Below are positions 1 through 64,000 of a DNA stretch of 64,000 bases, one piece after another. The notes below the pieces were generated by a model that was not told where the DNA came from, did not search any database, and saw only the letters and a list, made by a program, of their open reading frames with translations. This DNA comes from Candidatus Pacearchaeota archaeon (lineage in GTDB: Archaea > Nanobdellota > Nanobdellia > Pacearchaeales > GW2011-AR1), in assembly GCA_016188825.1 (NCBI GenBank), contig JACPHA010000010.1, positions 1-64,000 on the forward strand, in the 5' to 3' direction. The translations under genes were made by a program, and so were the position numbers. Position 1 is the stretch's first letter. The number at the start of each line of letters is the position of its first letter.

Positions 1-96
1 TACACTTATCTTTGCAACTTTCCTTGCCTGATAAACTGTCTTGCCATCAGCAAGCTTCTTCAAAGTATCTGTAAGCTTTGCTTGTGTCAATTTCAT
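1..96 (-). CDS. Partial helix-turn-helix protein (N-terminus only)
   Basis: Only the first 32 codons lie inside the window; the gene runs off the left edge. The ATG at 94-96 opens a Lys-rich peptide containing DGKTVYQARKVAKIS, which resembles the first helix-turn-helix of archaeal integrase/transposase-like or Sin3-type DNA-binding proteins. No catalytic part is visible, so a transposase cannot be told from a small regulator. It is divergent from the oxidoreductase gene that follows. Confidence 0.5.
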   Translation of the reverse strand, partial: MKLTQAKLTDTLKKLADGKTVYQARKVAKISV

Positions 97-151
97 AGGT
101 TCAATTATTTTGTCCTTATGAAATAATTTCGGGATAACACATAGCTTTTTT

Positions 152-1277
152 GTGGAGCACATTGAAGTTAGTATCATAGGAGCAGGAGTCATAGGGCTAG
201 CGATTGCATCTGAAATATCAAAAGAAAGAGAAGTTGCGATAATTGAAAAACATGTTCGGGCAGGCACGGAAACAAGTAGCAGAAACAGCGAAGTTATTCA
301 TGCAGGAATTTATTATCAAAAAGATTCTTTAAAAGCAAAACTATGCGTTAAAGGAAAAAAATTTGCTTTATGCTTTGTGTGAAAAATATAATATTCCATA
401 TCGAAGAACAGGAAAATTAATTGTTGCGGCGGATGAAGACGAAATTTCTGAATTAGAGAACATCCTAAAAAGAGCAAATAAAAATAGTGTTAATGACCTT
501 AGAATTATCGATGAGTCAGAAATAAAGAGTATTGAGCCGCATGTGATTGCAAAAGCCGCGCTTTACTCTCCAAGCACAGGAATAATTGACGCGCATGCAT
601 TAATTAATTATTTTGAAGTTCAAGCATCATCAAATTGCTCTCTCTTTGCTTATAAAACAGAAGTTGTAGGAATTAAAAAAATTAACAACAAATATGAAAT
701 AAAAACAAAAAAAGATAATAATGAATTGCATTGTCATACCTCCAGTATTGTGATTAATTCAGCAGGCTTGCATGCAGATAAAATAGCGCAGATGGCAGGA
801 ATAAATATAGACAAAGCAAAATACAAACTTTATTATTGCAAAGGCGAATATTTTTATGTTGACAACAGCAGAGGAAAATTATCTAGTTTGGTTTATCCTA
901 TTCCAAGAAAAGAACTTATAGGATTAGGAATACATGCCACAATTGACTTGGCAGGAGATTTAAGGCTTGGTCCCAACGCATTTTATGTTGACGAATTGGA
1001 CTATAATGTAAATGAGTCTCATAAATATGATTTCTTTCTTTCAGCCAATCGTTATTTAGACTTTCTGGAGAAAAAAAATTTAAGGCCCGGATTTGCAGGG
1101 ATAAGGCCAAAGTTGCAGGGCCCGGGAGATGATTTCAGAGATTTTGTTATTGCTCATGAAGAAGACAAAGGCTTTCCCGGTTTTATCAATTTGATCGGCA
1201 TCGAATCTCCCGGTTTAACATGTTCTCCAGCAATCGCGAGACACATTGCTGATATTGTTGATTACATATCTCCTTAG
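152..1277 (+). pseudogene. FAD-dependent oxidoreductase (LhgO/DAO-like), split by a +1 frameshift
   Basis: The 5' part (from GTG 152) holds the Rossmann dinucleotide motif GAGVIGLA at residues 10-17, and [14 protein letters not shown], typical of the L-2-hydroxyglutarate oxidase/DAO family. The 3' part (from about 363) carries the remainder, including RPGFAGIRPKL and the C-terminal FAD-contacting GIESPGLT segment. The frames join if one A is removed from the A7 run at 355-361, giving about 374 residues, the normal family length. The family oxidises 2-hydroxy acids or related substrates with FAD; the substrate is not determined here. No in-frame stop disrupts either half. A homopolymer sequencing error, recent decay or slippage could each explain it. 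Confidence 0.8.
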
Positions 1278-1312
1278 CAAAGATTTTTAACCTCTCTTTT
1301 ATCTGAATTTTC

Positions 1313-1999
1313 ATGGCAACTTTAATAGAGCTTGATGAAGTGAAGAAGCATTATGAAATGGGAGAGAGCACTGTAAAAGCAGTAGACGGAGTAAAAATAA
1401 AAATAGAAAAAGGAGATTTTGTCGCTATCATGGGTCCTTCGGGAAGTGGGAAAAGCACACTCATGAATCTCGTCGGTTCTTTAGATTTGCCAACCCATGG
1501 AGAGATTTATCTTGACAAACACGACATTGCCCATTTAGACGAATCACAATTATCCCAAATAAGAGGAAGAAAAATCGGATTTATTTTTCAAAGTTTTAAT
1601 TTAATTCCTAATCTTACAGCAAAAGAAAATGTTATGCTTCCCATGATTTTTCAGGGCATAGACAGAGAAGAAGCGGAGCTAAAAGCAGAAGAATTGTTAA
1701 AATCAGTTGATCTTGTTGACAGAGCCGAGCATTATTCAAGTCAGCTTTCGGGAGGCGAGCAGCAGAGAGTTGCAATAGCACGCTCTCTCGCAAACGACCC
1801 AGAAGTTATTTTAGCAGATGAGCCAACAGGAAATTTGGATACAAAAACAGGAGCCAGAGTATTGGAATTCCTAAAAGAATTAAACAAAAAGGGAAAGACG
1901 ATAATAATGGTAACGCATGACAAAGAGCTAGCATTAAAACATGCGAAAAAAATTTACTGGCTTAAAGATGGCAAAGTAGAAAAAATAACAAAAAAATAA
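1313..1999 (+). CDS. ABC transporter ATP-binding protein, MacB/LolD type
   Basis: This 228-residue protein has a complete nucleotide-binding domain: Walker A GPSGSGKST at residues 41-49, Q-loop in IFQSFNLIPN, signature LSGGEQQR at about 144-151, Walker B VILADEPTG at about 164-172 and the H-loop in MVTHD. The sequence type is that of LolD/MacB/FtsE ATPases, which power FtsX-like permeases. It is the first gene of a run continuing with a secreted adaptor-like protein and two FtsX/MacB-like permeases, so it most likely energises that exporter. Membrane-associated on the cytoplasmic side. Confidence 0.95.
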   Translation: MATLIELDEVKKHYEMGESTVKAVDGVKIKIEKGDFVAIMGPSGSGKSTLMNLVGSLDLPTHGEIYLDKHDIAHLDESQLSQIRGRKIGFIFQSFNLIPNLTAKENVMLPMIFQGIDREEAELKAEELLKSVDLVDRAEHYSSQLSGGEQQRVAIARSLANDPEVILADEPTGNLDTKTGARVLEFLKELNKKGKTIIMVTHDKELALKHAKKIYWLKDGKVEKITKK

Positions 2000-2033
2000 T
2001 TTGTTACTTTTTCAAAGTTAAAACAAAAGCCAA

Positions 2034-2046
2034 ATCTTTTTAAATG
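2034..2046 (+). promoter_or_regulatory. TATA box of the exporter adaptor gene
   Basis: CTTTTTAAAT lies about 25 bases before the ATG at 2066, the spacing of a leaderless archaeal transcript. It suggests a second promoter inside the exporter cluster, after the ATPase gene. Confidence 0.5.
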
Positions 2047-2065
2047 CCAAATTCATATTACAAAA

Positions 2066-2944
2066 ATGGAAAAAACGATAAAAATCAGCACATTCGCAGC
2101 CATTCTCTTAGTATTTATCATAAATCTATCGTCAATTAGCGAAGCAGTTGTTATTAATTCAGTAAACGCAGACGCACTTTCCCCCGGCCAGGAAGGAACA
2201 ATAAGAATAGAAATAAAGAACATTTTCAATGAAGACGTTGAAGACTTATTTGTAATTCTCAAATTTGAAAATCTTCCATTTACTCCAGTCGGCTCTTCAG
2301 TTCAATCAGTAGATGAAATTCAAGAGGATGACGAAGAGGATTTTGTTTTTAGAATAAGAGCATCAACAGAAATTGTGCCGGGCGATTATGAAATTCCTTA
2401 CACGATACGATACAAAATAAAGAGAGATAACGAAATAAGCCAATTTTCCGGAACAATCGGAGTAAGGGCAAATTCTTATCCGGAATTGATTTTTACATTA
2501 GAAACAAACAATCCAATAGAGAATCAGCAAGGTAAAATAAATTTGAAAATAATAAACAAAGGACTTGCAGACGCAAAATTCGTTTCAGTAAAAGTTCTTT
2601 CCGAGGATTTCACAATTCTTTCTGACAACGAAGTTTATGTTGGCACAGTAGATTCCGACGATTTTGAAACAGCAAGTTTCGATGTTTTATTTAAAAAAAG
2701 AAATTCAGAATTTTCTGGAATTGTTGAATACCGCGATTTCGAAAACAAAAAGACAATTAAAGAAATTTCCCTTCCTGTGAAAGTTTATTCAGAGCAGGAA
2801 GCTTTGGAATTGGGAATAATAAAGCCAAACAACACAATAAAATATATTATAGGGGCAGTTATCTTTATTGTTTTGATAATTGTCTATAGAACACTAAGAA
2901 AAAGGCAAAGATTGAAAAGAAGCAGGGCAATGCAGGAGGAATAA
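2066..2944 (+). CDS. Membrane-anchored secreted protein with COG1361-like (Ig/CARDB) domains
   Basis: This 292-residue protein starts with a hydrophobic signal (residues about 5-27), continues with two beta-rich domains of the kind found in archaeal COG1361 S-layer-like proteins (PGQEGTIRIEIKNIFNEDV, then NQQGKINLKIINKGLADAKF), and ends with one membrane helix (about 258-276) and a basic tail. It is exposed outside the cell and anchored by its C-terminus. Its place between the ATPase and the permease suggests an extracellular partner of the exporter, playing the part that MacA-type adaptors play in bacteria; that role is inferred. Confidence 0.75.
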   Translation: MEKTIKISTFAAILLVFIINLSSISEAVVINSVNADALSPGQEGTIRIEIKNIFNEDVEDLFVILKFENLPFTPVGSSVQSVDEIQEDDEEDFVFRIRASTEIVPGDYEIPYTIRYKIKRDNEISQFSGTIGVRANSYPELIFTLETNNPIENQQGKINLKIINKGLADAKFVSVKVLSEDFTILSDNEVYVGTVDSDDFETASFDVLFKKRNSEFSGIVEYRDFENKKTIKEISLPVKVYSEQEALELGIIKPNNTIKYIIGAVIFIVLIIVYRTLRKRQRLKRSRAMQEE

Positions 2945-2950
2945 ATTAAA

Positions 2951-3259
2951 ATGAAAGAATTTTTAATTATTGAAGATTTTGACAGAAATATTGTTATTTA
3001 TTCTGGAGAGGGCATAATTAGTCAATGGCCAGAAAAACTAAATTCAAAACCAGATTCTTCATCTTATAGAATAACCGAACTATTATTTTCGCATGATAGA
3101 CAAAACATGTATGTTACTTTATCAAATTACTTGGCACTGGCACATTCAAATCCCGCTTTAAGTTATCAGTTAAATCATAAAGGCACGATAACCACAACAT
3201 TAGAACCTTTATCAGAATTACTCAACCAATCGCAGCAAGAAAAGCAAGAATCGAGGTGA
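2951..3259 (+). CDS. Small cytoplasmic protein of unknown function in the exporter operon
   Basis: I do not recognise this 102-residue protein. It has alternating beta and alpha patterns (EFLIIEDFDRNIVIYSG near the start) and no signal peptide or membrane helix. It begins 6 bases after the adaptor gene and ends 4 bases before the first permease, so it is co-transcribed with the exporter and probably serves it from the cytoplasm. Confidence 0.6.
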   Translation: MKEFLIIEDFDRNIVIYSGEGIISQWPEKLNSKPDSSSYRITELLFSHDRQNMYVTLSNYLALAHSNPALSYQLNHKGTITTTLEPLSELLNQSQQEKQESR

Positions 3260-3263
3260 TTAA

Positions 3264-4478
3264 ATGGTAAATTACTTTTTTCTTGCCTTTCGGAACATCA
3301 GAAAAAAAGGCATTCGTTCTTGGCTGACTATTCTGGGAATTTTCATCGGTGTCACAGCAGTTGTTTCTTTAATTTCTCTTGGCAATGGTTTGGAAACAGC
3401 AATAACAAGTCAGTTTGCAGCACTTTCAACAGACAGATTGTTAATAACAAATGCAGAAGCGGGTTTTGGACCACCAGGCAGCACAGCAATAAAAAAACTT
3501 AGCGAGCACGATTTAGAATTAATAGAATCTATTCAAGGAATTAAAAGAATAACTCCAAGATTAATAAGAGTAGCAAAGGTAGAATTCAACGACGTAGCAA
3601 ATTTTGATTTTGTCGGCAGCGCGCCGGAAGAGCAAGACGGCTTAGAAGCTCTTTACGAAGCATTTAATTTAAAAATTGAAGAAGGCCGGCTTTTAAGAAT
3701 AGAAGACAGAGGAAAAATTGTTTTAGGAGATGATTTTGCAAATCCCAATAGGTTTGGTAAACAAATTAGACTAGGAGACAAAATAAAAATTCAGTCAAAA
3801 GAGTTTGAAGTCATAGGATTTTTAAAACGTTCTGGAACCTTCATAATAAACAGCGCAATCATCATGCCAGAAGAAGACATGAAAGATATCTTTAATATCA
3901 ATGATGAAATTGATTTGATTGTTGTTCAAGTTAAAAACCCGGGAGAAATAGAATCCATTGCTAAGAACATGGAAAGAAAATTAAGAAAAGACAGAAATTT
4001 AAAAGAAGGCGAGGAAGATTTTTCAGTGCAAACTCCTGTTCAATCTTTAGAATCGGTCAACACAATTTTGAATATAATTAATTTAGTCGTTTCTGGAATT
4101 GCGGCAATCTCATTGTTTATAGGAGGTATTGGCATTGCAAATACCATGTTCACTTCTGTTCTTGAGCGAACAAGAGAAATTGGAATAATGAAAGCAATCG
4201 GAGCAAAAAATCGTGACGTGCTTGCAATTTTTCTTATTGAATCAGGCCTTTTAGGTCTTGTTGGCGGAATTGTTGGCGTTGCCTTTGGCCTCTCGCTTGC
4301 ATTTTTAGTCTCAACATTGGCAAATTCTGCTTTAAACAATAATTTATTTCAAGTTTCAATTTCCTTGCCTTTATTAATCGGCTCAGTTTCTTTTTCATTT
4401 TTAATCGGAATTGTTTCAGGCCTAATTCCAGCTTACCAAGCCTCTAAACTAAATCCAGTCGATGCTTTAAGAAAATGA
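3264..4478 (+). CDS. FtsX/MacB-family ABC transporter permease 1
   Basis: A 404-residue permease with the MacB layout: an N-terminal membrane helix at about 17-40, a large extracellular MacB-PCD-like domain (about 45-260), then three C-terminal helices (about 275-300, 325-350, 368-392). The loop ERTREIGIMKAIGAKNRDV is the coupling segment typical of FtsX permeases that contacts the ATPase. It is 40-50% alike by eye to the second permease at 4948-6159, so the pair may form a heterodimer with the ATPase at 1313-1999. Its stop overlaps the next start in an ATGA junction. Confidence 0.92.
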   Translation: MVNYFFLAFRNIRKKGIRSWLTILGIFIGVTAVVSLISLGNGLETAITSQFAALSTDRLLITNAEAGFGPPGSTAIKKLSEHDLELIESIQGIKRITPRLIRVAKVEFNDVANFDFVGSAPEEQDGLEALYEAFNLKIEEGRLLRIEDRGKIVLGDDFANPNRFGKQIRLGDKIKIQSKEFEVIGFLKRSGTFIINSAIIMPEEDMKDIFNINDEIDLIVVQVKNPGEIESIAKNMERKLRKDRNLKEGEEDFSVQTPVQSLESVNTILNIINLVVSGIAAISLFIGGIGIANTMFTSVLERTREIGIMKAIGAKNRDVLAIFLIESGLLGLVGGIVGVAFGLSLAFLVSTLANSALNNNLFQVSISLPLLIGSVSFSFLIGIVSGLIPAYQASKLNPVDALRK

Positions 4479-4951
4479 AAATAAACGAAGAAAACATAGT
4501 AAAAGTACTCGAAATTTACAAACCAGAACAAAGACTTTTAAGAACAGCAGATATACAATATCCTGCAATAACTGGAACATTCTTAATAGGTAAAACTTAT
4601 TATGTGAATAAACCTTTAAAACATGCAACAGACATAGAAATACAATTATGCTTAAATCAATTAGCTTATGTTGGATTATCAGAAGCAATTAGACAAAGAT
4701 TAGATCCGATTTTAGATGGTTTGAACTTTCAAGATTTACAAGAAGAAGGAATGTATATAATAGAATCCAGAAAAAGATTCAGAAGACCAATTTATCCGAA
4801 CAAAATAATTTCTGGGAAGTTAAAATTAAAAGAAAAAAGAGATTTTAACAATTTATTGCTTTGTGAAGCAGATTTTTCTTTCGAGGATAAAAGTTGTTTT
4901 GGCAGTTTAGAGTTAGCTATTGTCCGAAACGCCGGGGGTATTGTAAAATGA
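4475..4951 (+). CDS. Possible FcoT-like hot-dog protein between the permeases
   Basis: This 158-residue protein overlaps the neighbouring genes by 4 bases at each end (ATGA junctions), so it is translationally coupled to both permeases. The pattern (TGTFLIGKTYYVN, then HATDIEIQLCLNQLAYVGLS, then a late SCFGSLELAIV strand) resembles the FcoT-like hot-dog fold, which includes acyl-CoA thioesterases. I cannot confirm the catalytic residues. If correct, it links the exporter to an acyl or lipid substrate. It could instead be an unrelated small alpha/beta protein. Confidence 0.55.
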   Translation: MKINEENIVKVLEIYKPEQRLLRTADIQYPAITGTFLIGKTYYVNKPLKHATDIEIQLCLNQLAYVGLSEAIRQRLDPILDGLNFQDLQEEGMYIIESRKRFRRPIYPNKIISGKLKLKEKRDFNNLLLCEADFSFEDKSCFGSLELAIVRNAGGIVK

Positions 4952-6159
4952 GAGCAGAATTCATAAACATAGCATGGAAAAACATGAAGAAAAGAAAACT
5001 AAGATCTTTCCTGACATTAATTGGAATTGTAATATCAATTGCAACAATCTTCATGTTAGTGAGTATTTCTCTTGGCTTGGAAAAAGCAGTAGAAGAGCAG
5101 TTCCGCCTTCTAGGAACAGATAAATTTTTTATTCAGCCAAGAGGCCAAATAGCTGGTCCAGGAACAGCAAGCGCAGCCACGCTAACAAGCGAAGATGTTA
5201 AAACAATAGAAAAAGTTTCCGGAGTCAAAGAATTATCTGCTTGGACAGCAACGAGCGCCCAAATAGAATTCGAAGATGAAATAAGGTTTGTCTCCGTCGT
5301 AGGCATAGATCTTAAAGCTTCTGATTTATTCATAGAAACCGGGGCATATAAAGCAGAAGAAGGAAGACTGCTAAAAGAAGGAGACACAAAAGACATTATG
5401 ATAGGCGCGCAATACAAGCACAATAATTTCTTCAGAAAACCAGTTAAAACAGGGGACACAATTCTTATCAATGAAATGCCTTTCGAAGTTCAAGGAATTT
5501 TAAAACCAATAGGCAATCCAGGAGATGACAGATTAATTTACATGCCTCAAGATGGGTTCAGAGAGCTGTTTAAAATTCCAGAAAAAATTGACACAATTGT
5601 CGTTCAGGTCGAAGAGCAAGATAAATTAAAAGAAGTCGCCTCAAGTGTTGAAAGAAAATTAATAAAATCAAGAGGTCTGGATGAAGAAACAAAAGACTTT
5701 TTTATTTTAACTCCAGAAGAAGTCCTTGAAAGTTTTGGAACAATTTTGACAATAGTAACTTCTTTCTTGCTCGGCGTTGCAACAATCTCACTTTTTGTCG
5801 GAGGAATCGGAATAGCAAATACAATGTTCGCTTCTGTCTTAGAAAGAACAAGAGAAATTGGAATAATGAAAGCGGTTGGGGCGAAAAACAAAGACATTTT
5901 ATCTATTTTTCTCATTGAGTCAGGTCTTCTCGGTCTAATCGGTGGAACAATCGGAGTAATTTTAGGAGCAGCATTAAGCAAGACAATTGAATACGTAGCA
6001 ATAACACAGATAGGCACAACTCTCCTGCAGGCTTCAATTTCAGCTTATCTTGTCATCGGCTGTTTGCTTTTTGCTTTTCTTTCAGGAGCAATTTCCGGCA
6101 TCTGGCCCGCCTGGCAGGCAACAAGAGTCAAGCCCGTTGAGGCTCTGAGATATGAATAG
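4948..6159 (+). CDS. FtsX/MacB-family ABC transporter permease 2
   Basis: A 403-residue paralogue of the first permease with the same layout: N-terminal helix at about 17-38, extracellular domain, and three C-terminal helices. The coupling loop ERTREIGIMKAVGAKNKDI is nearly identical to the first copy. I chose the ATG at 4948, which overlaps the previous stop as ATGA, over the longer frame from 4894 because the protein from MRAEFINIAWKNMKKRKLR aligns with the first permease from its start. Probably pairs with permease 1. Confidence 0.92.
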   Translation: MRAEFINIAWKNMKKRKLRSFLTLIGIVISIATIFMLVSISLGLEKAVEEQFRLLGTDKFFIQPRGQIAGPGTASAATLTSEDVKTIEKVSGVKELSAWTATSAQIEFEDEIRFVSVVGIDLKASDLFIETGAYKAEEGRLLKEGDTKDIMIGAQYKHNNFFRKPVKTGDTILINEMPFEVQGILKPIGNPGDDRLIYMPQDGFRELFKIPEKIDTIVVQVEEQDKLKEVASSVERKLIKSRGLDEETKDFFILTPEEVLESFGTILTIVTSFLLGVATISLFVGGIGIANTMFASVLERTREIGIMKAVGAKNKDILSIFLIESGLLGLIGGTIGVILGAALSKTIEYVAITQIGTTLLQASISAYLVIGCLLFAFLSGAISGIWPAWQATRVKPVEALRYE

Positions 6160-6170
6160 ATTTAAATATA
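6160..6170 (+). promoter_or_regulatory. TATA box for the gene at 6190
   Basis: ATTTAAATATA is centred about 25 bases before the ATG at 6190, right after the exporter operon ends. This implies a separate leaderless transcript. Confidence 0.5.
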
Positions 6171-6189
6171 TTAATTAAAAAGCAAAAAT

Positions 6190-7257
6190 ATGGATTCACA
6201 AAGAAAATCAGAATTAGAAGGAAAGCTTGAAGCAATAAAAGAGCTAAAAGCAGAATATGGCATCGGCTCTAGAGAAGCCTGGAATTATCTAAAAGTTAGA
6301 CAAGAATATACTCAATTAGCAGATAAAATTGCGCAAGAACTAAAAAAAGAAGGGCTTTCATATAGGCCCTCTTACAGGGAAATCTCAAATCTGTGCGGGC
6401 GGGCCGAAGAACATCTTAGATTAACTTTAGAAGATATATCAGAAGCACTAGCAATTAAAGAAAAAAGATTTCCGCGAGACCAAATAGTTGTCCCTTACGC
6501 AAAAATTCTGCAGAGGGGCACTTTAGCCTATTTAGAGAATCAAAATTTTCCAGATATGGATATTGTTGTTAATCGTTGGAAATTTGATTATGAAAAATTT
6601 ATAAAGAATTTTTACAGAAAATTAAGAGAGACGGAAGATAAGAAAAAGGCCTTTAATATAGCATTTAGAGGTATTATAAATGGTAATGACTCTTATATCG
6701 AAGATGAATCTGGGAAAAGACTTACTCTTAACGAAATACTCGAGAATGAGAGACTATTATTAACTAATGAGCCAAAATTTATTGAAGATATGGAAGATGC
6801 GAAAATAATTTTAGAAAGAGCATCTTCTTTGTTAACATGGTTGGCAGGAGAAAGTTCTGATTTTTCAGGAGTTCCTTTCAGGGTTGATGACTTCCAGGAG
6901 CAAACAATAGAGGAATTAGAATTCCTTTATGGATGTTATAGTGCGGAGAAGAATCTTTACAATAGAGCGTTAAGAGAAAAAAGTTTAGGAAATATTTGGA
7001 TAGAAAGAAGAATTGCGCTTAACAAAGTAATTACCGAGGCAGATAGAAAAGAATCTCCAAAAGAAATGATTGATGACGTCTTGGTAAATGAAAGAAAGAA
7101 ATTGGCAAGAACTTCTAGGCGTTTGCGAGGATATATTTCTATGGAGGCTCCTTCGGTACTAATTGAAAATGGAAAAGAATTGAAAGCAAAGAGACAATAT
7201 TTTATCCAAGCAATCATCTCAAACAGAAAATGGCTTGAAAAAGTTCTTAGCAGTTAA
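6190..7257 (+). CDS. Uncharacterised charged helical protein
   Basis: I do not recognise this 355-residue protein. It is soluble, rich in Glu, Lys and Arg, and predicted mostly helical, without signal peptide, membrane helix or obvious catalytic motif. A short segment, QILQRGTLAYLENQNFPDM, is the only part that looks globular in a distinctive way. It has its own TATA box and stands alone between the exporter operon and the opposite-facing transketolase gene. Confidence 0.6.
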   Translation: MDSQRKSELEGKLEAIKELKAEYGIGSREAWNYLKVRQEYTQLADKIAQELKKEGLSYRPSYREISNLCGRAEEHLRLTLEDISEALAIKEKRFPRDQIVVPYAKILQRGTLAYLENQNFPDMDIVVNRWKFDYEKFIKNFYRKLRETEDKKKAFNIAFRGIINGNDSYIEDESGKRLTLNEILENERLLLTNEPKFIEDMEDAKIILERASSLLTWLAGESSDFSGVPFRVDDFQEQTIEELEFLYGCYSAEKNLYNRALREKSLGNIWIERRIALNKVITEADRKESPKEMIDDVLVNERKKLARTSRRLRGYISMEAPSVLIENGKELKAKRQYFIQAIISNRKWLEKVLSS

Positions 7258-7390
7258 TTGTTTAACCAACCTCTTGTCAGCCCCAACATTAGTATTCTGA
7301 CTATCTGTAATCTATTATTATTTAGGTAGCAGATTAATCCAAAACACGAATAAATTTATATAACTTTCAAGATAACTTATAAATAAAATT

Positions 7391-9238
7391 TCACCTAACC
7401 AACCTCTTCACCGAATTCACAATCGCGCTTGCATCAATCTGATATTTTTCCAACAATTCTTCTTTCTTCCCAGAATGCGGAATTTCCTTTATAGCCAAAG
7501 TTTCAATTTTAATTCCTGTATTTTTTAATTCCTGGCAGAGCATTTCTCCAATTCCTCCTTCTAAATAATGGTCTTCAGCAATAACAATTTTCCCTCCATG
7601 CCTTGCCACAAACTCCAAAAACTTTTCAGAATTAAATGGCTTAATGCAATACAAATCAACAACAGCGCTTTCAATTTTTTTTCTCTTTAATTCTTTCTGG
7701 GCTTTCAAACATTCATGCACCGTGATTCCGGCCCCGACAAAAACGATTTTGTCATTATTATTTTCTTTCAAAACTTTAAAATCCCCCAATTCAAAATTTT
7801 CATTATTTTTATAAATAACTTTTGTTTTCGGCCTTGTAGTTCTGATGTATTTTATTCCATCAAGTTCTGAAGCCAAAAAAACCAATTTTTCTGTTGACAC
7901 AGCATCGCTCGGATAAAATATTATGCTGTTTGGAATTGCTCTAAACATTCCTATGTCTTCCAAACCCATTTGTGATGTTCCGTCTTCACCAATTGAGACA
8001 CCACAATGAGAGCCGCACAAAGTAAAATCAGCATTTGACAAAGCACCCATTCTTATTTGGTCATGCGCCCTCAATAAAAATGCAGCAAACGTAGAAGCAA
8101 AAACATTAAATCCCTTTTTCGACAATCCCAAAGCCATACCAACCATATTCTGCTCTGCGATAAATGCCTCAATAAATTGCTCTGATTTTATCTTTTTAAC
8201 TTCTTCAGCAAATGTAGAATTGCTAACCTCTCCGTCCAATGCAATTATTTCCCTATTCATTTCTGCTAATTTTCCCAATGCCTTGCCGTAAGCTTCCCTC
8301 GTGGAAATTTCCGCGCCAATTTTATAGCTTTCTTTCTTTAATTCAGTTTTTACATTTTTTGTTTTATTTGATTTTATTTCTTCAGGTTTGTTTATCTTAA
8401 CCTTAGGAAACTTCGCATTAGGAATTTCTTTCAAAGCTTTTTCTAATTCGTCTTTTCTTAAGGCTTTTCCATGCCATCCATTTTTATCCTCGATAAATGA
8501 AACCCCTTTTCCCTTGATTGTTTTAGCAAGTATTGCTGTTGCTTTGTTCGCCTTTTTTGCATTTTCCAAAGCCCAAATTATTCTCTCAACATTGTGGCCA
8601 TCAGCAATCTCAACATTCAAGCCAAAAGATTTTAGCCTTTCATAATATTTTCTTAAGTCATATCCAAGCATTGTCTCTCCTCTCTGCCCAAGCCTATTTA
8701 CATCAATCACAAAACACAAATTATCTAAATTATAATAACTCGCTAATTGAAAAGCCTCCCAAACCGAGCCTTCAGAACATTCGCTGTCTCCCAGCAAAAC
8801 ATAAGTTCTGAATTTTCTTTTTTGCATTTTTCCAGCCAAAGCCATACCGACTCCAACTGAAGCACCTTGTCCAAGAGAGCCAGTAGCGACTTTTATCCAG
8901 CCTTTTAATGTCGGAGATGGTGTCGGATGCCCCTCCAAATCACTGTTTAACTTTCTCAATTTATTCAAGTCTTCTTTTATGCATCCTGCATGAAATAAAC
9001 AAGAATACAAAATCGGTGCCGCATGCCCCTTGCTCAAAATAAATTCATCATTGTTAGGGTTTGAAGCGCTTTTTATATCATAATTCATTTCATGAAAAAA
9101 CAAGACAGAAATTATTTCAGCGCAAGACAAACAGGAAGTCGCGTGCCCGCTTCCTGCGGCAGAAGTCATTTTAAGAACATCTCTTCTCGAAACATTTGCA
9201 ATATCCTGCAATTTTTTTATTTCCTCAACATCCACCAT
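7391..9238 (-). CDS. tkt: Transketolase, single-chain
   Basis: Transketolase moves two-carbon units between sugar phosphates with thiamine diphosphate. This 615-residue chain has the whole enzyme: N-terminal half with SKGHAAP and the diphosphate/Mg motif GDSECSEGSVWEAF, pyrimidine-binding half with EQNMVGMALGLSKKG, and a C-terminal domain. Many archaea encode the two halves as separate genes, so the fused form is worth noting. It gives this organism a link between pentoses and glycolytic sugars, useful for nucleotide synthesis in a small genome. The gene stands alone on the minus strand. Confidence 0.93.
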   Translation of the reverse strand: MVDVEEIKKLQDIANVSRRDVLKMTSAAGSGHATSCLSCAEIISVLFFHEMNYDIKSASNPNNDEFILSKGHAAPILYSCLFHAGCIKEDLNKLRKLNSDLEGHPTPSPTLKGWIKVATGSLGQGASVGVGMALAGKMQKRKFRTYVLLGDSECSEGSVWEAFQLASYYNLDNLCFVIDVNRLGQRGETMLGYDLRKYYERLKSFGLNVEIADGHNVERIIWALENAKKANKATAILAKTIKGKGVSFIEDKNGWHGKALRKDELEKALKEIPNAKFPKVKINKPEEIKSNKTKNVKTELKKESYKIGAEISTREAYGKALGKLAEMNREIIALDGEVSNSTFAEEVKKIKSEQFIEAFIAEQNMVGMALGLSKKGFNVFASTFAAFLLRAHDQIRMGALSNADFTLCGSHCGVSIGEDGTSQMGLEDIGMFRAIPNSIIFYPSDAVSTEKLVFLASELDGIKYIRTTRPKTKVIYKNNENFELGDFKVLKENNNDKIVFVGAGITVHECLKAQKELKRKKIESAVVDLYCIKPFNSEKFLEFVARHGGKIVIAEDHYLEGGIGEMLCQELKNTGIKIETLAIKEIPHSGKKEELLEKYQIDASAIVNSVKRLVR

Positions 9239-9332
9239 CTTTTTAATATAAAATAAAGTAGTTTGTGTATAAAAAACTTGAGGTTTTTTACAATCAGAAA
9301 ATTTCTGTTATAATTTTAAAGTAATCAAAAGA

Positions 9333-9345
9333 AAAGTTTATATAT
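9333..9345 (+). promoter_or_regulatory. TATA box for the lipoprotein gene
   Basis: AAGTTTATATATG sits about 25 bases upstream of the ATG at 9366, consistent with leaderless transcription. Confidence 0.5.
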
Positions 9346-9365
9346 GGCACATTTCTAGAAAAAAT

Positions 9366-9839
9366 ATGAAAAAAACAAAAACGCTAACAACTTTGCTTAA
9401 TACAGCAATAGGATTTGGAATTTTAGGCGGCTGTAATGCACCTGTAACAAAAGTTGAATCTTCAGAAATATTACACGAAGATGCAGCAGTTGTTGATATT
9501 GTTTATACACCGTCAAGGCACGGCAGTGGCTCAGGTTTTGGCCCCACCATAGATTCTGGCGGAAATATTGGAATATCTTTTAGTGACGTTAGTGTTGATA
9601 TTCCAGAAAAGTATGCTGTTGTTTTTAAATGTCAACACGGAAAATTTGTTGTCCAAGGAACAAATCAATATTATAGAGACTTATGGGAAAGATTTACAGA
9701 AGGACAAGAAGTAGATGTCACTTATAGAGAAGTTTTTAGGAACACCTATCAAGACATTGATAAAGATGGTAAAAAAGATTTGATAAAAAGAGAATTAATA
9801 GACTACGATTTTATAGATGCACAGCTAAAAAACAGATAA
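9366..9839 (+). CDS. Small exported lipoprotein-like protein
   Basis: A 157-residue protein with a basic start, a hydrophobic stretch and a lipobox-like GILGGCNAP with Cys at residue 23, suggesting lipid anchoring outside the cell. The mature part contains a Gly/Ser-rich loop (SRHGSGSGFGPT) and a small beta domain ending with IDKDGKKDLIKREL. The family is not recognised. Similar small lipoproteins are common in phage-like and bacterial genomes. Confidence 0.65.
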   Translation: MKKTKTLTTLLNTAIGFGILGGCNAPVTKVESSEILHEDAAVVDIVYTPSRHGSGSGFGPTIDSGGNIGISFSDVSVDIPEKYAVVFKCQHGKFVVQGTNQYYRDLWERFTEGQEVDVTYREVFRNTYQDIDKDGKKDLIKRELIDYDFIDAQLKNR

Positions 9840-9893
9840 TTCTTAAAATTTCTAAACAGATAATTTTATTAACTTTAATTTTGTTAAAAAATA

Positions 9894-10100
9894 ATGGAAC
9901 AAAAACAAATCACTCTTGAGCAAATATACTACTCAATCCAGAAGATGCAACAAGAGATTCAGAGAATAAGCCAAAAAATAGAAAAAAAATTGGAGTTTGA
10001 GGAATGGGAAGAAGATTTAAATGCAATAGCAGATACAGATCTTCTTGCAGAATCGTGGTTATCTAAGGAAGATGAAGAAGCCTTTGCATATTTACAATGA
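9894..10100 (+). CDS. Antitoxin-like protein paired with MazF
   Basis: A 68-residue acidic protein with a coiled-coil N-terminal half (EQIYYSIQKMQQEIQRISQK) and an acidic tail (EEWEEDLNAIADTDLLAESW). It overlaps the MazF-like gene by 4 bases (stop and ATG share sequence at 10097-10100), the usual arrangement of type II antitoxin and toxin. The tail resembles acidic MazE-type neutralising ends that fill the toxin groove. Confidence 0.7.
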   Translation: MEQKQITLEQIYYSIQKMQQEIQRISQKIEKKLEFEEWEEDLNAIADTDLLAESWLSKEDEEAFAYLQ

Positions 10101-10316
10101 AATATGAAAAGTTTGATATCGTTTTAGTTGATTTTCCATTTACTGATTTAACTCAAACTAAAAAACGGCCGGCTCTAGTCATTAAATCTCTTGAAGGAGA
10201 AAATACGATTTTATGTCAAATTACAACAAAGAGAAGAAAAATTCAAAAATACGAAGTTTTTTTGCCAAGACAAGCGTGCAGAGGCGATATTCGGTTTAAT
10301 TCTTACATTTATTTTG

Positions 10317-10580
10317 GGCTTTTGTTTAGTTAAAGGGTGATAAATCTTATTATGTCGTCAATCAATCGATGGAGTTTGCTAATTATGGTTAGCTAAAAAG
10401 AGTGGTTAATTGGGATTGTAATTATAGTCTAGGACATTAATAATTTCTGTTTTGTCATAGACTATCAAGGGAAAGTCATACAATTTTGTTCAATTATTTA
10501 TGACTTTCACTATAATCAACATTTACAGACGATAAAATAACTGGATTTGTAATTCCATCACCCGTTCAGTTAACAGTACC
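10317..10580. mobile_element. 264-bp MITE-like element inserted in mazF
   Basis: The element is flanked by a perfect 7-bp direct repeat TATTTTG (10310-10316 and 10581-10587), as expected of a target-site duplication. Its ends form imperfect terminal inverted repeats of about 24 bases, best conserved as GGGTGAT (10335-10341) against ATCACCC (10557-10563). It has no open reading frame, so it would need a transposase in trans. Its interior has hairpins, including the repeat unit at 10433-10515 that also occurs at 16274 and 42757. Confidence 0.75.
10424..10515 (+). repeat. Hairpin repeat family 2, copy in mazF element
   Basis: Outer stem ATAGTCTA/TAGACTAT encloses GACATTAATAATTTCTG. A second stem, GAAAGTCATA with TATGACTTTC, is followed by ACTATAA. 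The same order of blocks appears at 16274-16358 and 42757-42869. In the 16274 copy the second stem reads AAAGCCATA/TATGGCTTT, a paired change that keeps the stem. Confidence 0.65.
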
Positions 10581-10706
10581 TATTTTGATATGATATTCAC
10601 TCTTCATAAAAATTTGATTCATCAAAAAATAGGTGAAATTTTCGATCATTCAACAAAAGAAAAAATAAATGATGCCATCAGAATAATTTTTTCTTAGAAT
10701 ATTGAA

Positions 10707-11111
10707 TCAATCCCCTCTTTTCTTCAATTCCTCGGCTTTTTTCATAATTTCCCTGAAAGCAATTGTATATTCTTCCAATTGGGATTTTAAAGCAATTCGC
10801 GCCTCATTAAATTTCTTCAGCTGTTTTTCAATTATTCTTATTGTGTCACTCGGCGTTTTTCTCACAACAACCCCCGCACCAACAGAAACAAAAAGTTTTT
10901 TATCTTCTAGTTTTGCCTTTCCAAAAACCCCTTTTCCAAGTGCCGCCAGAATATCTTTATTTTCTTCACTTTCCAAAAACCTCAGATTTTCGCTAAACTG
11001 CTCAAAATCCTGAATCTGCTCATTAACAAAATTCAAATTTCTCTCAACTTCCTCTGAATTTTTCTGCAAAACCATTGCCTGATACAACAATTCTTCGTTT
11101 GTCATCTTCAC
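10707..11111 (-). CDS. pfdA: Prefoldin subunit alpha
   Basis: Prefoldin is the hexameric jellyfish-shaped chaperone that holds unfolded proteins for the thermosome. This 134-residue protein has the alpha-subunit build: N-terminal coiled coil (to about residue 55), a beta hairpin pair with KLFVSVGAGVVVRKTPSDTI around 75-95, and a C-terminal coiled coil. The beta subunit is encoded separately at 29261-29608. The length is slightly short for the family but complete. Confidence 0.88.
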   Translation of the reverse strand: MKMTNEELLYQAMVLQKNSEEVERNLNFVNEQIQDFEQFSENLRFLESEENKDILAALGKGVFGKAKLEDKKLFVSVGAGVVVRKTPSDTIRIIEKQLKKFNEARIALKSQLEEYTIAFREIMKKAEELKKRGD

Positions 11112-11247
11112 CTTTAATTTAAGTTACTTTTAAGTTTTGTGTTAGAAAGATATTTAAAGAAACTTCCTCAAATTAAGTATCTGAAGAAAGACTTGTTTTG
11201 GATATTTCTATTGGCGATATTAGATATTTTATACATAGTCTTTATTA

Positions 11248-11925
11248 GTCCGGCGCGGGAAACCTACAGCTTTCTAAGCTGTAGATGAGAGCGCCCAAAC
11301 TTTTTTCTATTTTAATTAATAAGAAACAATGAGCTGGATGTTAGCTCATTGCATTAAGAGATGTAGTGATAACTTTCTGGTTCTAAATAAATCTTTTGGA
11401 GGAAAGAAAATGCAAGAAAAATTATTGTTTAGCGAGAGCTATGAAAAATTTGCAGATAAATATGAAAGGAGGGATCACAGCGTCGGAGTTTCGATGTGGG
11501 AGTTTGAGTGGTGCCCGAAATATCGATATAAGATGTTTCGAAAGTGGAAATATAGAAAGTTGGTTGAGGCTTGCGTCAGGAGAGCAGCGACGGAAAACGG
11601 AATAAAGTGGCTTGAGTTAAATGTGCAGCCTGATCATTTGCACGGGACCGCGGTTATTCCGATGACGATGTCGCCGTCGATAGCGTTGCAATTGTTGAAA
11701 GGAAGATCGGCCTTTCTTTTTTTTCGCAACCATCCGGATGCAAGAAAGAGATATCCGAAAGGACACTTATGGAGTCGAGGAAAATTCAGTGCATCACTCG
11801 GCTTTATTCAAGTTGAAGTTGCAAACAACTATATAAGAAATCAGGACAGACATCACGGAACTGTTTGGATAATAGAATAGACGTCGGAAGCCGCACTCCG
11901 CCGAAGGCGTGCGGAGGACATCACA
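11248..11925 (+). mobile_element. IS200/IS605-family element carrying tnpA only
   Basis: The TnpA gene is bounded by two hairpins of the sort such elements use as ends: CTACAGCTT/AAGCTGTAG at 11264-11284 on the left and a GC-rich CCGCAC/GTGCGG hairpin at 11891-11914 on the right. Both are much richer in GC than the surroundings. There is no TnpB gene, so it is of the IS200 type. Exact ends cannot be fixed without an empty site. Confidence 0.7.
11410..11880 (+). CDS. tnpA: IS200/IS605 Y1 transposase TnpA
   Basis: Single-strand transposase of the HUH/Y1 class. The metal-binding HUH motif is seen in QPDHLHGTAV and the catalytic tyrosine in ANNYIRNQ near the C-terminus; WCPKYRYKMFR is typical of the N-terminal region. 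I chose the ATG at 11410, preceded by GGAGGAAAG, over the longer frame from 11329, because known TnpA proteins start near this point. About 156 residues, slightly longer than the family norm. Codon and base use is GC-richer than in the neighbours, indicating recent arrival. Confidence 0.9.
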   Translation: MQEKLLFSESYEKFADKYERRDHSVGVSMWEFEWCPKYRYKMFRKWKYRKLVEACVRRAATENGIKWLELNVQPDHLHGTAVIPMTMSPSIALQLLKGRSAFLFFRNHPDARKRYPKGHLWSRGKFSASLGFIQVEVANNYIRNQDRHHGTVWIIE

Positions 11926-11934
11926 TATCTAGGT

Positions 11935-12249
11935 TTGGATAAATGGAGTGGAAAAGGGTTATATGTCGGCGTTATTTTTGGCGTATTGAACGCTCTTGTT
12001 ATATACTTTGCGTTTATAAGAAGACTTCCAAAAAAACGAGAGGAGCTAAAAAAATTTGAATTCAAAGGAGTATTCAAACCAATTTTTGGATTTGTAATTT
12101 GTTTGATTATTTCGATTTCTTGGACTTTTGCTGCAATCTATCTTGGGATGCATTTTCTTTATCCAACTTTCTCGTGGTTAATAACGATGTATATGTTTTT
12201 TTATTGGTTGGCAATTAAAAGGTTGTATGCTTCAAAAAAGAGAAGCTAG
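11935..12249 (+). CDS. Three-helix membrane protein, possibly 5'-truncated
   Basis: A 104-residue hydrophobic protein with about three membrane helices (VGVIFGVLNALVIYFAFI, FGFVICLIISISWTFAAI and a third near the end). The only start is TTG 11935, directly after the right end of the insertion sequence, so the true N-terminus may have been replaced by the element. The family is not recognised. Confidence 0.5.
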   Translation: MDKWSGKGLYVGVIFGVLNALVIYFAFIRRLPKKREELKKFEFKGVFKPIFGFVICLIISISWTFAAIYLGMHFLYPTFSWLITMYMFFYWLAIKRLYASKKRS

Positions 12250-12267
12250 GTAAAATATTAATTTGTC

Positions 12268-12654
12268 TCATTCACTCGTCAAGCCATAAGCAAGATATAC
12301 CAAAAACCCAAGAAGCGCAATAAGAAAAGCAATTATTGAAACAATTAAAATGGTCCTGCCGCTTTTTCCAGAACTTTTTGTCTCTTTATTCTGGTTATTC
12401 TCCCACATCAGAGCTTCTCGTTTATTTTCTATTTCTGGCAGTTTCGGCAGAGGAATTTCCTTTTTGTCTTCTTCGCTTGCATTCGGAAAAGCAGGCATTG
12501 AAACTATCTCGCTCGCTCCCTCAATCATTGCCCTGCCAGCAGCCTTGACTTCCTGCGCATTATATCCCGCATTAATAAAACTCTGCATTGCCTGCTCCAA
12601 AGTAGCTTCGTGCTCAACAGCGTTCTTCAAGCCAGCCAAAATTTCATCCTGCAT
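12268..12654 (-). CDS. Tail-anchored protein with UBA-like N-terminal helices
   Basis: A 128-residue protein with an N-terminal three-helix segment (LEQAMQSFINAGYNAQEVKAA) like the UBA-type bundles common in DPANN proteins, a Pro/Glu-rich linker, and a C-terminal membrane helix (ILIVSIIAFLIALLGFLVYL). The N-terminus would stay in the cytoplasm. A related short helical segment occurs in the protein at 32758-33024. It lies 35 bases after the RNase J gene on the same strand. Confidence 0.65.
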   Translation of the reverse strand: MQDEILAGLKNAVEHEATLEQAMQSFINAGYNAQEVKAAGRAMIEGASEIVSMPAFPNASEEDKKEIPLPKLPEIENKREALMWENNQNKETKSSGKSGRTILIVSIIAFLIALLGFLVYLAYGLTSE

Positions 12655-12688
12655 TTTGCCTCTTTTATTTTTCTCTATTTTTTATAAT

Positions 12689-14026
12689 TCACTTGATTTC
12701 TAATACTTTTCCATTCTGCATCAAGTGAACATTTTTGTTTAATTTGTATCCCATTTCTTCCGCCAGCTTTGCTCCAGCAGTTGTTTTTTGCAAATCTCCA
12801 TGTGAAGGTATTATATGCTCTGGTTTTGTCAATTTTATAAAATCTCTTAAATCCTCGCGCCCACCATGGCCCGAGACATGAATGTTATCAAAAATTCTGA
12901 CTTCATGTTTCTTCAAATTGCCTTCCAATTCTTTTTTGCTTGTTTCATTTATCGGCGTCGGTATTGTTTTAGAGGAAAAAATAATATTGTCTTCCTTTGA
13001 TAATTTCAAAGGCAATTGATTTCTTGCGATTCTGTCCAAAACAGAGCCAGGCTCGCCCTGATGTCCTGTGCAGACTATTAAATATTTTCTCTTGTGACTG
13101 TTAATTCTTCTCAATATTTTTTCAACTTGTCTCCTGTATGTATAAAGTCTTGCATTTCTCATAAAAGGAGCCTTCCCTATTCTTCTGGCTGCCTCAACAT
13201 ATTTCCCAAGACTTCTTCCCAAAAAAATAACTTCCCTGTTCAGTCTCTTGCCAAATTCGCTGATTGTTTTCAATCTTGCAATATGCGACGAGAATGTTGT
13301 CACAATTATTAATGAATTTCTATTTTCCGTTCCAAACAAAACATCTTCTAGTAAAATTTTTGCAATTTTTTCCGACGGTGTTTTCCTGTCATCCTGCGCA
13401 TAAAGGCAGTCAACAATCAAAGCCTTTATCCCTATTTTTGCCAATTCTTTCAGTCTTCTGTAATTCGGCTTGTCCCCGAAAACCGGCGAGTTATCCAATT
13501 TGTAATCATTAGCATAAAGCACAACGCCTTCTTTAGTATGCACTGCAACAACAGCGCATTCAATAGTTGAGTGAGTTATGTTGATAAACTCAATCCTGTA
13601 TTTCCCGCTTTTTCCTTTTATAAAATAACTGGAATTTAGGGCTAAGGGAATTATCTTGTTCTTTATGCTCTGTCCATTATCTCTCATTAAAATTTTCAAA
13701 ACCTCCATTGTATATTTTGTCCCCAAAACCGGCGCGTTATATCGGTATGCGTTATATGGAACCGCTCCAACATGATCCAAATGTGCATGAGAAATTAATA
13801 AAGCCCTTACTTTATTTCTCAAATTAATTTTGTCAAGATTATGGTCATCCGGCAAAGCCCCTAAAGCACGCATGCCCCTTTCAGTCGGTATTTTTTCCCT
13901 TTCTGTAACACCAACAATAGCAGGCAAAAACAAGCCCGAATCAAAAATTATGACATCCTCGCCAATTTCCAAGGCAGTCATATTTTTTCCAACTTCATCA
14001 TAACCTCCGATAGCGTGTATTTTCAT
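12689..14026 (-). CDS. rnj: Ribonuclease J (metallo-beta-lactamase/beta-CASP RNase)
   Basis: RNase J trims and degrades RNA from the 5' end in many archaea. The 445-residue protein has the metallo-beta-lactamase signature SHAHLDHVGAVP near residue 78, further metal ligands in THSTIECAV and YANDYKLDN, and the beta-CASP segment with CTGHQGEPGS and HVSGHGGREDL. The C-terminal IPSHGDLQK is also typical. Length matches archaeal aRNase J without a long C-terminal domain. Confidence 0.9.
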   Translation of the reverse strand: MKIHAIGGYDEVGKNMTALEIGEDVIIFDSGLFLPAIVGVTEREKIPTERGMRALGALPDDHNLDKINLRNKVRALLISHAHLDHVGAVPYNAYRYNAPVLGTKYTMEVLKILMRDNGQSIKNKIIPLALNSSYFIKGKSGKYRIEFINITHSTIECAVVAVHTKEGVVLYANDYKLDNSPVFGDKPNYRRLKELAKIGIKALIVDCLYAQDDRKTPSEKIAKILLEDVLFGTENRNSLIIVTTFSSHIARLKTISEFGKRLNREVIFLGRSLGKYVEAARRIGKAPFMRNARLYTYRRQVEKILRRINSHKRKYLIVCTGHQGEPGSVLDRIARNQLPLKLSKEDNIIFSSKTIPTPINETSKKELEGNLKKHEVRIFDNIHVSGHGGREDLRDFIKLTKPEHIIPSHGDLQKTTAGAKLAEEMGYKLNKNVHLMQNGKVLEIK

Positions 14027-14106
14027 ATGAATACAAGAAAAAACCGCTTTAAATAACTTTTTGGAATTTCAGCAAACTATAAATATTCTTTTTGTAAATT
14101 ATAATC

Positions 14107-14973
14107 ATGGTATACCGCAAAAAACACAGAAATATTTTGTATACTTTAGTCATCATATTGGCGCTTATTCAACTAATTTCATTCATTGTGATTTCAGCAC
14201 AAATTTCAAAATTAGACATTGAACTTGATTCAGAAATTAGAAAAACAAAAGAAGAAATAAAAAATTCAGAAGAATCTTTGACAAGCCTCATTGAAAACTA
14301 TGATTCTCTTTATCAAGAAAATTTCAATCAAATAACCAATGTCTTAACAGAGCAGCAGCAGGATTTTCAGCAGGAAATAAAATTGTTAAAATCGGCGCAG
14401 GCGGACTTTTCAGGCATTGTTGAAGAAGCAGTAAAAGGAGTTGTCGCAGTCTCAACAAATTCTTCAATCGGCACTGGTTTCATTGTTCATCCAGAGGGAT
14501 ATGTTGTTACAAACTATCATATCATCGTTGGCAAAGAAGACGAAGTAAAAGTAATAACTTACAGAAGAAGAATTCTTCCTGCGCAAGTAATTGGCACAGA
14601 CGTAAAGCGCGATCTTGCTTTATTAAGAATTCCTGGGGAATATGACTGGCTTTCTCTTGCTGATTCTGACAAATTGCAAGTTGGGAAAAAGGTAATTGCA
14701 ATAGGCAACCCTCTTGGATTGTCGTTCACAGTCACAGAAGGAATTATTTCGGCTCTAAATCGTGTTGGTCCAAATGGCCTTCCAGAATACATTCAAACAG
14801 ATGTTTCACTTAATCCTGGAAATTCAGGAGGGCCTTTAATCAATACTGAAGGTGAAGTCATTGGTATAAATAACTTCAAAATCGGCGGAGCAGAAAGCCT
14901 CGGCTTTGCCCTCGAAAGCAATGCAATCCGAGAAACAATAAATTTAATTGCCAATCAGACAATAATTCCTTAG
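14107..14973 (+). CDS. Membrane-anchored trypsin-like serine protease (HtrA-type, no PDZ)
   Basis: The 288-residue protein has one N-terminal membrane helix (about 12-32), a coiled coil (about 35-105), and a trypsin-like domain. The catalytic triad is visible: His in TNYHIIVG, Asp in KRDLALLRI, Ser in NPGNSGGPL. There is no PDZ domain, unlike bacterial DegP, so substrate recognition must differ. The protease domain faces outside the cell and probably does quality control of surface proteins. Confidence 0.9.
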   Translation: MVYRKKHRNILYTLVIILALIQLISFIVISAQISKLDIELDSEIRKTKEEIKNSEESLTSLIENYDSLYQENFNQITNVLTEQQQDFQQEIKLLKSAQADFSGIVEEAVKGVVAVSTNSSIGTGFIVHPEGYVVTNYHIIVGKEDEVKVITYRRRILPAQVIGTDVKRDLALLRIPGEYDWLSLADSDKLQVGKKVIAIGNPLGLSFTVTEGIISALNRVGPNGLPEYIQTDVSLNPGNSGGPLINTEGEVIGINNFKIGGAESLGFALESNAIRETINLIANQTIIP

Positions 14974-15008
14974 CATTAGCTAAATAAAAAATCTGTTTTT
15001 ACTTATAA

Positions 15009-15776
15009 ATGACTATAGCTCTCGAACTTTTAAAAGAAAAAGGAATTAAAAAGCCAATAAGTTTAGAACAATTAGCAGAAGCAAGAATAAAGTCAGGAGC
15101 TAAAAGTTCTTTATCAACAGAAGGAAGTTATGTTAAAGAGGGTGCAATATATGTTCCAAACCAAGCTCCTCTTTTTGTTAGAGATTCTCCTGTTTTAAGC
15201 AATGCAAAAGAAGCAACTCAAGCCCATAGAGAAAACAGAGAATTTTATCTTGATGCAAAAACTTATTTAGAGCAAGCTGAAGAAGATAAAACAAAAGAGC
15301 CACAAAAGAGAAAAATTTTAATCTTAAAACAAAGAGATGATTTTTCAGTTCCTACTGATAAGTTTGGAGAAAATGAAACAGCTCTCTGGGCATTCAGAGA
15401 TAACGCAGAAAAATACGGAGAATTTTTAAGAGAAAACGGAATAAATAACTGGAATGTTTGTTTAGTTGGTGAATATTATGTTGATAAGCAAGAGAAATCT
15501 TTTGCTAGGCAATTATGGTTGCGCAGGCTTGACGGCGGTTCCGGCCTCAGCGACGACTATGGGCTTCTTGACTGCGACGATCCAGTTTGCGGGGTGTGCG
15601 CCGAAGGCGCCAGCGAAAAAATTTTTTCGCCATCAAAAACGAGTAAAGACAGTTCGCCTTATACACAAAAAGAATTAGAAAAATATACTAAAATTGTTGA
15701 AGGCGTAAGAAAGGGAAATTTACCGTCGTCAAAATTAGAAAAAATAGAGGAATTTCTTGAAAAATTAAAAAATTAA
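15009..15776 (+). CDS. Uncharacterised protein with a GC-rich central segment
   Basis: A 255-residue soluble protein of unknown family. The start (MTIALELLKEKGIKKPISLE) and end (PSSKLEKIEEFLEKLKN) are helical. Codons for roughly residues 170-208 (about 15515-15630) are much GC-richer than the rest and encode a Gly/Asp/Cys-rich stretch with CDDPVCGVCAEGAS. The stretch contains an 18-bp perfect palindrome (GCG, six A, six T, CGC) at 15613-15630. It may be an in-frame insertion or a DNA-level signal. Confidence 0.55.
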   Translation: MTIALELLKEKGIKKPISLEQLAEARIKSGAKSSLSTEGSYVKEGAIYVPNQAPLFVRDSPVLSNAKEATQAHRENREFYLDAKTYLEQAEEDKTKEPQKRKILILKQRDDFSVPTDKFGENETALWAFRDNAEKYGEFLRENGINNWNVCLVGEYYVDKQEKSFARQLWLRRLDGGSGLSDDYGLLDCDDPVCGVCAEGASEKIFSPSKTSKDSSPYTQKELEKYTKIVEGVRKGNLPSSKLEKIEEFLEKLKN

Positions 15777-15843
15777 TATATTTGCAAATTTGCAAAACTC
15801 ACTTTTATAAACATCATGTTCTTATTTTAGCTATAACATTAAA

Positions 15844-16137
15844 ATGTCTTTAAAACTAAAACCCTCTGCAAGAATAAAAAAAAGATATTTGCTAATAGAA
15901 GCAACAAGCAAAGAAGAAATCGAAAAAGCAATCCTTGATGGAATTGGAATTTTGGGCTGGGCAAAAGCCGCGCCATTTTTCGTTAATCTTTTTAAAAACA
16001 AAGAAAAATTTAAAGATAAATTCATATTGGCAATAAATCGCAAGGAAATTGATTCTGTTCGCGCTTCTTTCGAACTCTCCCAAGATAAAATTAAAATCCT
16101 AAGGGTTTCAGGAACTTTGAAAGGGCTAGGCAGATAA
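15844..16137 (+). CDS. rnp2: Ribonuclease P protein component 2 (Pop5 family)
   Basis: RNase P removes the 5' leader from tRNA precursors; Pop5 binds the catalytic RNA together with Rpp30. The 97-residue protein begins LKLKPSARIKKRYLLIEATS and ends KIKILRVSGTLKGLGR, the conserved last strand of Pop5. Its size is near the lower end for archaeal Pop5. The other RNase P proteins and the RNA are not in this window. Confidence 0.85.
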   Translation: MSLKLKPSARIKKRYLLIEATSKEEIEKAILDGIGILGWAKAAPFFVNLFKNKEKFKDKFILAINRKEIDSVRASFELSQDKIKILRVSGTLKGLGR

Positions 16138-16190
16138 AATCATATCTAAAATAAATATTTAATAATATCAATCTTGCACACTAAAATATC

Positions 16191-16266
16191 TTTATTATGT
16201 CAAGAATTTAATTGTCAGAATTCTTGGTGTCCAAAAGTCCAAACACACACAAGGACTTTTTGATAT
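16191..16266 (+). repeat. Hairpin repeat family 1, copy a
   Basis: The block begins TTTATTATGTC and holds two perfect 8-bp hairpins: CAAGAATT/AATTCTTG (16201-16226) and AAAAGTCC/GGACTTTT (16233-16260) with the loop AAACACACACAA. All 76 bases are identical to 28731-28806. It sits in the gap between rnp2 and the first pilin-like gene. Confidence 0.8.
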
Positions 16267-16273
16267 AGCCGAA

Positions 16274-16358
16274 GACATTAGTAATTTTCTGTTTGGCTTT
16301 GACTACCGAGGTAAAGCCATAGAAAAATGGTAGAAAATTTATGGCTTTCACTATAAAT
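16274..16358 (+). repeat. Hairpin repeat family 2, second copy
   Basis: GACATTAGTAATTTTCTG leads into the stem AAAGCCATA/TATGGCTTT, then CACTATAA. It matches the unit in the mazF element in order and spacing, with the stem base pair T-A changed to C-G. It follows directly after a family 1 copy, so the two families can be joined. Confidence 0.65.
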
Positions 16359-16408
16359 TACAAATAAATCAGCGAAACCTTTAACTATCTCTTTTAATTT
16401 AAACATTA

Positions 16409-16912
16409 ATGACAAAAAGAGGTCAGGAATCATTCAGCATGTCTTTTGGCTCTATATTTTCAATTTTTATTATTGCAGTAATTGTCGCAATTGCTTTTTA
16501 TGCCATTTCTCATTTTTTAAATCTCAATAAATGCGCTCAGGTTGGTCTATTTTACAATGATTTACAAAAAGAGATTGACAAAGCATGGACATCAAGCATT
16601 TACAAAGATAATTTTGTAGGAAATTTGCCGCAATCGGGAGCATTAAGAAGCGGTATCAAAGAAGTTTGCTTTGGAAATTTAAATTCAGCTTCAGTAACAG
16701 AACAAGAAAAATTTTCTGGCTTTACGTCACTAAAAAACGCAAATATTTTTGTTTTTCCTCCTGAAAATGCCTGCAATGGTAAATCTTTCTCACGAGTTTT
16801 AAAAAATGCAGAAATAAGAGGTTTCTTCTGCATTGCATTAGAAAATGGAAAAATCATAGTTAAGCTTGAAAAATCTCCAACAGAAGAGCTAGTTAAATTA
16901 TCAAAACCCTAA
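16409..16912 (+). CDS. Pilin-like protein 1 with class III signal peptide
   Basis: The 167-residue protein opens with KRGQESFSM followed by a hydrophobic helix, the pattern K/R-G-Q that archaeal prepilin peptidase (PibD/FlaK) cleaves. The rest is a small extracellular domain with several Cys (CAQVG, CFGN, ENACNGK, FCIAL). First of four consecutive genes with such starts, which suggests a small pilus or pseudopilus, though no assembly ATPase is seen nearby. Confidence 0.7.
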   Translation: MTKRGQESFSMSFGSIFSIFIIAVIVAIAFYAISHFLNLNKCAQVGLFYNDLQKEIDKAWTSSIYKDNFVGNLPQSGALRSGIKEVCFGNLNSASVTEQEKFSGFTSLKNANIFVFPPENACNGKSFSRVLKNAEIRGFFCIALENGKIIVKLEKSPTEELVKLSKP

Positions 16913-16917
16913 TAAGA

Positions 16918-17892
16918 ATGCAAAACAAAAAAGCACTTGAATTCAGTTTTGCCTGGATTTTTGCAATTTTTATAGGAGCAGTCATAATTTTCCTTGCGAT
17001 TTATGCAGCCACGCGCATTGTCGGCACAGAACAAACAAAAATTGACGCAGAAACAGCAAAACAAATCGGAATTTTATTAAACCCATTGGAAACAGTTTTA
17101 GAGGAAGGAAAAACCTCAACAATTTTTGTAAATAAGGAAACAAAAATTTTCAACTCATGCAGGGAGCAGGGAGTTTATGGAGTCCAAGAAATCGGCGCCT
17201 CTGTAAGCACAGCAATCTCTGACGACTCCTCAAATCCGGGAATAAAAAGCTCTTTCAGAAATAAATACCTTTTCTCTTCCAGCGTTTCAGAAGGAAAAAA
17301 AGAATTTTACGTTTTTTCAAAACCATTTAATTTTCCATTTAAAATAGCAGACTTAATGATTCTTTACAGCGACCAAGAAAAATATTGTTTTGTTAATTCT
17401 CCTGCTGAAATAAAAGAAGAAATAAACAAAAGTCTGAAATTAAAAAACATCTTTTTCATTAATAATATCAGAAACTGCCAAGCAAACACAAAAAAAGTCT
17501 GCTTTAATACAGATTATGAAGAGTGTGATATAATCGTCTCACAAAGTCTTAATAAAGTAATCCGCGGGGGAGATGAAGTTTATTATGTTGAATTAGAACA
17601 AACAGACAAATATGCCTTGCTCTATGCTGCAATTTTTTCAGAGCCAAAAATTTACAAATGCCAATTAAAAAGATTAATGTCTCGCGCAGCCATTCTTGCA
17701 GAGCTTTACACAAAAAAAATAACTCATCTAAGCTTTGAAGGCTGTCCTTCTGCCCCCCTACTTTTTGATTACATCGGAAGCTATAAAAGATTTGCAGAAT
17801 TATTTTCAGGCCCAGAAGATTTAGAAAATATAAAAGAAAAAGCAGAATTATTAAGCTCAAAAAATGCACCGCTTACATGCAGGCTTTTCTAA
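16918..17892 (+). CDS. Pilin-like protein 2 (large, Cys-containing)
   Basis: A 324-residue protein with a short basic start (QNKKALEFS), a membrane helix (about 12-35) and a large extracellular domain containing paired Cys (YKCQLKRL, FEGCPSAPL, KYCFVNSP). The start resembles the class III signal of its neighbours but has L where Q is expected. It begins 5 bases after the first pilin-like gene and its end overlaps the next one by 29 bases. Confidence 0.65.
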   Translation: MQNKKALEFSFAWIFAIFIGAVIIFLAIYAATRIVGTEQTKIDAETAKQIGILLNPLETVLEEGKTSTIFVNKETKIFNSCREQGVYGVQEIGASVSTAISDDSSNPGIKSSFRNKYLFSSSVSEGKKEFYVFSKPFNFPFKIADLMILYSDQEKYCFVNSPAEIKEEINKSLKLKNIFFINNIRNCQANTKKVCFNTDYEECDIIVSQSLNKVIRGGDEVYYVELEQTDKYALLYAAIFSEPKIYKCQLKRLMSRAAILAELYTKKITHLSFEGCPSAPLLFDYIGSYKRFAELFSGPEDLENIKEKAELLSSKNAPLTCRLF

Positions 17893-18385
17893 AAAAGCCC
17901 AGATGAAAATTCAGCAAATGGCGTTTGTGTTAGTTGCAACTTTCATTTTCTTTGCCCTTGTCGGCTTGGTTTATTTTTCCTTGTCTTTAGCAAACCTAAG
18001 AGAAAAAGCACAAACTTTGGCTGACAATGAAGCAAGAGAGACAATAAAAACCCTCGCCGGCTCCCCGGAGCTGACATTCACTTCAAGCTCTGATTGCTCT
18101 TCGTGCATTGATTTAGACAAAGCAATAATTCTAAAAGAGCTTCCCGCATACCAAAGCCTCTTGAACCTTGATTATCTAATGATTGAAAAGCTCTACCCAA
18201 ATTCAACTTCAAGGGAATGCACTGCTTTAAACTACCCTGATTGTGATAAAATAACAATAATCAATAAAGGAAACATCAGGGCAAGCTCAGCATTTGTTAC
18301 ATTGGTGCGCTGGGATTCCAGCATTGGCAGTTTTAGATACGAATTAGGCAGAATTCATGCATCCGGAAAAAACCTTACAGGATAA
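17864..18385 (+). CDS. Pilin-like protein 3
   Basis: A 173-residue protein with FSKKAQMKIQQMAF before a hydrophobic helix, a clear class III signal peptide (KKAQ then Met). The extracellular part has a CSSCIDLDKA segment and further Cys. The start at 17864 lies inside the previous gene; a shorter start at the internal ATG before KIQQM would remove the signal, so the longer form is preferred. Downstream lies the hairpin array 18401-18745. Confidence 0.65.
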   Translation: MHRLHAGFSKKAQMKIQQMAFVLVATFIFFALVGLVYFSLSLANLREKAQTLADNEARETIKTLAGSPELTFTSSSDCSSCIDLDKAIILKELPAYQSLLNLDYLMIEKLYPNSTSRECTALNYPDCDKITIINKGNIRASSAFVTLVRWDSSIGSFRYELGRIHASGKNLTG

Positions 18386-18400
18386 AATGATAAAAGAAAA

Positions 18401-18745
18401 TATAGAGAGTTTTGAAAAACCCCAAAAACTTTCAAAACTCTCTAAGAAGGAATTTGAAAGAAAGCAAAGAAATAGGAGTTATTCAAAGTCCTCTATAAAA
18501 ATAAATATGCGAAGAATACAGAGATTTTCCTTAATTAAGTTGTCTCTTGTCGGAAAATCTCTGTCTGGAGAATTTAGATTTATGGTAACACAAGCAAGTA
18601 AATTCTCCATATCCGGGCTTTCAAGGGGAATTAAGCCACATTTTTTAATTATGGATAATTCTTTTGATTGGAGTAGTTTTTGGAGAATTATCCATCACGG
18701 GAATTCTGGACAAAAATTTATCCCGATTACCAGAATTCACGATAA
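18401..18745 (-). repeat. Array of about seven hairpins (family 3) between pilin genes
   Basis: Successive inverted repeats read on the + strand: GAGAGTTTTGAAA/TTTCAAAACTCTC (18405-18441), AGGACTTTGAA arms near 18460-18492, AGAGATTTTCC/GGAAAATCTCT (18520-18562), GGAGAATTTA/TAAATTCTCC (18567-18608), GGCTT/AAGCC, GGATAATTCT/AGAATTATCC (18653-18692) and a GAATTCTGG/CCAGAATTC pair (18700-18738). On the minus strand the order and loops match the arrays at 30006, 42868 and 54261. The long open frame through this region (18357-18809) is a by-product of the palindromes. Confidence 0.75.
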
Positions 18746-18811
18746 TTTATCAAAATTAAAGAAATATTATTATTTTAATGGGTTTAACAATAAGGAAAAT
18801 AAACCTTAAAC

Positions 18812-19321
18812 ATGAAAACAAAAATAACTAAAATAAGGAAAAAAGCCCAAGAAGAAATAGTGGGTTTTGTCTTAATAATGGTTTTAGTAGCAGTTATTTT
18901 CCTTGTTTTTCTAACAATTGCCTTCAGAAACAACTCTGAAGCAGAAAAAACACAAAGCTCTGAAGTTTCCCAGTTTCTTGATGCAATAATGGAATTCACA
19001 ACTTCCTGCTCTTCCGATAACTATAATTTTAAACAACTAGAAGAAATTTTTAATGAGTGCAAAAAAGGCGAACTTTGCATGCCAGGAAAAGAAGCCTGTG
19101 ATTATTTAAACGAAACTCTAAAAGTTCTAATTGAAGAAAGCTGGAAATTTTCCCCAAACGCTCCTGAAAAAGGATACATATTAGGCGCAATATCAACAGA
19201 GAGTTCTCGACCATTAACTTTCTTAACCCTCAAAGGAGGTAATTGCACTTCTTACGCTAGAAGAGGAGCTGACAAACCATTAGGAGGAAAAATAACAATT
19301 TCTCTGGAAATTTGCTCGTAG
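18812..19321 (+). CDS. Pilin-like protein 4
   Basis: A 169-residue protein with IRKKAQEEIVGFVLIMVL at its start, the clearest class III signal of the group (KKAQ then EE), followed by one hydrophobic helix and a Cys-containing domain (TTSCSSDN, FNECKKGELCMPGKEACD). It is separated from gene 3 by the hairpin array but faces the same way and belongs to the same set. Confidence 0.7.
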   Translation: MKTKITKIRKKAQEEIVGFVLIMVLVAVIFLVFLTIAFRNNSEAEKTQSSEVSQFLDAIMEFTTSCSSDNYNFKQLEEIFNECKKGELCMPGKEACDYLNETLKVLIEESWKFSPNAPEKGYILGAISTESSRPLTFLTLKGGNCTSYARRGADKPLGGKITISLEICS

Positions 19322-19366
19322 AGCAAATTTCATTCTTAATTTGTTTATCTGAAGTTTTGAAGAATT

Positions 19367-19701
19367 TTAATGGTAAGTTCTATAAATCTCTACTTGAGCT
19401 CCTGTTTCTCTCTCTGTTAATTGCGCCGACTCTGCAATATATTTCTCAAATTCTCTTTCATATATTCCTATTTTAATTGGGCCGTGCCTCCCCCAACCCA
19501 AATTTGGCCCTCTATCTATCGAGCCCATACTTTTATAGTGTGTGCAAGGTATTATTCCTAAAATTTTTCTCTTTATTGGTTGCTGTATGCGTATCTTTGG
19601 CGGATCCCACATTCAGAAGAAATATCTCTAATTACTAAACCTCTTTCTTCAATTTTCTCTGTAAATAATGATAAAGCTTCTGTCACAGGATTTATTGCCA
19701 T
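19367..19701 (-). pseudogene. Small unknown gene with a frameshift
   Basis: An ATG at 19701 opens MAINPVTEALSLFTEKIEER and continues to about 19605, where the frame must change to reach the second half (19367-19612), which reads PPKIRIQQPIKRKILGI and then GPNLGWGRHGPIKIGIYE. Joined, it is about 111 residues. Both halves have good codon use. Function unknown. A one-base change near 19604-19612 separates the halves. Confidence 0.5.
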
Positions 19702-19867
19702 AAAATTTAACTTGTTTTCACCTTTATAAACTTTTCGTAAATTAAACGAACTTTTTTATAAAATCAAAGCATTAAGTAGAAATCCAAACTAGTTCATATA
19801 ACTCTCAAAATAAGTTAACAATCTTAACCAACTTATTAGACAATTAATTGCTCTGCAACAATTATTA

Positions 19868-20224
19868 TCAAATCTTTAAATTAATATATAAACTGTTAAT
19901 AATCAAAATAGGCCTCAATCTCTTTCTATTTCCGCTTTTTTCAGCAACCAAGTCAACAAAACCAAACTTTTCAAGCAACTTTATGTCATCATTTACCGAT
20001 TTAAAATCTCTTTTCAGCATTTTCGCAAGAGCATAAATAGATTTTGGTTTCTTCGTTTTCAAAAAATGCAGCAATCTCGCCTTTTCATTACTCAATAACT
20101 TTCTTAACATTGCTAAGCTTCCAAAATCATACTCTTTTTCTCCAGCAAATCTCCTAAAAAAAGAGCTAAACGTTCCGCCCTCGTCGATAATTGTTATTTC
20201 TCTTGTCTTGCTTTTTTCCGCCAT
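19868..20224 (-). CDS. Winged helix-turn-helix regulator (HVO_A0114-like)
   Basis: A 118-residue protein with a helix-turn-helix of the archaeal type PKSIYALAKMLKRDFKSVND followed by LLEKFGFVDLV. This family includes antitoxin-like and stress regulators. It is transcribed away from the S-layer gene; the very AT-rich DNA between them (20225-20340) holds several TATATATA stretches that could be its promoter and binding site. Confidence 0.75.
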   Translation of the reverse strand: MAEKSKTREITIIDEGGTFSSFFRRFAGEKEYDFGSLAMLRKLLSNEKARLLHFLKTKKPKSIYALAKMLKRDFKSVNDDIKLLEKFGFVDLVAEKSGNRKRLRPILIINSLYINLKI

Positions 20225-20384
20225 TTTTCTTCAATTTTTATATATATGTTCTACTTATTTATATATATTAAAAATATATACAAAATTTATATGTTAAGTT
20301 TTACTATATATTATAAAAAATAACATATATATAAACCTTTCGTTTTTTTGTTATCTTTTCTGTCATGTTCTCTTTTTAAGTAGC

Positions 20385-20407
20385 ACCGAAAGCTTTATAA
20401 ATAAATT
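20385..20407 (+). promoter_or_regulatory. S-layer promoter P1
   Basis: CGAAAGCTTTATAAATAAATT contains a BRE-like CGAAAG next to the TATA element CTTTATAAAT. It is nearly the same as the second copy 64 bases downstream, so the S-layer gene seems to have a duplicated promoter. Confidence 0.6.
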
Positions 20408-20448
20408 CACCAGTTGCCGAGTAAAAACCCAAAGATTATACTGAAATA

Positions 20449-20471
20449 GCGAAAGCTTTTTAAATGAATTT
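20449..20471 (+). promoter_or_regulatory. S-layer promoter P2
   Basis: CGAAAGCTTTTTAAATGAAT repeats the P1 element. Transcription from here would begin near 20487 and give a leader of about 105 bases that carries the hairpin GTCCTGCGGGAC (20544-20558) and the Shine-Dalgarno AAAGGAGGT (20577-20585). Confidence 0.6.
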
Positions 20472-20576
20472 TTCTAATTATATGCAAGCCTTATAGGCTA
20501 TTAATTGACAGATTACAAATATACAGTAATTTCCTCTAAGAGGGTGTCCTGCGGGACTGTCAAGTTAAGATAGCTG

Positions 20577-20585
20577 AAAGGAGGT
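20577..20585 (+). promoter_or_regulatory. Strong Shine-Dalgarno of the S-layer gene
   Basis: AAAGGAGGT stands 9 bases before the ATG at 20595. Most genes here appear leaderless, so this leader with a full Shine-Dalgarno marks the gene as highly expressed. Confidence 0.75.
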
Positions 20586-20594
20586 TTAAAAAAG

Positions 20595-22982
20595 ATGTAC
20601 ATATTTAAAAAAATTGCAAGCGTTGCAGCCAGTTTAGCTATGATGGCTTCAACAGTTGCTCTTGGAGCAGCAGCAACATTCCCTGACCCTTTCATAAAGA
20701 GCGGAGCATCGGATGTTGCTATTGTTTTTGGTACAGGTCATTCTGACCAAGCAGCAATTGCAGCACTTAACACAAAGTTAACAAGCTATCTTACTACTGC
20801 TAGTGTTACCACAACAACTTCTTCAACTGCAAGCGGAGGAGATTTTGTCAAGCTTGCAAAGTCAAGCGACAATGTCAATCTAGGAAATAATGTTGCTACG
20901 GTTTTTGGTTCATCAATAGACGACGAAGATTTGGAAGTTTTGTTAGCTGATGGAACCTACAGAAATGACGAAAACACAGAGTATGATTATGAGCAGAAAA
21001 TAACACTTGCTGGATGGAATTTAGCTTTCTTTGCTGATTCAGATTACAAAGATAAGGATCCTACAATTGGTGTTAGAATCGCATCTTCAAACCCTGTTTT
21101 AAACTACACCCTTGACTTTACAACAGATGCAGAGTCTGATGTATCAGGCGGAGATTTAGTGGATCTTGAGACAACAACAATCAAGCTTTTTGGCAGAGAT
21201 TATTATGTTTCTGACTGGGATAATTCAACACTTAAGGTAACATTATTAGATTCTGCCAATACTGCAACAGCAAGGGAAGGAGAAACAACGACAGTTTCTC
21301 TTCCAGATGGAAAATCTTACGAAGTGAGTATTAACTATATCAGTACCACTGAAGTAAAATTAACTATTAATGAAGAGCTTACAAATACTATGGCAGAAGG
21401 AGAGTCATATAAACTGACCGATGGCACATATGTAGGGATAAAAGATATCCTTGCGAGAGATGTAGCGGGAACAGTTGGAACTGTTGAGTTTAGCCTGGGT
21501 GTTGGGAAACTTGAATTGCCTAATGCTGCAGAAATAGAACTTAATGACGATACTGTCAATGGTATAAAAAGCTACATAACAAGAGGCACAGCCTCTGGAG
21601 GCAAAGAAACAATTGATAAAGTTGTTATCGAATGGACAACCGACGATGATGAGTTTATCACACCGGATAGTAGCTTAACTATTCCTGGCTTTGGAGCAGT
21701 TAAACTTTCAGCTGGAAGTTTTGTAATACCGTTTGAAGAAGAAGTCATGGTTGACTATGATGGTGATGATAGCATTGAACTTACTCTGCCAATAAAGAGC
21801 GGAACAGCAAACTTCAATATTTTATATGCAAATGCTTCTGGAGAGTTCACAGGAATTGGGAAAGATTCTACACAAAGACTTGTAACAAGCAATACTTCGG
21901 AATTAATCTTCAACATCACAAACGGTGTTGATGAATGGTTTGTTGCTACATACAATACTACAAGTGATGCACAATCCTATTTATTAGGAGTTGCAAGTAT
22001 TTCAGAAACAGACAACAAGAACAGAACAACCTTTAGAAACAAAGTAACAGGACAAGATTTTTGTGAAAACAAAGTCGCAGGAGATAGTTGTGATATTGGA
22101 GATGTTTCTTTCACCATTAACTCTGTTTACAAAGTAGGTGGTAATAAGTGGGTTAACATTACTGCAGGAAACAATGTGAACTTCAAAACAATCTACACAA
22201 AAGAAGGATTAAGAATTTACTTACCTGTTGATGTAGGACTGGGAGGAGGCACAGCTGACAGAGGCACCATTGATTTCAACATGTCTGCTGCAGCAGGACA
22301 CAATGCAGACAGTTATTTGTTATTCTTCTACGAAGAAAACAAAGATGACGATAAAGGAGCTGGAACAAGCTTTAATGTCACTATAAATGATGATTCAGAT
22401 GGTGATTTACATGTTAATGACGTAGACACTGGACAAACAGATCATGAAATTCTAGGAACTGATGACGACACTATAAGCCATGTATACTCTGATCTTGGCA
22501 CAGAAGTAAAAAGACTAGTTGCAAGTGACAGAGGCAAGGCAGTCATTACTTATTACGGTAGTGAATCTTATGGCGAAATCTTCTTGACTGACTCCAGCGC
22601 CAGCGTAATTGGTGGCGGAACAGGAGGAGGCACAGGCCAAATCATGGCAATTGCAGACACTGAAGTTGCTTCAGCTGCAGGCAAGAACCTAATCGTAATT
22701 GGAGGAAGCTGTATCAACAGAGAAGCTGCATCACTATTGGGAGTTACATTCCCAACATGCACAGCAGACTTTACAACTAACACGGGCGTCGCAAGTGGTC
22801 AATATTTGATTCAAACCTTCAGCAGAGCTGGAGGAAAAGTAGCCACACTTGTAGCCGGTTACAATGCTGCAGACACAGCAAACGGAGCCACTGCTTTGAC
22901 ACAAAGTCCGACAGTTGACATAAGTGTTGGTAAGAAACACACAGGAAGCACTATAACAAACGTAGCACCTGTCATAGCTTAA
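20595..22982 (+). CDS. S-layer protein
   Basis: A 795-residue secreted protein. It opens with a signal peptide (MYIFKKIASVAASLAMMAST) cleaved near GAAATFP, then the block FIKSGASDVAIVFGTGHSDQ, which is the N-terminal start typical of Pacearchaeota/Woesearchaeota S-layer proteins. The rest is beta-rich, acidic and Ser/Thr/Gly-rich, low in Cys. There is no C-terminal membrane helix, so it must assemble by lattice contacts or by another anchor. The tandem promoters and Shine-Dalgarno fit the main surface protein of the cell. Confidence 0.88.
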   Translation: MYIFKKIASVAASLAMMASTVALGAAATFPDPFIKSGASDVAIVFGTGHSDQAAIAALNTKLTSYLTTASVTTTTSSTASGGDFVKLAKSSDNVNLGNNVATVFGSSIDDEDLEVLLADGTYRNDENTEYDYEQKITLAGWNLAFFADSDYKDKDPTIGVRIASSNPVLNYTLDFTTDAESDVSGGDLVDLETTTIKLFGRDYYVSDWDNSTLKVTLLDSANTATAREGETTTVSLPDGKSYEVSINYISTTEVKLTINEELTNTMAEGESYKLTDGTYVGIKDILARDVAGTVGTVEFSLGVGKLELPNAAEIELNDDTVNGIKSYITRGTASGGKETIDKVVIEWTTDDDEFITPDSSLTIPGFGAVKLSAGSFVIPFEEEVMVDYDGDDSIELTLPIKSGTANFNILYANASGEFTGIGKDSTQRLVTSNTSELIFNITNGVDEWFVATYNTTSDAQSYLLGVASISETDNKNRTTFRNKVTGQDFCENKVAGDSCDIGDVSFTINSVYKVGGNKWVNITAGNNVNFKTIYTKEGLRIYLPVDVGLGGGTADRGTIDFNMSAAAGHNADSYLLFFYEENKDDDKGAGTSFNVTINDDSDGDLHVNDVDTGQTDHEILGTDDDTISHVYSDLGTEVKRLVASDRGKAVITYYGSESYGEIFLTDSSASVIGGGTGGGTGQIMAIADTEVASAAGKNLIVIGGSCINREAASLLGVTFPTCTADFTTNTGVASGQYLIQTFSRAGGKVATLVAGYNAADTANGATALTQSPTVDISVGKKHTGSTITNVAPVIA

Positions 22983-23520
22983 ACTTGCAAAACAAAATTT
23001 TATTTTTTTTCTTTTTATTTTTTCTTTTTCTGGTTTTTATCTCTTTATTTAAAGAGTATTTTAGTAGAAAAAACATTATAGTGACTAGTGGAAATCAAAT
23101 CAGCATCAACCCCTTAACAAATTATTGATAACAATCCTTATAACTATAATAATCGGGGTTTTTAGAAATTAATTAATGTCTGCAATTAAATGTAGTCTAA
23201 ACTGGCTTTTTAAGACGTGTTAATGTATTATTTTTTGTTTAATGGTTTTGATTGTTACTAAAATGCCTCAGTCACTAAAATTATAATCGCGCTACCCGAA
23301 TTATTTTATTATTAATATAAATCAAGTTTAATGGTAATCACAAAATTTCTTGATATTATTTTCCAAATGGCAGGCACAAGTTATTAATTTCTGATAACAT
23401 GTCTTATTATGGTTACGAAGATAATTACCAAATATTAATAGCACCCGAACATAACCGATTAAATGAATAAACAAAAGAAACCTTTTAAAACGTTAATTTC
23501 TTAAAAAACAATAAACTGAA
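22983..23520. other. 538-base gap without a recognised gene
   Basis: After the S-layer gene there is a T-rich run (22999-23040), likely the transcription terminator of the S-layer mRNA. The rest is AT-rich with no open frame of note, no tRNA and no copy of the hairpin families. Two islands contain GCGCTACCCGAA (near 23290) and AGCACCCGAAC (near 23440). I see no function. Confidence 0.4.
22997..23046 (+). terminator. T-rich terminator after the S-layer gene
   Basis: A long T-rich tract (TTTTATTTTTTTTCTTTTTA and on) begins 15 bases after the stop. Archaeal RNA polymerase terminates on such T-runs without a hairpin. Confidence 0.6.
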
Positions 23521-24090
23521 ATGATAAGAAAAATAGGAACAGAAAAAGAACTCGAGCAGAAAAAACAGAGAATGACAATTGCTATCGGCTTATTCATGTT
23601 GGGCATTCTCGTTTTAGGCACAGCAGGCTTTGCTTTTTTATCTGCTTTGAGTAACAACCCAAATCAAAATGTAAACGATAATAAAAATCAGAATGCAGAG
23701 GGACAAGTTAGAAATGTAGGCAACAAATGGGAATTAATATATCAAGGACAGCCGTATTATTTTTCAAACTCTCCGGATTCTGTAAAAAACATTTCAGTAG
23801 AAATTTCATTCACCTCTTTTGATTATTCAGGAAAACAATTTTACATCGTTTCGGACAATGATGCAATAACTTCAGAAATTGCATCAACTCTTGGCAGATA
23901 CTCTTCAAAAATTCAAAAAGCCTGTTACGGCCCTTGCTCAGAAGACTTGCCAGAAAAAGATTGCAATGAAACATTAATAGTCTGGAAAGATAGCTCAGAA
24001 AACAAGATTTATCAGCAGGATAGCTGTGTTTTTATCGAAGGAGACATGCGCGCGGCTGACGCTTTCCTTTATAGGTTATTTGGGATATAA
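23521..24090 (+). CDS. Membrane-anchored extracellular protein A
   Basis: A 189-residue protein with a basic N-terminus, one membrane helix (about 20-42), an Asn-rich linker (NNPNQNVNDNKNQN) and an extracellular domain with Cys pairs (ACYGPCSEDL, DCNETL, DSCVFIEG). It shares layout and the ending pattern (Cys, then a conserved acidic motif, then a helix) with protein B at 24349. Both may be surface accessory proteins; the function is unknown. Confidence 0.65.
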   Translation: MIRKIGTEKELEQKKQRMTIAIGLFMLGILVLGTAGFAFLSALSNNPNQNVNDNKNQNAEGQVRNVGNKWELIYQGQPYYFSNSPDSVKNISVEISFTSFDYSGKQFYIVSDNDAITSEIASTLGRYSSKIQKACYGPCSEDLPEKDCNETLIVWKDSSENKIYQQDSCVFIEGDMRAADAFLYRLFGI

Positions 24091-24348
24091 AATTTGAATT
24101 ATCGCAAAAGCACCCAATTTATTCATAGTTCTCGAGGCATAGACAGGTCATAAATTATCAATCCCCATTGCCCCCAACAATTCTCAAATTATTTTTTTGC
24201 CATGTGGATTTGATGTTCAAGCATTTCCAATCTGTAAAATTTCAATCGATTATCAATTAATAATCAATAAGGCATTTCTTTTCATCAATATTTCCTGCAA
24301 TCAACAACATAAAAACTTTTAAACCCCAAATTCAACTTTTAACTTACT
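24091..24348. other. 258-base gap without a recognised gene
   Basis: No open frame of note. On the minus strand a short relic reads RLKFYRLEMLEHQIHMAKK before a stop, perhaps a decayed gene end. A TATA-like AACTTTTAAACC lies about 30 bases before the next ATG. Confidence 0.35.
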
Positions 24349-25047
24349 ATGAAAAAAGAAATAACCAAGACTGAAAAAACAAAAAAATCCAAAAAAAAGA
24401 AATTGTCAAAGTTAGACAAGCAATTTTATAAGTTATTGATTGCAATGGCCGCAGCGATAGTTGTATTTTTTATTTCTTACTATTTTTTTCAAAGCTTAAG
24501 AACTTTTGAATACCAAGGTTTGACATTCACAAAAGACAAATTCGGAGAAATACCTATCTATAGATATTATTACTATTTTAGCACAACCGGCAGTGCTGTG
24601 AAAGAAGACAACCCACAACGTTTTGATATAATATTAAGAGTTGATCCCAGAGAAAATAATGTTACATTTGAAGGCGATGAAATTATTTTTCCATCTAGAG
24701 GAAAATTTATTTATTTGAGTGTTAATAACACAGGACTTCAGTGCACCTATTCCAATGTTGCTTTATTCAACATTGCGCAATTTTTAACAGGCAATGGGTA
24801 TACAGTAAAGCCCGCAACCCCAGATAAAAACGAATCAGAAAACACGCAAAACTTAAGATATGCAACCTGTGAAACGCATCCTGATAACATGGTTTTATTG
24901 ATTCGAGAAGGAGCAGAAACAAAAATTGTTAAACAAAATAACTGTTATACAATAAGCGTAGCAAATTGTGAAATACTCCCCGCAGTTGAAAAGTTCATGG
25001 TGCAATCAATTATCGACGGAAAAAATAGGTATGAAATATCTAATTGA
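24349..25047 (+). CDS. Membrane-anchored extracellular protein B
   Basis: A 232-residue protein with a very Lys-rich start (KTEKTKKSKKKKLSKLDK), one membrane helix (about 28-47) and an extracellular domain with FEYQGLTFTKDKFGEIPIY, LQCTYSNVALFN and a final NNCYTISVANCEIL. The final Cys-containing block resembles the end of protein A. The family is seen by eye only. Confidence 0.65.
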   Translation: MKKEITKTEKTKKSKKKKLSKLDKQFYKLLIAMAAAIVVFFISYYFFQSLRTFEYQGLTFTKDKFGEIPIYRYYYYFSTTGSAVKEDNPQRFDIILRVDPRENNVTFEGDEIIFPSRGKFIYLSVNNTGLQCTYSNVALFNIAQFLTGNGYTVKPATPDKNESENTQNLRYATCETHPDNMVLLIREGAETKIVKQNNCYTISVANCEILPAVEKFMVQSIIDGKNRYEISN

Positions 25048-25091
25048 ATATAATTTGCCAATCATTTCACCCTGTTTCTTTAGTATCAATT

Positions 25092-25190
25092 AATTATGTC
25101 AAGAATTTCCAATTCTTGAACACACCCAAGAATTTAATTGTCGGAATTCTTGGTGTCCAAAAGTCCAAACACACACAAGGACTTTTTGAT
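25092..25190 (+). repeat. Hairpin repeat family 1, copy b (with an extra hairpin)
   Basis: Starts AATTATGTC, then an extra hairpin CAAGAATT/AATTCTTG (25100-25118) and AACACACC, then the two hairpins found in copies a and c, including the loop AAACACACACAA. The extended stem ACACCCAAGAATT/AATTCTTGGTGT forms here. It lies between convergent genes. Confidence 0.75.
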
Positions 25191-25280
25191 TTATTTAAAC
25201 TAAAAAACTTCCACCTAACAATATCGTTATAATTCCTACCGATAATTAAATAGGCAATAAAATCTATTTAAAATGTAAAA

Positions 25281-25808
25281 CTATTTCTTCACAACGTCTC
25301 TCATAATTCTCCTAATATCACTATAAACAGGAATTTCTTTTATCTTAAAAATCCACACACTAAAGAACCAAATCAGCACAACCATTAAAGTGCTGCCAAA
25401 ATACCACGTTAATATATGAGTAATATCAAAATAACTAAAACCATAAGCAAAAAGAGCAAGAAAAATTAATATTCTGGTTATATTCAAAACAAGAAAACTT
25501 CCAAATAAAAACAAAATATCCCGTATTCGTTTCTTATTCTCCATAGGTGTTGATAAATTTAAAATTGTCAGTAAATAATAAGCAGCCCCTGCAACACAAG
25601 CAGGAATAATTTCTGCATAATCCCCTTTAAAAAAAATTAAATTTCCTGCCAACAGCCCTGAATTATCATCAAAAATAGAAATTATCCAAAAAACAGGGTA
25701 AACAGTCAAAGGCGTAAAAATAAAATAAAACGCAGCAAGATTAAATGCACCCAATAAAACAATCACTAAATACCTCATCAACAAAGAAAACATCTCTTTT
25801 TGTTCCAT
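25281..25808 (-). CDS. Archaeosortase-family membrane enzyme
   Basis: A 175-residue, five- or six-helix protein with the exosortase/archaeosortase triad: Cys71 in IIPACVAGAAYYLL, Arg112 in LNITRILIF and His131 in DITHILTWYFG. These enzymes cut C-terminal sorting signals of surface proteins and move them to a lipid or other anchor. The gene lies just after one encoding a protein with such a C-terminal signal (26176-28131), which is probably its substrate. The protein is shorter than most family members. Confidence 0.85.
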   Translation of the reverse strand: MEQKEMFSLLMRYLVIVLLGAFNLAAFYFIFTPLTVYPVFWIISIFDDNSGLLAGNLIFFKGDYAEIIPACVAGAAYYLLTILNLSTPMENKKRIRDILFLFGSFLVLNITRILIFLALFAYGFSYFDITHILTWYFGSTLMVVLIWFFSVWIFKIKEIPVYSDIRRIMRDVVKK

Positions 25809-25846
25809 TTTATTTCAATGGAAAACTAGTTTTTAATTGTTGCTTC

Positions 25847-26173
25847 TTATGGACCGAGCCCATACGCAGGAATAGAACTCCTAGCCAGAGCATTTCTTTC
25901 TTTTTTAGGTATCAAAGCAGTTCCTTGAAGAGCCACAACGCAAAAGTTAATATTAATAGTTCTAGCACTATAACTTACTATTACTTCGGTGCCTTTAGGA
26001 ACCGTCTTAGCAAAATTTATTAAACCTTGGTTAGCCTCGCCACTTCTCCCTTCGTAATAATGCACTCCAACCGGTTCATAATCACTCAAGTCCTTTCCCT
26101 GCATCTCACAATATTCTCTCGCAGAAATTGTCAATATTTTTTCCAAAGGAAAAGGATTTATTTCTTCTGCCAT
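25847..26173 (-). CDS. Small protein of unknown function in the archaeosortase operon
   Basis: A 108-residue soluble protein (EINPFPLEKILTISAREYCE at the start, then YYEGRSGEANQGLINFAKT). No signal or helix. It starts 2 bases after the substrate gene's stop and is followed by the archaeosortase, so it belongs to the same transcript. The family is not recognised. Confidence 0.6.
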   Translation of the reverse strand: MAEEINPFPLEKILTISAREYCEMQGKDLSDYEPVGVHYYEGRSGEANQGLINFAKTVPKGTEVIVSYSARTININFCVVALQGTALIPKKERNALARSSIPAYGLGP

Positions 26174-26175
26174 TT

Positions 26176-28131
26176 TTATCTTCTAGAGACCCTTACAGCA
26201 ACAATTATAATCAGTATAATCAAAATTACATTTACAATTGCAATTATAACCAAATAACTGTTTTGTCCAAGCGCTCCGAATATCGAAGAGCCAGTTATTC
26301 CTCTGCTTCCGCCAACACCTTCTATATCAACAGTTGCCTGTCGTCTTGCAATATTTTGTCCATCGCTGACTTCAATAGTAAAGCTTTCCTGCCCTGCATC
26401 AGCATCTTTATCAATGGTGAAAGTCAAAGTTATCTCCTCGCTCTCTCCAGCATCAAGCGTTATTGTTCTATCAGAAATTTTATCTAATGTTGCCCAGCTT
26501 TCAAAACCTCTAACATTGATATCAAATGTTTCTTCTTGCTGCTTCAAGTTCGTTATTGTTACTTTTACAACCAACTCTTCTCCAGGCAAGGCTTGCTCTG
26601 ATTCAAGAGCAGCATTTATCAAAGCGATTCTTTGTCCGCCTGATGTTCCTCCTCCGCCATCTCCGGTTCCAGGAGTGCAACCAATAACTCTAAAACGAGC
26701 TCTTTCCACTTCGCTTGTTGATTCTCTATAATTCCCATTTCTGTAATCATAATCTGCTGTCAATTCTAAATTATAATCCTTATTTTGAGCATTTGCAGGC
26801 ACAACAAAATCAAAGCTCACTGTTTCACTGTCTCCAGGATCCATGTCATTTCTTATTTCAAAAGCCTGTTGAAGGTTCAATTCTCTACTGTCCAAATTAA
26901 CTCTGACTTGGTCCTCATCATCTTCTCCAATATTAAAAACATCAGTTGTTAATGTTACGGTGTCTCCGCATGTCGCTTCAAGAGGAGAAACAACCACATC
27001 TTCAAAAGCAATGAACTTGTCCTCGTCACTTTCTCTCTCAATAGATACTTCTTCAAAATTATTGCCGTCTAATCTGTCTGAGCATTGCTCATCTTCATTG
27101 CTATCTTCATAAACTTTAATAGCAACTCTATAATTTCCGTCTTCAACATCTCCCGGAACCCTAAATATGAATTTGACAGTTTCATCCTCTCCGTCATTAA
27201 GTGTGCCAACATCAATCTTTTCTTCGTCAGTATTTTCAAAATCAAAATCGTTTGTAACATCATCACCGCTTTCGTCAAATATACCAAGCTCAACTGTTAC
27301 ATCACGAATGTTTTTATCTCCGGTGTTTTCGACATCAACTTCAATTTCTATATCATCAAGCAACTTCCACGCATCATCATCTCCGTCTCCTTTGTTGTTA
27401 ATATCAAAATCAGTTATTTCAAGATCTCCTTTTTCTCCCGCATTGCAGAATGGAGTTTGTATCGTGAAAGAAGTTGTTGCGCTAACACTTCCGACTCCTG
27501 AATCCTGCGCTTTTATTGTTATGACACTATTTCCTATTTTTAAATTATCAGTGCTAGGCAATGTGACTGTGACAGTTCCAGAAGCTCCAGGGTTTAAATT
27601 CAATGATGTCGGTTGCAATTGAACTCCGAAAGCCGAGGTTTCACTCAAGGCAAGATTAAGAACAGTGTTTCCATTGTTTGTCACGTTTATGATTCCACTC
27701 TGGTTTGCTGTCAAGGCTCTAGTATTTGCCAAGGAAAGAGAAGGAAGATTGTTAATATTAATCGTTCCTGATAACTCATCACCTTCACCGCCACCAGACA
27801 CTTTTATTGTGAAAGTAAAGCTTCCGGATTCTTTTCTAGGAATATTAATAATTGCTGATAATTGTTTTACTTCGCCCGCATTTATTGTGTCAAGAATTGG
27901 TCTTTGCAAAGTCCCTTTAGTTGATGTGCTTTGGCTCCAATCAAGGCCAGTTATGTTGTTAGTCCCGGTGTTATTCAAACTAAAACTAATTGTGACATCA
28001 CTTCCCGGATTTGCAGTTGTGGGAATATTAATTTCTTCTAATGTCAAAGCCGCATTGCTTAAGGTAGCTAAAAAAACTATCCCGAACAATGCAAAAACAC
28101 CCAACACAACAGACTTCATTTTGCTCTTCAT
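26176..28131 (-). CDS. Surface protein with a sortable C-terminus (COG1361-like)
   Basis: A 651-residue secreted protein. Signal peptide MKSKMKSVVLGVFALFGI; several COG1361/CARDB-type Ig domains (DISF-like patterns, DLEITDFDINNKGDGDDD, LPGEELVVKVTITNLKQ); acidic and Ser-rich. It ends with RGITGSSIFGALG, one membrane helix and VRVSRR, a tripartite sorting signal (ITG motif, helix, basic tail) of the kind archaeosortases recognise. First gene of a three-gene minus-strand run. Confidence 0.82.
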   Translation of the reverse strand: MKSKMKSVVLGVFALFGIVFLATLSNAALTLEEINIPTTANPGSDVTISFSLNNTGTNNITGLDWSQSTSTKGTLQRPILDTINAGEVKQLSAIINIPRKESGSFTFTIKVSGGGEGDELSGTININNLPSLSLANTRALTANQSGIINVTNNGNTVLNLALSETSAFGVQLQPTSLNLNPGASGTVTVTLPSTDNLKIGNSVITIKAQDSGVGSVSATTSFTIQTPFCNAGEKGDLEITDFDINNKGDGDDDAWKLLDDIEIEVDVENTGDKNIRDVTVELGIFDESGDDVTNDFDFENTDEEKIDVGTLNDGEDETVKFIFRVPGDVEDGNYRVAIKVYEDSNEDEQCSDRLDGNNFEEVSIERESDEDKFIAFEDVVVSPLEATCGDTVTLTTDVFNIGEDDEDQVRVNLDSRELNLQQAFEIRNDMDPGDSETVSFDFVVPANAQNKDYNLELTADYDYRNGNYRESTSEVERARFRVIGCTPGTGDGGGGTSGGQRIALINAALESEQALPGEELVVKVTITNLKQQEETFDINVRGFESWATLDKISDRTITLDAGESEEITLTFTIDKDADAGQESFTIEVSDGQNIARRQATVDIEGVGGSRGITGSSIFGALGQNSYLVIIAIVNVILIILIIIVAVRVSRR

Positions 28132-28277
28132 TTTATGTTGTAATTTGTAAGTTACAAAATGCCTATTTAAACTTTTCGGTGTTTGAATATCATATATTTT
28201 ATTATCTTTTTGCTCAAGAGAAAGCTTTTAATAAATGTAATACTATCAGAAAACAAATAAATAAACAAATAAATAAA

Positions 28278-28646
28278 ATGCCAATCAGAGCAAGAGAAAA
28301 TTTGATAAGTGCATGGGCTTTCTTAATTGGAATTATCATCGCGGTATTAATAGGAGTTTTCGCAGAGCAAAGAAATTCTTTAGTTTTAGGAATCCTTGCA
28401 GTTTTAGGCTTAATCGTCGGATATTTTGTCTCTGAATACGAAGCGCAAACTTTTCTTCTCGCCTCTGTTTCTTTAGTAATAGTTAGTTTTGCAGGCATCC
28501 AAGGTCTTGTTCTCGATGCAGCAATCCGCGGCATTGAAATAGGAAAAATTGTGTCTGCAATTTTAAGCGCGTTGCTTGTTTTATTCGTTCCTGCAACAAT
28601 TATCGTCGCATTAAAAACAGTTTTCTCACTTGCAACACAGAAATAA
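28278..28646 (+). CDS. Multi-helix membrane protein
   Basis: A 122-residue protein with about four hydrophobic helices (AWAFLIGIIIAVLIGVFAEQ, LGILAVLGLIVGYFVSEYEA, TFLLASVSLVIVSFAGI, ILSALLVLFVPATIIVALKT). I used the ATG at 28278, just after a run of AAATA repeats, because the protein from MPIRARENL is conserved in style. Unknown function; an integral membrane protein. Confidence 0.65.
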   Translation: MPIRARENLISAWAFLIGIIIAVLIGVFAEQRNSLVLGILAVLGLIVGYFVSEYEAQTFLLASVSLVIVSFAGIQGLVLDAAIRGIEIGKIVSAILSALLVLFVPATIIVALKTVFSLATQK

Positions 28647-28730
28647 TTTTTTATTATATCTTTACAAAAAATTAAATATAGCACGATTGACTCAGAACAC
28701 CATTATTCATAAATAATAATTATAGTCTTA

Positions 28731-28806
28731 TTTATTATGTCAAGAATTTAATTGTCAGAATTCTTGGTGTCCAAAAGTCCAAACACACACAAGGACTTTT
28801 TGATAT
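28731..28806 (+). repeat. Hairpin repeat family 1, copy c
   Basis: Identical in all 76 bases to copy a at 16191-16266: TTTATTATGTC, the two 8-bp hairpins and the ACACACAC loop. It lies between the convergent ends of the membrane gene at 28646 and sepF at 28827. Confidence 0.8.
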
Positions 28807-28826
28807 TAATCTGTGCTCTTAAAAAA

Positions 28827-29207
28827 TCATTCACTAATAAAATCAGCTCTTTCTTTCTTTTTCGGCTCTTCAGGCCGATGGATGTGCGCGAAACTTGGAG
28901 TAGCAAGAATTATATTTTCTCCAAAGCCAGCAATAGTTCCCTCGAGAGCGTCAACAGTCTTCTTTATTTTCGAAATCGCTCTTTTCGTCTCAATCACATC
29001 TTTTGATTTAAGCTGTTTTATGTCTATCACGGCAATCGTGTATCCTTCTCTCAAAGCATTTAATATAATATCAACTCCCTCATATGTTTTCAGGACAAAT
29101 GGTTTCACAATAACTTTATTTTCTTTTGGCTTCACAGAATCCAAGTCAATTTCGACGTATTCTTCTTCTCTCGAGCCACCAAAAAACTTTTTTAAGTTAA
29201 AAACCAT
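28827..29207 (-). CDS. sepF: Cell division protein SepF
   Basis: SepF anchors FtsZ to the membrane in many archaea. The 126-residue protein starts with an N-terminal amphipathic stretch (MVFNLKKFFGG), then the SepF core VIVKPFVLKTYEGVDIILNA and KRAISKIKKTVDALEGTIAG, ending with ENIILATPSF. FtsZ is encoded at 47489-48571. It is followed on the minus strand by no other gene of its set. Confidence 0.88.
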   Translation of the reverse strand: MVFNLKKFFGGSREEEYVEIDLDSVKPKENKVIVKPFVLKTYEGVDIILNALREGYTIAVIDIKQLKSKDVIETKRAISKIKKTVDALEGTIAGFGENIILATPSFAHIHRPEEPKKKERADFISE

Positions 29208-29260
29208 GGTCTCTTTTCGTTTGATGAGTTTATAAATATTATTATTTCCTTCTACTATTA

Positions 29261-29608
29261 TTAAGTGCTTCCTTTTGACTTTAAAATCTCTCTGTCAATC
29301 TCCTTTCTAAGCTCGCTTGTTCTTTTTTCAAGCAGTTTTTCCTGCTTTTCAAGCGAATTTATCCTAATTTCCAGCAATTTATTTTTCTCTTTCAGTTCTT
29401 TATTCAATTTTTCTTTCGTCGATTTTATCATAATTCCAGAAGAAATTTTGTAAACTTCATCGTCAGAGCTTTTTAATTCTTCAATTGCATTATTAACTTC
29501 ATTCATTTCGTTGGAAAAAGCTTCTTTCTGCGCAATAAAATTCTGCAATTGTCCCTCAATCATTCTTAATTCCTCGATTTTCTCATTCGTTTCCTGATCT
29601 AATTTCAT
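29261..29608 (-). CDS. pfdB: Prefoldin subunit beta
   Basis: A 115-residue coiled-coil protein (IEELRMIEGQLQNFIAQKE) with the central beta hairpin DDEVYKISSGIMIKSTKE typical of prefoldin beta. It follows the RNA polymerase subunit gene after one base, so it is translationally coupled; this pairing of rpoP and pfdB is seen in other archaea. Confidence 0.88.
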   Translation of the reverse strand: MKLDQETNEKIEELRMIEGQLQNFIAQKEAFSNEMNEVNNAIEELKSSDDEVYKISSGIMIKSTKEKLNKELKEKNKLLEIRINSLEKQEKLLEKRTSELRKEIDREILKSKGST

Positions 29609-29609
29609 T

Positions 29610-29747
29610 TCATACCGCTTTTAATTTAACTATTCTCCCTCGAGGTTTGTAAAAAATTCTTGAGCCGCAATGAGGGCAGACAAATCTCTTTTCCAGAACC
29701 TTGTTTGTTATTGGTTTCTCGCAATTAAAACATTTATATTGGGCCAT
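29610..29747 (-). CDS. rpoP: DNA-directed RNA polymerase subunit P (Rpo12)
   Basis: A 45-residue zinc-ribbon subunit of archaeal RNA polymerase: MAQYKCFNCEKPITNK then VCPHCGSRIFYKPRGRIVKL, with both CxxC pairs. The length and ending match the family. Start at the ATG 29745-29747; the stop TGA is one base before the prefoldin beta start. Confidence 0.9.
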   Translation of the reverse strand: MAQYKCFNCEKPITNKVLEKRFVCPHCGSRIFYKPRGRIVKLKAV

Positions 29748-29803
29748 TTATTTCCTAAATTTGGTGGTTTTTTAAAACTTCCGCTTTTTATTTTGCAATA
29801 GCA

Positions 29804-29816
29804 AAATATTTATATA
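29804..29816 (+). promoter_or_regulatory. TATA box for the acidic micro-ORF
   Basis: AATATTTATATATT lies about 35 bases before the ATG at 29846, with a T-rich/A-rich spacer. It faces away from rpoP. Confidence 0.45.
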
Positions 29817-29845
29817 TTAAAAAATTTAAAAAATTGTAAGGTAAA

Positions 29846-29971
29846 ATGAGAATAAAAGAGGTGGAAAAGAGGCAACTTTTAGACACTCCAATTAATTTGG
29901 AAGAGCCGGAATTTGCCGATGTCGATCCGGACGAGCTTTTCGCCGGATTAGACGCAACGTCAGAAGATTGA
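29846..29971 (+). CDS. 41-residue acidic micro-protein
   Basis: An ATG at 29846 opens a short peptide with PINLEEPEFADVDPDELFAG, strongly acidic (net charge clearly negative). It is preceded by a TATA box, followed by a hairpin terminator, and has codon use like other genes here, so it seems real. Function unknown; it might be a small binding peptide. Confidence 0.6.
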   Translation: MRIKEVEKRQLLDTPINLEEPEFADVDPDELFAGLDATSED

Positions 29972-29981
29972 TTTTTCTTTG

Positions 29982-30001
29982 CCTCCTAACGGAGGTTTTT
30001 T
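29982..30001 (+). terminator. Hairpin terminator after the micro-ORF
   Basis: CCTCC TAAC GGAGG followed by T6 forms a compact stem-loop and a T-run, looking like a bacterial-type terminator just after the stop at 29971. Confidence 0.65.
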
Positions 30002-30005
30002 ATTT

Positions 30006-30440
30006 TATAGAGGACTTTGAATATAGTGAACCAACTAAATTCTTCGGTTGTTTTTGTTGGTTGACTACGTCAAGAACCCTTACGGACTGCGGGTTCTTGA
30101 GCGCCCCGAGAATCAGAGATTCTCGGAGTTAGCGGATCAATAAAGAGCCGAGAGATTAAATTGGTCTGTTATAACCTCTATTATCTCTGATTTTTTCAAA
30201 GACTTCAACTTCCAGTTGAATGTTTCAAAGAACTTGTTCTTTGAGTCCTTCTTAGAGGGTTTTGAAAGTTTTTAGGGTTTTTCAAAACCTTCTACAATAT
30301 GCTTCTTTCCGATTATGGACAATTGCGTTGATTAGTCTATTGTTTTTAATGATTATCCGTTAGAGAATTGCAAAAAAATTATTCAAATTATTAAAATTCT
30401 CTATAATAAAAATTTCTCTAGATATTATCAAATAAAATAT
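30006..30440 (+). repeat. Hairpin repeat family 3, long copy with a nested insertion
   Basis: Starts TATAGAGGACTTTGAATA, the first arm of the family 3 stem, but the partner arm (TTCAAAG then GTCCTTCTTAGAGGG) comes only at about 30225-30260. In between lies about 180 bases with its own hairpins, CAAGAACC/GGTTCTTG (30070-30101), CGAGAATC/GATTCTCG (30107-30125) and a rRNA-like GC-rich run. Downstream follow GAGGGTTTTGAAA/TTTCAAAACC, GACAAT/ATTGT and AGAGAATT/AATTCTCT hairpins, matching the copy at 42868. It lies between convergent genes. Confidence 0.7.
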
Positions 30441-30490
30441 TTAATGAGCGGTTTCTATTAAACAAGTGATTATGTTACAATTCCACTTAA

Positions 30491-31045
30491 TTAAATTCCC
30501 TTCTTCAAAGAATAATACTCTCGAATTCTTCCAAGTTTTTCATATAAATTTAACAAACTATTTTTAACTTCTGTCTTCTCCACCGCGCCTAATTCTAACT
30601 CCAATAGTTTCTCATAAACTTCAACAGAATTGGTTCTCTTATCTTTTTTCATAAACATTTTAGCCTGCATTTTGTAGACTTCTTTTTCTTTATTCTTTAT
30701 TTCTTGTTTTTGCTTTTCATTTCCTAAAGCTAAGGCTCTTTTAATTGAAGAGTCAGCGTTTTCATAATCGCCTCCTTTGATAAAGAACTCAGCAGATTTA
30801 ACAAAATCATTTATTTTGTTTTGGTAAGTTGTGTTTATGTCGGCAGCAGATTTCATCATCTTTCCTGCATCCAAAAACATCATTCTGTTCTCATACAATC
30901 CAGCAAGCTTTACTAAAACAAATTTTCTCGTATCAAAATCAAGTTGATTCTTCAGACAGGCAGAGAGATAGCCCATCTGCGCATAATCGCCCATTTTATT
31001 TATCTTTTCCTCAATCTCTTTTCTTGAAATTTCCTTTCCAACCAT
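30491..31045 (-). CDS. Helical TPR-like protein
   Basis: About 184 residues, mostly helical with a repeated helix-hairpin pattern (KSAEFFIKGGDYENADSSIK; NSVEVYEKLLELELG) like TPR repeats. Start at ATG 31045 rather than the upstream TTG. No catalytic motif. It is divergent to the AMP phosphorylase gene. Confidence 0.6.
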   Translation of the reverse strand: MVGKEISRKEIEEKINKMGDYAQMGYLSACLKNQLDFDTRKFVLVKLAGLYENRMMFLDAGKMMKSAADINTTYQNKINDFVKSAEFFIKGGDYENADSSIKRALALGNEKQKQEIKNKEKEVYKMQAKMFMKKDKRTNSVEVYEKLLELELGAVEKTEVKNSLLNLYEKLGRIREYYSLKKGI

Positions 31046-31160
31046 AATTAGCAATCCTCTTTAGAGTTTATAATGTTTACTATGCTCTCTTGCGTATATA
31101 ATTCTCTAAAGAAAATGTTTTTAAGCAGCCTAAATTATACTTTAACAATTTAAAAAGAGC

Positions 31161-32636
31161 ATGAAACTAAAATTTAAGCCAATAAATCTCGAAGCAGGCA
31201 GGCCAATTGCTTTTCTAAATTATGCATTTGCAGAAAAATTTAATATTTCTGAGGTCAGCAGGATAGAGGTTGTTTCCAACGGAAAAAAACTCATAATTCC
31301 CGTGAACCACATTAAAAAATTTCTAAGAGAAGATGAAATATCTTTTTCAGACGAGGCTATTTCTTATCTTGGATTAAAGCCCGGGAATTACGTAAAAATA
31401 TCTCTTGCTTTAGAGCCCAACAGCATACGATTTATTTTTAAAAAATTAAACAACAAAGAATTGACAAAATATGAAATCCGTTCTATAATAAATGATGTCG
31501 TAAACAATGCTTTAAATGAAGCAGAAATAGCCTACTTTATTTCAGGAGTTTATCACAACAGCATGACAGAAAAGGAAACGATATATTTAACAGAAGCGAT
31601 AGCGAAAACAGGCAAAACAATTAAATGGTCGGAAAAAATAAAAAATAAAATTGCTGACAAGCATTCTGTAGGTGGGATTCCCGGAAATAGAACAACACCA
31701 ATTGTTGTTTCAATTTGCGCTAGTGCAGGTATAATCATGCCAAAAACCTCTTCCAGAGCAATAACCAGCCCGGCAGGCACAGCGGATGTTGTAGAAACAT
31801 TAGCCGATGTCAGCCTTTCAACTCAGGAATTAGTAAATGTTGTCAAAAAAACAAATGCATGTTTTGTCTGGGGCGGAGCTCTTGGCCTGGCTCCCGCCGA
31901 CGATAAAATGATTCGCGTTGAGCGTCTTCTTAATGTAGACCCAGAACCACAATTAATTGCATCTATTCTCGCAAAGAAAATTTCAGTAGGCAGCAAATAT
32001 GTTTTAATAGATATTCCTTACGGAAATGGAGCAAAATTTTCATTTGAAAAAGCAAAAAAATTAAAGAAAAAATTCATTAGAATTGGAAAGAACTTTGGCC
32101 TGAAAATAAAAGTTGTTTTAACAAATGGCGAGCAACCAATAGGAAACGGTATCGGCCCAGTTTTAGAGATGCTTGATATTTTAAGAGTTCTAAAAAGAGA
32201 AAATTCACCTTTAGATTTAGAAAAAAAATCAATTTTTATAGCTTCTAAAATTCTGGAGATGATGGGAAAATGCAAAGAAGGGCAGGGAAAAAATTTTGCT
32301 CAAGAAATTTTGAATTCAAAACAAGCATTAAAAAAATTCAATGAAATTATAAAAGCACAAGGAAAAAATAATTCAAAATTGGAATTGGGGAAATATGAAT
32401 ATGTAATAAGATCAAATTCAAGCGGAAAAATAAAATTGGTTGATAACAAGTCAATTAGTCTTTTAGCGAGAATTCTCGGCTGCCCAACAAATATTTCATC
32501 TGGAATTTATATGCATAAGCACAAAAATGAGCACGTAATAAAAGGCGAGCCAATTTTAACTCTTTATTCTGAATCAGAAAAAAAACTGGAAGAAGGAATA
32601 AGATTTTATTATAACGCCAAACCCATTAAAATTTAA
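31161..32636 (+). CDS. deoA: AMP phosphorylase
   Basis: Splits AMP (and other NMPs) with phosphate into base and ribose 1,5-bisphosphate, the first step of the archaeal NMP route toward type III RuBisCO. The 491-residue protein has an N-terminal extension of about 85 residues that sets AMP phosphorylase apart from thymidine phosphorylase, then the family core: DKHSVGGIPGNRTTPIVVSI, KTSSRAITSPAGTADVVE and WGGALGLAPADDKMIRVE. The isomerase and RuBisCO genes are not in this window. Confidence 0.92.
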   Translation: MKLKFKPINLEAGRPIAFLNYAFAEKFNISEVSRIEVVSNGKKLIIPVNHIKKFLREDEISFSDEAISYLGLKPGNYVKISLALEPNSIRFIFKKLNNKELTKYEIRSIINDVVNNALNEAEIAYFISGVYHNSMTEKETIYLTEAIAKTGKTIKWSEKIKNKIADKHSVGGIPGNRTTPIVVSICASAGIIMPKTSSRAITSPAGTADVVETLADVSLSTQELVNVVKKTNACFVWGGALGLAPADDKMIRVERLLNVDPEPQLIASILAKKISVGSKYVLIDIPYGNGAKFSFEKAKKLKKKFIRIGKNFGLKIKVVLTNGEQPIGNGIGPVLEMLDILRVLKRENSPLDLEKKSIFIASKILEMMGKCKEGQGKNFAQEILNSKQALKKFNEIIKAQGKNNSKLELGKYEYVIRSNSSGKIKLVDNKSISLLARILGCPTNISSGIYMHKHKNEHVIKGEPILTLYSESEKKLEEGIRFYYNAKPIKI

Positions 32637-32725
32637 AAAATTATGTCATTAATAATTTATGATCATGTTTATCAAAAATTAAAAAAAGATAAACTACAAA
32701 GTAAATGTTAAGTCTGCTTAGAAAA

Positions 32726-32738
32726 ATCTTTAAATATC
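32726..32738 (+). promoter_or_regulatory. TATA box for the gene at 32758
   Basis: ATCTTTAAATATC lies about 25 bases before ATG 32758, a good leaderless promoter. Confidence 0.5.
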
Positions 32739-32757
32739 CATATTGCATAGATAAATT

Positions 32758-33024
32758 ATGTATAGACAAAAAGGTTTGCTTGATGACATAACCGCATATA
32801 TTAAAAAAAATCTAAAAAAGGGATATACCCAAGAATCACTTCGTTGGGCTTTGATTAATCAGGGCTATTCAAAAATAGAGGTTGAAAAAGCAATTAAATT
32901 GGCAGACGAAGAATTTGCCCAAGAGGCCCCCATATTAAAAACAAAACCCGAAATAAAATACGAAGTCGTCGAACCAAAGCACGAAGCAAAAAAATCTTTC
33001 TGGAAAAGGTTATTTGGGAGATGA
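32758..33024 (+). CDS. Small helical protein (UBA-like start)
   Basis: 88 residues; helices GLLDDITAYIKKNLKKGYTQ and SLRWALINQGYSKIEVEKAI, then a charged linker and a basic amphipathic end KSFWKRLFGR that may touch membrane or RNA. Resembles the N-terminal segment of the protein at 12268-12654. Unknown function. Confidence 0.6.
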   Translation: MYRQKGLLDDITAYIKKNLKKGYTQESLRWALINQGYSKIEVEKAIKLADEEFAQEAPILKTKPEIKYEVVEPKHEAKKSFWKRLFGR

Positions 33025-33062
33025 TTGGAAAATTTCTAATTGTCCAAAATGAAATAAAAAAC

Positions 33063-33144
33063 GCCAGGAACAGGATTCGAACCTGTGCTTCCCGAAGGAA
33101 CTGGTTCTCAAGACCAGCGCGTTAGACCACTCCGCCATCCTGGC
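33063..33144 (-). tRNA. tRNA-Ser (UGA)
   Basis: The minus strand folds as a class II tRNA of 82 bases: acceptor GCCAGGA/TCCTGGC, D stem GCG/CGC, anticodon stem CTGGT/ACCAG with loop CTTGAGA (anticodon TGA), long variable arm TTCCTTCGGGAAGC and T arm ACAGG TTCGAAT CCTGT. No encoded CCA. All stems pair. Confidence 0.95.
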
Positions 33145-33168
33145 ATAATTAGTCATGTCCAAGTTGGC

Positions 33169-33600
33169 TTATAAATTTTTATTCTTTTTACTCTGTCGAT
33201 TGCGCATAGGTGTATACCTGCAAAGTTGAATTCTGCCAACATATCTATCTTTAACACGAATGTAATCATCATTTTCTATTGAAAATTCTCTAATTACAAC
33301 TTCATATCCTTTTTCAAAAGTAAATCCATTAGCATCTTTTACTTCTACTTTTTCAGCGCAATTTTTTACCATTAACTCAATAATTTTTCTTGGCAGATAA
33401 CTTTTCTCTTCTCCGTCTTCATCATTAGGCTCTGTTTGAAGAATGCTTGCAGGTTCTATTTCAAAAACTTTTTCAATATAGCGAGTTACCGATCTTTTTC
33501 TCACTTTCTGTCCATTAACGTAGTAACCATCCGGTCCTTTTATGACATGATCAAGCGAGACGCTTTCTGATATTCTTACAGTTAATTGTCCAATTGTCAT
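33169..33600 (-). CDS. Uncharacterised soluble protein
   Basis: About 143 residues, beta-rich (TIGQLTVRISESVSLDHVIK; EVVIREFSIENDDYIRVKD). The start used is the ATG at 33600; the frame also opens from TTG 33612. It lies at the end of the ribosomal stalk gene run, 77 bases after P1. The family is not recognised; it may be a modulator of nucleic acids given the basic end (RNRQSKKNKNL). Confidence 0.55.
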   Translation of the reverse strand: MTIGQLTVRISESVSLDHVIKGPDGYYVNGQKVRKRSVTRYIEKVFEIEPASILQTEPNDEDGEEKSYLPRKIIELMVKNCAEKVEVKDANGFTFEKGYEVVIREFSIENDDYIRVKDRYVGRIQLCRYTPMRNRQSKKNKNL

Positions 33601-33676
33601 CTTATGAATCAACGATACTAGAAATTCCCGCGCTTTTCTTACTACTTAAACTCTCCGGTTTTTACAAAAAAATAAT

Positions 33677-33972
<296 letters not shown>

Positions 33973-33973
<1 letters not shown>

Positions 33974-34221
33974 TATGCTTCCTCCTTATAGTTTTTATCA
34001 TCACCAATTAAGTACGCAACGAATTCTCCAGTCTCTTGGAGGTTTTCCAGCATATTAACCTGGTTTCTTACTCCGCGCTCAACTAAGTCAGCAGTCATTT
34101 CAAGTCCGGCATTTCTAAATCTTCTCAACGCTACAACTCTTTGTCGGTATGAATCAAAAATTTCTTTATGTAATAACTCAACACTTCTCATTAATCTTTC
34201 AAGCTGTTTCTGTTCATTCAT
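33973..34221 (-). CDS. 82-residue helical protein between uL10 and P1
   Basis: A helical protein (NEQKQLERLMRSVELLHKEI; NQVNMLENLQETGEFVAYLI) placed inside the stalk operon. It overlaps the uL10 gene by 8 bases and the P1 gene by 1 base, so it is translated in step with both. Archaeal uL10 usually ends in a helical spine holding P1 dimers; here uL10 is short and this separate helical protein could supply or replace part of that spine. I do not recognise it from other archaea. Confidence 0.7.
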
Positions 34222-35026
34222 TTTTTCCTCTTGTCTTGTTTAAAATATTTTCAATTGTCATTTCTTCTCTTCCGGCTTTTGCAATTAACTGCCCTATTGT
34301 TTCCTTGGCAATGTAACAAAGATTAACAGCAAACCAGAATGATTTTCCTATTGCCTGTCTTAGCTCTTCTATCAAGGCTTTTTTATCTATCTTAATGTTT
34401 CTATAAACTTTATCGTTAATTGCATCATAAGCAGCAACAGGCACAAAACCAACTTTCATAGGATCAATTTTTAATTTGCTCAAAACACCCGCGACATTTT
34501 CTTTTATCGGCTCGCCTTTTTTAGCAACAACCGCTCCTTTCTTTATCGCAAGCTTTCCTCCTTCAACAGCAACTTTTAATCCAACTCCGCTAAGTTCAGA
34601 AATAGCAGGCCCAGGAACCAAGTCAGTTGGTCCCTCATCAATGTTTATGTCTTCTGGGGCAATATCCCCGGCCTTTGCTTTAGTCGCACTCTCACTTTCA
34701 ACAAGCAAGGCAGACAGTTCAAAGGCATCCATGTCAGAAAACATCAAACAAGAATTATCTTTAAAGTCATGAGCCAGCTCTTGCAATGCGCCCTTGCCCG
34801 TTGCTTTTATCGCCCTGTCAATAATTGATTTCTTAGCAACAGAAATTTCAGCCTTTCCTCTTAAATCCTTTTTTATTTTCTGAAATTGCGATGATGGCAA
34901 GCCCTTTGTTGAAGCTATCAAAATAGTCTTGCTTTTTTTCATTTTAGAAGAAAATTCTTCCACTGATCTGATTTTTTCTTCCGGCACAGGCTTTATTCTC
35001 ACGCTTGCGCTTTTTTTCTTTTCCAT
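34214..35026 (-). CDS. rpl10: Ribosomal protein uL10 (P0), short form
   Basis: Stalk base protein. 270 residues: N-terminal rRNA-binding domain (KTILIASTKGLPSSQFQKI, then LRGKAEISVAKKSIIDRAI), a middle domain with TDLVPGPAISELSGVGLKV and only one spine-like helix, ETIGQLIAKAGREEMTIENI. The usual archaeal acidic C-terminal tail is missing and the protein is about 50-70 residues shorter than typical P0. The start follows uL1 by one base. Confidence 0.9.
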   Translation of the reverse strand: MEKKKSASVRIKPVPEEKIRSVEEFSSKMKKSKTILIASTKGLPSSQFQKIKKDLRGKAEISVAKKSIIDRAIKATGKGALQELAHDFKDNSCLMFSDMDAFELSALLVESESATKAKAGDIAPEDINIDEGPTDLVPGPAISELSGVGLKVAVEGGKLAIKKGAVVAKKGEPIKENVAGVLSKLKIDPMKVGFVPVAAYDAINDKVYRNIKIDKKALIEELRQAIGKSFWFAVNLCYIAKETIGQLIAKAGREEMTIENILNKTRGKNE

Positions 35027-35027
35027 T

Positions 35028-35654
35028 TTAAATCTCCACCCTTATCGGTTTGCCCATAGTCAATTTAATCATCACATTCCTAACATTTTCTTTTTTCTTC
35101 GGCAGTGCATTAATAATCGCATTGTAAATAGATTCAATATTCTGCACAATTTCCTCATCTTTCATATTCTCCCTGCCCGCAAGAACTTTTATGCTTGGCT
35201 CTTTCAATCTTATCTTAATAGCCTTCTCAATTTTTCCAAGTTCATTTTTTATTGCATTTTCATTTTCCTGCCCGATAATTCCTAACTGGGGAGAAGGCAT
35301 TTTTCCCACAGGCCCTAAAACTTTCCCAAAAGCAGTTGCAACCTTCGCCATTAATCCCGGTGTAGATATAAAATAATCATAATCCCTAACAAGATTCTTC
35401 AGAGCCTTCTTGTCTTTATATTTGGCAAATTCAGGTTCAGTTATACTGTCAACAAGTTTAGTCTTCGCACTAAAAAATCCGCAGACTTTTTTTTCCTTTA
35501 TTTTGTGAGGTATGTTCACGACAATATTAACTTGGTCCCTTTTCAAATCAATTCCTTTCAAATTCACAATTAAATCAACACTCTGCTCAAATTTTTTCTT
35601 CTCTTCCTTCTTTAACTCATTTAACGCTTCTTTCAGTTTCATTTTCTCATCCAA
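35028..35654 (-). CDS. rpl1: Ribosomal protein uL1
   Basis: 208-residue L1 stalk protein; typical segments KEKKVCGFFSAKTKLVD, YDYFISTPGLMAKVATAFGK and GPVGKMPSPQLG, RPIRVEI-like end. It is the first gene of the uL1-uL10-X-P1 run. In archaea and bacteria L1 commonly represses its own operon by binding a copy of its rRNA site in the mRNA leader; the leader here is structured (see 35690-35765). Confidence 0.92.
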   Translation of the reverse strand: MDEKMKLKEALNELKKEEKKKFEQSVDLIVNLKGIDLKRDQVNIVVNIPHKIKEKKVCGFFSAKTKLVDSITEPEFAKYKDKKALKNLVRDYDYFISTPGLMAKVATAFGKVLGPVGKMPSPQLGIIGQENENAIKNELGKIEKAIKIRLKEPSIKVLAGRENMKDEEIVQNIESIYNAIINALPKKKENVRNVMIKLTMGKPIRVEI

Positions 35655-35689
35655 TATTTTGGACTCCTAGAACCTTTTCTAAAGGTTGT

Positions 35690-35765
35690 AGTCTCCTACA
35701 TTCCGGCTCATGCCCATAGAATTTTCTTATGGCAAGAGTATGTAGTCTATTGACATCTCTCTCAA
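35690..35765 (-). promoter_or_regulatory. Structured leader of the uL1 operon, possible L1 control site
   Basis: On the minus strand CTACAT (35736-35741 side) pairs with ATGTAG (35695 side), enclosing the hairpin GCCATA/TATGGGC with loop AGAAAATTC, with the asymmetric internal region ACTCTT opposite GCATGAGCCGGA. Asymmetric loops flanked by such helices are what L1 binds in its mRNA. A second small hairpin AACCTT/AAGGTT (35667-35685) lies nearer the start codon. Confidence 0.5.
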
Positions 35766-35832
35766 AAATAAAAGTGTTTTTAAACTTGTCGGTTTTTCAA
35801 AAAAGTTAAAGGAAATTATTTCTGTAAAAAAA

Positions 35833-36165
35833 TTAAGTAAAATCTTTCAATGGAGCAGTTTTATTCAATCTTTCTTTTCCAATTTTACAAAACTCTGGAT
35901 TTATTTCTATACTTATGCTATGTCTATCCATCTCCTTAGCACAAACCTCAGTTGTAAAACTTCCACCAAAAGGATCCAACAACCAATCTCCTTTATTTGA
36001 ACTTGCTTTAATAAATATCTTTACTAAATTTTTCAGTAATTGACAAGGATGGGGAGTTTTATCTTTACTCACATTTTTTACAATATTAAAGTGAAATACA
36101 TCATAAGGAGTTTTGCCATTACTTCCATTATGCGATTTACCGAAGTTGGACGAAAAAACCTGCAA
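35833..36165 (-). pseudogene. C-terminal fragment of a DNA methyltransferase
   Basis: 110 residues of the last part of an N4/N6 methyltransferase of the beta type: NGKTPYDVFHFNIVKN, HPCQLLKNLVKIFIKASSN and the SAM-binding LLDPFGGSFTTEVCAKEM. The first half with the catalytic DPPY is missing. Upstream lies the inverted repeat 36132-36187 and a different cassette. Its orientation and that of the restriction-enzyme fragment at 38210-38617 suggest the two were once neighbours. Confidence 0.75.
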
Positions 36166-36187
36166 GATTTCGTAGTCGGTAAATCGC
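36132..36187. repeat. 12-bp inverted repeat at the cassette border
   Basis: GCGATTTACCGA (36132-36143) and TCGGTAAATCGC (36176-36187) are perfect inverted arms around a 32-base spacer. It lies where the broken methyltransferase reading frame starts, so it may mark the junction of the inserted DNA. Confidence 0.6.
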
Positions 36188-36358
36188 TGTTAGTTGCCCA
36201 CGAATAATTGGAGTGGTTGATTTTTAATGCAATGTTTCCGAAGGGAAAAAATCAGGGTAGATTTTGGGTTTTAGGTTATAAAAACTACCGAAGGCAGAGT
36301 ATAATTTAAGGTGTGGGCGCGAAATTTTCTGCTTTTTTTTCTTAAGAAAGAAGAAGTT

Positions 36359-36838
36359 TTATTTGAAAGTTGCGGCACTTACAACAGAAAAAATATCATC
36401 GTATTTATCTCGAAATCTCTCAAATACTTTTACATTCATAGTGCCTGTTGGATAGTTTGTTTTTTCTTGAATCATTATCAATTCCGTAACTACAAAAATA
36501 AATTCAACAGAATACTCTCCATATTTATTCAGTTCTTTAAATTGTGCAATATCTTTCTTATCATAAACTTGTAGTGTCGGCGGAAATTTTGTTTCTGGTT
36601 TAAGTTTCTTCATTATATCGATAAGATACTCCACAAGTTTGATTGTGAGATTTTTTTTATGGCTTAATTTCATATACAAATCAATTATAAGATGAATGTG
36701 TTTCGGGGTTCTGATTCGCTTTTCAGGTTCTTGGTAATGCACTCTAAAATCAAAAGGAGATTCTGGTTTGTTTCCTTTTGAAACAAATACTTTCACACCC
36801 TCTTTTGTAGTGTGCATTAGTTTAAGATTAGCCGCCAT
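36359..36838 (-). CDS. Unknown protein, probable restriction partner of the cassette
   Basis: About 159 residues, alpha/beta (RTPKHIHLIIDLYMKLSHKK; LIMIQEKTNYPTGTMNVKVF). I do not recognise a catalytic motif. It is divergent from the RHH regulator and methyltransferase, the position where a restriction endonuclease is commonly found, so a role in that system is inferred. Start at ATG 36838 rather than the upstream frame. Confidence 0.5.
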   Translation of the reverse strand: MAANLKLMHTTKEGVKVFVSKGNKPESPFDFRVHYQEPEKRIRTPKHIHLIIDLYMKLSHKKNLTIKLVEYLIDIMKKLKPETKFPPTLQVYDKKDIAQFKELNKYGEYSVEFIFVVTELIMIQEKTNYPTGTMNVKVFERFRDKYDDIFSVVSAATFK

Positions 36839-36921
36839 ACAAATTTTAAAAAGAAACATTTTTAAATAGGTAATGTATATTTATATAGATTCATAAAGAG
36901 AAATGATCAAAAGGGGTAAAA

Positions 36922-37065
36922 ATGACAAAAGTACCATTAAATATAACCGTTGATAAAGAAATCGTTGAAAAATTTAAAGAGTTATGCGAAAACAACGATA
37001 TGAAAGTATCCACAAAGATAAATACTTTAATGAAAGAATGGATAGACAATAAAGATGAGAAATGA
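36922..37065 (+). CDS. Ribbon-helix-helix regulator (Arc-like)
   Basis: 47 residues: KVPLNITVDKEIVEKFKEL then KVSTKINTLMKEWIDN, a strand-helix-helix layout as in small CopG/Arc repressors. It overlaps the methyltransferase start by 4 bases (ATGA). It is preceded by GGGGT 5 bases before ATG. Probably a controller of the restriction-modification cassette. Confidence 0.7.
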   Translation: MTKVPLNITVDKEIVEKFKELCENNDMKVSTKINTLMKEWIDNKDEK

Positions 37066-37859
37066 AAACCAAACATAAAATCATAATAGGAGATGCTTTA
37101 AAAGAATTAAAGAAAATCCCAGATGAAAGCATCGATCTTGTGTTTGCTGATCCGCCCTATAATATGTCAAAGAAAAAAGGTTTAGGATGGAAATATAGTA
37201 ATCATGTAACTATGCAAGAACAATGGGATATTTTTACAAAAGACGATTTCTTTAAATTTAATGTTGAATGGCTTACAGAATGTTTTAGAATTTTAAAGCA
37301 TGGTGGTAGCTTATGGGTTTGTGGCTCATTTCACAATATTTACCAATTAGGTTATATAATTCAACATATGTCCGACTTAAAAATAAATAACAGTATCGTA
37401 TGGTTTAAACCGAATGCCCAACCAAATATTACTTGCAGAATGTTTACAGAAAGTACAGAGCATTTAATCTGGGCATCAAAAAATGGAAATGGACAAAAAT
37501 GGATTTTTAATTATGATGACACTAAAAATCTAATCTTTGATGACATAAACCCAAAAGGAAAACAAACCAGAAATGTATGGAGTATTCCATTAACACCTAA
37601 AAAGGAAAAATGGGCAGGAGTTCACCCAACACAAAAGCCAGAAGAATTATTAAGAAGGATAATTTTATCAAGCACTAAACCCGGAGATTTAGTTATTGAT
37701 CCATTTGTTGGAAGTGGAACAACTTCAGCAGTAGCAAAAAAGTTAGGGCGTAACTCAATAGGAATAGAAAAGGAGTCAAAATATTTAGATATTATTCAAA
37801 AAAGATTATCGCCAACACAAAAAACATTAAGCGAGTCAGAAGTGGAGATTATAAGATGA
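37062..37859 (+). CDS. DNA methyltransferase (beta class, N6-adenine or N4-cytosine)
   Basis: 265 residues with the beta-class order: catalytic motif IV VFADPPYNMSKKKG near residue 28 first, and SAM-binding motif I DLVIDPFVGSGTTSAVAKKL near 215 later. Such enzymes methylate a short DNA site to protect it from a matching nuclease. It overlaps the regulator before it and the membrane protein after it by 4 bases each, forming one coupled unit. Confidence 0.9.
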   Translation: MKTKHKIIIGDALKELKKIPDESIDLVFADPPYNMSKKKGLGWKYSNHVTMQEQWDIFTKDDFFKFNVEWLTECFRILKHGGSLWVCGSFHNIYQLGYIIQHMSDLKINNSIVWFKPNAQPNITCRMFTESTEHLIWASKNGNGQKWIFNYDDTKNLIFDDINPKGKQTRNVWSIPLTPKKEKWAGVHPTQKPEELLRRIILSSTKPGDLVIDPFVGSGTTSAVAKKLGRNSIGIEKESKYLDIIQKRLSPTQKTLSESEVEIIR

Positions 37860-38143
37860 ATAAGAAAGGTCAAGTTTTTTGGGAAATTTTATTAGCATTT
37901 GGTATAATAATTGTCGTATCATTTTTTGCGGCGGGTTTTACAAAATTATTTTTTAGCGAACTAAATGGATTTTTTTTATTTTTAGGATACCTATTTTTAC
38001 TATGTGGAATTGTTTTTAGTTTCATTCCAGACTTGAATGTAACCTATAAAGGTGTTGTTGTTGGTGGAGCTGCCGCAGTAGTTTTCTTTTTCTTATCTTG
38101 GTTAATTCCAAAGATAACAAGTTTAGTGCCACCATTACCATAA
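37856..38143 (+). CDS. Small membrane protein with a class III-like start, coupled to the methyltransferase
   Basis: 95 residues with three hydrophobic helices (WEILLAFGIIIVVSFFAAGF, FLFLGYLFLLCGIVFSFI, VVVGGAAAVVFFFLSWLI). The first residues, NKKGQVFWEI, look like the class III signal of the pilin-like proteins. It overlaps the methyltransferase stop by 4 bases (ATGA). A membrane protein in a restriction-modification unit is unusual; it may instead be a membrane effector or a captured gene. Confidence 0.6.
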   Translation: MNKKGQVFWEILLAFGIIIVVSFFAAGFTKLFFSELNGFFLFLGYLFLLCGIVFSFIPDLNVTYKGVVVGGAAAVVFFFLSWLIPKITSLVPPLP

Positions 38144-38209
38144 TAATTCTGAGGCGAAGCCGAAAGCATTGTACCCACACCCGCCATAAAAACCCAAAAT
38201 CTATTGCAA

Positions 38210-38617
38210 CTAAAGACCTTTATTGTTGTTCATATTAACGAGACAAACAAAAAATTCATTAAAATCGTTATTTCTCGAAACCATTAAATGCCAAGAAGCT
38301 CTTTTGCTAAATTCTCCGCCTCTCCAAACCTCTCCGCTTGTTATTTTAATCTCCATAGGAATTTTTATTTTTGTAAAGAATAAATCAGGATCATTATCGC
38401 TGTTAGCCTTTTTTATTTCATAATTCAGCCCTTTGGAGAATAATTTGGAGGCCATCTGTTCTAATAGATTGCTAAACGTTTCAGAAAGTAATTTATTACT
38501 TAATTTAATGTTATATTTTTCTTTAAACTCTTTAATAAAAAAACGCATTGCTTTTGAGCTTCCTCTTAAAACCTCCAGAATCATTTCTCTAGTTATCCCA
38601 AAAGGGTTATTTTGCAT
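38210..38617 (-). pseudogene. Restriction endonuclease fragment (PD-(D/E)XK)
   Basis: 135 residues with SDNDPDLFFTKIKIPMEIKI, a PD...EIK active-site pattern, followed by VWRGGEFSKRASWHLMVSR, typical of type II restriction enzymes. The frame stops at MNNNKGL, short for the family, exactly where the foreign cassette begins. With the methyltransferase fragment at 35833 it likely formed one restriction-modification pair before the cassette inserted. Start 47 bases after uL11. Confidence 0.65.
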
Positions 38618-38664
38618 AAAAAACCAAAGGAAAAACCACCTTTAAATCTTTCTTAATTCTAACA

Positions 38665-39399
38665 TTATTTCTTCCCTTTCCCCTTCTCTTCCTTCTTTGC
38701 TGGCTCTGTCGCCGATTTCGTTGCAGTTTCTTCTTTCTTCTCCCCTTCTTTTCCTGCCGCAGCTCCCGGTACAGCACCCGCAGTTGCCGTTGCAGCAACA
38801 GCTTTCGCAGCTTCTTCTGCGGCCTTCGCCTCTTCAGCCGCTTTCTTGGCTTTTTCTTGCTCCGCTTTTACCTTTGCAAAAAATTCTTCTAATTTTTTCT
38901 TTTTCTCTGTCGTAGGCTCTGTAATTTCCTCTCTGATTTCTTTATCATAAATCCCCTCTTCAATTTTTTTCATTATTTCTTTCGGGCTTTCATTATCAAT
39001 CAAAATCCCAATTGAAACAGAGCTTCCAACAATAAGTCTGACAGCAGCCCTCAAATCCTTTGCAAGCAAGCTAGATTGCTTTGCCTTTGCGACCTTGACA
39101 ATTGTTTCAAATGCAATATTCCCCGCTTTTGTTTTTCCTGCCTCGCCAGAGCCCTTTTCAATTCCCAATTCTTTTTTTATCATCTCTGAAACAGGAGGCG
39201 AGAAAACCTGTATAATATATTTTTTTGTTTTAGGATCAACTTCAATCTCAACAGGAACTTTGACGCCCTTAAATCCTGAAGTTTCTTTATTCACGTCTTC
39301 TATAACCTTTCCCAAATTTATCCCCATGGGCCCAAGCTGCTGCGCCACCACAGGTCCAGGCTTCATTGCTCCGCCGTCGACAATCAATTTTACTTTCAT
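38665..39399 (-). CDS. rpl11: Ribosomal protein uL11 with a long Lys/Ala tail
   Basis: 244 residues. The first 165 are canonical uL11: VDGGAMKPGPVVAQQLGPMG, IEVDPKTKKYIIQVFSPPVS, KAKQSSLLAKDLRAAVRLIV. The last 75 or so are a low-complexity Lys/Ala/Glu tail (AKKAAEEAKAAEEAAKAVAA), which is not found in typical uL11. Its start ATG overlaps the upstream restriction-enzyme stop by 4 bases. Confidence 0.92.
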   Translation of the reverse strand: MKVKLIVDGGAMKPGPVVAQQLGPMGINLGKVIEDVNKETSGFKGVKVPVEIEVDPKTKKYIIQVFSPPVSEMIKKELGIEKGSGEAGKTKAGNIAFETIVKVAKAKQSSLLAKDLRAAVRLIVGSSVSIGILIDNESPKEIMKKIEEGIYDKEIREEITEPTTEKKKKLEEFFAKVKAEQEKAKKAAEEAKAAEEAAKAVAATATAGAVPGAAAGKEGEKKEETATKSATEPAKKEEKGKGKK

Positions 39400-40100
39400 T
39401 CTAGATTTTCCTGTCCATTTTTCATTAATGTTTTTAAATCATCTATAAACTTATCAAACATTTTTACCTTATTGCTTTCTTCAACTTCAGTTTCACTCAT
39501 TACATAACTACCATCTGTATCAACTTCAACAATCGCTCGCCCCTTTTTTGCAGGATTTTTTATACTAAGTGTTCCATCTTCATCAGGTGTTATAAAAAAG
39601 GCTTTTACATGTTTTGTTACTTCATCCTGCAACAATTTTAATTTCCAATAGCCCGTTTGCGCTATTCTTTCTCTTAATGTAACTTTGCTTGATACTACTG
39701 CTATTACTCTTAAAGTTTTTGGATTAAAAATTATCATATCGACATCTGGTAAATGAGAACCAAATTCACCGAAATCTAAAAGGAGATTTCTTTTAATGAT
39801 ATTTAATTCCTTTGTAAGATTTATACTGTTGGTTTTTTCCAAAGTATTACCACCAATTATATTTAATCCTAAACTTTTAACTTCATCATTTATTATATAC
39901 ATTATCAATTTCTCAAGATTTTTTCCTTTAAATGCCCGCCAAGATTGTTCATGATCTCTATTTTTAGTTGGATTTTTTTCCCAATCTTTTTTGTGGATTT
40001 CTTTGGCTTCCTTTAACATTGAGGATATATACCTATACGTTTCTATTCCATGTATTTTCTTCTTTTCTTCGTAAAGTTTAGTCAGATCATAAAAATCCAT
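39396..40100 (-). CDS. Type II restriction endonuclease, BsaWI-like
   Basis: 234 residues. SWRAFKGKNLEKLIMYII, then PDVDMIIFNPKTL and VVSSKVTLRERIAQTGYWKL, match what I recall of the BsaWI-type family that cuts CCGG-containing sites; the SSK...E pattern would be in the active site. It lies between the methyltransferase (2 bases apart) and uL11 (4-base overlap). The recognition site is not known. Confidence 0.8.
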   Translation of the reverse strand: MDFYDLTKLYEEKKKIHGIETYRYISSMLKEAKEIHKKDWEKNPTKNRDHEQSWRAFKGKNLEKLIMYIINDEVKSLGLNIIGGNTLEKTNSINLTKELNIIKRNLLLDFGEFGSHLPDVDMIIFNPKTLRVIAVVSSKVTLRERIAQTGYWKLKLLQDEVTKHVKAFFITPDEDGTLSIKNPAKKGRAIVEVDTDGSYVMSETEVEESNKVKMFDKFIDDLKTLMKNGQENLE

Positions 40101-40101
40101 A

Positions 40102-40896
40102 TTATTTATACCTCTGCCATTTTATCTTGTTTTCTTTTTTCTCATTCGTTTCATCTTCTTTCTTTTCAGGTTTTTTCATTATTATTAAATATTTATGGCC
40201 ACGTAGAAAAAAATTAAATTTTTGAGCTCTATAATGCCAAATTCTTGTATTTGAACTTTGATTTCTTCTTGCTACACAAATTAAATCCATTGGCTCAAAA
40301 CCGACTTTTTCAAGCATTTGATAAATTTTAAAACCAACAGGAGTAAATTTTTTCTTAACCCATTGATCACCAATTAACCAGCCTATAACCTTTCCCTCTT
40401 TTAAAATTCTATAGATCTCTACTGCAACTTTTTCTAATTCCTCATAAAATTTAGGATCCTCCGCAGAAATTTTTCCTATGTCAGAAGCCTCATTTGAGTA
40501 ATTAACATTGTTTCCGTAGGGAGAATCTATAAATACCATATCAACCGAATCGTCTTCTAAAGGAATTTTTCTGGCATCATTTTTTATGGCTTTGGGATGT
40601 TGAGGATTGATATCATAGCCCATTACTCTCCTATTTTCTTCTTCACAAACATCAATGGTTGTCCCACTGCCAACCATTGGATCCACGACTAAATCTTTAG
40701 ATTTAGTATAGCGTTGAATCAAATTCCAAATTATAAAAGCGGGCGTTACGCCCTGAAACTTATTATTTCCCTTTTTATTTTTTCCATAACTCTGTTTAGA
40801 ATAGTCCCACAGGGTTGTAGTTTCAAACGGCGGAAGTTCTTCAATTTCGTCATTTTTCTTTTCTATTTCTATGTTTGTTTTCTGTTCTTCTTTCAT
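40102..40896 (-). CDS. DNA methyltransferase partnered with the BsaWI-like enzyme
   Basis: 264 residues with SAM motif LVVDPMVGSGTTIDVCEEEN first, then catalytic FIDSPYGNNVNYSNEASDIG (a DPPY variant), and a C-terminal target-recognition part rich in Lys/Glu (KKPEKKEDETNEKKENK). The start overlaps the Spt5 stop by 4 bases. With the next gene it forms a restriction-modification pair in the middle of the spt5-rpl11 unit. Confidence 0.85.
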   Translation of the reverse strand: MKEEQKTNIEIEKKNDEIEELPPFETTTLWDYSKQSYGKNKKGNNKFQGVTPAFIIWNLIQRYTKSKDLVVDPMVGSGTTIDVCEEENRRVMGYDINPQHPKAIKNDARKIPLEDDSVDMVFIDSPYGNNVNYSNEASDIGKISAEDPKFYEELEKVAVEIYRILKEGKVIGWLIGDQWVKKKFTPVGFKIYQMLEKVGFEPMDLICVARRNQSSNTRIWHYRAQKFNFFLRGHKYLIIMKKPEKKEDETNEKKENKIKWQRYK

Positions 40897-41399
40897 TCCA
40901 GCTCAAATTCCTCCTCAATTGTTTTCTCTTCCTTCTTTTCCTTGCTTTCTTCCTTCTCTCCCTTTTCACGCCTTATAACCTTTACGCTGTCCATTTTTAC
41001 CGTCACCGGAATCGGAACAGAAGCCCCCAACAAAGAAACAACAACCTCTCCCTTCTGCTTGTCAATCCTAGTCACTTTCGCCTGTTCGCCTTTGAAAGTT
41101 TTCGCAATGATTTCTACAATGTCCCCAATCTCAATGTTCATTTCCTCAACCTTCGGCTGGAGCATATTTTGTATGTCTTTATACTCAACAGTTTTCCCAA
41201 TAATTCCTTTTACATAAGGCAGATTAAAAACAGCTTCTTCTGCAGATTCTCTATCCAGCGCCTCAAGAATTATATATCCCTTCAAACCATGCGGCTTTGC
41301 AATCGCAAACACACTCAAACTTTTTCTCTCTATCCTCTCGCCAATAAGCTCTACTGATTTTTCTTCTTTATTCGTCGTGACCTTTATAATGAAAATCAT
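40893..41399 (-). CDS. spt5: Transcription elongation factor Spt5 (archaeal NusG)
   Basis: Binds RNA polymerase and increases processivity. 168 residues: NGN domain (SLSVFAIAKPHGLKGYIILE) and KOW domain (IEIGDIVEIIAKTFKGEQAK), then an acidic Lys/Glu tail. In most archaea it precedes rpl11, as here, but a restriction-modification pair sits between them. SecE, often next to it, is found far away at 50502. Confidence 0.9.
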   Translation of the reverse strand: MIFIIKVTTNKEEKSVELIGERIERKSLSVFAIAKPHGLKGYIILEALDRESAEEAVFNLPYVKGIIGKTVEYKDIQNMLQPKVEEMNIEIGDIVEIIAKTFKGEQAKVTRIDKQKGEVVVSLLGASVPIPVTVKMDSVKVIRREKGEKEESKEKKEEKTIEEEFELE

Positions 41400-41421
41400 T
41401 TTTTCTCCAAAATGTCTTAAG

Positions 41422-41462
41422 CTCCGCTACCTCTTAAATTTAAGAAGTAGATATAAGCTTTA
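41422..41462 (-). promoter_or_regulatory. Promoter and leader hairpin of the spt5 unit
   Basis: On the minus strand TTTTTTAAAGCTTATATC gives a TATA-like box near 41460-41470, followed by a stem formed by AGCTT, CTAC/GTAG and TCTTAA/TTAAGA, and then TTTTGGAG as a Shine-Dalgarno near the start at 41399. The hairpin lies in the leader and could influence expression. Confidence 0.5.
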
Positions 41463-41476
41463 AAAAATATGGCTTT

Positions 41477-42124
41477 TTAAATTTTTCTTCTTCCCTCAAA
41501 TTTTTCAGAAGCCTTGAAAAGCATTATTATTTCAACAATCAAGGCCGCAATCATCGGTATAAATCCTACGAAAACAATCAAGGTTGCTCCTCCAACAATT
41601 TCCAGTATTCCCGCGGTATTTGCATATTGCACTCTATCCTTTAGCTTCAACAAACCAACACCAAAAAGAATACGATATGCCCCAATAATTAAACTAATAA
41701 CAATCCACAAAATTAAAATTATCATCAAACCCAAAATTTCTTGTTCCGTCAAAGAGCCGCTGCTGTTTATATTTACGTTGCCTTGGAAAGTGCTAAAATC
41801 AAATTCCTCCAAATTTCCCTCTGTCTGCGCGCTTACATTGCCAAGCAAAGAAAACATTGTAACAAAGAAGCCAATGGTCAAAATAATAATTCCAATAACA
41901 ACTCCAATCCAAGCCATCACCGTCAACAAAGTGTTCTTAAACCTCTTCCCCAAAACGACAAACCCATAAGTGAAAAATATCCATAAAACTCCAGAAATCA
42001 AGCCAAAAAAATTCCCAACAAGCCTGCCTTTATCTCCCCAAGTAAACCCAGCGAGAAAAATAATCACAGACAAAACCAAACTGACTATGCCGCACCACGC
42101 CGCTGTTTTAAATGGTTTTTTCAT
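41477..42124 (-). CDS. Multi-helix membrane protein (DUF996-like)
   Basis: About 215 residues with five or six hydrophobic helices (FKTAAWCGIVSLVLSVIIFL, VMAWIGVVIGIIILTIGFFV, EILGLMIILILWIVISLIIG, EIVGGATLIVFVGFIPMIAA). Start at ATG 42124 in preference to the upstream 42175. DUF996 is common in Woesearchaeota. Function unknown. Confidence 0.6.
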   Translation of the reverse strand: MKKPFKTAAWCGIVSLVLSVIIFLAGFTWGDKGRLVGNFFGLISGVLWIFFTYGFVVLGKRFKNTLLTVMAWIGVVIGIIILTIGFFVTMFSLLGNVSAQTEGNLEEFDFSTFQGNVNINSSGSLTEQEILGLMIILILWIVISLIIGAYRILFGVGLLKLKDRVQYANTAGILEIVGGATLIVFVGFIPMIAALIVEIIMLFKASEKFEGRRKI

Positions 42125-42197
42125 CTTTATTATAAAAAAAAGAGAGTTATAAACTTTTTTATATAATCTATCCAATGTAATATACCCAAATTTTATT

Positions 42198-42216
42198 TAT
42201 GTCAAGGAACTTGACA
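42198..42216. terminator. Perfect hairpin between two minus-strand genes
   Basis: ATGTCAAG (42198-42205), GAA and CTTGACAT (42209-42216) form an 8-bp stem with a 3-base loop. It lies between the stop of the regulator (42225) and the next gene. It begins TTATG-TC like family 1 repeats, so it might be a remnant. Confidence 0.45.
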
Positions 42217-42224
42217 TCACAAAA

Positions 42225-42671
42225 TTATTCCTCCAATTTCCCCAAATATTCCTTAATCCTCTCAATAGTCTGCGGAATTATAAAACTCTCAATTTTTATC
42301 CTGAATATTTCTGCTAGGGTCTCAAATTCAGAAAGCCTATATTTGTTCTCCAGTTTGTCAACCAGCATAATGTCCCTGAGTCTTTTTAATTGCCTCCTTA
42401 TGTTGCTTTCTGCTAAACCTTTATTCTCAAGGGAATTTTCTTTTCTTATCTGCTCTATTTTATTCCTTATCTCAAAAGAATTAAGCCAATTTTTTTGCTT
42501 TCTTGCCTCTTCCAAAACCAAAAGCAAATCAACTATTATGTCCCTTGAATCTCCTGGCTGCAAAAGGCCAAGGCTCAAACAAACTTTTCTTATCAAATCT
42601 CTATGCGTTGACTCATACGGCTTTTCATATCTTCTCAGAGTAATTTCTAACAATGGTAATTCCTTAACCAT
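42225..42671 (-). CDS. Helix-turn-helix regulator
   Basis: 148 residues. A C-terminal half with GLAESNIRRQLKRLRDIMLV resembles a winged helix-turn-helix; the N-terminal part has DLIRKVCLSLGLLQPGDSRD. No metal-binding Cys. It stands alone, so its target may be the genes nearby or its own promoter. Confidence 0.6.
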   Translation of the reverse strand: MVKELPLLEITLRRYEKPYESTHRDLIRKVCLSLGLLQPGDSRDIIVDLLLVLEEARKQKNWLNSFEIRNKIEQIRKENSLENKGLAESNIRRQLKRLRDIMLVDKLENKYRLSEFETLAEIFRIKIESFIIPQTIERIKEYLGKLEE

Positions 42672-42726
42672 TTTTATACAACAATAATCAAAGTTATAAA
42701 TTTTTGGCTCTAATGACTCTACAACT

Positions 42727-42870
42727 TAAGGTGATATAGACTCTTTTATAATATAGGACATTAATAATTGACCAAGAGCGTCATAGACTATATCAATATT
42801 TCTGTGGTTTTAAATCTTGAATGTAGGAAAAGACATACAAATTGATAAAAAACATATGTATTTTACTATA
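42727..42870 (+). repeat. Hairpin repeat family 2, third copy
   Basis: Outer stem TGATATAG/CTATATCA encloses GGACATTAATAATTG; then AAAAGACATA with TATGTATTTT and ACTATAG. It begins GGTGAT, like the GGGTGAT end of the mazF element. Directly after it follows a family 3 array. Confidence 0.6.
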
Positions 42871-43095
42871 GAGGACTTTGAATAACCCCTGTTTCTTTGC
42901 TTTTTTCAAAGTCCTTCTTAGAGGGTTTTGAAAGTTTTTAGGGTTTTTCAAAACCTTCTATAAGATATATTTGTCTCTAAAAAATGTTTTATGGACAATT
43001 CACGCGATTATACCATCTTTCTGCGAATTGTCTTATTAGAAAATTCGGAACAAATTTATAATTTAATTATCCGAATTATCTATAATTATTTATTT
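42868..43095 (+). repeat. Hairpin repeat family 3, third copy
   Basis: TAGAGGACTTTGAATAACC opens the stem AGGACTTTGAA/TTCAAAGTCCT; then GAGGGTTTTGAAA/TTTCAAAACCTTC (18401 array: GAGAGTTTTGAAA/TTTCAAAACTCTC, a compensatory change), GACAATTC/GAATTGTC and AATTCGG/CCGAATT. It lies between divergent genes. Confidence 0.7.
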
Positions 43096-43270
43096 CATCA
43101 AAGATACATAATACAGTCTATTAAGATGTAAAAAATTGATAGTAGAAATTATATTTCAAAGTAAATATTAAGCAAAATTTTGATAAATTTAGAATATTTG
43201 CTCTAATGTCCAAGAGTAAAAAACCAACAAGAACAACAATTATTATAAATCTAGCCTTTCTTGTTTTAGA

Positions 43271-43627
43271 ATGGAATTAGTTGCATTTTTAGGAAAAGAA
43301 AAAGAAAATTTAGGACAGCTCGCCGGACTAATCAACAACATGGACTGCGAAAAAATATTTCTTGTAAAGGATAAAAATGCCGGGGATTTAATCAAGCACC
43401 AAAAATGCAAAACAATTGCAGTTGATACAGCCAAAGATTTATTGTCTTTGAAAAACGAAATAAAAGAAAAATTAAAACAAGAGCTTAACAACGATTTCGA
43501 AGTCGCTTTGTCAATTGCCTCTGGCTCAGGAAAAGAGCACATGGCTTTAATCTCTGCCCTGCTCTCGATTCCAGTCGGAATTAGGTTTGTTGCATACACA
43601 AAAAAAGGCATTGAATTTTTGGAATGA
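43271..43627 (+). CDS. Small Rossmann-like protein, unknown function
   Basis: 118 residues, alpha/beta: MELVAFLGKEKENLGQLAGL, IFLVKDKNAGDLIKHQK, then ALSIASGSGKEHMALISALL. The last block is reminiscent of CARF/Rossmann ligand sites (G-S-G-K) but I cannot confirm this. It begins near the ATG 43271 after an AT-rich leader. Confidence 0.55.
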   Translation: MELVAFLGKEKENLGQLAGLINNMDCEKIFLVKDKNAGDLIKHQKCKTIAVDTAKDLLSLKNEIKEKLKQELNNDFEVALSIASGSGKEHMALISALLSIPVGIRFVAYTKKGIEFLE

Positions 43628-43700
43628 AGAATAATAACGCTTAAATATCTCTTACAGTTAAAATTTTTATGACGGAAACAAAAACACAAAATAAAATGTT

Positions 43701-43928
43701 TTATCTGCCGTTATTAACTTGACCACTTAACTTTCTCTCTTCATTTCCCATTTTTCTTCCTAACTGATAAGATAAAACCGCCGCATCAAACCAATCAAAA
43801 TTAATATTTGGGTTTGAGGCATATTCTAAAAAAGAGTCTAATAGCTCTTCTTCTCTCCCAACTTCATATCTAAATATAAATCCTTCATTGCCTTTCATTA
43901 AAGTTATTTGTCTTAAATTTTCGCTCAT
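43701..43928 (-). CDS. Small unknown protein, tandem paralogue 2
   Basis: About 75 residues: ENLRQITLMKGNEGFIFRYE, then ELLDSFLEYASNPNINFDWF and DAAVLSYQLGRKMG. The ATG at 43928 was chosen over an upstream GTG. It shares a YxxGxE...LL...FDwfDA pattern with the gene before it, so they are tandem paralogues. Function unknown. Confidence 0.55.
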   Translation of the reverse strand: MSENLRQITLMKGNEGFIFRYEVGREEELLDSFLEYASNPNINFDWFDAAVLSYQLGRKMGNEERKLSGQVNNGR

Positions 43929-43929
43929 T

Positions 43930-44199
43930 CTAAAAACGCGGTACACTGCCCAAAGTTCCTTGTTCCCCCTGCATTATTTTATCTATCCCAGATAATAGAG
44001 CTATTGCATCAATAAAATCAAAACCATTCCATCTTTCTTGACTACATATTTTCAAAACACGAGCTAAGATTTGTTTATTTCCTGGAGAATATCTAAAAAC
44101 ATAATGATGTTTTTCTCCGTCAATTTCTTTTTTTATACTCAACTTTCTCAATCCATCTTCACCGATGGAGTATTCTATGTCTCTAATTTCAATTGTCAT
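43930..44199 (-). CDS. Small unknown protein, tandem paralogue 1
   Basis: About 89 residues: EIRDIEYSIGEDGLRKLSIK, then HHYVFRYSPGNKQILARVLK and WNGFDFIDAIALLSGIDKIM. The ATG at 44199 follows GGGGAAAA. It has the same FxYxxGxxxxL...FDFIDA pattern as its neighbour, with which it is translated almost without a gap. Confidence 0.55.
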   Translation of the reverse strand: MTIEIRDIEYSIGEDGLRKLSIKKEIDGEKHHYVFRYSPGNKQILARVLKICSQERWNGFDFIDAIALLSGIDKIMQGEQGTLGSVPRF

Positions 44200-44441
44200 T
44201 TTTCCCCAATGAGCGCACGGTATCAAACTTTATAAACTTTTCTGTTTGTGACTACTATTTTATTACACTAAAATTCATTCATAGCTTAAATTTTAGTCAG
44301 AATTGTTTTAGGGGCCGTCGTTTTTTAATAATATCAGAAATTTATTTTTATTATGTAAGTTGATAACTTATAAAGAATAATGACAGAAATATGGTGTCAT
44401 TTTCAGAGCACTATCTTTTTGCTTTTCGGTACCAACTAAAT

Positions 44442-45842
44442 CTAAAAAACTGTGAAAGCCCACTTAATCATCATCAAAAGAAGCAAGCCAAGAATAAACC
44501 AAGTTGCTCCGGCAAAAGCTTTCTTTCCTATATTTTCCTTTCCGGTTATGGCCCATATCGCCAGGTAAAAGAATCTTCCTCCGTCGAGAATTCCCAAAGG
44601 CAGCATGTTGAACAATGCGACTGCAAAATTAATGAAAACAATCCACCAGAGCAAATAATAAATGAACCACCCGAAACCGCCAATATTTGAATCATAATGC
44701 ACAAAAGGATTTTTTACTTTGGCAAATATCTTATCATAGAGTTTTCCTAAAAAACCATTGCTTCCAACTGGCAAAAACCCAACACCCAAAAAGGCCTTGC
44801 CGTCATTGTTTCCAAGTTCAACCTCATACTCTTTCCTTTCTGCAACAGTTCCCTGCCCAGGATCAAGTATCGCAGTTTTCACATTTACTTTATCCCCGGG
44901 GCGATAATCCTGCAGAACCTCAGAGAGAGATTTCATACTTGTTACCTTTTCGCCGTCAATTTCTGTTATTGCTCCCCTAATTTGCTCTCTAAACGCGGGA
45001 GAATCATAATATACAAACACATTTGGAAGATTATTTTCCAGAGAATTTTTCAATGTATCCTTCTCTGCGAAAAATGTCCTGTCATAAGCTTTTATTTCAA
45101 CATATTTTTCAGGAGCAATTGTGCTGTTTCCAATTACAATAACATCGCTTGTATTAATTTGTGCGATAGCATAGCTATTAAATTTAACTCCGGCAGGAAC
45201 AAAGAAACTTGAGAAAAATAAAAGGAGAATCAAGCCAAAAATTATTGTCATTATTATATTCGCAAAAGTTCCGGCAGCAAGCACAGACATTTGAGGGAAT
45301 TTCTTTGCCTTCGCCATCTGTTTTTCGTCAGGCTCGACAAAAGCGCCTAAAATAGGACCAAGAAAAGCAAAACCAGTCGAATGTATCTTAAAATTCTCAA
45401 GCTTTGCAAATATTCCATGAGCGAATTCATGTGTTATGATAACAATTGCCAAAATAATAACAAAATATGTAAAATACAAAGGTGGGAAAAAAGATTCCAA
45501 ACCAAATATCTTCGGAAAATATGGAATTATTGGTGCAATTGGCGGCGCCTTTATAACTCTGGCTATCGGAAATTTCAGATACAAATAAGTAGATTTTATC
45601 ATCAGCCAGATCATAGAGACCATAAGAATCATGCCGGACAGAATAATGACATATCTTAAGGGCCTTAAAATTTTTTCAAATTTTTTAGAAAACTTATTAA
45701 TAAAATTTATTCCTATTTTTGTCCTGTATAAATACAAAACTCCCTGCCTCTGAAGATTTTTTTTCCTAGTTGAAAGAAAAAGAATCACAGCTAAGATAAA
45801 CAATGCCATGAATCCCAAATCATACAATACAAATCCGTACAT
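44442..45842 (-). CDS. Site-2 protease (M50) with PDZ domain
   Basis: 466 residues. Intramembrane metalloprotease: zinc motif IITHEFAHGIFAKLEN, PDZ domain in the middle (AITEIDGEKVTSMKSLSEVL) and the second active-site motif LGILDGGRFFYLAI near the C-terminus. About six membrane helices. It releases membrane-bound factors; the substrate is unknown. It is downstream of the translation genes eIF5A and eL40 on the same strand. Confidence 0.9.
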   Translation of the reverse strand: MYGFVLYDLGFMALFILAVILFLSTRKKNLQRQGVLYLYRTKIGINFINKFSKKFEKILRPLRYVIILSGMILMVSMIWLMIKSTYLYLKFPIARVIKAPPIAPIIPYFPKIFGLESFFPPLYFTYFVIILAIVIITHEFAHGIFAKLENFKIHSTGFAFLGPILGAFVEPDEKQMAKAKKFPQMSVLAAGTFANIIMTIIFGLILLLFFSSFFVPAGVKFNSYAIAQINTSDVIVIGNSTIAPEKYVEIKAYDRTFFAEKDTLKNSLENNLPNVFVYYDSPAFREQIRGAITEIDGEKVTSMKSLSEVLQDYRPGDKVNVKTAILDPGQGTVAERKEYEVELGNNDGKAFLGVGFLPVGSNGFLGKLYDKIFAKVKNPFVHYDSNIGGFGWFIYYLLWWIVFINFAVALFNMLPLGILDGGRFFYLAIWAITGKENIGKKAFAGATWFILGLLLLMMIKWAFTVF

Positions 45843-45872
45843 TTTGCTAGTTCCTCTTTAATTCCTTTTACC

Positions 45873-46037
45873 TCACTTTTTCTTTATAGGTCTGAAATTC
45901 CCGCTGTTGCATTTCGGGCATTTAACCTTTCCCGCGTTAATCCTTACTGCCTGCGATCTAATTTTCTTGTTGCAATTCCTGCATACAAAAACATCTGAAA
46001 ACATTCTTCTCTGCGCTGCAACTATTTTCGTCGCCAT
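45873..46037 (-). CDS. rpl40e: Ribosomal protein eL40
   Basis: 54 residues with two CxxC knuckles: AAQRRMFSDVFVCRNCNKKI, then GKVKCPKCNSGNFRPIKKK. Typical of archaeal eL40. The reading frame is too short to be found by simple length filters. Two bases follow the micro-ORF before it. Confidence 0.9.
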   Translation of the reverse strand: MATKIVAAQRRMFSDVFVCRNCNKKIRSQAVRINAGKVKCPKCNSGNFRPIKKK

Positions 46038-46039
46038 TT

Positions 46040-46156
46040 TTATTTATATTGTTTAAGCAAAACCTCCAATTTCTCATAAAATGTTTTCAAATTAACAATC
46101 GTAGGTTTATAATTTATATCACCACTCCTAACTGAATAATTTATTTCTTTTTCCAT
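46040..46156 (-). CDS. 38-residue micro-protein between aIF5A and eL40
   Basis: An ATG at 46156 directly after the aIF5A stop opens EKEINYSVRSGDINYKPTIV, ending LEVLLKQYK; its stop is two bases before the eL40 start. Tight packing on both sides supports translation. Function unknown. Confidence 0.5.
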   Translation of the reverse strand: MEKEINYSVRSGDINYKPTIVNLKTFYEKLEVLLKQYK

Positions 46157-46546
46157 CTAAAGTGCCCTCATTATAACCTTTTTCCCTTCAATATCCCAAT
46201 ATTCAACCTGTTTTTCTGCATCTATTTGTTCTTTTATTTCCTCAAGATAAGGTAAGTCCATAGTTTCATAGCTTTCCAAATCCATCACCGAGGCAGTTCC
46301 TTCTCCAACGTTTAAAACCTGCGCCTTTCTTTTCTCAACATTAGGAACATCAAATTTCTCTCCTCCGGGAACAGCAATTATTTTCTTTTTCCCGTTGAAA
46401 ACGCCTTCAGCCACGATTCTGCATTTGCTAGCCCCATGCTTCCCGGTTTTGCTTATGTCATTGGACTTGACAGCATAGGGTTCATTATTAACAAGAATAA
46501 TACTTCCAGGCTTTGCCTGCGTCGCCTCTATAATTTTCAGAACCAT
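46157..46546 (-). CDS. eif5a: Translation factor aIF5A
   Basis: 129 residues. The hypusine site is Lys36 in SKTGKHGASKCRIVAEGV; the C-terminal OB-fold is present (LNVGEGTASVMDLESYETMD). Start at ATG 46546 (MVLKIIEATQAKPGS), preferred over the upstream TTG. aIF5A relieves ribosome stalling at proline stretches. Confidence 0.92.
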   Translation of the reverse strand: MVLKIIEATQAKPGSIILVNNEPYAVKSNDISKTGKHGASKCRIVAEGVFNGKKKIIAVPGGEKFDVPNVEKRKAQVLNVGEGTASVMDLESYETMDLPYLEEIKEQIDAEKQVEYWDIEGKKVIMRAL

Positions 46547-46596
46547 ATTCAATTTTCACAAGAAACGTTTATAAATCTTTATATTTTATTGACTTA

Positions 46597-47292
46597 ATGA
46601 CACAGCAACAAGCAATGCAAACAACTGCAAAGAACGATTTTGTCGAAATAAAATACACCGGATTTGCAAACGACCAGATTTTTGATTCAAACATTGAAGA
46701 AGATGCACAAAAAATAAACCCCAAAGCCAAAGAAAGAAAAACAGTAATTGTCATAGGTCAAGGCATGGTTGTTTCCGGTTTAGATAAAACATTGGAAAAT
46801 AAAGAAATAGGAAAAGAATATGAAATTTCTTTAACGCCAAAAGAAAGTTTTGGTGACAGAAAAAGAGAGCTAATAAAAACAATTCCTTTAAGCGTTTTTC
46901 ATGGGCATAATGTCCTGCCTCGCGCAGGAATGCTCTTAACTCTTGATAACATGCTTGTAAAAATAGTTGCAGTTTCAGGAGCGCGAGTCACAGCGGATTT
47001 TAACAATCCTCTAGCAGGAAAAAAAATAAAATATAAATTAACAATATCAAAAAAAATAACAGATGATAAAGAAAAAGCAGAATCATTATTCACCTTCTTC
47101 CTCGGTTTTTCTCCAGAATTTGAAATGCAGGAAAAAAGCATAAAAGTAAAAGGCCCAAAGAATCTTGAAACATTAATAAATCACTGCAAAGTCAAATTTC
47201 AAGAACTTTTGAACAAAGAAATTATCTTCGAAGAAGCCGAAGAAAAAGAAGAAAAGCACGAGCATAAAGAAGACGAAGAAATAAAAAATTAA
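46597..47292 (+). CDS. FKBP-type peptidyl-prolyl isomerase
   Basis: 231 residues. FKBP domain with an insert: DFVEIKYTGFANDQIFDSNI, VVSGLDKTLENKEIGKEYEI, FGDRKRELIKTIPLSVFH, then a C-terminal helical domain and a Glu/Lys/His-rich tail (EEKEEKHEHKEDEE). This is the SlyD/archaeal long-type FKBP, which folds proteins. Promoter-like TTTATAAATC near 46568. Confidence 0.88.
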   Translation: MTQQQAMQTTAKNDFVEIKYTGFANDQIFDSNIEEDAQKINPKAKERKTVIVIGQGMVVSGLDKTLENKEIGKEYEISLTPKESFGDRKRELIKTIPLSVFHGHNVLPRAGMLLTLDNMLVKIVAVSGARVTADFNNPLAGKKIKYKLTISKKITDDKEKAESLFTFFLGFSPEFEMQEKSIKVKGPKNLETLINHCKVKFQELLNKEIIFEEAEEKEEKHEHKEDEEIKN

Positions 47293-47451
47293 ATAACCTT
47301 CTCATAAAGATAACCCTCCGCAATTATTTCTATTAATGTAATGTTAAGCCAATGGGCAATGGTTGATAATTATCTTAGATAATTTGTTATTAACAATGCA
47401 TTGGTTTTGGGGTTAAAGATATTAAAATTCCCCATTTCAACAATAAAAATA

Positions 47452-47472
47452 CTTATAAACGGTTTAAACTTA
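47452..47472 (+). promoter_or_regulatory. FtsZ promoter region
   Basis: CTTATAAACGGTTTAAACTT has two TATA-like blocks, the second about 25 bases before the ATG at 47489. Confidence 0.5.
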
Positions 47473-47488
47473 TTAAATTAATAAAAAG

Positions 47489-48571
47489 ATGGCTCAAGTA
47501 TATTTAGAAAAAGACAACCCGCAGACAAAAGCAATTGATGAAGAATTGGAATCTTTGTTGCAGAATCAATCAGCAAGAATTAAAGTAGTGGGCTGCGGTG
47601 GCGGCGGAGGTAACTGTGTTTCCAGAATGAAGGAAATAGGGATTAAGGGTTGTGAAATCATGGCGATTAACACAGATGCACAAGATCTGCTCTATACAAA
47701 CGTTGACACAAAAATCCTTATTGGCAGGGAATTAACTAAAGGCTTGGGAGCAGGCAGCAATCCAAAAATTGGTGAGCAGGCGGCAAAAGAATCTGAATCT
47801 GAAATAAGAAAAAAACTAAATGAATCAGACATGGTTTTCATTACATGTGGCTTGGGTGGCGGGACAGGAACAGGGGCTTCTCCAATAATAGCAGAAATAG
47901 CAAAAAGAGCAGGCGCGCTAACAATCGGTGTTGTGACTCTGCCATTTACTGTAGAAGGTCAAAAAAGAATTGAAAACGCGCAAAACGGCTTGGAAAAACT
48001 GGCTTCAATTGTTGATACATTAATTGTAATTCCAAATGATAAACTTCTTGAGATTGCCCCCGATTTGCCAATCCACACAGCATTTAAAGTTGCAGACGAG
48101 ATTTTAACGAATTCGGTAAAAGGCATTACAGAATTAATAACAAAAGCCGGTTTAGTGAACCTAGATTTTGCAGACGTAAAAGCAGTAATGTTCAACGGCG
48201 GAGTTTCATTAATTGGCATTGGCGAATCAGACTCAAGAGACAAGGCAAGAGAAGCAGTAGAAAGAGCAATCAACAATCCTCTTCTTGACGTCGACATAAC
48301 AAACGCAAAAGGAGTTCTTGTAAATATAATAGGCGGAAACGACATGTCTTTAGAAGAATACAAGCGAGTGATGGAGCATATAGGAGAAAAAGTAGCGCCA
48401 GACGCAAAAATAATTTCAGGAGCACAGCTATCTCCAGACATGCAGAACTCAATGAAAGTTTTGATTATCGTTACCGGAGTAAAAAGCTCACAAATCCTAG
48501 GCTCTTCTGATTTCGAAATCGGAAAAAACTCTCTAGAAGAAGAGCTAGGAATTGATTTTGTTAAGGAATGA
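47489..48571 (+). CDS. ftsZ: Cell division protein FtsZ
   Basis: 360 residues. Tubulin-like GTPase that forms the division ring: VVGCGGGGGNCVSRM at the start, tubulin signature GLGGGTGTGASPII near residue 124, then NDKLLEIAPDLPIHTAF. SepF at 28827-29207 is its probable membrane anchor. The C-terminal tail is short (ELGIDFVKE). Confidence 0.95.
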   Translation: MAQVYLEKDNPQTKAIDEELESLLQNQSARIKVVGCGGGGGNCVSRMKEIGIKGCEIMAINTDAQDLLYTNVDTKILIGRELTKGLGAGSNPKIGEQAAKESESEIRKKLNESDMVFITCGLGGGTGTGASPIIAEIAKRAGALTIGVVTLPFTVEGQKRIENAQNGLEKLASIVDTLIVIPNDKLLEIAPDLPIHTAFKVADEILTNSVKGITELITKAGLVNLDFADVKAVMFNGGVSLIGIGESDSRDKAREAVERAINNPLLDVDITNAKGVLVNIIGGNDMSLEEYKRVMEHIGEKVAPDAKIISGAQLSPDMQNSMKVLIIVTGVKSSQILGSSDFEIGKNSLEEELGIDFVKE

Positions 48572-48608
48572 GAGTAAAATATAAATACAACCCAATCCTC
48601 AAAAAACA

Positions 48609-48809
48609 ATGGAATATTCGGTTACCTGTAATTGCGGGCATGAAGTAAAGGGCGAAGAGCGCAGAAAAGTAGAAGCAGAAATGTGGCGTCATGCAATTCA
48701 AGACCATGCCGAAATGGTAAAGAATATGTCTGCCGAGCAATTCACCAAAATCATGCGCGAGTGGGACGAAAAATTCGCCTCCCAAGAAGAAGAATATTTA
48801 GAAGAATAA
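48609..48809 (+). CDS. DUF1059-like small protein
   Basis: 66 residues: VTCNCGHEVKGEERRKVEAE, then IQDHAEMVKNMSAEQFTKIM. The CxCG knuckle and the later HAE pattern match DUF1059. It lies 37 bases after FtsZ on the same strand, probably co-transcribed. Confidence 0.65.
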   Translation: MEYSVTCNCGHEVKGEERRKVEAEMWRHAIQDHAEMVKNMSAEQFTKIMREWDEKFASQEEEYLEE

Positions 48810-48815
48810 TATATC

Positions 48816-49226
48816 ATGAATCTAAAAAGAGCGGTTTGGGTTGGAATTGTAACTTATATTCTTTCACTAATAATAGGGATTGTTGTAATATCTCTACTCG
48901 GCTTCGATTTCACGCAAAGCGCAGAAATTCCAAATTCTATTTTTCTAATCAACATAATAATAACAATAATTGTCGTAGCATTATTCACGCTATTTTATCT
49001 CAAAGATAAAAAAATAAATCAGAATGCAAAAGAAGGTTTCTTTTTCGGGCTTGTTTTAATAATATTAGGGTTTATTTTTGATGTAATTATTTTCTCTATC
49101 TCTGCTGCAGCAACAAACACTCAAAAAAACATAATAGAATATTACTCAAACCCTCTTTTCTGGCTTGCTTTAATTTTATTTTTAGCTACAACAACAATTG
49201 TCGGAGCAATCAAAGGAAAAAGATAA
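48816..49226 (+). CDS. Four-helix membrane protein
   Basis: 136 residues with four membrane helices (AVWVGIVTYILSLIIGIVVI, IFLINIIITIIVVALFTLFY, GFFFGLVLIILGFIFDVIIF, LFWLALILFLATTTIVGAIK). It follows the DUF1059-like gene after 6 bases. Function unknown. Confidence 0.65.
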   Translation: MNLKRAVWVGIVTYILSLIIGIVVISLLGFDFTQSAEIPNSIFLINIIITIIVVALFTLFYLKDKKINQNAKEGFFFGLVLIILGFIFDVIIFSISAAATNTQKNIIEYYSNPLFWLALILFLATTTIVGAIKGKR

Positions 49227-49233
49227 TTAAATA

Positions 49234-50022
49234 CTAAATGGTTATTCCGCATTTTTCCAGCCTCTTTTTCATCTCTTCTTGAATTTCTGGATAACCAACC
49301 CTAATTATTTTATGCATTTTTTCTCTATCTCTTTCATTTCCTTGTAAAAGTCTGACAGCTTCCGCAAAACCCTCTTCGGTTCTTAGCATATTTACTGCCC
49401 ATCTATGCCTGTCTTCTCGCCATTCCTTTATGTTTTTGTCAACATCTTCTCCCATAATTTTTTCTTTTCTCAAGTGCTCCCAAGAAAAATCATCCATGTA
49501 AATAACTGCTTTGGATTCTAATCCTAATTCTTTCACAACATCAACGCCTTCTTCCATTCTCTCAACATAAAAAAAGACATTTTCTATCTTTCCATTATTC
49601 TTTCTTATTGTCGGTATCCAGTAATCTCTAAGCGACGACCCCTCATTATTCAAGTCAGCAACATGAACAACTTTTCTTCCAGAAATATCTGTTTCAATAT
49701 CTCTTCTATCTTTATACAGTCTTGCATGAGGCTTAAACAAAACAAAAGCAGAAGGAATGGAAAAAACCCAGTCTCTGCTTTCCCCTCCTGAAATAACATA
49801 ATCATCTCTTTCCCCGAGAGAATCTTTAATAACTGCTGTTAATGACCAAATTGCTCTGTTATAATCATAAGGATTTTTTTCTACAGCTTCGCTCTTAATG
49901 TAATAAGGTCCTATTTTACCAGAAGTATAAGGAAAAAATAAATCCGTAAATCTAAATCCTCTGTTTCTCAATAAAATATCAATATTCTCTTTTTGTAATC
50001 TTACCCAAATATTTTTCTCCAT
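49234..50022 (-). CDS. Phosphoribosyltransferase-like protein
   Basis: About 262 residues. The type I PRTase binding loop is suggested by KVVHVADLNNEGSSLRDYW (the ADLNNEGSS stretch replacing the usual DDxxxTGxT), and YVISGGESRDWVFSIPSAFV resembles the core of orotate phosphoribosyltransferase. The C-terminus is helical and charged. Because the motif is divergent, enzymatic activity is uncertain. Start at ATG 50022, after the previous stop. Confidence 0.65.
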   Translation of the reverse strand: MEKNIWVRLQKENIDILLRNRGFRFTDLFFPYTSGKIGPYYIKSEAVEKNPYDYNRAIWSLTAVIKDSLGERDDYVISGGESRDWVFSIPSAFVLFKPHARLYKDRRDIETDISGRKVVHVADLNNEGSSLRDYWIPTIRKNNGKIENVFFYVERMEEGVDVVKELGLESKAVIYMDDFSWEHLRKEKIMGEDVDKNIKEWREDRHRWAVNMLRTEEGFAEAVRLLQGNERDREKMHKIIRVGYPEIQEEMKKRLEKCGITI

Positions 50023-50023
50023 C

Positions 50024-50377
50024 CTACTCTTTATCATCAGAAAGAAACTCTAATCCTGTCACCGTATCTCCGCAATAAACATCTCCTCTAATAAACCTAT
50101 TCTTTACCTCTTCAATAACTTTCTTTTTTAATCCTTCATCTATCACTTGTCCAAAAAAACACGTATCACTTTTTTCCTCTCGCCTTAAAAATGTATAAAC
50201 ATCATTAGATTTTACATTAAACTCTGTGTATGGTGTTGCAGCTCTGCTTTCCACAGCGTAGTGCTTTCCATCTTCAAAATCAGTGCCATGATAATCAAGT
50301 CTACGTCCTGCAATAGCATCAAGTCTTATGCATCCTCTGCTTTGATCATAGCCTCTAACAGCAATCTCTTTTGTCAT
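50024..50377 (-). CDS. Uncharacterised protein before the PRTase-like gene
   Basis: 117 residues, soluble, alpha/beta: EIAVRGYDQSRGCIRLDAIA, YHGTDFEDGKHYAVESRAAT, then FIRGDVYCGDTVTGLEFL. Family unknown. One transcript with the gene after it (stop and start are adjacent). Confidence 0.6.
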   Translation of the reverse strand: MTKEIAVRGYDQSRGCIRLDAIAGRRLDYHGTDFEDGKHYAVESRAATPYTEFNVKSNDVYTFLRREEKSDTCFFGQVIDEGLKKKVIEEVKNRFIRGDVYCGDTVTGLEFLSDDKE

Positions 50378-50501
50378 ACAAATATTTCATAATAGCAATT
50401 TAAATAATTTTCTTGTCTGAAATTTAATTTTCCAAATGCGCTTTTTGTCATTCGATAACAGTCCCAGAAACCTTTATAAAACTATCTTTTGTTTCATATA
50501 C

Positions 50502-50690
50502 ATGGATTTAACAAGCAAGCTAAAATCATTCCTTTTGCAATGCACAAGAGTCTGGCATCTTCTTAGAAAACCCACAACAGAAGAGTTAAAAACAGTCTCA
50601 AAAATCTCGGCAATTGGAATCTTAATTATCGGCGCAGTCGGTTTTTTCATCTCTGATTTCATAAAAATTCTAGAAAGGTTTTTTAGTTAA
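50502..50690 (+). CDS. secE: SecE (Sec61 gamma) protein translocase subunit
   Basis: 62 residues: DLTSKLKSFLLQCTRVWHLL, KPTTEELKTVSKISAIGILI, then one membrane helix. Typical archaeal SecE, part of the SecYEG channel. The start at 50502 (ATG) replaces a longer frame from 50436. It stands apart from spt5. Confidence 0.88.
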   Translation: MDLTSKLKSFLLQCTRVWHLLRKPTTEELKTVSKISAIGILIIGAVGFFISDFIKILERFFS

Positions 50691-50722
50691 GGTTTAATTA
50701 TTCGTTTCTAAAGAATTAGCAA

Positions 50723-50748
50723 AATCTTTTAAACACGCATTATTTAAA
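50723..50748 (+). promoter_or_regulatory. Promoter of tRNA-Pro and eL43
   Basis: AAATCTTTTAAACACGC followed by TTATTTAAATTT upstream of the tRNA at 50756 provides two TATA-like elements. Confidence 0.5.
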
Positions 50749-50755
50749 TTTTTCA

Positions 50756-50829
50756 GGGGTTGTAGTATAGCTTGGTTAGTATCCGAGGTTTGGGACCTCG
50801 TGACCCCGGTTCAAATCCGGGCAACCCCA
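50756..50829 (+). tRNA. tRNA-Pro (UGG)
   Basis: Folds as a normal cloverleaf: acceptor GGGGTTG/CAACCCC, D arm, anticodon stem CGAGG/CCTCG with loop TTTGGGA (anticodon TGG), T stem CCGG/CCGG-type with TTCAAAT loop. CCA is not encoded. No intron. Confidence 0.95.
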
Positions 50830-50878
50830 TTAATTATCAAACAGAATAATTTAAAAACACCATTTTTCCTATTCTGAA

Positions 50879-51103
50879 ATGGGAGCAAAGAAAAAGAAAA
50901 TAAAGGCATTCGGGAAATTCGGCTCGCGGGCAGGAGTAAGAGTCAGAAATAGATTTAATGCCGTAGAGTCTTTGCAAAGAAAATTCCAGCCCTCCCCCTT
51001 CCATCCGAACGCAAGAGCAAAAAGAATTGCAGCCGGAATCTGGAAGTGCATGAAAACCGGCAGAGTCTTCGCAGGCCATGCATATTATCTAAGAAAAGAA
51101 TAA
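50879..51103 (+). CDS. rpl37ae: Ribosomal protein eL43 (L37Ae) lacking the zinc ribbon
   Basis: 74 residues. FGKFGSRAGVRVRNRFNAVE and RIAAGIWKCMKTGRVFAGHA match the ends of L37Ae. The standard protein has four Cys in two CxxC pairs; here only one Cys (Cys57) remains, and the first pair is replaced by FQPSPFHPNARAK. It is a zinc-free variant or a degenerate copy. It lies 50 bases after tRNA-Pro. Confidence 0.82.
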   Translation: MGAKKKKIKAFGKFGSRAGVRVRNRFNAVESLQRKFQPSPFHPNARAKRIAAGIWKCMKTGRVFAGHAYYLRKE

Positions 51104-51289
51104 TTATTGCTTGTTCAATAAGTCTTTTTTTCTTTTTCTAACGCCAACCAGTTTATTAATTTCTTTTTCATAATATCTAACAAGCTCTTCCTGTCCCAAT
51201 TCAATTGCTTTTTGTTTTTTCTCCTCGTGAATTTTTATTTGGTCTTCTAATGATTTAACGCCCCTTTCAAGCCTCTTTTTTCTTTTCAT
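51104..51289 (-). CDS. 61-residue coiled-coil protein coupled to the nucleotidyltransferase
   Basis: A basic helical peptide (KRKKRLERGVKSLEDQIKIH; YEKEINKLVGVRKRKKDLL), overlapping the preceding gene by 4 bases (ATGA). It is tied to the nucleotidyltransferase, perhaps as its antitoxin or partner. Function unknown. Confidence 0.55.
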   Translation of the reverse strand: MKRKKRLERGVKSLEDQIKIHEEKKQKAIELGQEELVRYYEKEINKLVGVRKRKKDLLNKQ

Positions 51290-52071
51290 TTTTTTAATGC
51301 TTTAGTCTCTTTTTTTAATAATTCTAAAATTAATTTTAGGTCTTTAACTCTCACCTTCTCTCTTGTTTTTAAATTTCTCTTTGAGTTATTATAAGCCCGA
51401 TAGATTTTTTCATAATCTATATTTTCAACTTTGGACAAAACCCATTTTTCAAATAACTTTTTTGTGTAATTTATTTTTTTAATCAAGCATTTTATGAAAA
51501 AAATTCCTCTGAGTCTAAGTATAAGAGAATAAATAATCGCATCTTCCTCTAAAAACTCGCCTCTTTCAGATTCCAATAATTCTTTATTTATTTTTATAAT
51601 TCTTTCTGTTTCTTTCAGATATTCAGTAAAATCTGTTATTTTAGGTCTATGCTCAGTTTTCAATTCTTCCAGTAGTTCTTTATTAATAATCGGTTTTGCC
51701 TCATAAATTAAAGAATAGACAAAAACAGGCGAGATTTTTATAGCCCCAGAGATTTTATCTCTTTTTAAGCATATTATTTCAAAACCCTCTTTTTTAATAA
51801 AAATTTTCTCGCTAGATACAACAAGCAAGTCTATATCTGAATCTTTTTCCGCTTCATTTCGTGCATGGCTTCCAGCCAAATAAACGCCGGCAATTTTGTC
51901 TAAATAGGGCTCTAAAACAGAAATTATCTTTTTTTTTAATGATTGTTTAGGAATTCTAATCAAGACTACTTTTTCTCCCATCCATTCTTTAGGAACAAAT
52001 ACATGGGCCCCATTTCCTGTAATGCCAACTTCTCGCACTATTTTTTCTTCGAACTCTGATTCTAAAATCAT
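51286..52071 (-). CDS. DUF2080-MNT nucleotidyltransferase fusion (toxin-antitoxin type)
   Basis: About 261 residues. The N-terminal part GITGNGAHVFVPKEWMGEKV looks like a DUF2080/AbrB-type DNA-binding segment; the middle has the minimal nucleotidyltransferase motif AGSHARNEAEKDSDIDLLVV (GS...DxD); the C-terminal part is helical (IIKINKELLESERGEFLEED), HEPN-like in outline. These domains are usually separate genes in archaea. Start ATG at 52071, next to operator-like repeats. Confidence 0.75.
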   Translation of the reverse strand: MILESEFEEKIVREVGITGNGAHVFVPKEWMGEKVVLIRIPKQSLKKKIISVLEPYLDKIAGVYLAGSHARNEAEKDSDIDLLVVSSEKIFIKKEGFEIICLKRDKISGAIKISPVFVYSLIYEAKPIINKELLEELKTEHRPKITDFTEYLKETERIIKINKELLESERGEFLEEDAIIYSLILRLRGIFFIKCLIKKINYTKKLFEKWVLSKVENIDYEKIYRAYNNSKRNLKTREKVRVKDLKLILELLKKETKALKK

Positions 52072-52102
52072 GTATACACTTAGTATACACAATATTTAAA
52101 CA
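52072..52102 (-). promoter_or_regulatory. Direct-repeat operator and TATA box of the nucleotidyltransferase
   Basis: GTATACAC (52072-52079), TTA, GTATACAC (52083-52090) is a perfect direct repeat with 3 bases between; each half contains the palindrome GTATAC. On the minus strand it lies between the TATA box TTTAAATAT (about 52093-52101) and the ATG at 52071. The transcript is leaderless, so the protein binding here would stop initiation. It fits autoregulation by the DUF2080/AbrB-type segment. Confidence 0.6.
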
Positions 52103-52105
52103 TTT

Positions 52106-52351
52106 CTATTCGTCTTTTTTATACCAGTTCGAGCAATAAACAACAACATTGCAATCTTCTTGCGAGCGTATCTTAAATGATTTATAACTTGTTCCTAATT
52201 CCTGATTTACTTTTCTATGAGTATTGTCGCAAAATAGCAGTTACTTGCTTCTTCCACACGTACAAAAACTATATTCTCTGGTCTTTTCCAGTTCAATTTC
52301 AATCTCCCCATCTAGAAGTTTATTTTCTAAATCACCCATATATCTCAGCAT
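52106..52351 (-). pseudogene. CDGSH iron-sulfur protein with an in-frame stop
   Basis: The minus strand reads LRYMGDLENKLLDGEIEI and REYSFCTCGRSK, then TAA (52241-52243), then FCDNTHRKVNQELGTSYKSF to a TAG at 52106. This matches the CxCxxS...FCDxxH core of CDGSH 2Fe-2S proteins, apart from CDN where CDG is usual and the stop within the motif. Everything else is in frame. A nonsense mutation, sequencing error or recoding are the options. Confidence 0.75.
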
Positions 52352-52450
52352 CCAATTAGCTATATAAAATTTCCCCAGATAAATTTTGTAATCACTATGT
52401 TAAAGTAACAAAATAGAAAGGTTTATAAAGCTCTTTTCTATTGAAAAACC

Positions 52451-53029
52451 ATGTTAAATAAACTTGGCAAGGCATACGAAGCATTTGATAACGCCGTTAT
52501 GAAAGGAGTTAATTCAGCCATGCGAGCGTATAATTGGACAACTGGGGATACAAAGACAGACTTAGCAAACAAACTATTAACAATCGCACCTGTTTTAGAA
52601 TCAATTGGTTTTTTTAATTGTTCTCCAGTATTTGGCTTAACAGTTACTCCAATCTACGTCTTTGGTAGTTATATTGGCACAAAAAATAATAAAGCCATTG
52701 AAGATAGAGAAAGCAGAGCATTAGAAAACAATTGTTTAGATTATTTAGCAGAGAACACTAAAAGAAGCCTCCGCCTCTTTTGTGGCCCGATGTTTGCTCT
52801 TTTAGGGGCCAGTTGGGCTATGCCTTCAGACGCAAAAGGTTATTTCACAGAAGACAAAACATTAACTAATTTGCTCACGGCCATAGGGTTTTTTGCAAGA
52901 GCTGCTTCGTGCTATGTAATGTCAGCAGATAATCTCCCTCCTCGAAAAAACTGCGTCAAGAGAGGAATAGAAAAATTAGAGCAATTAATATCAAGCTACA
53001 GAACTCAACCAGGAACAGTTTTAGCTTAA
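52451..53029 (+). CDS. Membrane protein in the hydrolase cluster
   Basis: 192 residues with two or three hydrophobic segments (LTIAPVLESIGFFNCSPVFG; FGLTVTPIYVFGSYIG; RLFCGPMFALLGASWAMPSD; LLTAIGFFARAASCYVMSAD). Family unknown. It is 9 bases before the transglutaminase-like gene, so probably in its operon. Confidence 0.6.
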   Translation: MLNKLGKAYEAFDNAVMKGVNSAMRAYNWTTGDTKTDLANKLLTIAPVLESIGFFNCSPVFGLTVTPIYVFGSYIGTKNNKAIEDRESRALENNCLDYLAENTKRSLRLFCGPMFALLGASWAMPSDAKGYFTEDKTLTNLLTAIGFFARAASCYVMSADNLPPRKNCVKRGIEKLEQLISSYRTQPGTVLA

Positions 53030-53038
53030 CAAGATAAA

Positions 53039-53686
53039 ATGAAAAAAAGAAAAAATAGAAGTTTGTTGGGAAGAATTTTGTCTGCAGTAGCAGTTGCAGC
53101 TCCCGCTTTAGAAATAAACCAGTTTGCTTATCCCACCATTCAATCAAGATGGGTAACAGAAACAGTGGAAAACCTAAAAAATTCAGGAGAAGTAAGCACA
53201 GACAACATCTATTTTGAAGGTTTAGAAGAAAAAGCAATTAAGCTAACACCAAGAGATTTTGTTAATTTGGCAAATAAAATAGTTCATCAAAGAAGCAAGC
53301 CAAATCACGAATGCAGACATTACGCAACCGCGACAAGAGAAATCTACCTTAAACTAATAAGAATGGCAAACAGGCAAGATTTGGCAGATTCAATAAACGA
53401 ATGTTTCGACGACGAACACGCATGGATAGAAATCAATGAAAATGGCAAATTTGTTCCTTACGAATCAATGCACAGAACGCCAGAATACATTAATGTAGAT
53501 TCAGTCGTGAATTATTCATTAAGAAATGCCTCAAATAGAAAATATCTTAACGGTGGCCCAAATAGAACAGCTCACTCAAGAATATATGGAGACAGCAATG
53601 AAGCGCAACCAACTCTTGATTCAATTTCTCATCCCGGCGGTGTTTTAGGTTTTTTAGCATCGGCAAAAATTAAACAGCTTAAATGA
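53039..53686 (+). CDS. Transglutaminase-like (cysteine) exported protein
   Basis: 215 residues. An N-terminal basic start and hydrophobic segment (RKNRSLLGRILSAVAVAAPA) suggests export. The core has Cys92 in NHECRHYATATREIYLK, His127 in DDEHAWIEINENGKF and Glu142, in the order Cys-His-Glu/Asp of transglutaminase/papain-like hydrolases. The substrate is not known; it may cut or cross-link amide bonds outside the cell. Confidence 0.65.
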   Translation: MKKRKNRSLLGRILSAVAVAAPALEINQFAYPTIQSRWVTETVENLKNSGEVSTDNIYFEGLEEKAIKLTPRDFVNLANKIVHQRSKPNHECRHYATATREIYLKLIRMANRQDLADSINECFDDEHAWIEINENGKFVPYESMHRTPEYINVDSVVNYSLRNASNRKYLNGGPNRTAHSRIYGDSNEAQPTLDSISHPGGVLGFLASAKIKQLK

Positions 53687-53702
53687 GGAGATTAAAATAA
53701 AT

Positions 53703-54269
53703 ATGAGAAGTCAATCATTACATTCAACAAGACGAAAAGTTCTCAGCGGTTTAGTAGCACTCGCAGCAAGCAGTATTTATCCACTAGAATCCTTAGCAAG
53801 CGATAAACAAAAAACAACCTACCAAACAACTAATTTTTCTCAAGATTCCGATGAAGTTTTACTCGCCAGAATGCTTTTTGGTGAGGCCAGAGACCGCTCC
53901 GAATTAGAAAAAGTAGCAATAGCTTATACTGCAATAAACCGCTCCCAAGACCGAAAGAAATGGAACGGCGAGTCATTAAGAGAAGCGATGCTAAAACCAT
54001 ATCAATATAGTTGTTTTAATTACAATGATTCAAACAGGAAAAAACTAATGAACCCAGAAAAATATGAACCACAAGCATTCCAAGAATGTTTAAATATTGC
54101 ACGCAAAGTTTTAGCAGGAAAATATAGAGATCCGACAAATGGTGCAACCCACTATTACAATCCCGATGTAATGTCAAAACCTTCATGGGCAAACAAAATG
54201 CAAAAAATAGGGAGAATTAAAATCTCAGAAAAAGAGTTTAGCAAGCACGAATTTTATCGTGAATTCTGA
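53703..54269 (+). CDS. SleB-type cell-wall hydrolase, exported
   Basis: 188 residues. Signal with twin-arginine pattern STRRKVLSGLVALAASSI; then the SleB/CwlJ-type hydrolase domain: catalytic Glu61 in LFGEARDRSELEKVA, AYTAINRSQDRKKW, and later DPTNGATHYYNPDVMSKPSW. This domain splits bacterial peptidoglycan (lytic or glucosaminidase type). An archaeon without peptidoglycan would use it against other cells. Ends inside a hairpin (54261-54298). Confidence 0.8.
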   Translation: MRSQSLHSTRRKVLSGLVALAASSIYPLESLASDKQKTTYQTTNFSQDSDEVLLARMLFGEARDRSELEKVAIAYTAINRSQDRKKWNGESLREAMLKPYQYSCFNYNDSNRKKLMNPEKYEPQAFQECLNIARKVLAGKYRDPTNGATHYYNPDVMSKPSWANKMQKIGRIKISEKEFSKHEFYREF

Positions 54270-54346
54270 TAATTGGGATACATTTTTGTTCAGAATTCAC
54301 GCGATGGATAATTCTCCAAAAACTACCCCAATCAAAAGAATTATCC
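54261..54346 (+). repeat. Hairpin repeat family 3, short copy
   Basis: Two hairpins: GAATTCTG/CAGAATTC (54261-54298) and GGATAATTCT/AGAATTATCC (54306-54346) with the loop CCAAAAACTACCCCAATCAA. They match, with a few changes, the complement of 18653-18740. The first arm includes the SleB gene stop. It lies between convergent genes. Confidence 0.7.
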
Positions 54347-54358
54347 ATATAAAGAAAA

Positions 54359-55477
54359 TTAATCCAAAAAACTCTTAATCTTCTTCCTCGCCTCTTCTCT
54401 TTTCCTCTGATGCTCTTTCAAGAAATTGTTTATTTTTCCAATTGTAATTTCTTTTAATTCCCATGTTAACATTTTTCCTGTTTTGTAGTCATTGTAAATT
54501 TTTTCAAGTTTATCATCATCAGGCTCAAAGAAAAATTTCAAATATTGAAAACAAACATCTATCTCTGGATTTCCGCCTCTTTTTCTGTGCTCCTCAATTG
54601 TTGCTCGTCCTCCGGAAAAAGCATATTTCTTTATTTTCATCTCAACTTCTTTTGCAGAATCAGTCAGAGCAATAAATGACATTGGATCAGAAGAAGACAT
54701 CTTTCCGCCTTTAAGTCCGGGAATAAATTTATGATATGTCGAGCTTAGCTGAATAAATCTGGGATTTTTTATCCTTTGAGAGATATCTCTAGCGAGTCTT
54801 ATATGTGGGTCTTGGTCAACTCCAACTGGAACCACAACCGGAACTTTGTTCTCAAATTCAGGCAATTGCGGATGCAGCATATCTGAAGCCTGCAACAAAA
54901 CAGAAATCATTTTTCCAGGGCTTATTTCTCCGTAAACAGCCTTAAACTCATTAAATGTCGTATGTTTAGCCAACAAATTTTGCAATCTATAATAAGCGTT
55001 GTCCCTTTTCCCCTCTTTCGACCTCTCACTCTGAAAATAAATATCACAATTTTGAGGTTTCAAACCAAGAGCAGCATAATTTAAAATATATTCTTCAACA
55101 GCTGTTTTTTTGCTTTCTTCCAAACTCTGTCCTCTGGCATGATATGTTTCTAAATCAGCAATAGTAATGTAAACTCTCGCCCCCAAACTTTGATAAAAAA
55201 TTATTTGTTTAGCAAGAATCATATGGCCTATATGAAATTTTCCACTAGGCATTAGGCCAGTCATCATAACAAATTTCTTTTTTCTCTCAATAGCTTCAAT
55301 AATTCTATTAAAATCTCTGTGTGCAAAAATAATACCTCTTCTAAAAAAAATATTTTCATTAAAAAATTTAGGAAGTTTGGGCATTGGCATTATGCCAAAC
55401 TCTCTTATCAGCTTTTCATAATCAATTTCCCCAGAAACTTCCCACGGCGTGACTTTAAACTCCTCCTTCATACTCAT
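54359..55477 (-). CDS. trpS: Tryptophanyl-tRNA synthetase (archaeal/eukaryal type)
   Basis: About 372 residues. The HIGH motif is LMPSGKFHIGHMILAKQII, the KMSKS motif is LKGGKMSSSDPMSF, and KVTPWEVSGEIDYEKLIREF is the archaeal/eukaryal N-terminal motif. Start at the ATG 55477 (MSMKEEFKVTPWE) rather than the upstream 55513. Charges tRNA-Trp. Confidence 0.93.
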   Translation of the reverse strand: MSMKEEFKVTPWEVSGEIDYEKLIREFGIMPMPKLPKFFNENIFFRRGIIFAHRDFNRIIEAIERKKKFVMMTGLMPSGKFHIGHMILAKQIIFYQSLGARVYITIADLETYHARGQSLEESKKTAVEEYILNYAALGLKPQNCDIYFQSERSKEGKRDNAYYRLQNLLAKHTTFNEFKAVYGEISPGKMISVLLQASDMLHPQLPEFENKVPVVVPVGVDQDPHIRLARDISQRIKNPRFIQLSSTYHKFIPGLKGGKMSSSDPMSFIALTDSAKEVEMKIKKYAFSGGRATIEEHRKRGGNPEIDVCFQYLKFFFEPDDDKLEKIYNDYKTGKMLTWELKEITIGKINNFLKEHQRKREEARKKIKSFLD

Positions 55478-55641
55478 AAATAACAAAAATTCTTTATAAA
55501 CTTGTTCATGCACAGTATCGCATGGTTATTTTATCTTATCAAATTCCTCGTCAACTATAAAGTAGTTTATTTTTACTTATTATATATGAGCAATAAATCA
55601 AGCAATTATTACGGCAAATTAGAAAGTTATGTGACGGTATA

Positions 55642-56532
55642 TCATCTACCTCTAAAAATACTAGAATTAAACCTTGGATTGTATTTTATAGAATAAATTT
55701 TTTCCTTCTTTGTTTTTTTATCAACAAAACCAATTCTGTAAGTTTTTCCAGGCTCTAACTTTGCTCTTCTTATAATGTCACTTGGATAATACCTCTCTTT
55801 ATCTATCAAATCAAAAAGCTGTTCAGAATTGCTAATATTATAGGTATAATCTCCAAGCCTCAAGTCATCATAGTCTTCCAAGATTAAAAAGATAAAGGCA
55901 GTAATAGTAGACAAGACAATAAATATGGAATTAGTAAAACTATCTCCACGATTCAAAAACAAAAGTATAATAAGTATAATTCCCAAGACATAATTTGTAG
56001 TTTTCAAGGACCACTCCACTCTTCTCGATGTTAAATATTCCAGCTTTTCTCTGATTGTTTCAAAATCTCCAAGAATGCCGAAGAAATTATGCACAACTGC
56101 ATTTTGCCTTTCATCATTTTTCAGCTCAATAAATTTCGTGTCTTCGTACATTCCATAAGCCGCCTCCCGTCCTTTTTCGTAGGTTGTATAATCTCTCAAA
56201 GTGTCAATAGTATATTTATCAAGCCTTTCCCTTATTTTATTATGAAATTCTTTTCCAAGATGCTTTGACATTAAATATATGCTCGCCAATCTTCCTGTTT
56301 CCAAAGCCAGAGTTTCTCTTAACTCAGAAACCTTTCCTAAAAGCATTGAAAAAGTAATTGTAATCAAAAAACCAAAAAGAAAAGAAACAACCGAAATCAT
56401 CAAGCCAATATCAAGTGTGTCTATTTTTATATAAGGTAAATAATAATTGATTATTAAAAATCCTATAAATATAGGGATTGTCCAATAATACAAATAAATC
56501 TCAAAACCCCCTTTTATTTTCCCCCTCTCCAT
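55642..56532 (-). CDS. Membrane protein (bestrophin/DUF4239-like)
   Basis: 296 residues with four membrane helices, two near the N-terminus (IYLYYWTIPIFIGFLIINYY; LMISVVSFLFGFLITITFSM) and two later (NYVLGIILIILLFLNRG; SIFIVLSTITAFIFLILED). Between them is a charged helical part. This layout resembles DUF4239/bestrophin-like proteins. The C-terminus is a small soluble domain. Confidence 0.55.
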   Translation of the reverse strand: MERGKIKGGFEIYLYYWTIPIFIGFLIINYYLPYIKIDTLDIGLMISVVSFLFGFLITITFSMLLGKVSELRETLALETGRLASIYLMSKHLGKEFHNKIRERLDKYTIDTLRDYTTYEKGREAAYGMYEDTKFIELKNDERQNAVVHNFFGILGDFETIREKLEYLTSRRVEWSLKTTNYVLGIILIILLFLNRGDSFTNSIFIVLSTITAFIFLILEDYDDLRLGDYTYNISNSEQLFDLIDKERYYPSDIIRRAKLEPGKTYRIGFVDKKTKKEKIYSIKYNPRFNSSIFRGR

Positions 56533-56721
56533 GTCATTATCAATTCAGCCATATTTATAAATTTAGTACCCAATCATGTCAAGTTATCGAGAATTGTATC
56601 AATCATATTTGATGAAAGGCAAAATAATTAAAAATTTTTTTAGAAACAAACATATATTAAAGATTTTATATCGCCTTAAGTGACAATATCTACTCAAACG
56701 CATGGAAAACAAAAAGCAACA

Positions 56722-56734
56722 AATTTAAATATAA
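56722..56734 (+). promoter_or_regulatory. TATA box for the receptor-like gene
   Basis: AATTTAAATATAA lies about 25 bases before the ATG at 56753. Confidence 0.5.
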
Positions 56735-56752
56735 TTATCAACACAAAAGAAT

Positions 56753-58816
56753 ATGAAAACAAAACATTTCAGGATTAATTTACTATTGTCAGCATTTTTT
56801 ATTTTGCTCATACCATTAACATCAGCAACAATTTTAATGGGCCAGCCAAGGTCGTTCTATAATGTCGGTGATGAATTTAATCTAACAATAACAATAAGCT
56901 CTGCCAAAGACTCAACTGATTTTTTCATTGCAACTCTTGTCTGTGATGAAGGACAAGGCGAAGTGGAATTATACAAAAGCCCATTTAGCTTAAAAAAAAG
57001 CACAGAAGAAAAAATTTTTATTTTGACAATCCTAGATAAAACTTTTGTTCAAGACCTTCTTGGAAATTGTCACGTTAAAGCAACTTATGCAGACGAACAG
57101 GCCCAGACACAAAATTTTGAATTAACAAACAAGATTGATATAATTATCAACTTAAGAGGCACCGTTTTTGGCCCTGGCGATAATGTTAACGTCTTTGGAG
57201 AGGCAAAAAAAATAAACAGCGATTTGTCTTCAGGTTTTGTAGAGGTAAACTTGCCAGGATTAGATTTTAGTTTTATTGGGCAAGTAAAATCCGGGCAGTT
57301 TAATTTTAACTTTACAATTCCGGAAACAACTTCTCCAGGAGAATATGAAATAGTTTCAAAAGTTTACGAGAAAGATAGTTCAGGAAATATGATAAATCAG
57401 GGAGAAGTAAAAACAACAATAAAAATAAAGCAGGTCACTAAGTCAATGGCAATTGCTCTAAACCAACAGACAATTTATCCAACCCAAGAATTGCAATATA
57501 CAATAATCATTTATGACCAAGTAGGAGAAAATGTCCCAGGGGATGCCTCAATAACAATTACATCTCCAAGTGGAAATGTGCTAAGTAAAAGCATTGTCAA
57601 AACCGGCCAGACAAATTTTCTTCCAATAGCAAAAAACTTTGCTCCAGGCTACTGGGAAATTTTTGCAAAACTTGGCGATTTCGAACAAAAAAAGACTTTT
57701 TATGTAGAGGAATACGAACACCTTTCGGCTGAATTAAAAAATAACACTTTATTTATCACAAACACAGGCAATGTTCCCTACTCTGGACCAGTTGAAGTTA
57801 CAATCGGAAGCAAGAAGGAAATCCTTGATTTAGAAAATATTCCAGTTGGAGAAAATAAAAAATTAAGACTCTCTGCCCCAGATGGAGAGTATGAAGTTCT
57901 GATTAGAGTCAATAACAATCTACAAAGCCTGGGCAAAACCTTGCTCACAGGAAAAGTAATCTCTATTGATGACATTCTCCAAGGCCCAACATTAAAAAGC
58001 ACTTTCTTAGTTTTACTTTGGTTTGTTGTTATTTTGACAATTGCAATAATCGCCTTGCTTTTGTATAGAAAAATACAAAAGAAGAAATACTTAGGAACAA
58101 TGCCTACAGGCGGAATACAGAGCATTAAAACAACTTCAACTGCAGCAACAGCTTCCTCTAGCGTTGAAAAAGGCCAAAAACAAGAATGCGCAGTTCTTTC
58201 ATTAAATGTCAGAAACTTAAATGAACTGGAGAATGAAGAATCAAAAGAAGGCCTCCACGCCTTGGAAACCGCACTATGGAAAGCAAAAGAATCTGGCGCA
58301 AAAATTTATAGCGAAGGAAATTACAAAATAGCAATTTTTGCCTCTTCTTTTCTTAAATCCCAGGATCCAACTTTAAAAGCAATCAGAATTGCGCAGGATA
58401 TTGAAAAACTATTAGAATTCCACAACAAAAGATTCACATTGAAAATAGATTATGGAGTTGGGATTAATACTGGCAATTTAATTGTCGAAACAAAAGATGA
58501 AAAATTCAAATTTATTTCAGTTGATAACACAATAGCATCTGCAAAGAGAATTTCCGAGCAGGCAAGCTCAGAAACATTGCTTTCAGAATCTTTATATAGA
58601 AGGTTAGTAGGCAAGGCAAAAATGGAAAAAATTCAAAACAAATCCCTTTGGAGACTTAAATCAGTCACAGACCGCTCTGTTCATGAGGAATTCATCAAAA
58701 AATTCATGCACAGGCAGGGCCATCACAGCAATCCTGCTCACGTGCATCACGCCCCGCACACACAACCCCACGGTCACACGCACCATTCTCAGCACCACCA
58801 TGAGCACAAAAGCTGA
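56753..58816 (+). CDS. Receptor-like membrane protein with degenerate cyclase domain and His-rich tail
   Basis: 687 residues. Signal peptide (about 1-24), several extracellular beta domains (25-410), one membrane helix (about 417-440), and a cytoplasmic domain (about 475-640) similar to class III nucleotide cyclases: CAVLSLNVRNLNEL, DYGVGINTGNLIVETKDEKF, SVDNTIASAKRISEQASSET. The usual first metal-binding Asp is Asn here, so cyclase activity is doubtful; it may be a sensory pseudoenzyme. The C-terminus has a His-rich tail (HGHTHHSQHHHEHKS) that could bind metal. Confidence 0.78.
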   Translation: MKTKHFRINLLLSAFFILLIPLTSATILMGQPRSFYNVGDEFNLTITISSAKDSTDFFIATLVCDEGQGEVELYKSPFSLKKSTEEKIFILTILDKTFVQDLLGNCHVKATYADEQAQTQNFELTNKIDIIINLRGTVFGPGDNVNVFGEAKKINSDLSSGFVEVNLPGLDFSFIGQVKSGQFNFNFTIPETTSPGEYEIVSKVYEKDSSGNMINQGEVKTTIKIKQVTKSMAIALNQQTIYPTQELQYTIIIYDQVGENVPGDASITITSPSGNVLSKSIVKTGQTNFLPIAKNFAPGYWEIFAKLGDFEQKKTFYVEEYEHLSAELKNNTLFITNTGNVPYSGPVEVTIGSKKEILDLENIPVGENKKLRLSAPDGEYEVLIRVNNNLQSLGKTLLTGKVISIDDILQGPTLKSTFLVLLWFVVILTIAIIALLLYRKIQKKKYLGTMPTGGIQSIKTTSTAATASSSVEKGQKQECAVLSLNVRNLNELENEESKEGLHALETALWKAKESGAKIYSEGNYKIAIFASSFLKSQDPTLKAIRIAQDIEKLLEFHNKRFTLKIDYGVGINTGNLIVETKDEKFKFISVDNTIASAKRISEQASSETLLSESLYRRLVGKAKMEKIQNKSLWRLKSVTDRSVHEEFIKKFMHRQGHHSNPAHVHHAPHTQPHGHTHHSQHHHEHKS

Positions 58817-58856
58817 AAATAATAAACTTTATAATAATTGTTTTTATGGAAAATTA

Positions 58857-59296
58857 ATGGATGAAATATATTTTGCTGCTTCCATAAGGGGAGGAAGAGA
58901 TGATGTTGCTTTATATTCAGAATTAATAAAACATCTAGGAAAATATGGTAAAGTATTAACCGAGCACTTGGAGATAATAAAATTCCAATTAGTGGAGAAG
59001 ATAATTTAAGTGATCCAGAGATTCATGATAGAGACATGGCTTGGCTCAACAGATCGAAAGTGGTCGTTGCTGGAGTTACGACAGCAAGTTTGGGTATAGG
59101 TTACGAAATTGGTAGAACAGTAGAACGCAATCTTTGTATTCCGCGGCAAGAAAGAAAAAGAATTCTTTGTCTTTACAGGCCTCAAAAAGGAAAAAAACTT
59201 TCTGCTATGATCGCCGGCTCTAATGGGATTACTAACATGCAATACCAAACTTTAGAAGAAGCCAAGAGAGCCATAGACGATTTTTTTAAAATTTAA
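58857..59296 (+). pseudogene. Nucleoside 2-deoxyribosyltransferase/DNPH1-like, frameshifted
   Basis: The first part (58857-about 58968) reads IYFAASIRGGRDDVALYSEL and VLTEHL; the second part (from the shifted frame) reads PISGEDNLSDPEIHDRDMAW and then ASLGIGYEIGRTVERNLCIP. These are the two halves of a DNPH1/NDT enzyme that cleaves or exchanges nucleotide bases. One G is missing near 58968 (CTTGGAGAT should be CTTGGGAGAT). The total length, 440 bases, is one short of a whole number of codons. Confidence 0.8.
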
Positions 59297-59307
59297 TTAT
59301 AATTTTT

Positions 59308-59646
59308 TCAAACCCTCTTAATCTCTTCTCCGTCAATATAATATCCGTCATGGCCCACCTCTCCATTTAAAATTCTGCTCAATATTTTTCTCAAATTTTT
59401 CCTTCCAATTCTTTGTGCTTGTTTTATCAAGTGTGCTTTCAGGCAGTTTGGGCAGCAATAATAAATTTCTTTTTTATCTTTTAATCTATAAGCCAAAGTA
59501 CCAAGGGGATTTCTGTGAGAAAAAGCCTCAATTTCAATCAATAATTCTTCGGGCATTTTTTCAAATTCTCTGCCCAAGCCATTTCTCTCTAAAAAAACCG
59601 TTCGTTCAATGTTATTTAGATTTTGATTGAATTTTTTTATAACCAT
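59308..59646 (-). CDS. Small zinc-knuckle protein
   Basis: About 112 residues: VIKKFNQNLNNIERTVFLER, then YRLKDKKEIYYCCPNCLKAH with CCxxC, and a helical tail KQAQRIGRKNLRKILSRIL. The ATG at 59646 is preferred to the upstream one. Zinc and RNA binding are plausible. Family unknown. Confidence 0.55.
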   Translation of the reverse strand: MVIKKFNQNLNNIERTVFLERNGLGREFEKMPEELLIEIEAFSHRNPLGTLAYRLKDKKEIYYCCPNCLKAHLIKQAQRIGRKNLRKILSRILNGEVGHDGYYIDGEEIKRV

Positions 59647-59835
59647 TTTGATATCCGAAAAGCCAAAAAACAAAACGGCTTTAATATAAAATTTTAATAG
59701 AAACAATGTCTTTAAACAAAATGTTACTCAATATAATTTCTTTAGAAATAATCTTTCTGCATATGCCCATAGAATTTACTTTGCTATACATATTACATAT
59801 AAGCCCCGCAAGTTTATATATCTTTCGCCGAACTA

Positions 59836-59850
59836 AAGTATATAAATTAT
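59836..59850 (+). promoter_or_regulatory. TATA box for the gene at 59879
   Basis: AAGTATATAAATTAT sits about 30 bases upstream of the ATG at 59879. Confidence 0.5.
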
Positions 59851-59878
59851 TATAAATCAAACCATTAACTTCTTTTGA

Positions 59879-60319
59879 ATGAATTTAAAAGAGGAGGAAT
59901 CCAGACAAGAAGCAAGACTGCACAAAGTTTATAATTTGTTTATAAGAAACTGGCAAAATTCAAGCACACAAGAATATGGTTTATATATTCATGAAGAAAG
60001 CGGAGTCTTAGCTAAAGATTGCAATTTAAAATATATAGGATTTTGTATCCCTCTTTCTGATATATCTCTTAAGGGTTTGGCACAACAAGTTGCAGACGAT
60101 AGGAGATTAAGAATTGTCCTAGGCGATGATATTATCACCATACCTAAAGAATATTGTGATACAAGGGAAAGTTACATAGATTTTCCAGTAAGCGAAGAGA
60201 AATTGAATAAATTTAGAGATATTTACATTGGAATAGAAGAAGAGATACTGCAGAAATTAGCAGAAAAAAGACTAAAAGAGAGAAGAGAAGTTGAAGATTT
60301 AAGAGGCATGGCTCTTTAG
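59879..60319 (+). CDS. Uncharacterised soluble protein
   Basis: 146 residues, charged, alpha/beta (RQEARLHKVYNLFIRNWQNS; IVLGDDIITIPKEYCDTRES). No known motif. The gene stands alone between two opposite-facing genes. Confidence 0.55.
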   Translation: MNLKEEESRQEARLHKVYNLFIRNWQNSSTQEYGLYIHEESGVLAKDCNLKYIGFCIPLSDISLKGLAQQVADDRRLRIVLGDDIITIPKEYCDTRESYIDFPVSEEKLNKFRDIYIGIEEEILQKLAEKRLKERREVEDLRGMAL

Positions 60320-60361
60320 TTTTGATTAACCAATAATTTTAACCAAAACCCTTATAAAAAA

Positions 60362-61015
60362 TCAATCAACATTTCTTGCAATATAATTAATACCAACTTC
60401 CATTGAACCAGAATCAGGCCATGCTTCAAAAAGAAAAATTCTTTCTGGGGTATAACCAACATCCAATTGAATTTCTCCGCCTATTGTCTCAGGATATACA
60501 GGCCCTGCAAATCCTGCTTCTGTCCTTTCAGGATCTGCATAAAAATTATTCAAAAAAATCTTGCCATTAACTTTTAATTTTTCAATTTCTTCTCTGCTTT
60601 TTTGCAAATAAATAACTTGTCCGCTCCAACCCTGAACATTCAGAGGTCTATCAAAATAAGCTCTTATAGTTACTCTTTCAAAATCTCCGCCAAAACCAAC
60701 GACAACTTGTAAAGGATCATAATATGAACAAACAAATCTTGCTTGTCTGTAAAAACTGTCTGGCTGTCCAAGCATGTTTTCTGCTCTGTTTCCCTGTGCT
60801 TCAACTAGGTTATCACTATAAGCAAGCATTTTAGAAGCATATCTGCTGTCGCTCAAAGGCGGGAGTCGTATTTCGTTCGCGTAATCTCCTGCTCCAACCG
60901 GACTTTGATCTTGAATTTCGTTATAGATATTACTAACACCACAACCACCCACTAAAATTATTCCTCCGGCGGTTCTTATAAAGTCCCTTCTGCTCAGCCC
61001 CTCTTCCAAACCCAT
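60362..61015 (-). CDS. Tat-exported lipoprotein
   Basis: 217 residues. EGLSRRDFIRTAGGIILVGG then Cys gives both a twin-arginine signal (SRRDFI) and a lipobox-like end. The mature part is beta-rich (LQVVVGFGGDFERVTIRAYF; GGEIQLDVGYTPERIFLFEA), resembling a carbohydrate-binding or adhesion domain. It follows two other secreted proteins on the same strand. Confidence 0.7.
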   Translation of the reverse strand: MGLEEGLSRRDFIRTAGGIILVGGCGVSNIYNEIQDQSPVGAGDYANEIRLPPLSDSRYASKMLAYSDNLVEAQGNRAENMLGQPDSFYRQARFVCSYYDPLQVVVGFGGDFERVTIRAYFDRPLNVQGWSGQVIYLQKSREEIEKLKVNGKIFLNNFYADPERTEAGFAGPVYPETIGGEIQLDVGYTPERIFLFEAWPDSGSMEVGINYIARNVD

Positions 61016-61056
61016 TTTAATAAAAAACCAAGCAAGTTTATTAATTTATCGTTAAA

Positions 61057-61218
61057 TCATTCCGGCAAAGCTGGCGGTTGCGGAATTGAACTTACACCAA
61101 AAATTCCTCCACCTTCACTTCCAGAAAACAAGAAATAAGAAACAATCCCAGCTACAACCAAAATTATCAATATAATTAAAATCCAAATCCATGCCGAGCC
61201 TCTTTTTGATTTTATCAT
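61057..61218 (-). CDS. Short single-helix membrane protein
   Basis: 53 residues: MIKSKRGSAWIWILIILIIL, then a Gly/Pro-rich extracellular end (GSEGGGIFGVSSIPQPPALP). Start at ATG 61218, 1 base after the previous stop. The signal-like start KSKRGSAWIW resembles class III patterns in outline. Function unknown. Confidence 0.55.
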   Translation of the reverse strand: MIKSKRGSAWIWILIILIILVVAGIVSYFLFSGSEGGGIFGVSSIPQPPALPE

Positions 61219-61219
61219 T

Positions 61220-62047
61220 TTATGGTATTGGGGGCGGCGCAATTGTAGTTTGCCACAAGTTACAAGTGTCAGAAACCTTTACAACTATTGGAATAAACAA
61301 GTTGTCGTTATCAATTTTCATATTAAGTAATGTATTTACATTTTTAGACTCTTCAGAATCAAATAGCCATTTTTGATTTTGTGCGTCCCAGTAATTAAAA
61401 GAAACAACATCACAATTTCCGATTACATCTTTAAAATTCTTCTGATAGAATGCTGGAGTAAAATATATAAAATTCCATCCGCGAGCCAACCTTGACTTGC
61501 TTAATTTTTCTTCATGTTTGTCAATATCTCTTAATGGAAAACTAGTTAGCGAATAACTACAATCGATATTAGAATAAACCCACTGAGAAGTCATTGCATA
61601 CGAGAAAAATCCATCATTTCCACCCATTTCGTTTGACAAATAGAAACCTTGCCAAGCAGAGTCATATTCTTCTTGAACTGAATCATATTTTCCCCCCACA
61701 TATCCTCTATTCGGAACATATAAATATCTATATTTAACCTGATATCCAGAAACATCATTTTCACTTATTCCACATCCCAATGGTTTTGTAAATCCCTGAT
61801 AATTATTAATTGTTCTTGGAGGTTCAGAAAGATCATTAACAGGATTTGGTGTCGGTATAAGATTCCATCCTTTACGCAATGTAAAAATAGTTCTCATATA
61901 GAGAAGATTGGATGTGCTTCCGTAGACAAAATCTTTTGCTTGTCCCTCTTCATTTTTTACAGGATCTGGATCATATGGATCATAAACTTCAGAAGAAGAA
62001 ATTCCTATAAGCCCAACCAAGAGAACAATAATAATAATTTTCTTCAT
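61220..62047 (-). CDS. Secreted protein with GWNLI-type repeats
   Basis: About 275 residues. Signal peptide KKIIIIVLLVGLIGISSSEV; then the repeated phrase FTLRKGWNLIPTPNPVNDLS and LARGWNFIYFTPAFYQKNF, found in other archaeal exported proteins. Start at ATG 62047 in place of the upstream 62116. It is the first of three secreted or membrane proteins (to 60362). Confidence 0.7.
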   Translation of the reverse strand: MKKIIIIVLLVGLIGISSSEVYDPYDPDPVKNEEGQAKDFVYGSTSNLLYMRTIFTLRKGWNLIPTPNPVNDLSEPPRTINNYQGFTKPLGCGISENDVSGYQVKYRYLYVPNRGYVGGKYDSVQEEYDSAWQGFYLSNEMGGNDGFFSYAMTSQWVYSNIDCSYSLTSFPLRDIDKHEEKLSKSRLARGWNFIYFTPAFYQKNFKDVIGNCDVVSFNYWDAQNQKWLFDSEESKNVNTLLNMKIDNDNLFIPIVVKVSDTCNLWQTTIAPPPIP

Positions 62048-62119
62048 TTTTCTACAAAGTCCCCCCCTTTTAAAACTTTCGTAGACTTCGAAATTTTTCG
62101 AATAATGGAGCACCACATA

Positions 62120-62132
62120 AAATTTAAATAGT
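62120..62132 (+). promoter_or_regulatory. TATA box of the VapBC operon
   Basis: AAATTTAAATAGT lies about 25 bases before the ATG at 62153, consistent with a leaderless transcript. Confidence 0.5.
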
Positions 62133-62152
62133 ACCTAATCCCCTAAGTACTT

Positions 62153-62443
62153 ATGGGAGAAATGAAAATAAGCATATCAAATAATGCAGAAGAGATTTTT
62201 AGAAAATTAGCCATGAAAAAATTCGGATATAAAAAGGGGGCAATTAGCATGGCCGCCGAGGAAGCAATTGAAGATTGGACAGATTCGTCATATGAGGATG
62301 AAGAGTTTTTTCCGATAAAAAATCCCACAGAGGCAATTTCTGGTTTATTAAAGCATGTCAAAAAGAATTCTGTTGAATTACAACATGAAGTTGGAGATAT
62401 TTTAGCCAAAAAATATGCTAATCGACGCAAACATTTTTCTTGA
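62153..62443 (+). CDS. vapB: VapB-like antitoxin
   Basis: 96 residues: EMKISISNNAEEIFRKLAMK opens like a ribbon/AbrB-type DNA-binding part; AISMAAEEAIEDWTDSSYED follows and the C-terminus is basic. It overlaps the PIN toxin by 29 bases, the usual layout of an antitoxin with its toxin. Confidence 0.75.
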   Translation: MGEMKISISNNAEEIFRKLAMKKFGYKKGAISMAAEEAIEDWTDSSYEDEEFFPIKNPTEAISGLLKHVKKNSVELQHEVGDILAKKYANRRKHFS

Positions 62444-62807
62444 AATTCTCCTTGAACAAGAGAAAGCTGAAAAATGCAGAAAAGCACTTATAGAAGTTGA
62501 GAAAGGAAAAGAGGCAACCACAACAAATTTTACAATAGATTCTATTATTATCGTAATGAACAGGAAAAAAGCCACTCTTTCTAAAATTAAATTATTTATC
62601 ATGAGTATTTTAAGTTATAAAAGTCTAAGAATTTATCACCAAACATTGAGGGATAGAGTGCACGCACTTGATTGGATGAAAAAATACAATTTAGATTATG
62701 AAGACGCATTAACGTTACAATCAGCAATCTCCACAGGAAGTAAAGAAATATTAAGCTTCGATTCTGATTTTGATAAAATTAAAGAAATAAAAAGAATTGA
62801 ACCTTAG
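62415..62807 (+). CDS. vapC: VapC-like PIN-domain toxin
   Basis: 130 residues. PIN nuclease with acidic residues: Asp4 in MLIDANIFLEILLE, the middle acidic pair (NLDYEDALTLQ) and the last Asp in LSFDSDFDKIK. PIN toxins cut RNA, often tRNA or rRNA. Complete, so probably functional. Confidence 0.85.
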   Translation: MLIDANIFLEILLEQEKAEKCRKALIEVEKGKEATTTNFTIDSIIIVMNRKKATLSKIKLFIMSILSYKSLRIYHQTLRDRVHALDWMKKYNLDYEDALTLQSAISTGSKEILSFDSDFDKIKEIKRIEP

Positions 62808-62828
62808 TCTTATAATAACTTCAAAGAA

Positions 62829-63614
62829 TCACCTTATCCTCAATAAAGGATGCCTTGAAATCTTTATTCTTACTTTATCTCCAACTTTCAAGTTAAATTC
62901 CCTGTTTGAATCAATTGCCAGAACAGAATTAGTCAATGGAATAACTTCAACACTTTCGTTTTCCTTCATTGCATGATTTAAAATTGAAAACCCATGTAAC
63001 TTCCCAAAATAAGGCTCTCTAACAAACATTTTAATAAATCTCGATTGCGGGCTAAATGGCTTCCTGCCCGCAGATTTAAACCATGCAGTTGAGCCAGTCC
63101 CAGTTGAAAATATCAACCCAGAAGAAAATTGTTTTTCTTCCTTTATTTTTATCTTGGTTTTTATCTTTAGTTTATATTTTGAAATCAAATAAGCTTTTTC
63201 ATTTGCAATAAAAACCTCATTCAATGCCATTGGCTCTAAAATCTTGTTGTTCAAATAAATTTTAATTCTCTCAAGTTTTTCTATTTTATAATTTCCTTTC
63301 TTTATTTGATTTAATTTTTCATCAATTTCATCAATATTTATCGTTGATAAAGCACCAACACTTTTTTTCGGAGATGAATTTACAATTAAAATTGGCCCAT
63401 CAAACAAATAATGCGCCGCAGACAGCGCAGTTCCATCCCCACCAACAGAAATAACAATATCAATATTTTTCAAATCTTTCTTAATTAATGTGTTTTTCCA
63501 AGCATATTTAAATTCAAAACCAGGATGGTAAATCAATCTGCAAACCCCTGCCTCTTTAGAATTTTTAGGATATTTGCAGACAACAATTGCCTTAATCTTT
63601 TTTTCATTTATCAT
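62829..63614 (-). CDS. nadK: NAD kinase
   Basis: 261 residues. Phosphorylates NAD to NADP. GGDGT motif in ISVGGDGTALSAAHYLFD, and later SGLIFSTGTGSTAWFKSAGR that binds NAD. No second domain. Encoded alone, convergent with the VapBC pair. Confidence 0.9.
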   Translation of the reverse strand: MINEKKIKAIVVCKYPKNSKEAGVCRLIYHPGFEFKYAWKNTLIKKDLKNIDIVISVGGDGTALSAAHYLFDGPILIVNSSPKKSVGALSTINIDEIDEKLNQIKKGNYKIEKLERIKIYLNNKILEPMALNEVFIANEKAYLISKYKLKIKTKIKIKEEKQFSSGLIFSTGTGSTAWFKSAGRKPFSPQSRFIKMFVREPYFGKLHGFSILNHAMKENESVEVIPLTNSVLAIDSNREFNLKVGDKVRIKISRHPLLRIR

Positions 63615-63835
63615 TATTTAAAAAAGTATTCAAATCTTTTAAATCTGCCTCTTCGTTAATAGGCTATGTGTAAATCTACTGCATGAATTTAGGAATAATA
63701 TTCCATTCATGTTTTGCTCTGTTTAGAACATTTCTGGTTATTATCGAGGGGCGAATGTGGAAAAAATAACTGATACTATCACATAAAAATATAGAACGAT
63801 AACTTTAAATATCAATTGATATCTTACAATATCAT

Positions 63836-64000
63836 ATGAAAATAAAAGATATCAAGGAAGAAATTAAAAAATACTTTTTTGTGAACCCAACTGCGAAAAT
63901 ACGAGTTAGACAAATTGAAAAAGAGCTTAAATTACCACTTCCTTCGGTCATTAGATATGCAAAAGATCTTGAGAAAGAAGAAATATTAAAAAAAGAAAAA
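63836..64000 (+). CDS. Partial winged-helix protein (N-terminus)
   Basis: 55 codons before the window ends: KIKDIKEEIKKYFFVNPTAK, then RQIEKELKLPLPSVIRYAKD, a helix-turn-helix. Such starts are seen in archaeal regulators and in nucleotidyltransferases. Just upstream lie ATATCAATTGATAT and other near-palindromes that could be its operator. Confidence 0.6.
   Translation, partial: MKIKDIKEEIKKYFFVNPTAKIRVRQIEKELKLPLPSVIRYAKDLEKEEILKKEK

Follow-up and report, generated by a model that had tools for sequence, protein, structure and literature searches.

The 264-bp insert that splits a mazF-like toxin gene in the window (the whole 64,000-nt stretch of Candidatus Pacearchaeota archaeon DNA analyzed here) consists of two separate elements, one inside the other: an outer MITE, M1, and an inner element with two hairpins, H1. 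Very probably, M1 was moved into the gene by an IS6/IS240-type transposase and carried H1, which had been inserted separately at a TA, as a passenger. We infer the following order of events: H1 would have inserted at a TA dinucleotide within a copy of M1, duplicating the TA; M1 was then probably mobilized in trans by an IS6/IS240-type transposase, a role deduced from sequence; and M1 would have entered TATTTTG(A) inside mazF, duplicating this target and ending the toxin frame. The wider H1 family would have been dispersed by a transposase acting at TA, its end hairpins being kept by compensatory change. The locus records transposition that is recent, together with natural empty sites, in uncultured archaea with reduced genomes, and it connects a MITE with an IS of the same genus that is probably its partner; none of the papers searched mentioned miniature inverted elements together with Woesearchaeota, and MITEs did not come up in the DPANN papers listed. 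The features are listed in Table 1.

Table 1. Coordinates, strand and basis of the features of the mazF locus, of M1, and of the H1 copies in the window.
Feature	Position	Strand	Basis
Putative antitoxin gene, 68 aa, intact, overlapping the mazF start	9894..10100	+	ORF
mazF 5' part, residues 1-73	10097..10315	+	PF02452; identity to G003; alignment
Left target-site duplication TATTTTG (8-bp register 10310-10317, TATTTTGG)	10310..10316	+	Sequence
M1, MITE, 264 bp (263 bp in the G-tip register), no ORF	10317..10580	+	Sister copies; IS6/IS240-type ends
M1 left terminal repeat GGCTTTTGTTTAGTTAAAGGGTGAT	10317..10341	+	Sequence; alignment of copies
H1, two hairpins, TATAGTC...CACTATA; TA duplication 10423-10424 and 10513-10514	10423..10514	+	Missing from M1 in C3 and C19; model R1, 108 bits
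H1 hairpin 1, arms 10424-10435 / 10454-10465	10424..10465	+	Inverted repeat; covariation
H1 hairpin 2, arms 10468-10479 / 10500-10511	10468..10511	+	Inverted repeat; covariation
M1 right terminal repeat GGTACTGTTAACTGAACGGGTGAT (minus-strand reading)	10557..10580	-	Sequence
Right target-site duplication TATTTTG (8-bp register 10581-10588, TATTTTGA)	10581..10587	+	Sequence
mazF 3' part, Asp74 to stop, frame still open	10587..10697	+	Alignment
H1 copy adjoining a copy of repeat unit B	16264..16355	+	Covariance model
Diverged H1 copy	18650..18744	+	R1, 40.9 bits, E 2e-5
Diverged H1 copy	42782..42870	+	R1, 37.5 bits, E 9e-5

The mazF-like gene (10097-10697) is interrupted by 264 bp between Phe73 and an Asp codon. 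After Phe73 (10313-10315), the frame reads GLLFS and then meets a stop codon (10331-10333); it resumes at the Asp codon (10587-10589) and is open as far as the stop at 10695-10697. The net shift between the two parts is 271 bp (264 + 7), and not the 265 bases given in the first-pass annotation of this DNA. The 5' part matches the PemK/MazF family (PF02452) at 5.2e-8 in a profile search, and intact homologues are 66-74% identical to it, the protein from G003 standing at 74%. That annotation had proposed looking in close relatives for an intact mazF with an empty site, and four members of the same genus or family (G003, G054, G009, and G036) harbor one: with the two parts aligned to the relatives separately, and not as joined flanks, the 3' part aligns from residue 74 with all four, gapless at the junction. 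Upstream, the 68-aa ORF has no Pfam match above cut-off; a small ORF with a similar end (...AFAYLQ / AFSYLQ) also lies just upstream of mazF in the intact relatives, and the 68-aa ORF is likely the antitoxin. Cut short in this way, MazF loses the C-terminal third and probably has no activity.

The direct repeat TATTTTG on both sides of the insert is exact, as had been noted, and the imperfect inverted ends GGGTGAT/ATCACCC are likewise present, although they belong to the outer element. The ends read GGCTTTTGTTTAGTTAAAGGGTGAT and ATCACCCGTTCAGTTAACAGTACC, and 19 nt within them (10323-10341 vs. 10557-10575) are 79% complementary; in the 8-bp register, the two duplications match at 7 of 8 positions. 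The insert had been described as free of genes, and no ORF of at least 60 aa occurs within it. Other copies with the same ends exist in the host, where M1 is present, whole or in part, at five further sites (C12, C8, C20, C3, and C19, the last being 5'-truncated). The aligned copies share a skeleton of ∼173 bp with the ends GCTTTTGTTTAGTTAAAAGGTGAT and, on the other strand, G(G/C)TTCTGTTAA...GGGTGAT. Perfect 8-bp duplications flank the copies in C20 (TGCAAGAA), C12 (AAAAATAA), and C8 (CGTTTTTG), while that of C3 is degraded. Relatives of M1 also occur in another genus, one of which (G047/L217, 117 bp) has a perfect 8-bp duplication, TGAAAGAA; the duplication at L215 matches at 7 of 8 positions. 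A GG tip and a cTGTt motif recur in the right ends (GGTTCTGTT, GGTACTGTT, and GGCTCTGTT), and the left end is a looser version of this tip motif (GGCTTTTGTT). The mazF insertion shows that M1, the outer element, moved.

Weak matches to M1 in G017 and G031 were rejected, as they lie within unrelated coding sequence, and the 17 matches to the M1-end pattern in viral contigs were all in unrelated sequence contexts. The same pattern gave one match in the genome contigs, and this was an IS in G008 (Nanoarchaeota archaeon MM_PW_MetaG.mb.4), a genome of the same genus.

This IS, 954 bp long (L096:782-1735), was found via a search for IS6/IS240-type transposases, and provides the transposase with matching ends that the first-pass annotation had envisaged. 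Its ends are GATTCTGTTAAGCCAACGGGTGAT and GATTCTGTTAACTAAAAAGGAGAC, and it has the 8-bp duplication GCTTAAGT on both sides. Compared over 24 positions with right ends of M1, its left end agrees with that of the C19 copy at 21, and its right end with that of the C8 copy at 19, to be read against 60 shuffled sequences, in each of which the best match was 15-19 of 24. The encoded transposase has a PF13610 domain (56.9 bits, cut-off 27), and its best NCBIfam match is IS6 (1.5e-28), at 99.9 bits against an IS6 equivalog cut-off of 125. By eye, it has Glu where a relative (L102) has Asp, at the apparent first catalytic position; with this residue and the score below cut-off, the L096 copy may itself be inactive. 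A second, degraded relative of the IS, with similar ends, is present in G024. The host assembly (1.0 Mb in 20 contigs, 82.8% complete) yielded no IS belonging to this group; its sole PF13610 gene (C19, 77.2 kb) encodes a protein 25% identical to that of L096 and is without M1-like ends, and no relative of the IS was found in viral contigs. IS1595 was also considered as a partner and rejected, being absent from the host and having, in relatives, ends (GGTGATTAG...TTCCGCAC) that differ from those of M1.

Members of the IS6 family have 8-bp duplications, GG tips and a CTGTT motif, and short, generally perfect terminal repeats; most IS of the family are 700-890 bp long, and two MITEs, 227 and 336 bp in length, have been reported for it (PMC7986276). 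Because its 8-bp duplications, its ends, and its other IS6 features match (GG tips, the CTGTT motif in right ends, and a best-matching IS that encodes an IS6/IS240-type DDE transposase), M1 fits an IS6-type MITE, a previously known kind of element. It differs from IS6/IS26 elements and their MITEs in its imperfect 24-bp repeats, its DPANN archaeal host, and the elements nested inside it. Its probable partner IS likewise departs from most of the family, being longer, with a transposase that scores below the NCBI IS6 cut-off.

The window copy of H1 comprises 92 bases within M1. Neither C3 nor C19 has this segment (10423-10514) in its copy of M1, and the C20 and C8 copies have other sequence in its place. 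In C19, the empty site reads TAATTAATTAGCAT; the filled site in C12 reads TAATTA[TAGTC...CACTA]TAATTAGCAT, with the TA exactly duplicated, and the window copy of M1 differs from C12 at the H1 site by two bases (ATCAACAT for ATTAGCAT). The empty site is thus defined by sister copies of a repeat, and not by orthologous loci. Since H1 occupies the same place within M1 in the window and in C12, it most likely entered mazF as a passenger of M1. The first-pass annotation had counted the hairpins as part of the inserted element and had taken the split mazF as direct evidence that they moved; that they moved is upheld, but the proof lies in the empty site inside M1 and in the H1 copies of G009 (below) rather than in the mazF insertion, and H1 is delimited by ends distinct from those of M1, TATAGTC...CACTATA, with TA as its insertion site. 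It is barely credible that a single 264-bp transposon jumped with the hairpins as part of itself: they do lie within the insert, and the shared unit in the window and C12 would be expected, but H1 occurs without M1 at ∼20 other host places and in 17 other genomes, and the simple form of this explanation is refuted by the H1-free copies of M1.

Two further units are nested in M1. Unit B, with two hairpins and ∼65 nt (CAAGAATTTAATTG...GGACTTTTTGAT), is inserted at TTATGT, in one place, in the C12 (L027), C8 (L029), and C20 (L030) copies, and unit C, likewise a hairpin pair (∼90 nt, TGGACAATTGC...AATTCTCTG), is inserted at one TA of M1 in both C12 and C8, its orientation in the one being opposite to that in the other. 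Other copies of unit B lie in the window at 16220-16355 and 25127-25190, and near 16.2 kb H1 is inserted at the 3' end of B, directly after it. This 3' end, CACAAGGACTTTTTGAT, resembles an IS200/IS605-type right end, and other hairpins are followed by it in L074 and L088.

Among the copies of M1 (L027-L031 and the window), there is a four-gamete conflict: B is present in C12, C8, and C20, and H1 in the window and C12, such that C12 has both and C3 and C19 have neither. Because combinations of both, either, and neither exist, this suggests that the M1 copies recombined, or that one TA was hit repeatedly, or that an insert was precisely lost. That H1 is common to the window and C12 may also be due to recombination, or to one TA having been hit more than once. 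The nested inserts, whose positions within M1 are fixed, naturally document the order of insertion, recombination, and possibly excision.

The occurrence of the hairpin unit elsewhere, as first described, is borne out by the four window copies and by the 22 matches in the host genome. With a covariance model (R1) built from 25 copies, 93 related genomes were searched, and H1 was detected in 18 of these, with up to 29 copies each (host, 22; G009, 23; G029, 29; G030, 20; these counts include a few places matched on both strands). The family is mostly 73-95 nt long, and G009 has several near-identical 73-nt copies in unrelated flanks. In the flanks of 56 copies, TA is present on each side in nearly all and no other feature is constant, with a mild preference for Y before (33/48, p ∼0.002) and R after (34/48, p ∼0.005). 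H1 was not found in viruses, and an Rfam search of the window returned only two tRNAs.

Both hairpins of H1 show compensatory change. The local hairpins are paired in 87% of cells, with two-sided changes in 13 of 24 pairs, compared with 6.1 in shuffled and 3-6 in slid alignments, and with 42 two-sided-change cells compared with 9.0 in shuffles (0 of 500). End-to-end pairing, at 78%, covaries only at chance level (2 pairs vs. 2.1 in shuffles). RNAalifold recovers the same two hairpins, and in hairpin 2 one position is unpaired in 25 of 25 copies. Because the local hairpins covary and the end-to-end pairing does not, each hairpin is maintained in its own right, an uncommon trait in a simple terminal inverted repeat. 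H1 therewith poses a testable question: what moves a TA-inserting element that conserves hairpins at its ends, and not terminal repeats?

A plausible, if tentative, answer is that H1 is an IS630/Tc1-mariner-type MITE, recognized via duplex terminal inverted repeats in the manner of RUP, for which an IS630/Tc1-mariner-like enzyme has been proposed as the mover (PMC2229807). TA on both sides, its duplication relative to the empty site, the weak symmetric Y-TA-R preference, and ends that start with TATAG, as in the IS630 elements of G029 and G032, are all consistent with such an origin, as is the presence of unit C at one TA of M1 in both orientations, which a symmetric target allows. Against it, the covariation resides in each local hairpin and not in the end-to-end pairing, the IS630 ends of relatives (TAGATAACTGC) are unlike those of H1, and DDE_3 (PF13358) was not found in the incomplete assemblies of the host (G000), G009, and G030, each with at least 20 copies of H1. 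Absence of a candidate transposase is weak evidence here, since all these genomes are incomplete.

More doubtful is an IS200/IS605-type origin, whereby the two hairpins would be recognized as single strands by an HUH/Y1 transposase. A covarying hairpin at each end, one with an invariant mismatch, is in keeping with this, and Y1 transposases are encoded in 13 of the 18 H1 genomes, including one 0.9 kb from the window H1: an open IS200/IS605 Y1 frame at 11404-11880 (NF033573, 78.9 bits), 0.8 kb from the insert. This frame is not bounded by H1, however, nor were any of the Y1 loci examined; in G006, H1 is not at the end of the IS200 element, and a Y1 gene was not detected in five incomplete H1 genomes (G030, G035, G046, G047, and G044). 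The flanks of the 56 copies are diverse beyond TA, without a fixed target, and the empty site in M1 fits a TA duplication. Palindromic MITEs derived from IS200/IS605 (PATEs) have a hairpin near each end and a conserved stem mismatch. H1 is like PATEs in both respects, and unlike them in duplicating TA, in having no fixed upstream target, and in that no Y1 element with these ends was found.

H1 also resembles RUP and Correia/NEMIS (PMC2229807) in being ∼100 bp long, dispersed, hairpin-rich, and without an ORF, and in its TA termini and TA target. It differs from these in that its separate end hairpins covary and the end-to-end repeat does not, and in that the searches turned up no IS630 relative sharing its ends. 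H1 is a Correia/RUP-like TA element with structured ends, new among TA-inserting mini-elements. We think it unlikely, given present evidence, that H1 duplicates TA, is moved in trans in DPANN archaea, and has end hairpins under selection for their local folding as single strands, a combination that we did not find described in the literature searched. If this were true, either a DDE enzyme would read folded ends, or an HUH-like enzyme would have a TA target. That H1 is instead a conserved regulatory RNA element, and not mobile, is very improbable: the strong compensatory change in both helices could suggest it, but near-identical copies lie at unrelated sites in G009 with random placement, one copy is inserted inside M1 with an empty site, and the distribution is patchy (18/93 genomes), with no Rfam match in the window apart from tRNAs.

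Variants of H1 enlarged to ∼150 nt, with one or two extra hairpins between the halves, are present at L199, L200, L201, and L203. In an IS200 element of G006 (L038, ∼1284-1416), a copy of H1 separates the left hairpin from the start of tnpA.
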